Source: Parcubacteria group bacterium GW2011_GWB1_45_10 | Lineage (GTDB): Bacteria > Patescibacteriota > Minisyncoccia > UBA6257 > Brennerbacteraceae | Reading direction: 5' to 3' | Length of the DNA stretch: 42,595 nt | NCBI GenBank assembly: GCA_001001185.1 | Contig: LCKC01000002.1 | Location: forward strand, 1-42,595 | Shown here: one piece after another, positions 1 through 42,595 of the stretch | Layout of the letters: every line of letters begins with the position of its first letter | Numbering within the stretch: the first letter of the stretch is position 1 | Notes under the pieces: model-generated | The model's input: only the letters and a program-made list of their open reading frames with translations | The model's database searches: none | What the model was told of the DNA's origin: nothing | Position numbers and translations under genes: made by a program

Positions 1-1451
1 GTTTCACCAATAAGCTTCAGCTGCTGACGGACAAGATTTTCAATCTCTTTAGGGATGGGAAAAGAATAAACACAGCGGGTACAGTTTTTCCTGACCAGTC
101 TCTGGGCAATCACCATAATCACGGTTGAAGCCAGTAAAAACGCCGGCGCTTTCATGTCCAAAAGCCGCGGAATCGCCGACGGCGCGTCATTGGTGTGCAA
201 AGATGACAAAACCAGATGGCCGGTCAAGGCCGCGTGAATGCCGATTTCCACAGTTTCATCGTCTCTGATCTCGCCAATCATAACAATATCCGGATTTTGT
301 CTGACCAAAGCCCGCAAGCCATTGGCAAAAGTAATGCCGGCTTTTTGGTTGACCTGGGTCTGGTTGGCGCGCGGAATCTCGTACTCAATCGGATCTTCAA
401 TGGTGTTGATATTGACTGCCGGCGTGTTGAGAATATGTAAAATCGCGTAGAGCGTCGTCGTCTTGCCGTGACCGGTCGGCCCGGTGACTAAAATCATGCC
501 GTGCGGCTTTTTAATCTCTTCCTGAACTTGCTGAATTCCTTTGGCAGACAGCCCCAGCTCTTCCAAAGTCAGGGGTCTGGCGGCGGATTTCAGCAAACGC
601 ATCTCGATTTTTTCGCCGTTCATCACCGGCATGATATTCACCCTGATGTCAATGAATCCGCCTTCGGCCATCTCCGAACGGAATCGACCGTCTTGGGGCG
701 TTTGGTGTTCGTCTATCTGCAGGTTCGCCAAAATCTTGACCCGGGCGACCAGAATCGGCTCAATCACTTTTTGCAGCGTCAGAATTTCATCTAGGATCCC
801 GTCAACCCGATAACGAATCAAAAGCTCGTTCGGCAAAGGTTCAAAGTGAATGTCTGAAGCGTTCAGGGCGACGGCGTGTTCAATAATGCTGTCAAGAATC
901 GTGACAATCGGCAGGGCGTCCGCCAGCTTTGACATGTCAATCTCGCCGCCGACTTCACCCATGACTTTTTTGACGTTTTCCGAAATAATCTCGTCAAACT
1001 CTTTTTTGATTTCTTTGCCGTACTGCTTCAGCCCGAACTTCAGGCTTGATCTGGCAGTTAAATAAACCTCAATCTCCATTTTCAGCTTGGCGCGCAAAAA
1101 CTCAATCGTTTCGTAATCCAAAGGATCAGCCATTGCCAGCTTTAAGGTGTTTTTCTTTTCGTCTTTTTCAAAGATGACGACATTTTTGGCTTTGGCGTAG
1201 CTTTCCGGAACCAGACCGATGATTTCTTTGCTGAGCGCCGGCCGCTTTCTGAGGTCAATAATCGGAATATGATAATTAGACTCCAAAAGCTCGATTAAAT
1301 AATCTTCAGTAATCTCGCCGCGGCTGACCAAAACCTCAGCCAAAGGCATGGCCAGCCTGCCGGCTTCACTTGTGGCTGCGGCAAAAGCTTTTTCCTTAAT
1401 GATGCCGGAGTTCAAAAGTAGGTCTTTGAGTTTGTGTTCGGGAATATGCAT
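1..1451 (-). CDS. pilB: Type IV pilus assembly ATPase PilB/GspE family (3' end cut by window edge)
   Basis: Reverse-strand translation from ATG at 1451 (MHIPEHKLKDLLLNSGIIKEKAFAAA...) contains Walker A GPTGHGKTTT, IEDPIEYEI, RQNPDIVMIGEIRDDETVEIGIHAALTGHLVLSSLHTNDA; no stop before position 1. Confidence 0.93.
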   Translation of the reverse strand, partial: MHIPEHKLKDLLLNSGIIKEKAFAAATSEAGRLAMPLAEVLVSRGEITEDYLIELLESNYHIPIIDLRKRPALSKEIIGLVPESYAKAKNVVIFEKDEKKNTLKLAMADPLDYETIEFLRAKLKMEIEVYLTARSSLKFGLKQYGKEIKKEFDEIISENVKKVMGEVGGEIDMSKLADALPIVTILDSIIEHAVALNASDIHFEPLPNELLIRYRVDGILDEILTLQKVIEPILVARVKILANLQIDEHQTPQDGRFRSEMAEGGFIDIRVNIMPVMNGEKIEMRLLKSAARPLTLEELGLSAKGIQQVQEEIKKPHGMILVTGPTGHGKTTTLYAILHILNTPAVNINTIEDPIEYEIPRANQTQVNQKAGITFANGLRALVRQNPDIVMIGEIRDDETVEIGIHAALTGHLVLSSLHTNDAPSAIPRLLDMKAPAFLLASTVIMVIAQRLVRKNCTRCVYSFPIPKEIENLVRQQLKLIGE

Positions 1452-1452
1452 T

Positions 1453-2082
1453 TTAAATTTTCAGCGAAGATAAAGAAATGAACTTGCTCAAATAACCTCC
1501 AAAAACCAGGGTCAGAGCCGCGCCCAAAAGCAGGGGTGGACCGAGAGTGACGCGATTTTGTTTGAAAAAAACTGACATTGCCAAAGAAAACAGAATCATC
1601 AGAGCAAAACTCAGCGGTAAAAACAAAAGAAAAAGAGGCCAGCCGCAAAAAAGACCCAAAAGCAAACCCAGTTCCGGCTCAAACGGTTCAAAAAATCGCG
1701 GCCAGCGCTTTTCCAACAGCTTCAAAAAGAAGTAAAACAAGACCGCAACCAGGGCCGTCGCCAGAAAATTAAACCAAAACCGGCTCAAAGCGTAATAAAA
1801 AAAATACCCGCCCGAAGATTCGGTCAAAAGCCTGAGTTTGCCGAAAAAACCCGGCACGCTCGGGTCAAGGCTTGATTCCAAAAGAACTCTGCCAAACCCG
1901 GTGTTTGACCAAAGCTGGTACTGAAACCAAGTTTTCAGAGAAGCAAACGCGAAATAAAACAAAGCCGTTGCTTTGATTAATCCCCAAAAAGATTTTTTTG
2001 CCAGATAAAAATAAACCGCGGCTGGGAAAATAATCGAGTAAAACACCAGCGGAAACCACGCCATGTAAGAAATTATATTCAT
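1453..2082 (-). CDS. Multi-TM membrane protein resembling the C-terminal part of prepilin peptidase (A24-like), apparently without the GxGD catalytic motif
   Basis: Hydrophobic ORF; ELGLLLGLFCGWPLFLLFLPLSFALMILF...VTLGPPLLLGAALTLVFGGYL resembles the A24 peptidase C-terminal pattern; between PilB and pseudopilin genes. Confidence 0.5.
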   Translation of the reverse strand: MNIISYMAWFPLVFYSIIFPAAVYFYLAKKSFWGLIKATALFYFAFASLKTWFQYQLWSNTGFGRVLLESSLDPSVPGFFGKLRLLTESSGGYFFYYALSRFWFNFLATALVAVLFYFFLKLLEKRWPRFFEPFEPELGLLLGLFCGWPLFLLFLPLSFALMILFSLAMSVFFKQNRVTLGPPLLLGAALTLVFGGYLSKFISLSSLKI

Positions 2083-2209
2083 AAGTTCGGGAAACGTCGC
2101 GCCAGACGCGACTGGCGCGTTTGACGTGCCGCCGCAAAAAACGCAGACTCAACCGGCGGCGCCGGAAAATTCAAACTCTCAGCTGGCTTGAAAAGAAAGG
2201 CGGGAAACT

Positions 2210-2965
2210 CTAAAAGTCATTGGTGCCGGGGAGAATCGTCAGGCCAGTGCCCATCTCAAACAAGTTTGAGTTGTTGCCGCCGTCTTTGGCTGACCGGTCG
2301 TCAGAACCACCGACGCCGTAAGAACCGCTTTCCAGCCTGGAATCAATCTCAAAAGACGCCGGGGTTTTTTTGCAGGCATAGCGGTACATTAACGCGCCGT
2401 TGTTAAGCACTGCGGCTGTGGATGTATCTGAACCAGTGGTTGTAGAAAGATCATTGGTCGGGTCAAGCGGCAGATTGGAGATTGGCGAACCGCCGGTAAT
2501 CGCACCAAGGTTAACCGGAATCCAGCCAGTGCCGTCAACTAAAGTCGCGCCGGTGGTGGAAGCGTTCTGTTCCCAGCTGGTGGCTGCTTGAGTCCACCCG
2601 GTCGGAGGCGTGGCGTCAGTAACACTTTCGCCGCCGCCGGCAGTGGTATTGATGCTTAGCCAAAGCTCTTCATTGGCAGCAGTGCCGCCGTCGCATTTGT
2701 CATTAACTGTGCCGGAAGTGCCGTCAAGCTGGGGCCCGGAAACCGTTGACATATAAATGGCAATCGCGGTCTTCAGTGTTGAAAGGTCGGAAATCCTTTG
2801 GGTATCGCGGGACTTTGCCAGAATTTCAGTCGGGTTAAGAACAAAGATTAAGACCACGGATAAAATCGCCAACACGGTGATGACAATCAAAAGCTCCAAG
2901 AGCGTGAACCCTTTTTGAGCTGTCGTCGCCCGGACCAAACCTTCCCCTTTTTTAAACATGAACAT
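2210..2965 (-). CDS. Type IV pilin / pseudopilin (type III N-methylation signal)
   Basis: QKGFTLLELLIVITVLAILSVVLIFVLNPTEILAKSRDTQR prepilin cleavage/methylation motif near N-terminus. Confidence 0.93.
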   Translation of the reverse strand: MFMFKKGEGLVRATTAQKGFTLLELLIVITVLAILSVVLIFVLNPTEILAKSRDTQRISDLSTLKTAIAIYMSTVSGPQLDGTSGTVNDKCDGGTAANEELWLSINTTAGGGESVTDATPPTGWTQAATSWEQNASTTGATLVDGTGWIPVNLGAITGGSPISNLPLDPTNDLSTTTGSDTSTAAVLNNGALMYRYACKKTPASFEIDSRLESGSYGVGGSDDRSAKDGGNNSNLFEMGTGLTILPGTNDF

Positions 2966-3065
2966 ATATTGCTTAAATTAATAAAAATTGTTCAGCGAAC
3001 TTTAGTCAATTATACCACAAATCTTTTCAAGGGCGATATCCACAGGCTGGCGGCGGGAGCCTATT

Positions 3066-3464
3066 TTAAGCAAGGTATTTTCTGACTAACTCTATCACCT
3101 CGTTTATTTTGGCATTGGCTTTGATGATATACTCTTTGACCCCGAGTTTTTTGCCTTTTTCAATGTCTTCCGCCTGACCAAGGTTGCTCAAAATCAGCAC
3201 CGGCACGCTTTTCCAGCGGTCATTTTTCCGGATCTGCTCCAAAACATCAAAGCCGCTGATGCCCGGCAGCATGATATCAAGCAAAATCAAATCCGGCGGA
3301 TCTTTGGCAAGCATAGCCAGAGCCTGGTCGCCGTCAGACGCGATTAAAAGCTCAATGCCTTCTTTTTCAAACTTGACATCATAAGCTTTCTGCAAAAAAA
3401 CATCGTCTTCAATAATCAAAACGGTTTTTCGGCTTCTGTTTTGTTTTGGTTCGTTTGGTGTCAT
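3066..3464 (-). CDS. Stand-alone response regulator receiver domain
   Basis: VLIIEDDVFLQKAY, DLILLDIMLPGISGFDVL, VLILSNLGQ, EYIIKA. Confidence 0.95.
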   Translation of the reverse strand: MTPNEPKQNRSRKTVLIIEDDVFLQKAYDVKFEKEGIELLIASDGDQALAMLAKDPPDLILLDIMLPGISGFDVLEQIRKNDRWKSVPVLILSNLGQAEDIEKGKKLGVKEYIIKANAKINEVIELVRKYLA

Positions 3465-3470
3465 GGCTTT

Positions 3471-3884
3471 TTAGCGGTCAATCGAACAGATGCCGTTTTC
3501 CAGGCAGTTTGTCAGCTCTTCAACAATCTGATCAACGCTGTGCTGGGCTTTAACCAGATAACCTTTTGCCCCGAGTTCCAAAGAACGGTTGACAAACTCC
3601 GGCTGACTGAAGTTGCTGAAAACAATCACCGGAACTTTTTTGAGTTCTTGATCTTTGTTTTTTTCTTCCATGAAATAATAACCGTCACCGCGAGGCATCC
3701 GCAGGTCAAGTAAAACGCCGGAGTATTGCTTTTGTTTCAACATCTCCAGCCCGGCAATGCCGTCTCCGGCCGAATCACCCTGGTACCCGGATTTGTTCAG
3801 TTTCCATAAAATCGCTTCCCGGGTCGGCTCGTCGTCTTCAATCACCAAAATGACACGGCTGATTTTTTCGGGATTTTTTGTCAT
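3471..3884 (-). CDS. Stand-alone response regulator receiver domain
   Basis: VILVIEDDEPTREA, GVLLDLRMPRGDGY, VIVFSNFSQ, GYLVKAQ. Confidence 0.93.
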   Translation of the reverse strand: MTKNPEKISRVILVIEDDEPTREAILWKLNKSGYQGDSAGDGIAGLEMLKQKQYSGVLLDLRMPRGDGYYFMEEKNKDQELKKVPVIVFSNFSQPEFVNRSLELGAKGYLVKAQHSVDQIVEELTNCLENGICSIDR

Positions 3885-4261
3885 AAATTCTTCAAAACTT
3901 CCTTCAATTTTTTGACAATCTCTTCTATAGTATATTCGCTTTTGATGATGTAATCCACAACGTTAAAACTGAAAGCCTGCCTGAGTTTTTCATTGCCGCC
4001 GGAAACGCTGACCACGATGACCGGCAGATTGGCAGTCTCCGGATTCTGCCTGATTTGGCGCAAAACTTCCAAGCCGTTGATTTTCGGCAAAAGCAGGTCA
4101 AGCGAAACCAGTGTCGGCCGCAAGGTTTTCAAAACCTCCAAAGCCTCTTCCCCCGAAGACGCCGTAAAAACCTCAACTCCGGCTTTGCCCAGCTTCAGTT
4201 TCAACGCTTCTTGCAAAGACGGTTCGTCTTCAATCACCAGAACGGTTTTTTTCTCAGGCAT
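3881..4261 (-). CDS. Stand-alone response regulator receiver domain
   Basis: VLVIEDEPSLQEAL, LVSLDLLLPKINGLEVL, VIVVSVSGG, DYIIKSE; overlaps neighbouring RR by 4 bp. Confidence 0.94.
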   Translation of the reverse strand: MPEKKTVLVIEDEPSLQEALKLKLGKAGVEVFTASSGEEALEVLKTLRPTLVSLDLLLPKINGLEVLRQIRQNPETANLPVIVVSVSGGNEKLRQAFSFNVVDYIIKSEYTIEEIVKKLKEVLKNL

Positions 4262-4263
4262 GG

Positions 4264-4656
4264 TTATTTATCAGCGCGACTGGTCATAAAATCGTCGACT
4301 TTTTTGACAATATCCTCAAGCCGGTACTGGCTTTTGACAATGTAGTCAATCACATTGAGTTCAAACGCCCGCTGGATTTTTTCCGGCGTGCCGGAAACCG
4401 AAACCACCATCACCGGAATGTTTTTCCACTGGGGCGTTGAACGCAGATTTTGCAAAAACTGGAATCCGCCCATGCCCGGCAAAAGCAGGTCGAGCCAGAT
4501 TAAATCTGGGGTTTCCTTAACCAGAACGCCCAGGCCAGCTTCGGCGCTGAAAGCCGTCAAAACCTGATACTGGTTTTTACTTCTGAACTTTGCCTGAATC
4601 GCTTCCTGCAGCGGCTCTTCGTCTTCAATGATAAGAATTTTCCTTTTGGTTTCCAT
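4264..4656 (-). CDS. Stand-alone response regulator receiver domain
   Basis: ILIIEDEEPLQEA, DLIWLDLLLPGMGGFQFL, VMVVSVSGT, DYIVKSQ. Confidence 0.94.
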   Translation of the reverse strand: METKRKILIIEDEEPLQEAIQAKFRSKNQYQVLTAFSAEAGLGVLVKETPDLIWLDLLLPGMGGFQFLQNLRSTPQWKNIPVMVVSVSGTPEKIQRAFELNVIDYIVKSQYRLEDIVKKVDDFMTSRADK

Positions 4657-4692
4657 GTTAATTATTTTCTAGCTTTAATTATATCATAAGCC

Positions 4693-6033
4693 TCATTCGT
4701 TCAGCCGCGCCCAGCCCTCCCTAACCTGCATGCCGGATTCCGGAATCGTAAAGAGAAACTCCGCGCCTTTATCAACCTCAGAAACACACCAGATCTTGCC
4801 GCCCCAGGCCTCAACCAAATACTTTGCCAGGGATAAGCTTAATCCCCAGCCGTCGGGCGAGTAAGCCAAAGCATTGTCGGCGCGGAAAAACTTTTCAAAG
4901 ATATGCTCCTGGCTTTTTTTCGGAATGCCGATGCCTTCGTCTTTGACCGAGATCTCAACCTCGTCTTTGTTCTTTGATAAAGAGATGATGATTTTGCCGG
5001 GCTTTGACGAATAAGTAATCGCGTTGTCAAGAAGGTTTCGGACAACAATGGAAAAAATTTCCTGGTCAACCGCAAGCTTGGGAAACGGACTAGGTTCAGC
5101 GGTTATCTCAATCTCTTGCCGTTTTTCTTCGGCTTTTGCCGAAGCGTCACGAACCAGGTTTTCAACCGCTTCTTTGATGTCTGTTAAAACCGGCTCAATC
5201 CTGATTTTTCCGGCTTCAGAACGGGCAACCTGCAAAAGCAAACCGATAAGCTTTATCATCCGTTCAGCCCCTTGGTAAACCCGTTCAAGAAAATGCGATT
5301 GTTTTTTTGTCAGCTTGCCGACGTCGCCCAAAAGCAGCATTTCGGAAAACCAGCGCATTGAAGTTAAAGGCGTTCTTAACTGGTGCGAAGCGGTGGCAAT
5401 GAAGTTTGACTCGGCTTCTTCAAAGCGCTTTTCTTCAGTCGAGTCGCGGAAAACAATCACGCCGCCAATAATCTTATCCTCAAGAACAATCGGCGACGAC
5501 GACAGGATAACCGGAAACCGCCGGCCGTTAAAATCTTCAAAGTACAGGTCTTTATCAAGGTCAGCGACAACCTTCAAGCCGGTCCCAATGGCCTTGACGA
5601 TTGGATGGTCTCTCTCCGCCACCTTGGCGTTGTTTTCAAAAGCATTGATGACGCTTCGGATATCTTTGTTTAAAAGCTGACCCGGGCTGGCGGAAAGAAT
5701 CTTTTGCGCCATCGGGTTAAACGAAACAATCCTGAACCTAGTATCAACCTCAATCAAGCCTTCACCCATGGAAAAAACCACGGCGTTCAAGTGGTTTTTC
5801 CCCCTGATTAAACTGGAAAGCAGCAAAAGATTGCCGAAGATTAAAAATCCGCTGACAAGCGCCAAAGCGCCGAGCGCCCAGTGGCGCCAAAAATAAAGCT
5901 CAACCACGCCAAGAACAACAAAGATAATCCCGATGAGAACCGAAAACGCCATCACCAAACGAACACTCCAGTGAAGCAATGGTTTCTCCAAAACAGTTCT
6001 TTGATTTTGCTTTTCAGATAAACTCTCCGCCAT
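4693..6033 (-). CDS. Membrane PAS-domain sensor histidine kinase
   Basis: Two N-terminal TM segments, PAS region (GEGLIEVDTRFRIVSFNPMAQKIL), HisKA ATASHQLRTPLTSMRWF, HATPase VRNLLDNAITYSSKPG / VKDEGIGIPKK. Confidence 0.95.
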   Translation of the reverse strand: MAESLSEKQNQRTVLEKPLLHWSVRLVMAFSVLIGIIFVVLGVVELYFWRHWALGALALVSGFLIFGNLLLLSSLIRGKNHLNAVVFSMGEGLIEVDTRFRIVSFNPMAQKILSASPGQLLNKDIRSVINAFENNAKVAERDHPIVKAIGTGLKVVADLDKDLYFEDFNGRRFPVILSSSPIVLEDKIIGGVIVFRDSTEEKRFEEAESNFIATASHQLRTPLTSMRWFSEMLLLGDVGKLTKKQSHFLERVYQGAERMIKLIGLLLQVARSEAGKIRIEPVLTDIKEAVENLVRDASAKAEEKRQEIEITAEPSPFPKLAVDQEIFSIVVRNLLDNAITYSSKPGKIIISLSKNKDEVEISVKDEGIGIPKKSQEHIFEKFFRADNALAYSPDGWGLSLSLAKYLVEAWGGKIWCVSEVDKGAEFLFTIPESGMQVREGWARLNE

Positions 6034-6039
6034 AAAAAG

Positions 6040-6432
6040 TTATTTACCGGTCGTTGCTTGTCCAAGCGCAGAGTTTATTTTTTCAACAATCGACCGAATT
6101 GAGTATTTGCTCTTAACCAGATAGTCGTCAGCGCCGAGCCCTATGCCTTTTTTAATGTCTTCGTCCTTGCCGAGATTGGAAAGGATAATCACCGGCGTTT
6201 GCAGACGTTTTTCCTGACGGATAATTGAAAGCACTTCAAATCCGCTTTTTTTCGGCATCACCAAGTCAAGCAAAATCAAATCTGCTTTTATATCCAACAT
6301 TTTGTCTGCTTCTTCGCCGTCTTTGGCGACCAAAACCCTGTATCCTTCACGTTCAAGAGCAAAGACCAAGGTTTTAACCGTCATCACGTCGTCTTCTACC
6401 AAAAGTATGATTGTCTTTTTTCTTTTATTCAT
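6040..6432 (-). CDS. Stand-alone response regulator receiver domain
   Basis: ILLVEDDVMTVKTL, DLILLDLVMPKKSGFEVL, VIILSNLGKDED, DYLVKSK. Confidence 0.95.
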   Translation of the reverse strand: MNKRKKTIILLVEDDVMTVKTLVFALEREGYRVLVAKDGEEADKMLDIKADLILLDLVMPKKSGFEVLSIIRQEKRLQTPVIILSNLGKDEDIKKGIGLGADDYLVKSKYSIRSIVEKINSALGQATTGK

Positions 6433-6434
6433 AT

Positions 6435-8549
6435 TTAAATTTTTGATTGAGGTTTTACCTCTTTAATTGGAAGAGAAAAATAAAAAACCGAACCCGGCGG
6501 CGTTTTTGACCCAAGCCAGAGACTCCCGCCAAAAAGTTCAGCATAACTTTTAGCCATAAAAAGGCTTAGCCCGAAACCTCCGGGCGACATCTCTTTCGCT
6601 CTTTCGCCGCGAAAGAATTTATTAAAAATGAGCTCGCGGTTCTCTTCTAAAACGCCGATGCCTTGGTCCTGAACAGAAAACAAAATCTCGTCCTGAGACG
6701 CTTTTTTCCGCAAAGCCGTCGAGACAACCACGGTTGACCCTTCCGGGGAATAACGGACAGCGTTGTCAATCAGAGTTTCACAGATTCTTCTTACCTTGTT
6801 GGCGTCGACAACCAAAGATTCAGGCAGAGAAAACTCGCGTTTGACGGTAATCTTTTTCTCCTGAATCTCACCTTCCAAGCTGACGATTGCTTTTTCAACA
6901 ATATCCCGATCAAAATTCACCTTCTCTTTCCGGATAACAATTTTCCTTTCTTCAATCTCAATAATCGAAATCAGATTATTCACTCCGTTATTCAGGGCCA
7001 TGACTGCCTGGTAAATGCTCCTGACGACATTTTCAACTTTCGCTGACAGCTTGCCGAATGAGTTTTCAAGGAGCAGTTCAAAGTTCCACCTGGCCGCGGA
7101 AAGCGGAGTTCGCAGCTGATGCGAAACAACGGTGATAAACTCTGACTTGACTTCGTCAAGCCGTTTCAAACGCTCAAAGTTTGAAGCGTTCTTTATCGCC
7201 GCCGCAGCTTCCGGAGCAAAAACTTTCAGAAAACGAACATCTTTCTCGGAATAAAGTCCGCCGGACATTTTCTCGCTCAAAAGCAGAAAGTCTTCCTGCT
7301 CTTCTCCGGCGCGCAAAGGAAGAATGACGCTTACCTCCAGTTTCCGCATGGTCTCCTTTATCGGCCCTTCACTCAACTCGTCAAAAATAACAATCTTGGG
7401 CTGGCTTAAAAGCTCGTCCAAATCTTTGTCAGAAAACCGCGGCGATTCCACGTATCCCTGAAAAGCCAGATGACTGATTTTTTTGTCGTCAACAATGACA
7501 AAAGCGCCTTTGGCAATCTGGATTTTTGCCAGAATTTCATTGATGAGCCGGTTTAACAGACTGGAAAGATTGATGTTTGAGGCCATAATCAAAGCCAGAC
7601 TGTATAAAAGAGCATTTTCGTCGTAATCTTCCCGGTAAAAAACACGGTTGGTTATTTTTCGGAACAAATTCAAAAGCGGCTGGAAAGAAAAAGCAGTAAT
7701 CAGCGTCAGCAGGGTGGAAATCAAAAGAACGTCTCCGGTAATAGAACCTTTGGCAATGAAAGTGCTGATTGAAGACATGCCAAAAGAATAGAATAGTCCA
7801 AGCACCACCACAGAAAGAAAGTAGGCGGTTGAACGCGCAACAATCTCGCGGACATCCATAAAGCGATGTTTGACAATGGCATAACTGATAATCACAAGCA
7901 TTGGCAACGAAAAAAGCGGACCAAGGTTGTTGTACTGGAAAACACCGAAAAAGACCGGCAAAACAATATTGGTCAAAATCATTGGCACAGCGAAAACGGA
8001 AAAACCGAACAACACGTACCAAAGTCTGACTTTTTCAATACCGCGATACAGAAAAAGCTTTCTGACCAGAGCAACAATGCTCAGTCCGATAAGAACGGCG
8101 TAATACCAGCTAAAAAACGGCATCAGTGGACCGAGGCTGCCGGTGATAAATCCGTCAATAATGCGAATATCTCCACGAACCAACCAGGGAGTAAGCGTAA
8201 GAACAAAAAGTAAGGCTGTAAACGACCAAAAGAAAACAGCGAGCCATTGTTTAATATGACCGAAACCGGGATAAATCAAAGAAAAATACAAAAAGCCGTT
8301 GATCATCGTCAGATAAAAAGAAAAGGCGAGCCGACTCCACCAAAGTTGAAGAATCGGCCCGCCAGCAGAAACGATCGTCAAAAACAAAGTAATGTTCCAC
8401 AGCGCCAAACTGAAAGCGTAAACACCGAACAAGAGATTCGCTTTAACACGCGGGTTAGCACGAACCACCACCCATCCTAAAATCGCATTGGCAACAAAAA
8501 CTACCAGATTCAGAACGAGAATGGTGTTCGGGTTGATAATAGTGGTCAT
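6435..8549 (-). CDS. Multi-TM (7TM-type N-terminus) sensor histidine kinase with GAF-like region
   Basis: About 8 hydrophobic segments at N-terminus, then GAF-like region, HisKA TVVSHQLRTPLSAARWNFELL, HATPase ETLIDNAVRYSPEGS / VQDQGIGVLEENRE. Confidence 0.93.
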   Translation of the reverse strand: MTTIINPNTILVLNLVVFVANAILGWVVVRANPRVKANLLFGVYAFSLALWNITLFLTIVSAGGPILQLWWSRLAFSFYLTMINGFLYFSLIYPGFGHIKQWLAVFFWSFTALLFVLTLTPWLVRGDIRIIDGFITGSLGPLMPFFSWYYAVLIGLSIVALVRKLFLYRGIEKVRLWYVLFGFSVFAVPMILTNIVLPVFFGVFQYNNLGPLFSLPMLVIISYAIVKHRFMDVREIVARSTAYFLSVVVLGLFYSFGMSSISTFIAKGSITGDVLLISTLLTLITAFSFQPLLNLFRKITNRVFYREDYDENALLYSLALIMASNINLSSLLNRLINEILAKIQIAKGAFVIVDDKKISHLAFQGYVESPRFSDKDLDELLSQPKIVIFDELSEGPIKETMRKLEVSVILPLRAGEEQEDFLLLSEKMSGGLYSEKDVRFLKVFAPEAAAAIKNASNFERLKRLDEVKSEFITVVSHQLRTPLSAARWNFELLLENSFGKLSAKVENVVRSIYQAVMALNNGVNNLISIIEIEERKIVIRKEKVNFDRDIVEKAIVSLEGEIQEKKITVKREFSLPESLVVDANKVRRICETLIDNAVRYSPEGSTVVVSTALRKKASQDEILFSVQDQGIGVLEENRELIFNKFFRGERAKEMSPGGFGLSLFMAKSYAELFGGSLWLGSKTPPGSVFYFSLPIKEVKPQSKI

Positions 8550-8556
8550 AAATTGT

Positions 8557-9798
8557 TTATTTTTTTGCGTTGGTCCAAACCAGACCGGCTGCTGAGATAG
8601 TACGGTGGTATTCCTTAAAGCAGCTCCAAAGCCTGACCTCCAAACCGTTTTTACACAGACCTTCCCAGAGTTTTTTCTGAGCCGCCATAATCAGATTCTC
8701 GTACCCGCGACAACGACTCCATTCTACAACCTTACTGGCAAGAGACAGCCAGACCCCAGTCCCACGCTTTGCCGGAACGACAATCCATCTCGAGATCTCA
8801 AGTGTCTTTTCACGCGCCAAAGAAAGCTCTTCAGGAATGGCGAACTCCTCATCATCTTCAAGAAGAAAGCCGCGGCCAGAGTCGGACAAAACCCTGATGC
8901 AGCCGACCAACTCTTGACCCTCTTTGGCCAGGAAATGAGCCGAGAACGGATCAAAACGGTCCGTTTCCATTTTGTCCGGGTAATCAAACGCGTCAAGACT
9001 TTTTATCTCCCCGCAATATACAGCATAACGCAGTTTGTAAACCTGCTCAAGTTCTGACGGACGCTGCGCTCTTCGAATTAACGCGCCGGTTTCTTTTTGC
9101 AGGCTCATAATCACTGAACCATCGCCGTAAATCAGCTCCTGTTTCAACACCCGAAAACCAGCGGCTTGTGCAATTTCTTGAAGGTCTTTAGGATGTAGAA
9201 AGTGAAAAACCCGATGCTTAGCTTGTTTTGCAATAGAGAGATTTATGGCAATAAGAATTGCCCAGGCCGGAAAATGCAGCGCGAACTCCAAAAAACCTTT
9301 GATGTCTTTTTTAGACCAGAGATCGCCGAAGTGTTCCTGAAAGATCGGCCAGAGTCGCGGAACAAACGGGTTGACGAGGACCAGGAGGCCGCCATCCTCA
9401 AGCAAATCAAACCAAAGCCCAAGGGTTTCCAACGGATCTTTGGCGGCGTAAAGGCCGTTTACAGAAATTATCCGATCATACCTTTCGCCGTGATTGGCAA
9501 GAGCGTCAAAGCTGCCTTCCTGAAGTTCCACCCCACTAAAACCAGCCAGTTTTTTCCGGGCTCTCGAAATCATTGCCGGCGACCTTTCCATACCCCTGAT
9601 CTTTAAACCATACGGCTTTACCGGCAGACCGACAATATTCTCAATGGTATTGCCAGTACCACACCCAAGGTCCAAAACCGCAAGATGGGGAATCAACTCC
9701 AAATATTCAACCACTCGGTTCTGGAGCTTGCGGTAAGGGGTAAATCCTCTCAGTACGTCATATACCAAAGCATAGAGATTCCAAATTCTGACGAACAT
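8557..9798 (-). CDS. Fusion: N-terminal class I SAM-dependent methyltransferase + C-terminal LuxI/FeeM-like N-acyl (amino acid / homoserine lactone) synthase-type GNAT domain
   Basis: VLDLGCGTGNTIENI (SAM motif I) at N-terminus; C-terminus KLRYAVYCGEI...METDRFDPFSAHFLA...VGCIRVL...LEISRWIVVPAKRG follows the spacing of autoinducer/N-acyl amino acid synthases (R, E-x-D, R, E-x-SR). Confidence 0.8.
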   Translation of the reverse strand: MFVRIWNLYALVYDVLRGFTPYRKLQNRVVEYLELIPHLAVLDLGCGTGNTIENIVGLPVKPYGLKIRGMERSPAMISRARKKLAGFSGVELQEGSFDALANHGERYDRIISVNGLYAAKDPLETLGLWFDLLEDGGLLVLVNPFVPRLWPIFQEHFGDLWSKKDIKGFLEFALHFPAWAILIAINLSIAKQAKHRVFHFLHPKDLQEIAQAAGFRVLKQELIYGDGSVIMSLQKETGALIRRAQRPSELEQVYKLRYAVYCGEIKSLDAFDYPDKMETDRFDPFSAHFLAKEGQELVGCIRVLSDSGRGFLLEDDEEFAIPEELSLAREKTLEISRWIVVPAKRGTGVWLSLASKVVEWSRCRGYENLIMAAQKKLWEGLCKNGLEVRLWSCFKEYHRTISAAGLVWTNAKK

Positions 9799-9973
9799 TC
9801 ATAACTCCTTTCTAGTTTTCAAAGAACAGATGATTGGCTTACCCAATCGTTTAAAATCAGCCCTCAACTCAACCAAAGGTTAAGAGCTTGTCTTAAACGT
9901 AAAGCCTGGCCTCTTGGACTCACTTCAGTTAAGATAATATGCCCAAAAAACCTAAAAAAATCAAACCACTTAC

Positions 9974-12376
9974 TTAAACAGCGATACTCAACCCTTCTTT
10001 TTTTGGCGCCATGCCGCTCAAAGGAATGGTGAAATAAAACGTCGTGCCCTGGCTTTCTTCAGACTCAAACCAAACTTTGCCGCCCCAGCCGTCAACCAAT
10101 GCCTTGACCAAAGACAAGCCCAAGCCAGAACCTTCGGGAACAAGCTTGAGCGCGTTTTCGGCGCGGAAAAACTTTTCAAAAACCCTGTCTTGCTGGGCTT
10201 TCGGAATGCCAATGCCTGAATCTTTAACCATCACCTCGGCAAACTCGCCTTTTTGGGTGACTAAAACCGAGATGGTGCCTTTTTCCGGAGAATAACGGAT
10301 GGCGTTTGAAAGAATGTTCTGGAACACCTGCCAGATAACTTCCTGGTCCATGGAAATATCCGGAAACGGATCGGGAATGGTTTTAACTTCAAGCTTCTGG
10401 GATTTGGCGTCAAGCAAACCCTTTAAAGCAACGGACACGCCCCGCAAAAGATTTTTGAAACTGATCATTGTCGGTTCAATCTTCACCCGGCCGGCCTCAA
10501 CTCTGGCAATTTGCAAAAGCAGGTTCACCAGGTTAATCATCCGTTCCGTACCTTCGTAAATCCTTTCAACAAAATGTTTTTGCTCTTCGCTGATGGCGCC
10601 GGCGTCCCCGGAAATCAGCATCTCGGAAAACCACCTCATTGAAGTTAACGGGGTACGCAACTGATGCGAAGCAACCGAGATGAAGCTGATGCGCGCTTCG
10701 TCAAGCGCCCGTTCTTCGCGGACGTCGCGGAAAGTGATGATAATGCCGTTGACTTGTTTGGTTTTGACGTTTTTAATGGCCGAGGCAACGGCGACAATCG
10801 GAATTGTCTTATTGGCCTTGCCGACAACCAAAGTGTCCAACGGCAAAACAACTTCTCTGGCGCCGGCGTAAGCTTCGCTCCAAAAACTTTCTTCAAGCGG
10901 TTCTTTGGTGGCGTGAATAAACTTCAAAACTTCGCTGATTTTTTTGCCCAAAAGCTCTTCTTTGGCAAAACCCAAAGTCCGTTCGGCAATCTCGTTGGAA
11001 ATCGTGATTTTGCGTTCCAGGTCAAGCGCCAAAACGCCTTCACCGATGCTTGAAAGCAAAAGAAAGTACATGTTCCGCTCCTGGTCGGCGACCGAAGCAA
11101 ACTTCTGGACATCGGCAAAAGCTTTTCTCAGGTCTTCAGACTGCTGTTTGATTTTTTCTTCGGCTTCCCTCTCGTCTTCAAGCAGGTTGAGCATCGCCTG
11201 TTTGCTTCTTTCCATCTCTTCGTTCTTTCCTTCCAGATCTCCTACGGTTTCACTCAACTTTTTTGTTCTATCTTTAATTTTTTGTTCCAGGTCCGTATAA
11301 ACCTCTTTTAATTTAACCGCCATTTCATTAAACCCGATACCGATTTCGTGCACCTCCCTCAAGCCTTGCGGTGGAATACTCGTTTCAAACAAACCCTCAG
11401 CAAGGCGCTTAAATCCATCTCGAATGGCCCCGATTGGCACAACTACTAAACGATGTAAAAACCTTGCTGCGGTTATAAAAACAACCAGAAGCAAAATCAA
11501 GGCCCCGGAAGCCGTTATTGCAATGTTTTTCTGAATTTGCTGTTGGGTTTTAGTCTCAACGTAAAACCCCATAAGACCAAGGGGGATAGAGTTAAAGCGA
11601 ACTGGCACCACTCCAACTATGCCGGAAAACTCCGCTTGATTAAAGCTTTTAAAAAACCCTTCTCCCTGCTCCGCATTTTCAAATATTTCTTTATAATCTT
11701 TGAGTGTTATTGCCTGGTTAAAAAACGAACTATAAAAGTTCGCGGTAATCTTCTGATTATTTTTAGAAAAAAGAAGAATGCCCTGAGATGCAGCCGGCGC
11801 CAGATTACGCAGTTGTTTCTCATTGAATACCTTACCGATTACGAGAACCCCGCTTCGGCCCTCGCCATACACCGGCACAGCAACATAAAGCACAGGGGAC
11901 TGGTAAATAATTGAATCAAAGAAAAAAATGCTTGGGGTTTTAAATTCAACGGCCTTTTGCACCAATGGTCTGAAATCCTCATTGGCATACGGCGAAGTAT
12001 CTCGCGCGTTTTGAAAAAGCACCCGCCCATTGTCTAAAAACAAAAAGATTTCTTCAAAACCGAAATTAATCTTTGTTTCAATCAAAACCCATCCCGCTGC
12101 TTTATTACTTTCCAAAGGATTATCAACTAAGTGGATGATTTCCTGATTCGTAGATAGAGAGTTGGCTATAAGGGAATAACGTTCCACGTTGCGGTTAATA
12201 TGCTCCGAAGCAACACTAATGTGATCTCTTAAGGCGTTACCAGAAACGACGCTCAAAGAACGTTCGGCAGTTAGGGTTACAAAGATAAGGGCGCCAAAAA
12301 ATAAAAAGGCCAGAATTCCAAGTATCGTGACGCTAAAAACGAGGATGCCTGTTCTGGAAAAAAATTCCTGTCGCAT
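9974..12376 (-). CDS. Sensor histidine kinase: extracytoplasmic CACHE-like sensor, HAMP, coiled coil, PAS, HisKA, HATPase
   Basis: N-terminal TM + ~250 aa extracytoplasmic region + second TM; PIGAIRDGFKRLAEGLFE HAMP; PAS; SVASHQLRTPLTSMRWFSEML; VKDSGIGIPKAQQ; GSGLGLSLVKALV. Confidence 0.94.
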   Translation of the reverse strand: MRQEFFSRTGILVFSVTILGILAFLFFGALIFVTLTAERSLSVVSGNALRDHISVASEHINRNVERYSLIANSLSTNQEIIHLVDNPLESNKAAGWVLIETKINFGFEEIFLFLDNGRVLFQNARDTSPYANEDFRPLVQKAVEFKTPSIFFFDSIIYQSPVLYVAVPVYGEGRSGVLVIGKVFNEKQLRNLAPAASQGILLFSKNNQKITANFYSSFFNQAITLKDYKEIFENAEQGEGFFKSFNQAEFSGIVGVVPVRFNSIPLGLMGFYVETKTQQQIQKNIAITASGALILLLVVFITAARFLHRLVVVPIGAIRDGFKRLAEGLFETSIPPQGLREVHEIGIGFNEMAVKLKEVYTDLEQKIKDRTKKLSETVGDLEGKNEEMERSKQAMLNLLEDEREAEEKIKQQSEDLRKAFADVQKFASVADQERNMYFLLLSSIGEGVLALDLERKITISNEIAERTLGFAKEELLGKKISEVLKFIHATKEPLEESFWSEAYAGAREVVLPLDTLVVGKANKTIPIVAVASAIKNVKTKQVNGIIITFRDVREERALDEARISFISVASHQLRTPLTSMRWFSEMLISGDAGAISEEQKHFVERIYEGTERMINLVNLLLQIARVEAGRVKIEPTMISFKNLLRGVSVALKGLLDAKSQKLEVKTIPDPFPDISMDQEVIWQVFQNILSNAIRYSPEKGTISVLVTQKGEFAEVMVKDSGIGIPKAQQDRVFEKFFRAENALKLVPEGSGLGLSLVKALVDGWGGKVWFESEESQGTTFYFTIPLSGMAPKKEGLSIAV

Positions 12377-12405
12377 ATTTTATTATTGACAACCGCAAAA
12401 CAATT

Positions 12406-13251
12406 TTAAAGACTAAAGTAGGAAAATCCTTCTGCTAAATCTTGCCCTTCATTTTGCAAGAAAGAAACAAAGTCTTTGACTTCCGGCAAGCTATCCTGTC
12501 TGGTAACGACATAGTAAATTCGAATCAGTTTGTACGCGCCAGACTCTACTTTATCCACATCAATGCCATCAATCGAAAGAACACCAACCCTAGTACCCGA
12601 GATACGCACCCTCCCGTAAGAAAGATATCCTATGCTGCCCGGGGTAGACGCCACAGCTTCCAGCACATCTTTTTCCGAATGAACTTCAATAGAACCAACA
12701 CTAACTTTTTTATCCTTTAAATAAAATTCTCTGAAAAGTTTTTTGGCAGACTCAGATTCTTCACGATCTACTACGACTACCAATTCATCCGCTCCTCCAA
12801 CTTCACTCCAATTGGTAATTTTACCCGTATAAATATCCACCAATTGTTCAGCGTTAAGATTTCTGACGCCGGCAACCGATGTATTAATAATAAAGACGAC
12901 CGCATCTTTAGTAAAAGGAGTTAGAACCATTCCCGGAAATTCTTCTTCTGGCTTGGCTTTCCTGGAAGCAACACCAATAGAAAGAGTGTTCTCCTTGACT
13001 CCTGCCATCCCGATTGCCGCATCGGCTGAGGAAAGAAAATCGAATTTTATTCTTTTATCTAATTTTTCGTATTCGGTCGCCCAATTTTTAAGCGCAAATC
13101 CCGCTGATCCAGAGCCCGCCACCGTCAAAGTTTTCTGCGTATTGACATCAGAAATAGATGTCGTGTTGCGATAAAAATAAAACCCGACACCCAAAACCAA
13201 AATTACCGTTATAACAATAGCTATCGTTAGCGTTACTTTTCTTATTTCCAT
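12406..13251 (-). CDS. Membrane-anchored PstS-like (PBP_like_2) periplasmic substrate-binding protein
   Basis: TM anchor, then TLTVAGSGSAGFALKNWATEYEK...SIGVASRKAKPEE...VFIINTSVAGVRNLNAEQLVDIYTGKITNWSEVGG. Confidence 0.85.
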   Translation of the reverse strand: MEIRKVTLTIAIVITVILVLGVGFYFYRNTTSISDVNTQKTLTVAGSGSAGFALKNWATEYEKLDKRIKFDFLSSADAAIGMAGVKENTLSIGVASRKAKPEEEFPGMVLTPFTKDAVVFIINTSVAGVRNLNAEQLVDIYTGKITNWSEVGGADELVVVVDREESESAKKLFREFYLKDKKVSVGSIEVHSEKDVLEAVASTPGSIGYLSYGRVRISGTRVGVLSIDGIDVDKVESGAYKLIRIYYVVTRQDSLPEVKDFVSFLQNEGQDLAEGFSYFSL

Positions 13252-13330
13252 GTATTTATTTTATTTTTATATTGTTAATTACTTACAAATATAATACTCC
13301 AAAAAACCCTCCGAGAAACACTCCGCCTCC

Positions 13331-14656
13331 TTATCCCGAAGAATTACCTGAAGCAATTTTCTTTTTTAACTCCTCATTTTCTTTCTTCAACTCCTTCATC
13401 CTCAACTCGCGGCCAACCATAAAGTCATTCATCCGCTCCATTTCTTTGAGTTTTTTCTGCATCTCCAAGTTGACAACTTCCAGCTGCTTTCTGGCCCCCT
13501 CTGTCTCGACTGTTCTTTCTTTGACTTTCTGTTCCAGAACGCCATAATATTCTTGAAGTCGAGAAGCCATGTGGTTGAAAGCTTCGGTCAGCTCGCCGAT
13601 TTCATCGTTTGATTGAATATTAACCCTTTGCGACAAATCGCCGCCGGAAATCGCTTTCGCCGCGGTCATCAATAAAGTTATGTTGGAAATAACTAATCGG
13701 GAAAAGAATAACATTGTCGCACCGAGCGCGACAAGAAATCCGAAAATGAGCAACAGGGCCGCCCGTGTCGCCTGCTCTCTGGCCGGGGCAAAAACGGATT
13801 CGACCGGTTCCTCGGCTAGCAGGACCCAGTCGTTCCCTTTGTATCCCAAATGACCGGAGGACGGCACTACGGCTCTCAATTCTTCTTCGTATATGTCTTC
13901 AATGTCCGTGCCGACATTAGTAATAGGATACCCTTCTTTGAGCGCGTTCTGAATCAGAGGCAATACTTCTTCTTCGATTACCAAGAGATTCTCCGGCGAC
14001 TCCTGATTGGTGGCTATCAACTTCCCGTCCTTTGTGTACAAATTTAACTCGGTATCCGTCTCTATATTTTGCAAAATATCCTGCACCGCTTGCCATGCGA
14101 GTCCACCAGTAACCACTCCAACGACTGGTTGCCCGGATGCATGCCGATCTCTCACCGAAACAGCAAATATAACAACCGGTTTTCCCGTGTCGTCCGAGAT
14201 TACCAAATCTGTGTACAAAACCTCGTTTTTGGATGCGTTTAAACGTTTAAATATCTCATAATTATTGGGTTCCTCTTCTATCATATTGCCAACCTTCTCG
14301 TCTAGAGTTGATGCGATTATAACCCCGTCCACGTTGATCAAAAACAATGTATCCCATGGACCTGAGAAAGTGGCTATATCAGATATATGGTCTTTAAGTT
14401 CTGAAGATGCAACTTGCCCTCCTTCTGCAAGTTTTTCAAATATACTGTCCTCGCCGATGGCCTGAATATCCAAATAGCGTTCATACAGAAAGCTGTCTAT
14501 CTCGTCCATAACCTTTGTGCCCAATTCAACCTGCTGGGAGCTGATTGAGCGCTCCCATGCCGCACGGGTATAGTAAAAATCCAAAATGCCGGCTACCAAG
14601 AGAGCGGAGCCTATGCCACTGATCAAGATGAGGCTGATTTTTGGGAGCAGTTTCAT
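13331..14656 (-). CDS. dCACHE-HAMP membrane receptor ending in coiled coil, no kinase/MCP/GGDEF output domain
   Basis: N-terminal TM, CACHE-like region (DTLFLINVDGVIIASTLDEKVGN), TM, HAMP (LTLLMTAAKAISGGDLSQRVNIQSNDEIGELTEAFNHM), C-terminal MERMNDFMVGRELRMKELKKENEELKKK. Confidence 0.85.
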   Translation of the reverse strand: MKLLPKISLILISGIGSALLVAGILDFYYTRAAWERSISSQQVELGTKVMDEIDSFLYERYLDIQAIGEDSIFEKLAEGGQVASSELKDHISDIATFSGPWDTLFLINVDGVIIASTLDEKVGNMIEEEPNNYEIFKRLNASKNEVLYTDLVISDDTGKPVVIFAVSVRDRHASGQPVVGVVTGGLAWQAVQDILQNIETDTELNLYTKDGKLIATNQESPENLLVIEEEVLPLIQNALKEGYPITNVGTDIEDIYEEELRAVVPSSGHLGYKGNDWVLLAEEPVESVFAPAREQATRAALLLIFGFLVALGATMLFFSRLVISNITLLMTAAKAISGGDLSQRVNIQSNDEIGELTEAFNHMASRLQEYYGVLEQKVKERTVETEGARKQLEVVNLEMQKKLKEMERMNDFMVGRELRMKELKKENEELKKKIASGNSSG

Positions 14657-15696
14657 TATTTCTCTTTCAGAACGGCGCGGAGAAAGCGCGGTTCAATAAG
14701 TTCATCAGTGTCTATTACCTTCTTTTGCTCATCCTTACGATGCTCCATTATAAACTCGTTTATCATTTTCATATTGCCGTAGAGCGAACCCAAACCTTGG
14801 GTAAAGGTAAATGCTGTTTTATTGTCCCGCTCGTTGAGCATGGTGATGCCCTTAAGTTGTTCGGCGATACTTTCTTTCGTGTCACCGAATTCCTTTGCAA
14901 TAACGGCGTTCGCTTCTTCCGAATTGTCGCGCCAAAAACGCAGAGCTTTAAAATACGCGCGGATGATTTTTAAAATAGTTTCCGGATTCGCTTCTATGAA
15001 ATCGGAGTGGAATGTAAGAATATCCGTGATAAGTCCCGGCGCATTAGCAGAGGAGTACAAAGTATGAACACCGCCGTTTTTAGCGATAAGCTGCGAGAGA
15101 AACGGCTCGTGCGACACTGCCGCGTCTGCCTTGCCTTCAATAAGATTCTTGATACTTTCTTCCGGATTGCCCGGGACTGGAACAATGTCGGACAGAGATA
15201 AATTATTTTCGCCGAGCGCCCAAGCGACAAAAAACTCCTCAAGAGTCCCCACCTCATAGGCGACTCGCCTTCCTTTCAGGTCAGGGATATTTTTTATACC
15301 CTGCCTGGCCACAATGGCGTCCGAACCGTTAGAATAATCAATTGCCAGAATAACTTTATGATCCAATCCGTTTAAGGATTCATTTATGGCATCCAATGTT
15401 AAATTTGCCCGTCCCTGAATTTTCCCGGCAACATAGTCTTTGGAAAGCTCGCCTAAGGCGATGTATCGTTTGATTTCAACGTCCAACCCGGCTTCCCTGA
15501 AGTATCCTTTATCGCGAGCCACATACAAAGGAAGATATCCCGGCCAGGTTTCAGTGCCAATGACAATCTTTCCTTGGTAGGACGCCGGGGATGGCCGGCT
15601 TTTTTCGCCTTGAAAAAACCGCGTATAGCCAAACCAGCCAACCATTCCTATGGCAATAATGGCGAGGGTGGAAATTATTAGTATTTTTTTGTTCAT
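14656..15696 (-). CDS. NMT1/THI5/SsuA-like periplasmic substrate-binding protein
   Basis: IVIGTETWPGYLPLYVARDKGYFREAGLDVEIKRY...DLKGRRVAYEVGTLEEFF...GKADAAVSHEPF. Confidence 0.88.
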   Translation of the reverse strand: MNKKILIISTLAIIAIGMVGWFGYTRFFQGEKSRPSPASYQGKIVIGTETWPGYLPLYVARDKGYFREAGLDVEIKRYIALGELSKDYVAGKIQGRANLTLDAINESLNGLDHKVILAIDYSNGSDAIVARQGIKNIPDLKGRRVAYEVGTLEEFFVAWALGENNLSLSDIVPVPGNPEESIKNLIEGKADAAVSHEPFLSQLIAKNGGVHTLYSSANAPGLITDILTFHSDFIEANPETILKIIRAYFKALRFWRDNSEEANAVIAKEFGDTKESIAEQLKGITMLNERDNKTAFTFTQGLGSLYGNMKMINEFIMEHRKDEQKKVIDTDELIEPRFLRAVLKEK

Positions 15697-15894
15697 TTTT
15701 TTATCAATTAGTTAATTTTATTTTTGTTTTAATTAGCAAAGTTGATTTTGAAATGTTGTGTGCAACGGTATTTTTTCTTGCTCACCAACGGTTTCCAGTT
15801 CGAAAAGCGGTTTTGTCTTTTGACGCGCTGTTTCTTGAGTAGTTTTTCATAACTTTATTTTATAATGTTTTTTTGCTCGTAAAATTAGCCGAGT

Positions 15895-16932
15895 CTAAAC
15901 TTTAGCTGGCTCTTCCACGAAGTTGCTTTTAACTTGATTCGCTTTTTTCAGCTCCTCAATCTCTTTTTTCAGCTCCACCATCTTCAGTTCGCGGTCAACC
16001 ATTAATCGGTTGACCAGCTTCAACTCTTCAACTTTTTCTTCAAGCGTCTTTGTCCTTTCAGTGACTGTCTGCTCAAGCCCGGTTTTCAGTTTTTCCAGTT
16101 CGGCGGTTCTTTCTTTAACCGTCTGTTCCAGATTATTTTTCAAATCTTCAAGCTCCTTAGTCCGCTCAGAGACTCTTTTTTCCAGCTCTTGGCGCGAGAT
16201 AAATGAAACCCGCTCTTCAAAAAGAATGTTTTCCGGAACGAAATCAAAAAAACGAAGAATCAGCTCCGGGTCGCTCGTTAGCTTGAAAAACGCGAAAGAT
16301 TTTTTCGCGATATCCAGGCTGACTTTTGAACCGAAAGAACCCTCGACTTCTTTGTAAAGCGCCTGGTACAAAGAAGAAAGGAACGCAAACAGCTCGGCAT
16401 CGGCAATGGAATAGATTTTTTCCTGGGTAAGAAGCGGGGAAAAATCAATGCCAGTTTTGCCAACCGTCAACTCCTGAAACTTTGTCCCTTTGGCCGCTTG
16501 AAAAACAAGCTCTGTCAGCCGGGAATTGCCGAAACTATTTTTAACAATCTCTGCCAGGCCAGTCGAGATAATCTCAAAAAATAAAATCTCCTGCTCAATT
16601 TTGGAAGCAAAAAACAGGCGCAAAATCACCGGCAGGTTTTTAACCTCAACCGCCACCAAAATCGCCGAACGCAACGACTCTCTGGTGAAGCTGCTCTGGA
16701 CAACCGGCGGAACGTGATTTAAGACAAAATGCTCCAAAGCCAGAAAATTGCGGGCATAAGCCGGCTGCCTTTGTTCTTCGGCCAGCTGGTCGATTTTCTG
16801 ATACTCTTCCCAGATATCCTTGACAAGCTCTTTTTGGTTGATAAAGCCGTAAACGCAGTTAAACAGCCTTTCAACGGCAATCGTTGCCGCAACCTCGTCT
16901 TTTTCCGGCTGATTAAATATTCCCTGAGCCAT
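15895..16932 (-). CDS. Cytoplasmic alpha-helical protein with C-terminal 18-aa coiled-coil repeats; function unknown
   Basis: Complete ORF; 3 x 18-aa repeats VSERTKELEDLKNNLEQT/VKERTAELEKLKTGLEQT/VTERTKTLEEKVEELKLV then NRLMVDRELKMVELKKEIEELKK. Confidence 0.8.
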   Translation of the reverse strand: MAQGIFNQPEKDEVAATIAVERLFNCVYGFINQKELVKDIWEEYQKIDQLAEEQRQPAYARNFLALEHFVLNHVPPVVQSSFTRESLRSAILVAVEVKNLPVILRLFFASKIEQEILFFEIISTGLAEIVKNSFGNSRLTELVFQAAKGTKFQELTVGKTGIDFSPLLTQEKIYSIADAELFAFLSSLYQALYKEVEGSFGSKVSLDIAKKSFAFFKLTSDPELILRFFDFVPENILFEERVSFISRQELEKRVSERTKELEDLKNNLEQTVKERTAELEKLKTGLEQTVTERTKTLEEKVEELKLVNRLMVDRELKMVELKKEIEELKKANQVKSNFVEEPAKV

Positions 16933-17035
16933 GATAAAATATTAAATGCGACTTTATCTTAACGGAATTATGGAATGATTCATAATTAAGACAGAGTTGT
17001 TTTCAAGAACTAATTATTAATTATCATAACACAAT

Positions 17036-17857
17036 ATGAAGTTCTACAAAAACCCGGATTTCATTATTTTGTGCGTTCTGTTCCTGGTCAATATTGTCTG
17101 GGACATTCTGCTCTACCTGAACCCGGACCACCAAACCATCTGGAATTATTTGTTAAACGCCAGCTACGGTTTGATGTTTTTGTATGCCGGCGTTTACGGC
17201 GTCCTCAAGGGCTCAACTCTGGATTCAGCCAGTCCGATCAGAAAAATGATGTTCTGGCTCGGCGTCGGGTTTATTTCCTGGGGTGCCGGCCTTTTCACCT
17301 GGACTTATTACAATCTTTTCCTGAATATTGAGACGCCTTATCCGTCTTTGGCCGATATTCTTTTTATCATGGCTTATCCGGCAATCGGCCTGGCCTGCTC
17401 CTATTTTATTAAGTTTTTCAAACCGCTCTTAACGCCAAAAATTATCCGTGACTCTGTTTTGCTTGCCGTTTTAGCGACGGGTTTCAGTTTTTACGTTTTC
17501 AACCCGAGCTTGTCGCCGGAACTGGGGTTTTGGGAAAAGTTTTTCAATCTGGCTTATCCGGTCGGCGACTCAATCATCATGTCCATGGCGTTTATGATGT
17601 TTCGCATCGGCGTCGGCAGAATGCAGCCGGGATTTTTGGTTTTCCTTGGCGGCTTGTCAGTGATGATTGTCGCTGATTTTGCTTTCGCCATCCAGACTTC
17701 CAAGGAAGTTTATTGGAACGGCAGCATCTCCGACCTGCTCTTCATCATCTCCATCTTTATCATCAACCTTTCAATGATTATGGTGGTCTCTTCGCAGACA
17801 ACCGAATCCCAGTTTATTGGCGGCAATATTGCCAAAGAATCGGAAATAAAAGTTTAA
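17036..17857 (+). CDS. Polytopic membrane protein resembling N-terminal sensor module of GGDEF/HK proteins, stand-alone
   Basis: About 8 hydrophobic segments; YPSLADILFIMAYPAIGLACSYF...IIRDSVLLAVL pattern; one of only two supported plus-strand genes. Confidence 0.75.
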   Translation: MKFYKNPDFIILCVLFLVNIVWDILLYLNPDHQTIWNYLLNASYGLMFLYAGVYGVLKGSTLDSASPIRKMMFWLGVGFISWGAGLFTWTYYNLFLNIETPYPSLADILFIMAYPAIGLACSYFIKFFKPLLTPKIIRDSVLLAVLATGFSFYVFNPSLSPELGFWEKFFNLAYPVGDSIIMSMAFMMFRIGVGRMQPGFLVFLGGLSVMIVADFAFAIQTSKEVYWNGSISDLLFIISIFIINLSMIMVVSSQTTESQFIGGNIAKESEIKV

Positions 17858-17867
17858 ACGGCAGAGA

Positions 17868-18494
17868 TTATTTTTCGCCGATAACAATCACCACGTCAAA
17901 CTCGCCGGCTTCATCCAGCTCTTGCCAGGATTCCGGCTGGTAACTTTGATTGACGAGCTCAAGAATTTCTTGAAGCGAGTTTTGATAGCTTTTTTTGCTT
18001 GGTTTCACTTGTAATAAAGTCGTTTCTTTCGGCGGCGCCAAGTTGCCGGTTTTCGCCACGCTAAACCCGGCGTCAACCAGACTGGTTTTCAATAAACCAG
18101 CTAGGCCCGGTTTTAAAGTGCTGTTGTAAATCACAATCTTGAGCAAGGTTTTATCTTCCGGCGGCAAAGGCGGTTCCGGCGAAACCAAGAATGAAGCTTC
18201 GGGCTCTTTGGAAAGCTCCGGCGAGACTTCGACTTCAGGGCTTGGCGCAATGACAATCTCCGGCAGATTCAGCTTTTTGGCGACGAGAAAATAACTTTCA
18301 AGGTCGATTTTCTGGGCCTCGGCCTCGCTTGCCCGCTCCGTCGCCAAAAACATTTTATTGATGCTCAAAGACAAAAACACGGCTGATTTGGCAAAAACAA
18401 ACACAACCATCGCGAAAAAAGCCACAGAAATGACCGGATAAATCACCTGTTTAAACCGCAATTTTTTCAGCTGGAAAAAGTATTTTTCAAACAT
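17868..18494 (-). CDS. Membrane-anchored protein with LytR C-terminal-like domain
   Basis: TM followed by proline-rich linker and LLKIVIYNSTLKPGLAGLLKTSLVDAGFSVAKTGN; start ATG at 18494 chosen (MFEKYFFQLKKLRFKQ), next to pilO. Confidence 0.7.
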   Translation of the reverse strand: MFEKYFFQLKKLRFKQVIYPVISVAFFAMVVFVFAKSAVFLSLSINKMFLATERASEAEAQKIDLESYFLVAKKLNLPEIVIAPSPEVEVSPELSKEPEASFLVSPEPPLPPEDKTLLKIVIYNSTLKPGLAGLLKTSLVDAGFSVAKTGNLAPPKETTLLQVKPSKKSYQNSLQEILELVNQSYQPESWQELDEAGEFDVVIVIGEK

Positions 18495-18495
18495 G

Positions 18496-19059
18496 TTATT
18501 TAACGTAAAGCGTTCCGACAATTGAAAAAGTTGAGGCGTCTTCCCAGCCGCGGACCGGCGAAGCGGAAACATTGATTGAAGAGATTTTCGCCAGATACGG
18601 CAGCTTCTCAAACTGTTCAAGGTAACTAATCAAAGTCACGACTGTGCCGGTCAAAGCAATGTTAAAATCGGTTCTGAAAACCGGAAACGGCGATTCCAGA
18701 ATTTCCGGCGCCGGAACTGGTTCGTTAAACCTTATGGTTTGATACAAGTTTGCCTGGCTCGCCAAACTCTCAACCGCGCCGACAAAATCCAAAATATTGT
18801 CTGCCGGCGGATAAGCGTTTTTCATCCGCTCCTCATTGCCGCCGATTAATGCCAGGCCGCTTTTCAGCTCTTCGGCGGTTTCATTCCTTGTCGCCAAGAG
18901 ATGGGCTAGTTTTTCTTTTTCCGCGAAAGAGTTTGTCTTTTTTTCAATGTCTCCAGAAATAAAACCGACAAGGGTAAATCCAAGCGAACCGACTGCCAAA
19001 GCAAAGATAAGGCTTTTAAAAATACTCAGTCTGACTTGTTTGATATCCGGCAAAAGCAT
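18496..19059 (-). CDS. pilO: PilO-like type IV pilus inner-membrane protein
   Basis: Single TM + coiled coil + ferredoxin-like C-terminal region (FNIALTGTVVTLISYLEQFEKLPYLAKISSINV); immediately downstream of PilMN. Confidence 0.75.
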   Translation of the reverse strand: MLLPDIKQVRLSIFKSLIFALAVGSLGFTLVGFISGDIEKKTNSFAEKEKLAHLLATRNETAEELKSGLALIGGNEERMKNAYPPADNILDFVGAVESLASQANLYQTIRFNEPVPAPEILESPFPVFRTDFNIALTGTVVTLISYLEQFEKLPYLAKISSINVSASPVRGWEDASTFSIVGTLYVK

Positions 19060-19061
19060 GA

Positions 19062-20489
19062 TTATTTGAAATAAATTAACTCCGGGTTTTTCAACCGGAA
19101 AGAAATGGTGAAAGGAATTTTTTCCCGCTGTTCCAGATTCGTCAGCGGTAGCTTAATCTCCGTCAAAATCTCGGAACTTTCCATTCTTTTTTTGAAAGCG
19201 TTCAAAGTGTTTCGGTCATTGGCCACGCCCGTCAAGCTCATCACGCCTTCGGCCGAAGACAGACTAAGATTGATAATGACGGTGCCGGTTTCAACTTTTT
19301 TCTTAAGCTCGTCCAGCAGCCGGCTCCAGACAAGCGAGCCTTTAACAATCTGGCTTGAAGCTTTGAGCAAGGAGTTGATTTCTTTGGCTTTTTCCTCTGT
19401 CTGGGCAATCTCCGGACTGATTGGCACGCTGCCAAGACTTTCCAGCTGTTTTAAAGTTTTTTGCTGGGTTGTTGAAACCAAAACCCAGACGCCGACAAAA
19501 GCCAGGCTGAAAAACAAAGCCAGCCCCACTGTCAGATTAGAGATAAACGACGCGAAGTTAACTGCTTTTTCATGCTCATAAGCAGTTTGCGTGCTGATCG
19601 GCAACAAGCTGATTAAGTTGTCGTCTTCCCTTTCAATCAATCCCCTGGCGGCGGCGCCCAAAGCAAAAAGCCAGTCTTTTTTGTCTCCTTTCCCGATCGC
19701 CATAGACTGGTACTCACCTGTCAAGGGCACGTCTCTGGTTTTTAAATCAAACTCTTCGCTGATTAATTCTCCGGCTGATTCGCAGTAATCCTTGATTCTC
19801 AAAAACTCGTCCGCCAGTTCTTTTTTGGGGAAACTGCTGTTCAAAACCCGGCTGAACCTTAAAAGATTGTTTTTGAAAACAAAAATGCCGCTGCTGCTAA
19901 GGTCAGAGGTTTTGACCAAAACCGATTTGTCTTTCGGAAAATCGGCAATGTGCGTCAAGCTCAAAGGATAAGCCTCCATGGCCACGGGGTGGAACTTAAC
20001 TTTTTTGAAAATCTCCAGAAAAGCGTCCACGGCTTTTTTCGGCACCGCCGCCAAAGAAACTTCGGCGCCCGACTCCTGCTTGTTTGTTTCCCAGGAAACA
20101 TACATCTCGTTTGGCGAAAACGGCAGCTGAAAGTTTATCGCCAGGTCGATTGCCTCATTAAGCTTTTCTCCGGTAATGCTGTACGGAAAGTTCAAAACTC
20201 TTGAATAAACAAAGTTTGGCGGCACGGAAACAACGACGTTGGTGATTGGGAAATGCAGCTTAAGCTGAAGGTTTTTTAAAGATTTTTCAAGCGACAAGGG
20301 GTTTTCAATCTTGCCGTCTTTAATCGTTCCTTCAGCGACCGGCTCTTCGGCAAAAAGCTTCAGCTCCGGTTTTTGTGTTTCGTCGTTTTTTTCCAGCAAA
20401 ACCAAACGCACAAAACTGTCAGAAATCTCCAGACCGGCAATCAATTCTTCGCCGGTGAAGAGCCTGATGATATTTTTGGGAATCTTCAT
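19062..20489 (-). CDS. pilM: PilM-PilN fusion: actin-like PilM followed by TM and PilN-like domain
   Basis: AGLEISDSFVRLVLLEK, NVVVSVPPNFVYSRVLNFPY, EAIDLAINFQLPF (PilM); TM FISNLTVGLALFFSLAFVGVWVLVS then SRLLDELKKKVETGTVIINLSLSSAEGVMSLTGVANDRNTLNAF (PilN-like). Confidence 0.85.
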   Translation of the reverse strand: MKIPKNIIRLFTGEELIAGLEISDSFVRLVLLEKNDETQKPELKLFAEEPVAEGTIKDGKIENPLSLEKSLKNLQLKLHFPITNVVVSVPPNFVYSRVLNFPYSITGEKLNEAIDLAINFQLPFSPNEMYVSWETNKQESGAEVSLAAVPKKAVDAFLEIFKKVKFHPVAMEAYPLSLTHIADFPKDKSVLVKTSDLSSSGIFVFKNNLLRFSRVLNSSFPKKELADEFLRIKDYCESAGELISEEFDLKTRDVPLTGEYQSMAIGKGDKKDWLFALGAAARGLIEREDDNLISLLPISTQTAYEHEKAVNFASFISNLTVGLALFFSLAFVGVWVLVSTTQQKTLKQLESLGSVPISPEIAQTEEKAKEINSLLKASSQIVKGSLVWSRLLDELKKKVETGTVIINLSLSSAEGVMSLTGVANDRNTLNAFKKRMESSEILTEIKLPLTNLEQREKIPFTISFRLKNPELIYFK

Positions 20490-20578
20490 TATTTATCTAA
20501 AATAAATCGCCTTCTTTAGGTTTGCGGTCTTTACAATTATTATATCAAAAAGCAAAGACAAGACCAGTTTTAACGCGC

Positions 20579-20605
20579 AAAAACCTCCGCCGCAGCGGAG
20601 GTTTT
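20579..20605 (-). terminator. Rho-independent terminator downstream of rplK
   Basis: 10-bp perfect stem AAACCTCCGC / GCGGAGGTTT, loop CGCA, T-run on minus strand. Confidence 0.85.
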
Positions 20606-20631
20606 TGTTTTATGCTTTGTGTTTTTACGGA

Positions 20632-21057
20632 TTATTTCTCAATCTCAATGCCCATGGAACGGGCGGTGCCTTCGATGGTCTTTTTCGCACCAGCCAGGTC
20701 ATTGACGTTTAAGTCTGCGATTTTCTTTTCGGCGAGCTCGTCAAGCTGTTTTTTGGTGATTTTGCCGACTTTTTTCTTGTTCGGTTCGCCCGAGCCCTTT
20801 TCCGCGCCGACAGCTTTTCTCAACAAATCAGAAGCTGGCGGGGTTTTCAAAACATACTCAAAACTGCGGTCGGTGAAAATGGTAATCTCAACCGGAATAA
20901 TGTCTGTGCCGCGATCAGCCGTGGCGTCGTTGAACTTCTTGACGAAATCGCCGATGTTCACGCCGTGCTGTCCCAAAGCCGGGCCCAAAGGCGGCGCCGG
21001 CGTCGCTTTGCCGGCCTGAATCTGAAGTTTTAATTTTGTTTTTATTTCTTTTGCCAT
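20632..21057 (-). CDS. rplK: 50S ribosomal protein L11 (uL11)
   Basis: [36 protein letters not shown]...[12 protein letters not shown]. Confidence 0.98.
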
Positions 21058-21067
21058 CTGTTTCCCA

Positions 21068-21180
21068 ACGAATAACGAATTTTTACGAATAAACGAATTG
21101 AGTATTCTACGACATTTTCAAATAAAAGTCAAAGATTAGTATATTCGTGAATTAGTACTGATTCGTAATTCGCTGATTAA
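21068..21180. repeat. Degenerate heptamer-period spacer between rplK and nusG
   Basis: ACGAATA ACGAATT TTTACGA ATAAACG (21068-21095) and ATTCGTA ATTCGCT GATTAA (21161-21180). Confidence 0.7.
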
Positions 21181-21722
21181 ATCTTTTTAATTTGAAGAAA
21201 ATCCAGTTCCACCGGGGTTTCGCGGCCAAGGAAATTAACCATCACTTTGACTTTGCCGCGCTCGTGGTCAACTTCATTGAGCTTGCCTTCCATTTCTTTG
21301 AACGGCCCGTCAACAATCCTGACCAGGTCGCCGATCTCGGCATCCATGACATACTGCGGTTCCCCGGTTTCCAGCTGTTTCAAAATATTTTCCATCTCTT
21401 TCTTGTCAACCGGAATCGGCGTAATCCCCGAACCGACAAAGCCAGTCACCTGGGGAGTGTTCCTGACAACATACCACGACTCATCAGTGACAATCATCTC
21501 AACAAAAACATAGCCCGGGAAAAGCCTTTCTTCAACCGTGGTTTTTTTGCCGCCGCGGATCTTCACTTTTTCCAACTTCGGCACCAAAACATTAAAGACT
21601 TTGTCCGCCATGTTTAACGACTCAACTCTCTGCTTCAAGCTCCTGGCGACGGCTTCTTCGTAGCCGGAGTAGGTGTGGATAACGTACCAGTTCCTTTCTT
21701 GGGTCAGCTGTTGTTTGGCCAT
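21177..21722 (-). CDS. nusG: Transcription termination/antitermination protein NusG
   Basis: RNWYVIHTYSGYEEAVARSLKQRVES...FPGYVFVEMIVTDESWYVVRNTPQVTGFVG...GPFKEMEGKLNEVD. Confidence 0.98.
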   Translation of the reverse strand: MAKQQLTQERNWYVIHTYSGYEEAVARSLKQRVESLNMADKVFNVLVPKLEKVKIRGGKKTTVEERLFPGYVFVEMIVTDESWYVVRNTPQVTGFVGSGITPIPVDKKEMENILKQLETGEPQYVMDAEIGDLVRIVDGPFKEMEGKLNEVDHERGKVKVMVNFLGRETPVELDFLQIKKI

Positions 21723-21729
21723 GATATCA

Positions 21730-21840
21730 ACTAATTACTAATCTGTACGAATTTACGGATAAACGAATTATTAAAAACCTCTTAAAAAATATTCGGAATT
21801 CGTATATTAGTTTATTAGTATTAATTCGTTATTCGCTGAT
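21730..21840. repeat. Degenerate heptamer-period spacer between nusG and secE
   Basis: ACTAATT ACTAATC TGTACGA ATTTACG GATAAAC GAATTAT (21730-21771); ATTCGGA ATTCGTA (21791-21804); ATTCGTT ATTCGCT (21824-21837). Confidence 0.7.
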
Positions 21841-22035
21841 TTATCTAATAATAATCCGTTCAACAACCTGCAAAAATGCAAAATCAAACAAACCCAAAAA
21901 AATCGCCATCACCCCGGAAAAAACAATAATAATCACCAGATACCTCAAAGTTTCCTGTCTTGTCGGCCAGGAAACTTTCTGAATCTCAACTTTGGTTTCT
22001 TTGAGATAATTTTTTAAAAACTCAATGATTTTCAT
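21841..22035 (-). CDS. secE: Preprotein translocase subunit SecE
   Basis: FLKNYLKETKVEIQKVSWPTRQETLRYLVIIIVFSGVMAIFLGLFDFAF; upstream of nusG-rplK. Confidence 0.93.
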   Translation of the reverse strand: MKIIEFLKNYLKETKVEIQKVSWPTRQETLRYLVIIIVFSGVMAIFLGLFDFAFLQVVERIIIR

Positions 22036-22090
22036 TTCTTTATTTTATGATTATACCAATTAAATCCAGAATTTTGTTGTTGGTTGCTCG

Positions 22091-22182
22091 CCTCGCCGAA
22101 GCCTCCGGCGTAGCGCGGGCTCGCCTCGCCGCCCGCTCCGACTCGTCGGAAACGAGGCGAGAAGCCTCCGGCGTAGCGCGGG
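22091..22182. repeat. GC-rich short interspersed repeat, two copies in secE 5' region
   Basis: Identical 22-mer GAAGCCTCCGGCGTAGCGCGGG at 22098-22119 and 22161-22182; near-identical copy at 34641-34662. Confidence 0.85.
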
Positions 22183-22231
22183 TCAGTTGTCGGTTTTTGG
22201 TTAATCTAAAAAGGCCTCGCGGCCTTGAGTA

Positions 22232-22259
22232 AATATACCAGAAACCCGGTATTTGTCAA
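22232..22259 (-). promoter_or_regulatory. Predicted sigma70-like promoter for secE-nusG-rplK
   Basis: Minus strand TTGACA (22259-22254), 16-bp spacer, TATATT (22237-22232). Confidence 0.65.
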
Positions 22260-22281
22260 TTTTCAAAAACTGCGCTAAAAT
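22253..22281 (+). promoter_or_regulatory. Predicted sigma70-like promoter for microprotein gene
   Basis: TTGTCA (22253-22258), 17-bp spacer, TAAAAT (22276-22281). Confidence 0.65.
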
Positions 22282-22311
22282 CGCTTTATCACCGGATGAA
22301 AGGAGGCCAGA

Positions 22312-22404
22312 ATGGCTGATCCGCAGTTCCAGATGCTACTGGCCGAAATTTCGGTCTTTGCCTTGGCAGTAATAACTTACTTTGCCAACGCCAATAAAAA
22401 GTAG
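22312..22404 (+). CDS. 30-aa hydrophobic microprotein MADPQFQMLLAEISVFALAVITYFANANKK
   Basis: ATG preceded by AAAGGAGG at suitable spacing; single predicted TM; followed by terminator; not in supplied ORF track because of length. Confidence 0.65.
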   Translation: MADPQFQMLLAEISVFALAVITYFANANKK

Positions 22405-22410
22405 TGAAAA

Positions 22411-22443
22411 AACAGTCCCGACATAACGTCTGGGCTGTTTTTA
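22411..22443 (+). terminator. Rho-independent terminator after microprotein ORF
   Basis: AACAG-CCC-GAC / GTC-GGG-CTGTT stem (two bulged T) followed by TTTTT. Confidence 0.75.
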
Positions 22444-22458
22444 TTCACGGCTCTTTAC

Positions 22459-22995
22459 TTAATTTTTATGGTCTTGTTGATATCTTTCCTGCGAAGCCAA
22501 AATCTCTTTTTCCGCCGCGCTCTTGTTTTCCCAGCCAGCGACCTTAACCTCTTTTCCCTGCAAATGCTTGTAAGTTTCAAAATAATGCCCGATCTCTTCC
22601 AAAAGATGGGGAGAAAACTTTTCAATGTCTTCCAGATCTTTGATTGTCGCAAACCTCGGATTTTTTTCCTGAACCGCCAAAACCTTGCTGTCTGGTTCGC
22701 CAGAATCAATCATCTTCAAAAGCCCGACCGGCCTGGCTTCAACCAAACAGCCCGGCACCAAAGGCTCATTGCCCATGACCAGGATATCCAGAGGATCGCC
22801 GTCTTCGGAAAGCGTCTGTGGAATAAACCCATAGTCTAACGGCGAGTAAACCGCGGAATAAAACGCCCGATCCAGACGGATAACGCCGAGCTCTTTGTCA
22901 AACTCATACTTGTTCTGGCTGCCTTTGGGAATCTCAACCAAAGCATTGACGACCTCTGGAGATTTTTTGCCGGCCGAGATTTTTTCAAAATTCAT
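22459..22995 (-). CDS. ppa: Inorganic pyrophosphatase
   Basis: VVNALVEIPKGSQNKYEFDKELGVIRLDR...YPLDYGFIPQT-type motif, DGDPLDILVM. Confidence 0.97.
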   Translation of the reverse strand: MNFEKISAGKKSPEVVNALVEIPKGSQNKYEFDKELGVIRLDRAFYSAVYSPLDYGFIPQTLSEDGDPLDILVMGNEPLVPGCLVEARPVGLLKMIDSGEPDSKVLAVQEKNPRFATIKDLEDIEKFSPHLLEEIGHYFETYKHLQGKEVKVAGWENKSAAEKEILASQERYQQDHKN

Positions 22996-23005
22996 ATTTT
23001 TGTTT

Positions 23006-23344
23006 TCATTTAAGTTTTACGGAACGCCAAAGATGTTTTTCAAGATCCACCTGGGTTTCAGTTTTAAACTTCACGCCTTCTTTTAACAGTCTTTTCTTTT
23101 GTTCCTTCCAGCCGTCAAAAGCAAAGTTTTTCGCCAAGCCGCCGAGATTATTTACCACCCGGTGGCAGGGAGTTTTTAAGTTGTTGTTTGAGTGCAATGC
23201 CCAGCCGACTTTTCTGGCGTCGCGCGTACCCAAGGCTTTGGCAATCTGGCCATAAGTCATGACCTTGCCTTTGGGAATTTTTTTCACCACCTGGAAAACT
23301 TTCTCAAAAAACCCCTGACCCTGTTTCATGGTTTCACGCTTCAT
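23006..23344 (-). CDS. MGMT-type DNA-alkyltransferase C-terminal domain protein
   Basis: FQVVKKIPKGKVMTYGQIAKALGTRDARKVGWALHSN..TPCHRVVNNLGGL; active-site PCHRV present; N-terminal MGMT domain absent. Confidence 0.9.
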   Translation of the reverse strand: MKRETMKQGQGFFEKVFQVVKKIPKGKVMTYGQIAKALGTRDARKVGWALHSNNNLKTPCHRVVNNLGGLAKNFAFDGWKEQKKRLLKEGVKFKTETQVDLEKHLWRSVKLK

Positions 23345-23352
23345 GTTTCACG

Positions 23353-23358
<6 letters not shown>
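23323..23358. repeat. Heptamer array at MGMT start / gyrB end
   Basis: GTTTCAT g GTTTCAC GCTTCAT GTTTCAC GTTAAAC. Confidence 0.75.
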
Positions 23359-25362
<2,004 letters not shown>

Positions 25363-25387
25363 TACTTGTCGTGGGTGATTTGATTAT

Positions 25388-27421
25388 TTAACGTATCTTT
25401 GCGCCGATGTCTTCAAGCTTTTGAGTGATTTTTTGCATCTCAACGTCAACTTCTTTATCCGTCAAAGTTCTGTCCTTTACCCGGAAAATCAGATGGAACG
25501 AAAAGCTTTTTTTGCCGGATTTCTCAAAAACATCAAACAGCTCAAAGCTTTCAATCAATTGAGATTTTATCTTACCAGCAACTTTTGAATATTCAATGTT
25601 TTTATCAATGAAAAACGAAATGTCGCGTTTCAGAACCGGCAAACGATTGATTCCGCGGAAAGTTTTCGCCAGGCTTTGTTTTTTCAGAAGCTCATTCAGA
25701 TTAACCTGGGCATAGCTCACCGGGCCTTTTATCCCGTACCACTCAAGAAGCGAACCTGGCAGATTGACAGCGTGACCAAAGTTTTTTCTTGAACCCTTGA
25801 AACCAAACGGCAATCTTTTCCCGCCAAGCTCATAAACTTCAGGGTTTTTAAAAACAACCTCGCCGAGCCCAAGGCTTTCAAAAACCCTTACCAGACTTCC
25901 CTTAAGCTCCAAAAACTGCTCCTGGGCGCGGCCATGGCCAAAGACTGCCAGACCAAGACTAATGGTTTCGTCCGGCAGACTGTTTTTTTGTTTGCTAAAA
26001 ACATGGCCAGTCTCAAAAATCTTAATTCGGCTGAAGTTTTTCGCGTTCTCGGAAACATTTCTCAAGATTCCCGAAGCCAGGCTCCGCCTCAGGTAACGGT
26101 AGTTCTCCGAGGTTGGTTTTTCAATCTCCAGATAATCTTTTTTCCCGCCAAGTTCGCGGCGCAAAATCTCAATGTCCGACTCCCGCAAAAGCGAATAGTT
26201 CATCACTTCGTCAAACCCAAGCTTTACCAGCTCATCCTGAATCCGCCATTTCAACTCAATCTCTTTTTCCGTTTCCGGCGCCTGAATGTTTTCGGCCACG
26301 GTTTTTGCCGGAATCTTGTGGTAGCCAAGATAACGCAAAACCTCTTCGGCAACGTCTTGTTTAATCTTCAGGTCCTGCCTTAAGCTGTCAAGCTCCAAAA
26401 CAAACGCGCCTTTCTTCAGTTTTTTAATTTTTGTCGTCAGGGTTTTGAAAACTTGAATCGCTTCGTTTGGTTTAACCGGAAAACCGATGATTTTTTCAAT
26501 CTCTTCAAGGCTGATGGTGATTTTTTTCGGCAGCGATTTTTTCGGATAAACATCAACAAAGCTTGAAGCCATCTCGGCGCCGCAGATTTCCTGAAGCAAA
26601 ACCGCGGCTCTTTGAATCGCTGTTTGCGTCAGGTTCGGATCAAGGAAGTTTTCAAACCTTGTCGAGGCGTCGGTTTTGACGCCGGTTGAATGCGAACTTT
26701 CCCTGATGTTTTTCGCTTCAAAGTTTGCCGCTTCAACAACAATTTCTTTTGTTCCAGCGTCAATCTCGGCAAACTGGCCGCCTTTAATGCCAGCCAAAGC
26801 CAGGACTCTTTTTTCGTCGGCAATCAAAAGTTCACTACCTGAAAAAACCAGGCGTTTGCCGTCAAGCGTCGTCATTTTTTCCTTTGCCTCTGCCAAACGG
26901 ACAATAATCTTCTTTTTTTCCTGAGCTTTTGTCGCTTGTCGCTTGTCGCTTGTCGCAAGTTTTCCATAGTCAAACGCGTGCATTGGCTGACCAAGCTCGA
27001 GCATAACATAGTTCATAATATCGACAACCGGGCTGATTGGACGCAAGCCGCAGTCTTCAAGCCTTTTTCCCATCCAGAAAGGCGTCCGGCCGGGCTTTGA
27101 CAGCCTGGCGTAAAGCGCGGTGTATCTTTGGCAAAGACTTTTTTTCCGGACATCAACTTTAAGAAACTCTTCGGTTTTGAAGCTTGATTTTTTGTAAGCG
27201 ATTTTCAGCGGCCTGAGATTTTTTTTCAAAAGAAAACCCAGTTCCCTGGCAACGCCAAGATGCCCGGAAGCGTCGCCGACGCGGTTTGGCGGCAGTTTAA
27301 TCTCCAGATTTTCGCCGGACAGTTCCGTGTCAAAGGCGTAACGGTTCAAAAAATCTGCCAGCTCCCTGGGAGATTTTTTGAAACCAACGATGTCTTTCAG
27401 CCAAGTATAAGAAAACTTCAT
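25388..27421 (-). CDS. pheT: Phenylalanine--tRNA ligase beta subunit (lacks N-terminal tRNA-binding OB fold)
   Basis: MKFSYTWLKDIVGFKKSPRELADFLNRYAF directly followed by IKLPPNRVGDASGHLGVARELGF; B3/B4, B5 and C-terminal FDX-ACB-like region. Confidence 0.95.
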   Translation of the reverse strand: MKFSYTWLKDIVGFKKSPRELADFLNRYAFDTELSGENLEIKLPPNRVGDASGHLGVARELGFLLKKNLRPLKIAYKKSSFKTEEFLKVDVRKKSLCQRYTALYARLSKPGRTPFWMGKRLEDCGLRPISPVVDIMNYVMLELGQPMHAFDYGKLATSDKRQATKAQEKKKIIVRLAEAKEKMTTLDGKRLVFSGSELLIADEKRVLALAGIKGGQFAEIDAGTKEIVVEAANFEAKNIRESSHSTGVKTDASTRFENFLDPNLTQTAIQRAAVLLQEICGAEMASSFVDVYPKKSLPKKITISLEEIEKIIGFPVKPNEAIQVFKTLTTKIKKLKKGAFVLELDSLRQDLKIKQDVAEEVLRYLGYHKIPAKTVAENIQAPETEKEIELKWRIQDELVKLGFDEVMNYSLLRESDIEILRRELGGKKDYLEIEKPTSENYRYLRRSLASGILRNVSENAKNFSRIKIFETGHVFSKQKNSLPDETISLGLAVFGHGRAQEQFLELKGSLVRVFESLGLGEVVFKNPEVYELGGKRLPFGFKGSRKNFGHAVNLPGSLLEWYGIKGPVSYAQVNLNELLKKQSLAKTFRGINRLPVLKRDISFFIDKNIEYSKVAGKIKSQLIESFELFDVFEKSGKKSFSFHLIFRVKDRTLTDKEVDVEMQKITQKLEDIGAKIR
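26929..26956. repeat. Perfect heptamer tandem TTGTCGC x4 inside pheT
   Basis: Directly visible; encodes part of KLATSDKRQATKAQ. Confidence 0.95.
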
Positions 27422-27433
27422 TTTAATTTATTC

Positions 27434-27454
27434 CTGATTACCGATCACTGATTA
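27434..27454. repeat. Heptamer array upstream of pheT
   Basis: CTGATTA CCGATCA CTGATTA. Confidence 0.8.
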
Positions 27455-27460
27455 CTGTTT

Positions 27461-28540
27461 CTAAAACTGCTTAATAAATTTCAAATCGCCGGACATGAAC
27501 AACCTGATTTCTTTGATGTTGAACTTAATCATTGACAAGCGGTCAATACCAAAACCAAAAGCAAAACCCTGCCATTTTCGCGGATCAATGCCGACGGAAC
27601 GCAGAACATTCGGATGGACCATGCCCGAACCAGCCACCTCCAGCCAACCCAGACCGCCGCAAAGCCGACAGTCTTTATTCTTGCCAAAACAGCCAATACA
27701 GGAAACTGAAACATCAGCCCCGGGCTCAACAAAAGGATAAAAGGACGGCGACAATCTCATCTGAATCTCTTTGCTGCCGAAAAATTTACGAAAAAACTCG
27801 CGGACGACAAAATGCAGCGTGGCCATGGAAACGTCTTTGCCAATCATCAGGCCTTCAAGCTGATTCACCTGGAATTCGTGTCGGGCGTCGGTGGCTTCGT
27901 TGCGGAAAATCCGGCCTTCGCCGACAACCATTCGAAACGGCGGCTTGTGGGTCTGCATGTATCTCACCTGAATCGGGCTCGTGTGCGTCCTCAATAAAAA
28001 CTTGTTGCCTTTTTTATATTCATAACCCGAAGCGGTTTTAACGTCTTTTTTCAAACGCGGCAGATCTTTTTCAGAAAGCCACATCGTATCCATGGTTTCC
28101 CTGGCTGGATGCCAGTCGGGAATATTCAAAGCGGAAAAGTTGTAATAGTCGCCTTCAATCTCCGGCCCGGTCATAATATCAAAACCCATCGACGAAAAAA
28201 TCTTTAAAATCTCGCGGTTCGCCAGAGTCAAAGGGTGAAGATGACCTGGTTCTTGAACGCGACCCGGCAGAGTCAGATCAAAATCAGTTGCCGGAGACTG
28301 GCTATCAACCAAACTTAACGACTTTTGTTGAAAAGCTCCTTCCAAAAACTGGCGCAGCTGGTTGGCTTTCGGACCGAGCTGACGCTTTTCTTCAAGACTT
28401 TTTTTAGACAAACTTCGCAAAAACAAAGCCAGCTCAGAGTTTCGCCCGAGATATTTAACGCGCCAAGATTCTAAAACGCCGCTGGTTTTTAATCCGGCGA
28501 GTTCTTTTTTTGCCTGATTTTTTAATGTCTCAAAATCCAT
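27461..28540 (-). CDS. pheS: Phenylalanine--tRNA ligase alpha subunit
   Basis: GRVQEPGHLHPLTLANREILKIFSSMGFDIMTGPEIEGDYYNFSALNIPDWHPARETMDTMW; FLLRTHTSPIQVRYM; GFGIDRLSMIKF. Confidence 0.98.
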   Translation of the reverse strand: MDFETLKNQAKKELAGLKTSGVLESWRVKYLGRNSELALFLRSLSKKSLEEKRQLGPKANQLRQFLEGAFQQKSLSLVDSQSPATDFDLTLPGRVQEPGHLHPLTLANREILKIFSSMGFDIMTGPEIEGDYYNFSALNIPDWHPARETMDTMWLSEKDLPRLKKDVKTASGYEYKKGNKFLLRTHTSPIQVRYMQTHKPPFRMVVGEGRIFRNEATDARHEFQVNQLEGLMIGKDVSMATLHFVVREFFRKFFGSKEIQMRLSPSFYPFVEPGADVSVSCIGCFGKNKDCRLCGGLGWLEVAGSGMVHPNVLRSVGIDPRKWQGFAFGFGIDRLSMIKFNIKEIRLFMSGDLKFIKQF

Positions 28541-28642
28541 CCCGTTAGAAATTCCGATGAAAAATTTTAATTGACCGACAAAATAGGGTGATGACGTAAT
28601 TTGCTAATGGCATAGGTTCAAATCAAGATTATTTCTAACGGG
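28541..28642. mobile_element. MITE-like element, 102 bp, 12-bp perfect TIRs, flanked by 6-bp direct repeat ATCCAT
   Basis: CCCGTTAGAAAT (28541-28552) / ATTTCTAACGGG (28631-28642); ATCCAT at 28535-28540 and 28643-28648. Confidence 0.8.
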
Positions 28643-28678
28643 ATCCATGATTTAATACAATGTCTTATTTTAACACAC

Positions 28679-28703
28679 AAAAAGCGCCTTTTGAGCGCTT
28701 TTT
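28679..28703 (-). terminator. Rho-independent (possibly bidirectional) terminator between tRNA and pheS
   Basis: AAAAAGCGC cttttga GCGCTTTTT. Confidence 0.8.
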
Positions 28704-28814
28704 GTTAGAAAACAAAGAAAAACTAGCGCCCGAAAAGGTGTTTAAAAAAGGAAAAACTGTTTTTGAAAATCGCCATAAATATCATGCTCGCCAAGCCGTA
28801 GCTTTAGCGAAGGT

Positions 28815-28889
28815 TGGTTGCGGGGGGAGGATTCGAACCCCCGACCTCAGGGTTATGGGCCCTGCGAGCTGCCGCTGCTCTACCCCGCT
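28815..28889 (-). tRNA. Initiator tRNA-fMet (CAU), CCA encoded
   Basis: AGCGGGGTAGAGCAGCGGCAGCTCGCAGGGCCCATAACCCTGAGGTCGGGGGTTCGAATCCTCCCCCCGCAACCA; A1.A72 mismatch, A11:U24, GGG/CCC anticodon stem, anticodon CAU. Confidence 0.93.
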
Positions 28890-29003
28890 GAAAAAGCATA
28901 CTACACAACCAAACAACTTACAACTTATCCGCCAAAGGCGCCTGACTGCTGGTAGGCAGGAATCTAACGCAGACAAGCAACCGGCCAGCACCATGCGCGA
29001 AGC

Positions 29004-29120
29004 AAAAAGGCCCGAATTTCCGGGCCTTTTCTCCCGCAAACGCGGGAATAATTTTCACTTCCGGCAGCTGTTGCCTGCTGCCGAAAGTGTCGAAAGGAGG
29101 GAGAGAACAAAAAAATCTCC
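29004..29120 (-). ncRNA. Candidate structured small RNA with four hairpins ending in rho-independent terminator
   Basis: Hairpins GGAGA/TCTCC (29100-29120), CACTTtCGGCAGC/GCTGCCGgAAGTG (29056-29089), TCCCGC/GCGGGA (29032-29047), GGCCCG/CGGGCC + TTTTT (29004-29026). Confidence 0.5.
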
Positions 29121-29124
29121 TGAG

Positions 29125-29154
29125 TTATTAGACCACACCTTAAAAAACTTTCAA
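29125..29154 (-). promoter_or_regulatory. Predicted promoter for the candidate ncRNA
   Basis: Minus strand TTGAAA (29154-29149), 18-bp spacer, TAATAA (29130-29125). Confidence 0.45.
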
Positions 29155-29162
29155 CCCCCGCC

Positions 29163-30428
29163 TCACCAGTTTATTGAGCTGACCATCGCGTCCTGATATT
29201 TAAGCGCCACGCCGTTTGTTTCCGTGATTGTTCCGGTAGTCATGAAAAATCTTATGCCTTGCGTCTGAAGCTCGGAAATTTTTTCCTGATAATTTGAATT
29301 AACCCAATAAAAATAAGCTTGCGCCGGAATGATTCCGTCACTGCCATCGTTTCGCCAGGATTTCAAGCTTGTTTCATTGCCGCTGGAAGCGGTTTTTTTA
29401 ACCAATTTGTAATCTTTCAAATCCAGGTTAACGCTGTTCGGATTAAACATTTTCACAAAATCAGAGTTCAGGCTTCCAGTCAATCCAAACTGAACCTCTT
29501 TAATCTGCGCCGACGTCAAGCTTACTTGGCTTGCCGCCGGAGACTGAAGAAGGCTTGGCGAAGGCGATAAAGATAGCAGCGGAGTTGACGACGGAAGCAA
29601 CGCCAAAACAACCGGGTTTTTCGGCGAGACTTCGGAAACAACAAAATCGCCCAGATTATTGTTTGTATCCTGGTTTTGCGCTTTCCGGCTGACGCTTTTG
29701 CCTGATTCCGGCGTTGAACAGCTTGAGCCTTCGTAATCAAAAGCTGAACCGCAGCCCAAAAGGTCTGCCAAACGACCAGAAGAATCAAACAGGTAAATTG
29801 CGTTGTTTTCGGAGATTGAATAGCTCTTGCTTGACCAGCCAGTACCAGCGCCGAACTTTTCCGAAAAATCAGGATGAGAAATCAAGAAATAACCTTGGGA
29901 TAAAATCTTTCCGGAAAACTTTTCCGCAGAAACCAGAACCGAATCCTGACCCGATTCGGTTTTTTTCCTGAGCTCCCAGGAGCTTAAATCAACGTCAAAA
30001 TCGTTCGGATTGAAAAGCTCAACAAACTCTTCTCTGGCAGAGTTTTTTGTCCCGAACAAAACCTCAGAAATTAAAATTTTTGAAAAAGGCTTTTCCGCTT
30101 CTTCTGCTCCAGGCTTGTTCTCGGCAAAAGAAGCGCCAAAAAAATCAGCGGTCAAAGGCGGGACCTGGGTTTCCGGGACATTGCTTGAAGCAGCCGGTTT
30201 TTTTGAATCAAAAACAATCTTTGTTTTTTGACTCGGTTTTGGCGAAAAAGCCCCGATTTTTTCCGACAAAGGCGCTTCCGGGTTCAAACTGACCCTTGTT
30301 TCCAAAAAACTTCTGAAGTAGCCGCCGGAAACGGCAAAAACAAAAAAACCGAAAGCCAGCAAAGTTCCGGCTGTGATAAAAGCGATTTGACCCAAACCAG
30401 AAAGAGATTTTTTCCTGGCGCGAATCAT
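29163..30428 (-). CDS. Membrane-anchored protein with two lamin-tail (LTD)-like domains
   Basis: N-terminal TM; ILISEVLFGTKNSAREEFVELFNPNDFDVDLSSWELRKK and IKEVQFGLTGSLNSDFVKMFNPNSVNLDLKDYKLVKK. Confidence 0.85.
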   Translation of the reverse strand: MIRARKKSLSGLGQIAFITAGTLLAFGFFVFAVSGGYFRSFLETRVSLNPEAPLSEKIGAFSPKPSQKTKIVFDSKKPAASSNVPETQVPPLTADFFGASFAENKPGAEEAEKPFSKILISEVLFGTKNSAREEFVELFNPNDFDVDLSSWELRKKTESGQDSVLVSAEKFSGKILSQGYFLISHPDFSEKFGAGTGWSSKSYSISENNAIYLFDSSGRLADLLGCGSAFDYEGSSCSTPESGKSVSRKAQNQDTNNNLGDFVVSEVSPKNPVVLALLPSSTPLLSLSPSPSLLQSPAASQVSLTSAQIKEVQFGLTGSLNSDFVKMFNPNSVNLDLKDYKLVKKTASSGNETSLKSWRNDGSDGIIPAQAYFYWVNSNYQEKISELQTQGIRFFMTTGTITETNGVALKYQDAMVSSINW

Positions 30429-30448
30429 TGATTAAAAACTAAGTTGAC

Positions 30449-33058
30449 TTAAACAACGAAGTTGACGATTTTATCTTTGACAAAGATTGTTTGTTTCAGT
30501 TTTTTACCCTGAAGCCACTTGGAAACTTTCGGCGACATTGAAGATTTTTTGACAATCTCTTCCTGAGACATTGAAAGCGGCGCCGTCAAAGTGTCGCGGA
30601 TCTTACCGTTCACCTGAATCGCATAAACAAAACTTTGTTTTTTGAACAGCGCCTCGTCAAACTTCGGCCATTTCCCGCTCTCAATCAATGTTTTATTGGA
30701 AAACGACCAAACCTCTGACGCCAGATGCGGCGCAAACGGATAAAGCAGCAAAATGAACTGGCTCAAAAAATCTTTCCGGTCTTTTTCCGAAAGCCTGGTT
30801 TTGGCGTCAATAAAACCGTTCAAAAACTCCATCTGCGCCGAGATGGCAGTGTTAAACTGCATGGCTTTAATGTCTTCAGTGACTTTTTTGATTGTCTGAT
30901 GCAGCAACCGCTTAATTTTATTTGTTTCTTCTTTGTCGGGTTTGTTTGTTGATTGGTTGCTTCTGGTTTTTTGTTTTTTGTTGTAAGTTTTTTGTTGTAA
31001 GTTGATGGCGGTTTGCCAGACACGGTTCAAAAACCGGTAAATGCCGACAATGCCGTTGGTATCCCAGGGTTTGGCTGCTTCCAAGGGTCCCATAAACATC
31101 TCATATATCCTGACAGAATCGGCGCCGAACTTTTTGACAATCTCGTCCGGATTAACCACATTGCCGCGGGACTTTGACATTTTTTCGCCGTCGCTTCCCG
31201 AAATCAAACCCTGGTTGACAAGTTTGGCAAAAGGTTCAACGTCAGGCAAAACCCCGAGGTCAAACAAAAACTTATGCCAAAAACGGGCGTAAATCAAATG
31301 ACGGGTGGCGTGCTCAACGCCGCCGACGTAAAAATCAACCGGAGACCAGTACTCCAAAATTTTCCTGTCCCAGAATTTTTTCGCCTGGCTGGCTTTCAAC
31401 TTTATCTGCTTGTTTCCCAAAGCAAAAGCCAGATAATACCAGCAGGAACCGGCCCACTGTGGCATGGTGTTTGTTTCCCTTTTTGCTTTTGAACCGCAGT
31501 TCGGACATTTAACATTGACCCAAGATTCAATATTCGCCAAAGGCGACTCGCCTGTGCCCGTCGGCTCGTAATACTTAACTTTCGGCAAAGTTAAGGGCAG
31601 GTCTTTTTCTTTCAAACCAATCCAGCCGGGATTCATCGCTTCTCCTAAAGAGAAACCTAAATTTCCAATTTTCAGTTTCCAATTTTCAATTTTTGAAATT
31701 TCATTGGTAATTGGTAATTGGTAATTGGCGTTTTTAAGTTTATTGTGGCAATTTTCACAATAAACCAAGGGCATCGGTTCGCCCCAGTATCTTTGCCGGT
31801 CAAACCCCCAGTCTTCAAGTTTGTAGTGGACCGCTTTTTTGGCGTTCATGAAGTTCGCGATTTTTTCCTGAGCCAGCTTTGGCGGCGTCCGGTCAAACGG
31901 CCCGGAATGAATCAGAACGCCGTCATCAACGTCAGTGTAAGCTTCATCAAGCAAATGCTCCTGGCCGTCCGGCGAGATTACCTCAATAATCTCGAGCGCG
32001 AACTTTTTCGCGAACGCAAAGTCGCGTTCGTCGTGCGCCGGCACACCCATGACCGCGCCGGTGCCATAAGTCATCATCACGTAATCAGCCACCCAAACAG
32101 GCACGCGTTTGTGGTTCGCCGGATTAACAACGTAACTGCCGGTAAAAACGCCGGTTTTTTCTTTTTCCGCTTCGCGGGCAAGCTCGGTTTTATTTTTGCT
32201 CTGGCTGACATACTGCCTGACGCGCTCGCGGTTTTCCGCCGTCGTCAGCTTGTTGACTAACGGATGTTCCGGCGCCAACACCAGAAAAGTAACGCCAAAG
32301 ATCGTGTCGAGTCTGGTGGTGAAAACTTTGATTTTTTCAGGAATCCCCGGTGACGCAAATTCAAACTCATAGCCGAAAGACTTGCCAATCCAGTTTTTCT
32401 GCATTTCTTTAACACCTTCCGGCCAGTTCAGCGGCTTCAAGTCCTGTAAAAGCCTGTCAGCGTAATCCGTAATCTTCAAAAACCACTGACGCATTGGCCG
32501 GCGTTCAATCTCTGACTTACAGCGCTCGCAGCGGCCGTTTTCCAGATCTTCGTTCGCCAGCCCGGTTTTGCAGGACGGACACCAGTTAATCGGCCTGATT
32601 GACTGGTAAGCCAAGCCTTTTTCAAACATCTTCAAAACAATCCACTGTGTCCATTTGTAATACTCCGGGTCGCAGGTTGAAACCTCCCTTGTCCAGTCGT
32701 AAGACAAACCAATCGTTTCTGATTGTTCGCGGAAATGATTGATATTTTTTTGAGTGATTGCCAGAGGATGAACCTTGTTTTTAATGGCGTAGTTTTCCGC
32801 GGGCAAACCGAAAGCGTCCCAGCCCATCGGATGGAGCACGTTCAAGCCCTGCATCCGCAAAAAGCGCGAATAAATGTCAGTCGCGGTATAGCCTTCAATA
32901 TGCCCGACGTGCAGCCCGTCGCCCGACGGATACGGAAACATATCCAGAATGTAAAACTTTTTCTTTTTGGAAAAATTTTCCGCCTGCCAGAGCCTGAAAT
33001 TTTTCTTTTTCCAGGCTTTCTGCCACTTTTTTTCTATTTGGTTATGATTATATTTCAT
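30449..33058 (-). CDS. leuS: Leucine--tRNA ligase
   Basis: MFPYPSGDGLHVGHIEGYTATDIYSRFLRMQG, NWCPSCKTGLANEDLENGRCERC, KMSKSRGNVVNPDEI. Confidence 0.98.
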   Translation of the reverse strand: MKYNHNQIEKKWQKAWKKKNFRLWQAENFSKKKKFYILDMFPYPSGDGLHVGHIEGYTATDIYSRFLRMQGLNVLHPMGWDAFGLPAENYAIKNKVHPLAITQKNINHFREQSETIGLSYDWTREVSTCDPEYYKWTQWIVLKMFEKGLAYQSIRPINWCPSCKTGLANEDLENGRCERCKSEIERRPMRQWFLKITDYADRLLQDLKPLNWPEGVKEMQKNWIGKSFGYEFEFASPGIPEKIKVFTTRLDTIFGVTFLVLAPEHPLVNKLTTAENRERVRQYVSQSKNKTELAREAEKEKTGVFTGSYVVNPANHKRVPVWVADYVMMTYGTGAVMGVPAHDERDFAFAKKFALEIIEVISPDGQEHLLDEAYTDVDDGVLIHSGPFDRTPPKLAQEKIANFMNAKKAVHYKLEDWGFDRQRYWGEPMPLVYCENCHNKLKNANYQLPITNEISKIENWKLKIGNLGFSLGEAMNPGWIGLKEKDLPLTLPKVKYYEPTGTGESPLANIESWVNVKCPNCGSKAKRETNTMPQWAGSCWYYLAFALGNKQIKLKASQAKKFWDRKILEYWSPVDFYVGGVEHATRHLIYARFWHKFLFDLGVLPDVEPFAKLVNQGLISGSDGEKMSKSRGNVVNPDEIVKKFGADSVRIYEMFMGPLEAAKPWDTNGIVGIYRFLNRVWQTAINLQQKTYNKKQKTRSNQSTNKPDKEETNKIKRLLHQTIKKVTEDIKAMQFNTAISAQMEFLNGFIDAKTRLSEKDRKDFLSQFILLLYPFAPHLASEVWSFSNKTLIESGKWPKFDEALFKKQSFVYAIQVNGKIRDTLTAPLSMSQEEIVKKSSMSPKVSKWLQGKKLKQTIFVKDKIVNFVV
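30967..31001. repeat. Heptamer array inside leuS
   Basis: TTTTTTG TTTTTTG TTGTAAG TTTTTTG TTGTAAG. Confidence 0.85.
31662..31731. repeat. 70-bp, 10-unit degenerate heptamer array inside leuS
   Basis: TTTCCAA TTTTCAG TTTCCAA TTTTCAA TTTTTGA AATTTCA TTGGTAA TTGGTAA TTGGTAA TTGGCGT. Confidence 0.92.
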
Positions 33059-33169
33059 GAATTAAATAACTAATAGTTCAGACAAACAAAGAACTATCGG
33101 CTAAGGAGACCCTTTGCGGCTTTACTATGACACTCGACAGCCCTAGGCGCAGGATTCATAAAATAAAAT

Positions 33170-34180
33170 CTACTTTTTAAACTTTGACTTTTCATTTTGA
33201 TCTTTGAAATTTGATGTTTGATTTTTTATCAGTTCTTTGACCTTTTCGATTATTTTAGCACTGGGAAGTTTGGAATTAAACGCCGCGGAGTTATTGTGGC
33301 CACCGCCGACAAAATAGCCGGCAATCTTGCCCACATCAACTTTACTGTTAAAAGCCGAAGCTCTTAAACTCCCGCGATATCCTTTACCAGAGCCGTCTTT
33401 TTGAAGAATCAAAATGTATTTCAGGCCTTCAACTAAAAGAAGCTGGTTCGCCAAAAAAGACCTCAACCCGGAAATGCTATGGCTTTTCGTGAACACTGAA
33501 TAAGCCAAGCCCAGTTTTTCGTCAAACTTCACCCTTGAACCAAACTTTGAAAATCTCAAAAAATCACCGAAGCTGTCCCAAGACCTGACCAGCTTAAACG
33601 CCAAAGAAAAATTCCTGCCGCGGACATTGAGCTTGGCAATCTTCGGAATCAACCTGTCAGAATTGTGTTGGAAAACAAAAACGCCGGTATCAGAAAGCAT
33701 CCCCAAAAGCAGGCAAAAACCGATTCTTTCGTTGAAGGCGGTTTTCATAAAATTCAACAAATCAAAAACCATTTCTGCCGCCGAAGTTTTTCCCTGGTCA
33801 ACCCAGACAATATCGCCAAACTGGTCTTCAACCGCGTGATGATCAATGGAAATGACTTTAGAGCGGCTATTTTTAGTTCTTTCAAAAACCTTCTGGTTCA
33901 ACATTCTTGTCGCGCCGTAATCAAGTAAAATCACCAGATCTGATTTTAGAAAAGAGTCTTTTTGATAAGCCCCGGCCATTTCAAACGCGTTTTTCATTTT
34001 GGCGCTTAGTTCGCCCACGGAAACCGAGACTTTCTTTCCTCTTTTTCCTAACGCCAAAGCCAAGGCGAAACATGAACCCGCAGAATCAAAATCCGGGCTT
34101 CGGTGTCCGGCGATATGGATTCTTTTGGCTTTTTTTATCGCTTCGCTAATTGAGCTTAAATAATCTTTTTCCGTTTTCAT
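33170..34180 (-). CDS. DHH/DHHA1 phosphoesterase (NrnA/RecJ-like oligoribonuclease family)
   Basis: IHIAGHRSPDFDSAGSCFALALAL, VISIDHHAVEDQFGDIVWVD, GMLSDTGVFVFQ. Confidence 0.92.
   Translation of the reverse strand: MKTEKDYLSSISEAIKKAKRIHIAGHRSPDFDSAGSCFALALALGKRGKKVSVSVGELSAKMKNAFEMAGAYQKDSFLKSDLVILLDYGATRMLNQKVFERTKNSRSKVISIDHHAVEDQFGDIVWVDQGKTSAAEMVFDLLNFMKTAFNERIGFCLLLGMLSDTGVFVFQHNSDRLIPKIAKLNVRGRNFSLAFKLVRSWDSFGDFLRFSKFGSRVKFDEKLGLAYSVFTKSHSISGLRSFLANQLLLVEGLKYILILQKDGSGKGYRGSLRASAFNSKVDVGKIAGYFVGGGHNNSAAFNSKLPSAKIIEKVKELIKNQTSNFKDQNEKSKFKK
33183..33231. repeat. Heptamer array at 3' end of DHH phosphoesterase gene
   Basis: TTTGACT TTTCATT TTGATCT TTGAAAT TTGATGT TTGATTT TTTATCA. Confidence 0.85.
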
Positions 34181-34982
34181 AAGTTATTTTTACTACTTCA
34201 TCATAGCCGATTCCCCTGACCTCGGCAATTTTTTCCGCCACCAGCCTGATATTTTTCGGCTCGTTAATGCTTGAACGCAAAGGTTCAGGAGCCAGCCAAG
34301 GCGAATCAGTTTCAATCAAGATTTTTTCCAAAGGCGCTTTTTTCACTGTTTCAAGAATGTATTCACCGGAATCATAAGTAATAATCCCGCCAAAAGCCAG
34401 ATAAAATCCGTAATCCAGCATTTTTTTGCCGTAATTCCAGTTCTGGACAAAGCAATGACAGATCCCAAAAAGTCCTTTTTTTGAATATTTTTCCGCGAGC
34501 ACCAGAACTTCTTTGTCGCCGTTTCGATTATGAATCACTAAAGGCAAGCTAAACTCAACCGCCAGCTTAATCTGCATCTCAAACAACTCAAGTTGCTCTT
34601 TTAAGCCTCGGCCTTGGTACGCCGAAGCTCTCGCCTTGCCGAAGCCTCCGGCGTAGCGCAGGTCAAGCGAAGGCGACCTAACTAAGTCAATGCCAGTCTC
34701 GCCAATGCCAACAATTTTTTTCGAGCTCTTCAACTGTTCTCGCAAACCTTTTTCCAGCTCGTTCAAAGAAACACCCGGTTCTTCGTGCGGATAAATGCCG
34801 ATGGCGCAAAAAACATTTTTATGCTTTTCCGCCAGGGCAATCGCTTTTTGATTGTCTTTCAGATTCGTGCCAATGTTCACGAAAAGGCCGACACCAACTT
34901 CTTGCGAATCTTTAATGATTTCTTCGGCGGATTTTTTGTTTTTTTCGTCAAGTAGATGACAATGGGTGTCAAACAAAAGCAT
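34146..34982 (-). CDS. tatD: TatD family metal-dependent hydrolase
   Basis: LLFDTHCHLLDEK, CAIGIYPHE, VGIGETGIDL, LPLVIHNRNGDKEVL, ILIETDSPWLAPEP. Confidence 0.95.
   Translation of the reverse strand: MLLFDTHCHLLDEKNKKSAEEIIKDSQEVGVGLFVNIGTNLKDNQKAIALAEKHKNVFCAIGIYPHEEPGVSLNELEKGLREQLKSSKKIVGIGETGIDLVRSPSLDLRYAGGFGKARASAYQGRGLKEQLELFEMQIKLAVEFSLPLVIHNRNGDKEVLVLAEKYSKKGLFGICHCFVQNWNYGKKMLDYGFYLAFGGIITYDSGEYILETVKKAPLEKILIETDSPWLAPEPLRSSINEPKNIRLVAEKIAEVRGIGYDEVVKITYENGKRLFKLN
34641..34662. repeat. Copy of GC-rich interspersed repeat, in frame inside tatD
   Basis: GAAGCCTCCGGCGTAGCGCAGG, 21/22 match to copies at 22098 and 22161. Confidence 0.85.
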
Positions 34983-35027
34983 AATAAAGAATTATGAATT
35001 TAAGAGTTTCATAAATTAACTGATTAA

Positions 35028-36578
35028 CTAAATCCTCGGGAACAAGCTTGGATACTCGGAAAACCTGATTTTACGGCCAATCCACCCTTCGACAAGCTCA
35101 GGGTTCTCGGCATTGCGAACAGAACTCTTGCCGGCAATGCCGAGAATAATCAAGATATTTTCGCTCGCCTGCGGCATAAACGGGCTCAGCATCCAGGCCA
35201 GATTGCCTAACAGCAAAACCAAAGACGACAAAGTTTTTTTGAACTGCTCCCCTGCTTCTGTTGTTGGTTGTGAGTTGTCGGTTGTAAGTTCTTTCAACAA
35301 AGTCCAGGGCTTGTGCTCATTGACATAGCTGTCGCCTTCGGAAACCAGCCCGTTAATCAAAGCCAGAACTTCGTTGAATTTGTATTCTGCCATCAGCTTT
35401 TCATACTCTTGCCAGGCGGTTTCGATTTTTTCCGAAAAATCGTTTTCTTTGAGTTTCAGCTCTTTGCCGTACAAATTGCCGAGCTTCAAAACCCGCGCGC
35501 TCAGATTGCCGATGCCGTTGGCCAGATCGCCGTTGTAGCGGGCAACAAACTTTTCGTCCGAATAATCCCCGTCTTCAAACGGATTAATCTCGCGCAGGAA
35601 AAAATAACGGACCGCGTCAGAACCAACGCCGAACTTTTGCATGATTGCCTGCGGCGAAATGCCATTGCCCAAAGACTTTGAGATTTTTTCGCCGGCAACC
35701 GTCAAAAAGCCGTGAATCATCAAGGCTTTCGGCAAAGGCAGGTGCGCGGACAAAAGCATTGCCGGCCAGATTAACGCGTGAAACTTCCAGATGTCTTTGC
35801 CGACAATCTGCAGGTCCGGCGGCCAGAATCTCTGGAACTTGCCGCCGGCTGAAGCGTACTCAACGCCGGAAAGATAGTTTGTCAGAGCGTCGGCCCAGAC
35901 ATAAATCACCTGGGTGTCGTCGTCAGGCACGGGAATGCCCCAGCTTAACTTTTCTTTCGGTCGGGAAAAACTGACGTCCTGCAAACCGCTGTCAATGAAA
36001 GACAGCACCTCGGCTTTTCTGAACTCCGGCACAACCTTCAGTTCGTCGGTTTCAATCAGTTGTTTAAGCTCGTTTTGGTATTTTGCCAGCTTAAAAAAAT
36101 AATTGTCTTCGTCAATGGCAATCGGCTCGGTTTTGTGGATCGGACACAAACCGTTTTCCAGGTCTGATTCCACCAGATATTTTTCGCAGCCGACGCAGTA
36201 TTTTCCGGAATAATGGCCTTTATAAATGTCGTCCGAGTCTTTAATCGCCCGCCAGATCTTGGCGACGTTCGGCCAGTGCTTTTCTTTGTCAGTCGTCCGG
36301 ATGAAAAAATCAAACGAAACGTTCAAGGCCTCGGCAGAACGCCGGAAAAGGCCGGAGATTTCGTCAACAAACTCTTTGGCGCTTTTGCCGCGGCTTTTCG
36401 CGGTTTCTTCGATCTTAATGCCATGCTCGTCAGTGCCGGTCAGAAAAAACACTTCTTTCCCGGCAAGCCTTTGATGGCGGGCAATCACGTCCGCCTGGAT
36501 AAACTCCAGTAAGTGGCCGATGTGCGGCTCGCCGTTGGTATAAGGAATGGCGGTGGTGATGAAAAATTTCGGTTGCAT
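35028..36578 (-). CDS. metG: Methionine--tRNA ligase
   Basis: FFITTAIPYTNGEPHIGHLLEFIQADVIARHQRLAGKEVFFLTGTDEHGIKIEETA; GEKISKSLGNGISPQAIM. Confidence 0.98.
   Translation of the reverse strand: MQPKFFITTAIPYTNGEPHIGHLLEFIQADVIARHQRLAGKEVFFLTGTDEHGIKIEETAKSRGKSAKEFVDEISGLFRRSAEALNVSFDFFIRTTDKEKHWPNVAKIWRAIKDSDDIYKGHYSGKYCVGCEKYLVESDLENGLCPIHKTEPIAIDEDNYFFKLAKYQNELKQLIETDELKVVPEFRKAEVLSFIDSGLQDVSFSRPKEKLSWGIPVPDDDTQVIYVWADALTNYLSGVEYASAGGKFQRFWPPDLQIVGKDIWKFHALIWPAMLLSAHLPLPKALMIHGFLTVAGEKISKSLGNGISPQAIMQKFGVGSDAVRYFFLREINPFEDGDYSDEKFVARYNGDLANGIGNLSARVLKLGNLYGKELKLKENDFSEKIETAWQEYEKLMAEYKFNEVLALINGLVSEGDSYVNEHKPWTLLKELTTDNSQPTTEAGEQFKKTLSSLVLLLGNLAWMLSPFMPQASENILIILGIAGKSSVRNAENPELVEGWIGRKIRFSEYPSLFPRI
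35085..35144. repeat. Interspersed repeat CCCTTCGACAAGCTCAGGG plus adjacent 11-bp inverted repeat inside metG
   Basis: CCCTTCGACAAGCTCAGGG (35085-35103, reads NPELVEG on minus) and CTCGGCATTGC (35106-35116) / GCAATGCCGAG (35134-35144). Confidence 0.85.
35260..35287. repeat. Heptamer array inside metG
   Basis: GTTGTTG GTTGTGA GTTGTCG GTTGTAA. Confidence 0.9.
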
Positions 36579-36588
36579 ACGCAGATTT

Positions 36589-36623
36589 TAGCACAAAACC
36601 GCTTTTTCAGCGGTTTTGTGCTA
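36589..36623 (-). terminator. Long-stem terminator-like hairpin between glyS and metG
   Basis: 14-bp perfect stem TAGCACAAAACCGC / GCGGTTTTGTGCTA. Confidence 0.7.
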
Positions 36624-36640
36624 GGTCTGTGAAAACAAAA

Positions 36641-38044
36641 TTACGAATAAATCTTTTTTGTCAAAAAATCCTTGAGTTCCGGAACCAAAACCCTGACTTG
36701 TTTGGCTGTGTCCCTGTCTCTGACTGTGACGGTGTTGTTTTCCAGAGTGTCAAAATCAATGGTCACGCAATAAGGCGTGCCAATCTCGTCCTGGCTGTAA
36801 TAACGCTTACCAATGTTGCCGCGCTCATCCCAGGCGACATTAAAAGAATTATGAATTGAGAATGATGAATTACGGTTTTTAAGCGAATCATAAACTTCGC
36901 GGGCTTTGGCAACCAGCTGGGGCTTGTTCGCCAAAAGCGGAAACACCGCCGCTTGGTACGGCGCGAGATACGGCTTGAGCTTCAGATAAACCCGGCTTGC
37001 CCCGAGCGTAGCCGAGGGGTCTTCCTGATAAGCTTCGCACAAAATCGCCAAAAAGCTCCGCTCCACGCCAAAACTCGGCTCAATCACGTGCGGCCAAAAC
37101 TCTTTGCCGGTTTCCTGGTCTTTGTATTTGAGATTCTGGCCGGAAAACTTTTCATGATTTTTCAGGTCAAAATCCGTCCGGTAAGCCAGGCCGTAGAGCT
37201 CTTTTTTGCCGAACGGAAACTCGTACATGAAATCAACTGTCCGTTTCGAATAATGGGCGCGCTCGTTGTCCGGCACCTCAAAAGCGTCGACTTTTTTCAG
37301 GTTAATGCCGATAAGCTCCATCCAGTCTTTTGTCTGCTTGACCCAGTACTCAAAATGCTTTTGCCAGTCTTTGTCCGAGTTCGGCTCTTCAATAAAATAC
37401 TCAATCTCCATCTGCTCAAACTCGCGTGTCCGGAAAATAAAGTTTCCCGGCGTAATTTCGTTTCTGAACGCTTTGCCGATTTGCGCCATGCCGAACGGCA
37501 GGGTTTTTCTGGTGGTATCTAGAATGTTTTTAAAGTTCACAAACATTGCCTGAGCAGTTTCCGGCCGGAGATAGGCCATGTTTGTTTTTTCTTCTGTCGG
37601 ACCAATGTTTGTTTTAAACATTAAATTAAACTGTTTGGGTTCAGTCCAATCTTCTTTGCCGCATTCTGGACAAGAAATATCTTCTCGTGAAACAATATTC
37701 CCTTTTTCGTCGACAAAACCAAGATGATCGGCGCGAAAACGAGAATGACATTTTTTACATTCAATCATCAAATCAGCAAAACCAGCTCCGGTATGCCCGG
37801 ACGCTTCCCAGACTTTTGGATTTAAGATCACGGCGCCGTCCATGCCAACCATATCGTCGCGTTCAACAACGAACTTTTGCCACCAGAGTTTTTTAATGCT
37901 ATTTTTCAGCTCCACGCCTAAAGGGCCGTAGTCCCAGGAATTGGCCAAGCCGCCGTAAATCTCTGATCCGGCAAACACAAACCCACGCCTTTTGCAAAGC
38001 GAAACAATCTTTTCCATCAAGCCTGATTCTTGTTTTTTAACCAT
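36641..38044 (-). CDS. glyS: Glycine--tRNA ligase (single-chain, archaeal/eukaryotic-type GlyRS)
   Basis: KIVSLCKRRGFVFAGSEIYGGLANSWDYGPLGVELKNSIKKLWW; FRNEITPGNFIFRTREFEQMEIEYF; EPSFGVERSFLAILCEAY. Confidence 0.97.
   Translation of the reverse strand: MVKKQESGLMEKIVSLCKRRGFVFAGSEIYGGLANSWDYGPLGVELKNSIKKLWWQKFVVERDDMVGMDGAVILNPKVWEASGHTGAGFADLMIECKKCHSRFRADHLGFVDEKGNIVSREDISCPECGKEDWTEPKQFNLMFKTNIGPTEEKTNMAYLRPETAQAMFVNFKNILDTTRKTLPFGMAQIGKAFRNEITPGNFIFRTREFEQMEIEYFIEEPNSDKDWQKHFEYWVKQTKDWMELIGINLKKVDAFEVPDNERAHYSKRTVDFMYEFPFGKKELYGLAYRTDFDLKNHEKFSGQNLKYKDQETGKEFWPHVIEPSFGVERSFLAILCEAYQEDPSATLGASRVYLKLKPYLAPYQAAVFPLLANKPQLVAKAREVYDSLKNRNSSFSIHNSFNVAWDERGNIGKRYYSQDEIGTPYCVTIDFDTLENNTVTVRDRDTAKQVRVLVPELKDFLTKKIYS
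36846..36873. repeat. Heptamer array inside glyS
   Basis: GAATTAT GAATTGA GAATGAT GAATTAC. Confidence 0.9.
37000..37019. repeat. Interspersed repeat CCCCGAGCGTAGCCGAGGGG inside glyS
   Basis: Reads DPSATLGAS on glyS strand, PERSRG on the other; interrupts the expected GlyRS sequence. Confidence 0.75.
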
Positions 38045-38069
38045 AATTCATCATTCGTTATTCATAATT
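38042..38069. repeat. Heptamer array containing the glyS start codon
   Basis: CATAATT CATCATT CGTTATT CATAATT; first unit contains CAT = glyS ATG. Confidence 0.85.
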
Positions 38070-38076
38070 CCATTGC

Positions 38077-39942
38077 TTACTGTTCCACTCTGCCGTTTTC
38101 CTGGTCAACCGAACTGTCATCCGGCAGGTCGGAATAAATTCCCTGGACATTTTCATTGAATTTGTTGGCCGTGAACATGTCATCGCCGGAAACATTCATG
38201 TCATTGACCACTTGAATCAAACGGCCAAGCTGGTCTGAAGATGGCGTCAGGCTGACCTGAAAAACAATGTTTTTTTCCTGCCAGGCCGGCAGGTAATCAA
38301 CCCGCCAGGTTAATTGGCCGGTTCTTGAGTTAAAAACAAAATCCGTGTCATTGGTGTCGCCTTTAATCCGGCCGTCGTAAGAAACATTGGTTGGAAAAGT
38401 CGTCGTCACGAACACATTTTTAAAATCGTTGGCCTGGGCCTGCAGTTTGAGGTAAAGACTGTACTGCGTGACTTTATTGACTTTCGGCGTCGCCGTTCCG
38501 GAGTTCAAAAACCCGGTCTGAAGATTATCTTTGAACAAAAGCTTCGGGATTAACGCCAAGCGGCCGTTGATGTTTGAAACCAGCTCGTTTTTCGCCAGCA
38601 CTTCCGTGCCGATGCTGCCGGGTTTGTTTGCCGACGAAATCTCAACGTTCATTTTCAGAATGTTATTGACGCCGTCTTCCGGATAAACGTCTTTAATATT
38701 CAGATAAACCTGGACCTCGCCAAACTCCTGCGGTTTTAACGCCAAAAGCTGGGGAGTGTTGCCGCCGTTCCAGGTGATTTTTTTGGTTTTTGAAGAATAA
38801 AATCCGGAATCAAGCTTCAAAGACGCCATCTCAAACCAGGCATCGGAAAAATCCGCGATAATGACAACGTCTTTCAGGGTCACGTCGTAGTTGTTTTTGA
38901 AACTGATTTGATAGCGCAAGTTTTGTCCGGGGTTCGGCGAATGCTCGCGGGTGCCGTTCAAAACCACGCCCAGAGAAAACGGGTTTGAGGCCACAACAAT
39001 GTCTTCGGTCATATCGGTAATGACAATGTCTTTGTTCCTGACCGGAACTTTGAAAACAAGCTTCAAAACTTTTCCGGACGCATCGCTGCCGGAAACTTGG
39101 GCTTTGAAATTAATCCGCTTTTCTTTCTGCGGTTCAAGGTCTTTGAAAACCCAAACCAGATTCCCGGATTCGTCTTTTTGGTCAAACTTCGGGTCAATGA
39201 AAGAAACGGAAAAATCTTTCGGCGGTTCAAGAACGAGCTTGCTTGATTCAATGATTTTTTCCGCGGCGTTTTTATAAGTCAAGTAGCCGGAAAAATCTTC
39301 GCCGGACAAAGCCTGCTGAGGCATGGAGATCGCCAGGTTGGCGCCGGTATTGGCGATTCTCGGCTGCCAAACAAAAGTTTTTTCCGTCTTGACGGTCTGG
39401 TTTTCCCGGCGGTACCTGGCGGTTATTTCAACCGTCCTTTGTTCCAGTCCCCGACCCCAAAAAACAGACGGCACCAGTTCTTTGTAATCGGTTTGCGGCG
39501 GGATATCGCCGATTTCTTTTTGAATCAAAGTCGAGCTGGGTGAATCGGAGAGAACAGTGCCGTCGTCAACCCTGATGACCAAAGAAACTTCTTTCAATGT
39601 TTCTTTGGCGGCGCGGTTGGAAACAACGACTTCAAACAAAGTTTTTTCGCCGAGATTGACGGAGTTTGAGCCCAAAACATTCAAACCAAGATAGTCGGGC
39701 GGCGCCAGGTTGACAATATAAGTGAAAAACGCCAAAGCCAGGCCGCTCAAAACAACAACCAAGCCGATGATTAAGCCGGTTTTTTTGAAATTAAAACTGA
39801 ACTTTGGCAGCTGAAAATTTGTTTTTGCCGGTTCAGTGCTTTTTTGCTCAGCCGGCCACTCTGTCAATGGCTTTTGTCCAGTTGCCGGCGAAGGCGAAGT
39901 TTTTTGAGCGGGCTGGTTCCCCGCTGGTTGATTTTGTTCCAT
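38077..39942 (-). CDS. Membrane-anchored surface protein with repeated beta-sandwich (DUF11-like) regions and Pro/Gln-rich cytoplasmic N-terminus
   Basis: N-terminal PAQKTSPSPATGQKP tail, TM GLIIGLVVVLSGLALAFFTYI, repeated LRYQISFKNNYDVTLKDVVIIADFS-type segments. Confidence 0.7.
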   Translation of the reverse strand: MEQNQPAGNQPAQKTSPSPATGQKPLTEWPAEQKSTEPAKTNFQLPKFSFNFKKTGLIIGLVVVLSGLALAFFTYIVNLAPPDYLGLNVLGSNSVNLGEKTLFEVVVSNRAAKETLKEVSLVIRVDDGTVLSDSPSSTLIQKEIGDIPPQTDYKELVPSVFWGRGLEQRTVEITARYRRENQTVKTEKTFVWQPRIANTGANLAISMPQQALSGEDFSGYLTYKNAAEKIIESSKLVLEPPKDFSVSFIDPKFDQKDESGNLVWVFKDLEPQKEKRINFKAQVSGSDASGKVLKLVFKVPVRNKDIVITDMTEDIVVASNPFSLGVVLNGTREHSPNPGQNLRYQISFKNNYDVTLKDVVIIADFSDAWFEMASLKLDSGFYSSKTKKITWNGGNTPQLLALKPQEFGEVQVYLNIKDVYPEDGVNNILKMNVEISSANKPGSIGTEVLAKNELVSNINGRLALIPKLLFKDNLQTGFLNSGTATPKVNKVTQYSLYLKLQAQANDFKNVFVTTTFPTNVSYDGRIKGDTNDTDFVFNSRTGQLTWRVDYLPAWQEKNIVFQVSLTPSSDQLGRLIQVVNDMNVSGDDMFTANKFNENVQGIYSDLPDDSSVDQENGRVEQ

Positions 39943-39991
39943 AAAACAGATTATATCACGCGAACCAGAAACTCAGCAGCTAAATAAATAA

Positions 39992-40843
39992 TCAAAGCAT
40001 GTAAGCGTAGGCCTGCTTCTGAAAATAAAAAGCGATTTTTTTGATTAAATCTTTGTTTTCCGAAACCAACAGCCAGTCTTGCTCCAAAATCCGGCTAAAA
40101 TCAGCAAAAGCTTTGGGGCTGATTTTTTCGCCGGGAATGTTTTTCTTTTTTGAACACTCCGGACAAAAACTCCGGCCGTCAAAAAAAACCGCGATTTCGT
40201 TATTTAATTGTTTTTCACAGCCAAAACAACGGAAAAAATCAGGCAAAAATCCGAGCTTTTTCAAAACCAGCAGCACCAGCTCGGCTTCAAAAAGATCCAA
40301 GTCAAGCTCGGTTTTTAAGGCAAAACTTGTTTCCATGGTTTTTAAATATCCGGCCCAAAACTGAAAAACTTCGGCCGGCGCCAAAACCCTGGCTTGATGA
40401 TGCTTGAAAAACGGAAAAGGCAGAAACTCGCTGATAAACCCGGCATTTTTCAAAACGTTTTTTAAAGCCGGGTGACTGCTTCTGATTCCGGGAAAAGAAA
40501 GCTCTTCCAAGGCCTGGGTAATCTGGAATCCTTTTGCAGACTCAATCACCTCAACCCAGGAAAAATTCGGCGGCTCAAGATGGCCGACCAGTTTTGATTT
40601 CGGTTTCAAAACGCTCCGGGAGATCGCTTCAATCTTGCCAAACTCCCGGCTAAGCAGAAAATAACGCCGGTCATGCTCGCCGACGTTTTTGTAAGAAAGA
40701 ATAAACGCTTTGAGAGAATGGGTAATCAAGAAATAATGATTGTCGGTTTGAATATATCTATCAAACCACTTTATCAAAAATCCTCCGCTTAATAAAGCGG
40801 CTCTGCCCCGACAAACGCTTTTTTGCTTATTCTTTGTCGGCAA
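39992..40843 (-). CDS. recO: DNA repair protein RecO (start codon uncertain; likely downstream of 40843)
   Basis: LKAFILSYKNVGEHDRRYFLLSREFGKIEAISRSVLKPKSKLVGHLEP; zinc-binding CFGC...CPEC. Confidence 0.85.
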   Translation of the reverse strand: MPTKNKQKSVCRGRAALLSGGFLIKWFDRYIQTDNHYFLITHSLKAFILSYKNVGEHDRRYFLLSREFGKIEAISRSVLKPKSKLVGHLEPPNFSWVEVIESAKGFQITQALEELSFPGIRSSHPALKNVLKNAGFISEFLPFPFFKHHQARVLAPAEVFQFWAGYLKTMETSFALKTELDLDLFEAELVLLVLKKLGFLPDFFRCFGCEKQLNNEIAVFFDGRSFCPECSKKKNIPGEKISPKAFADFSRILEQDWLLVSENKDLIKKIAFYFQKQAYAYML

Positions 40844-41471
40844 ACACCACCAGCCGCTTGGAGTAGCTTTTTAAAGCTTTGTTCCAAATCCCCCCGCAAG
40901 TAATCAGGTTAAGATGCGGCTTCCCGTCGCTTGAAACAAACACGCCTGAAGCGTCCGCTTTCGGGTCGTAATTCCGGATTTCGCGCACGACAAAGACAAT
41001 CACTGCCCCTTTGTCGTCTTCAATATACAACTTGTCGCCTTTGCGCAATCTGTGCAAATCATCAAACACCGAGGCTTGCTTGTTTTTCCAGCCGTAGTGC
41101 CCGGCAATCACCGCGCTGCCATTTTCACCGGGACGCGGCCCAAGATTAAACCAAGCGGCGTCAGCGCGTTTTTTGGGCGCATCCATGGCTCCATCCGGCG
41201 CAAGGCCCACGTATTCAACAACGGCGTCAACATTGATGCTTGGAATTTTAAGGCGCGTTGGCAGCCCGAAAACTGATTGTTCTTGTTCTGAAAAAGAAAC
41301 AGCATTCCCGGGAAACAACGCCAAGTTGTCCTTTACTTGCATACTCGCGCCGCTGAGACTCCAGTAAAACGAACCAGCAGACAAATTGGCGATGAAATAA
41401 GCGGGAAGCATCAAAGAGAATGCCAACGCCGCAAAGACAACCGTTAATTTTGATAAGATTTTCAATAGCAT
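40827..41471 (-). CDS. Sortase family protein
   Basis: TM, RLKIPSINVDAVVEYVG, ENGSAVIAGHYGWKNKQASVFDDLHRLRKGDKLYI, LNLITCGGIWNKALKSYSKRLVVFA; start taken at MLLKILSK. Confidence 0.93.
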   Translation of the reverse strand: MLLKILSKLTVVFAALAFSLMLPAYFIANLSAGSFYWSLSGASMQVKDNLALFPGNAVSFSEQEQSVFGLPTRLKIPSINVDAVVEYVGLAPDGAMDAPKKRADAAWFNLGPRPGENGSAVIAGHYGWKNKQASVFDDLHRLRKGDKLYIEDDKGAVIVFVVREIRNYDPKADASGVFVSSDGKPHLNLITCGGIWNKALKSYSKRLVVFADKE

Positions 41472-41499
41472 GAATTTTTTCCAAAAAGTTAGCGACCCG

Positions 41500-41531
41500 C
41501 AAGAGCCAGGCAAAAACTCGCCTGGCTCTTG
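41500..41531. repeat. 12-bp perfect-stem hairpin between surface-protein gene and sortase gene
   Basis: CAAGAGCCAGGC aaaaactc GCCTGGCTCTTG; no following T-run. Confidence 0.8.
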
Positions 41532-41561
41532 TTCATCAATGCTTCGCAATGCTCGAGTCGA

Positions 41562-42595
41562 TTAAACTCTTTGCTTTCTTTGAATGAAGTAAAAGAAGAT
41601 TGAAACCGCAAAGATGACAGCCGGAATGACGATATTCCAAGGAATATTGTTGTCGCCGGGAGCAATCCCCGTATTCGGAAAACTGATGCCGAGCACTTGG
41701 GGACTGAGCACCACAACCGTCGCCAGCGAGTAATCAATCGCAGTCAAACCATTGGCGCTTCCTTCGGCCGTGCCGGTGTTTGTCGTTGTTTGTGTAAGGT
41801 TAGTTTGACAGGTGAAGCTCCATGCCTCATTGCTTTCAAGCAGATTGTTTTGGTTAAGGTCTCCCGGATGTCCGACAACGCGGCCCGGCAAACCAGTGCA
41901 TTTATTGTCAATGACACTGACATTGTTTAACGGCTCCGTGCCGGGATTGGTCACGATATACATGTAAGTAACTGCTCCGCCGCCAACGGGAAGAACGAAG
42001 ACATTCGGCTTTTTTACCAAATGAATTAATGGCGGCGTTAACGGCACACTGACGACAACGGTTGCGTTCGCCGTATCAATCGCCGTGATGCCATTGCCCT
42101 GGCCAGTCGCAGTCACGGTATTGGTGGTGGTTTGCGAAAGCCAAGGGTATTGGTGGTGGTTTGCGAAAGCCAAGTGGTGCAGCGATACTTCCAGACTTCT
42201 TGCTCTTCAAGCTTTGAGTTGCTGTTGGTGTCTCCAGAAACAAAAGTTACGGGAGAGCATTGGTTGTCAGCAACATTTATGTCACTCATGGTAACTATGC
42301 CGATGTTCAAAACCGTATAGTCGTAAGTCACTGATCCCGGTCCGGAAGGCAAGGCTAAAGGAGTCGGGACTTTCAAAATGCTGATAAATGGCGGGATAGG
42401 ATCTGAACCAGGCGTGGAGGGTTGAGAAGGAGAGGGCGGGATTGCGCAAACTGCTTTGGTAACAGTGTTCGCATCCAACGTAACCGCGCCGTTCCGCGCC
42501 AACACTCGGCCCTCAACATTGGCACCGGTCGTCAGTGTGACTGAAGTCAAAGCCAGGATATTTCCTTTAAAAACAGAGTTGGCTCCGAGCGTTGC
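41562..42595 (-). pseudogene. Sortase-anchored surface protein: DUF3494 (ice-binding-like) C-terminus + DUF11-like repeats + FPNTG sorting signal; frame broken; 5' end beyond window
   Basis: ATLGANSVFKGNILALTSVTLTTGANVEGRVLARNGAVTLDANTV; two TTTNT..G.GNG.TAIDxxxATVVV segments; GISFPNTG + TM + RKQRV; ORFs 42113-42550 and 41562-42173 join if one 29-bp copy is removed. Confidence 0.8.
42117..42174. repeat. Perfect 29-bp tandem duplication
   Basis: GGTATTGGTGGTGGTTTGCGAAAGCCAAG at 42117-42145 and 42146-42174. Confidence 0.98.

Follow-up and report, generated by a model that had tools for sequence, protein, structure and literature searches.

The window analysed here, a stretch of 42,595 bp that comprises one entire contig (C2) of a draft genome of 25 contigs and 495,887 bp, harbored a perfect 29-bp tandem duplication that divided the gene of a predicted surface protein into two reading frames. 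Judging from its size and its relatives, the genome is Patescibacteria-like. This duplication was probably an assembly artefact (a probability of roughly three in four), in which two pieces overlapping by 29 bp would have been abutted without being merged. The artefact was the better supported reading because of the position of the repeat near a contig end, the presence in this assembly of three more conserved genes whose frames are broken by indels of tens of bases, and the absence of the duplication from relatives.

The duplication and the interrupted gene

The 29-bp unit, GGTATTGGTGGTGGTTTGCGAAAGCCAAG, was found as two exact head-to-tail copies (Table 1), the second of which ended 421 bp from the end of the contig, and no further occurrence of this sequence was detected in the whole assembly. 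The run of matching bases equalled the period, and homology extended by 0 bp beyond the unit in either direction. Exact tandem duplications whose unit reached 20 bp were observed only twice in ~494 kb of this genome, which indicates that the one in the window did not arise by chance. The other one, located at C25:1786-1868 just upstream of a 337-codon frame, comprised 2.24 copies of a 37-bp period, with 9 bp of extra homology.

Since 29 is not divisible by 3 (29 = 2 mod 3), the minus-strand gene was split into two frames. A sequence-only reading of this DNA had claimed that a perfect 29-bp tandem duplication breaks the frame of a surface protein, and this was borne out by the exact copies and by the two ORFs. 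It had also stated that deletion of one copy gives a continuous frame to the FPNTG motif, and the arithmetic was correct, with 989 − 29 = 960 nt, corresponding to 320 codons.

Table 1. Coordinates of the duplication, of the interrupted gene and its neighbor in the window, and of the other frame breaks identified in the draft genome.
Feature	Position	Strand	Remarks
Duplicated 29-bp unit, copy 1	42117-42145	+	exact match, run exactly 29
Duplicated 29-bp unit, copy 2	42146-42174	+	exact match, run exactly 29
5′ fragment of the broken gene	42113-42595	-	ORF open at contig end; TGA stop (42113-42115) immediately past the duplication
3′ fragment of the broken gene	41562-42173	-	mechanical ORF; TTG start inside the duplication; no signal peptide
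Ice_binding domain (DUF3494, PF11999)	42458-42595	-	family profile match; C-terminal 46 of 208 positions
First DUF7507 repeat (PF24346)	42161-42391	-	match below family cut-off
Second DUF7507 repeat (PF24346)	41754-42032	-	match above cut-off
Cell-wall sorting signal	41565-41681	-	FPNTG (41667-41681), hydrophobic segment, RKQRV tail
Sortase, class F-like	40827-41549	-	directly downstream; Pfam PF04203, 1.6e-24
TyrRS (tyrosyl-tRNA synthetase) break	C5:31344; gene C5:30427-31586 (L017, L179)		net -52/-55 nt; 419 bp from contig end
Break in conserved predicted membrane protein	C14:11838-11856; gene C14:10837-12359 (L027)		no Pfam match; net -64/-67 nt; 521-539 bp from contig end
Mur ligase break	C21:13149; gene C21:12710-13883 (L034)		net -113 nt; 1627 bp from contig end

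The N-terminal part of the gene falls past the contig end, and the remaining DUF3494 positions were absent from the assembly; homologues begin with a signal-like sequence. The possibility that this N-terminal half had been placed on another contig was rejected, as none was recovered by exact end overlap, by shared words or by the Ice_binding family. On the other side of the duplication, the 3′ fragment retained all the components of a sorting signal, that is, an LPXTG-like motif, a hydrophobic segment and a basic tail. The adjoining sortase scored 124 bits against the NCBIfam class F model, below its 166-bit cut-off, and a second sortase was found in contig C10. Judging from these matches, the gene product is predicted to reside at the cell surface and to have an ice-binding-like fold. 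The sequence-only reading had called it an anchored adhesin. The anchoring was supported by the FPNTG motif, the hydrophobic helix, the RKQRV tail and the sortase neighbor; the term adhesin was a guess, the recognised domains being DUF3494 and DUF7507.

A chimera joined at the duplication was also considered and rejected. The two fragments were alike in GC and GC3 and resembled the adjoining sortase gene in both, so that there was no sign of a contig end derived from another organism.

Homologues, ancestral state and constraint

The comparison with 12 other genomes revealed 13 homologous frames, all of which (13/13) presented a single copy of the unit, with no insertion, and were open through the site, indicating that one copy is the ancestral state. 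The arrangement found in the window recurred in other sortase-anchored DUF3494/DUF7507 proteins of Patescibacteria, with the same domain order, sorting signal and sortase neighbor; unlike the broken gene described here, these homologues were intact single-copy genes. In a Candidatus Nomurabacteria contig (JAHFNH010000003.1), for example, an intact protein of 558 aa ended in an LPKTG signal and was followed by a sortase, and in genome G045 the arrangement was also intact, with LPATG and then a sortase. The LPKTG or LPATG of the homologues lay at the position equivalent to FPNTG. No homologue of the gene was found in the genus mate (G001) or in four family members, nor was any relative identified in viral contigs. 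Both copies of the unit encoded Trp (TGG) where the 13 homologous frames had Thr (CTTWLSQ versus CTTTLSQ).

The part of the gene downstream of the duplication showed pN/pS values of 0.19-0.42 against five homologues, compared with 0.38-0.45 between pairs of homologues, and values of 0.31-0.53 were obtained for the upstream part. These ratios point to purifying selection on the downstream part, and both halves look constrained. No further stop or frameshift was found in either fragment. A pseudogene undergoing decay was rejected on these grounds, namely the lack of any other disabling mutation and the low downstream pN/pS. Given that no second stop or shift was present and that constraint was retained, the duplication, if real, must be recent.

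Frame breaks elsewhere in the draft genome

A survey of frame breaks was carried out by comparing the genome to which the window belongs with ORFs from parts of three relatives, namely the genus mate G001 and the family members G002 and G005. By homology, the survey covered 346-352 kb of this genome, in which only genes shared with the three relatives were visible. Besides the 29-bp gain in the window, three credible frame breaks were identified, on contigs C5, C14 and C21 (Table 1), all of them net losses. In the Mur ligase of C21, the middle and C-terminal domains lay in different frames. Four other, weak candidates (C1:7546, C4:32706, C14:4331 and C20:4436) were rejected on inspection, as they look like antisense or non-genic ORFs, and two more (C5:6717 and C12:2850) were set aside for low scores. 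Single N bases were also noticed at C7:37185 and C8:2062, which may mark places where scaffolding left a gap of unknown size.

A cell without TyrRS is not viable, and the broken gene on C5 was the only TyrRS found in the assembly; this break is therefore an assembly error beyond reasonable doubt. The broken sole TyrRS of this draft genome could mislead analyses of gene content. Three of the four breaks, including the one in the window, were located no more than 540 bp from a contig end. Such terminal zones amount to 5.4% of the genome, and the binomial probability of this clustering was 6e-4, with a cut-off chosen post hoc.

Regarding the genomes used as controls, no frame break was found in the 409 kb covered in G005, and two and three sites were found in G001 and G002, respectively. 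One site was inspected in each of the latter (G001c6:60574 and G002c10:12789), and both corresponded to runs of N inside a gene that look like mis-sized scaffold gaps or, less probably, a masked stretch. Hence, for the two sites inspected, breaks of tens of bases in related drafts trace to joins.

Origin of the duplication

The mechanism proposed for the window would start with two assembled pieces sharing a 29-bp overlap inside a single surface-protein gene. These pieces would have been set end to end near the low-confidence end of C2 with the overlap left unmerged, so that the unit was written twice, and the true gene would be an ordinary intact one, encoding a sortase-anchored DUF3494/DUF7507 protein with a single copy of the 29 bp. 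We infer both this mechanism and a common cause shared by the duplication and the other three breaks. The junction itself is consistent with such an event. Simple slippage between short direct repeats normally leaves microhomology, whereas none is expected when pieces with a 29-bp overlap are abutted, and the absence of any microhomology in the window favours abutted overlapping ends over simple slippage. This is only moderate evidence, since 8 of 11 real duplications lacked bordering repeats in a case that has been studied in detail (PMC4169377).

Similar events have been reported in other assemblies. In the genome of Vibrio fischeri ES114, contig ends had been misassembled in tandem, breaking ORFs (PMC2330054). 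As in the window, adjoining sequence was duplicated in tandem and an ORF was broken; however, those artefactual expansions involved 318-1264 bp of a Sanger-era assembly and were proven by PCR, whereas the putative artefact described here involves 29 bp of a draft metagenome-type assembly. Local assembly errors are also common in draft genomes from metagenomes, and 13 of them were fixed in a single CPR genome (PMC7111523). Those errors were likewise short and corrupted coding sequences, although they were recognised by missing read support, and the one proposed here is deduced from the assembled sequence. Some observations stand against an artefact. The other three breaks were net losses, whereas the window presented a gain. 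In addition, an exact overlap of 99 bp between contig ends, seen in one case, suggests that the assembler used long words of 99 bases, into which the 58-bp array would fit; consequently, an error would need to have arisen at a smaller word size, during scaffolding or during extension.

A real and recent 29-bp tandem duplication, present in the sampled strain or in part of its population and acting as a plain loss-of-function mutation, is a possible but unlikely alternative. The identity of the two copies and the lack of decay elsewhere in the gene, where the downstream pN/pS did not exceed that of the homologue pairs, would fit a very recent origin, and tandem duplications of 9-60 bp are known to arise de novo in genes of bacteria, in many cases with no repeats at their borders (PMC4169377). 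If the duplication were real, the protein would end after the first DUF7507 repeat and lose its sorting signal, being secreted rather than anchored. However, the repeat lay close to a contig end in an assembly in which this class of error was demonstrated, it was absent from all 13 homologous frames, and it was devoid of microhomology.

The sequence-only reading had left the choice between a phase-variation site and an assembly artefact, and only the latter gained support, from the contig end, the other three breaks and the single-copy relatives. Phase variation would require frequent gain and loss of the second copy, with the surface protein alternating between an anchored and a released form. 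The repeat is exact, the loss of one copy would restore the frame, and the target is a surface protein. Furthermore, reversible tandem duplications inside ORFs have been described for pneumococcal capsule genes (Waite 2001 and 2003, as cited in PMC4022640) and for a β-lactamase gene, in which duplications reverted at 9.3e-7 to 3.6e-5 (PMC4169377). These precedents show that switching is possible in principle, without implying that it occurs in the present gene. The capsule system resembles the window in having an exact tandem duplication that breaks an ORF, with the frame restored if one copy is lost; however, reversible switching was shown there, whereas a single allele with no sign of recurrence was found here, for which an artefact is the better explanation. 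Moreover, the array comprised only two copies and no bordering direct repeat that could account for recurrence, none of the 13 homologous frames was duplicated, and an assembly error is simpler. A search for direct, inverted or same-strand complementary repeats as a trigger found none bordering the unit, and other pairs were at background level. Thus, phase variation had no specific support in this case and is very improbable, and it is equally hard to credit that the duplication is both real and unstable and that the species switches a sortase-anchored ice-binding-like protein between anchored and secreted states.

Programmed -1 frameshifting, by which the two frames would be re-joined and the duplication tolerated, is the least plausible of the explanations and can be regarded as extremely improbable. 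In principle, the downstream frame could be regained by a -1 shift within the repeat, but no slippery heptamer of the X XXY YYZ type was seen in frame through the repeat when the sequence was read by eye, and no homologue needs such re-joining. The unmerged overlap of two assembled pieces remains the reading to be preferred, and caution is advised when exact, short, gene-breaking duplications lie close to the ends of contigs in draft genomes of the metagenome type, for which calls of phase variation or pseudogenes are premature before the reads are checked.

Other short tandem repeats were observed in the window, within intact frames. A heptamer, TTGTCGC, was repeated four times at 26929-26956 in a pheT-like frame, where it appears to add a short peptide insert. 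At 31660-31728, 3.7 copies of ATTGGTA were placed beside a 14-mer repeat in a leuS-like frame, with a short peptide insert also apparent.
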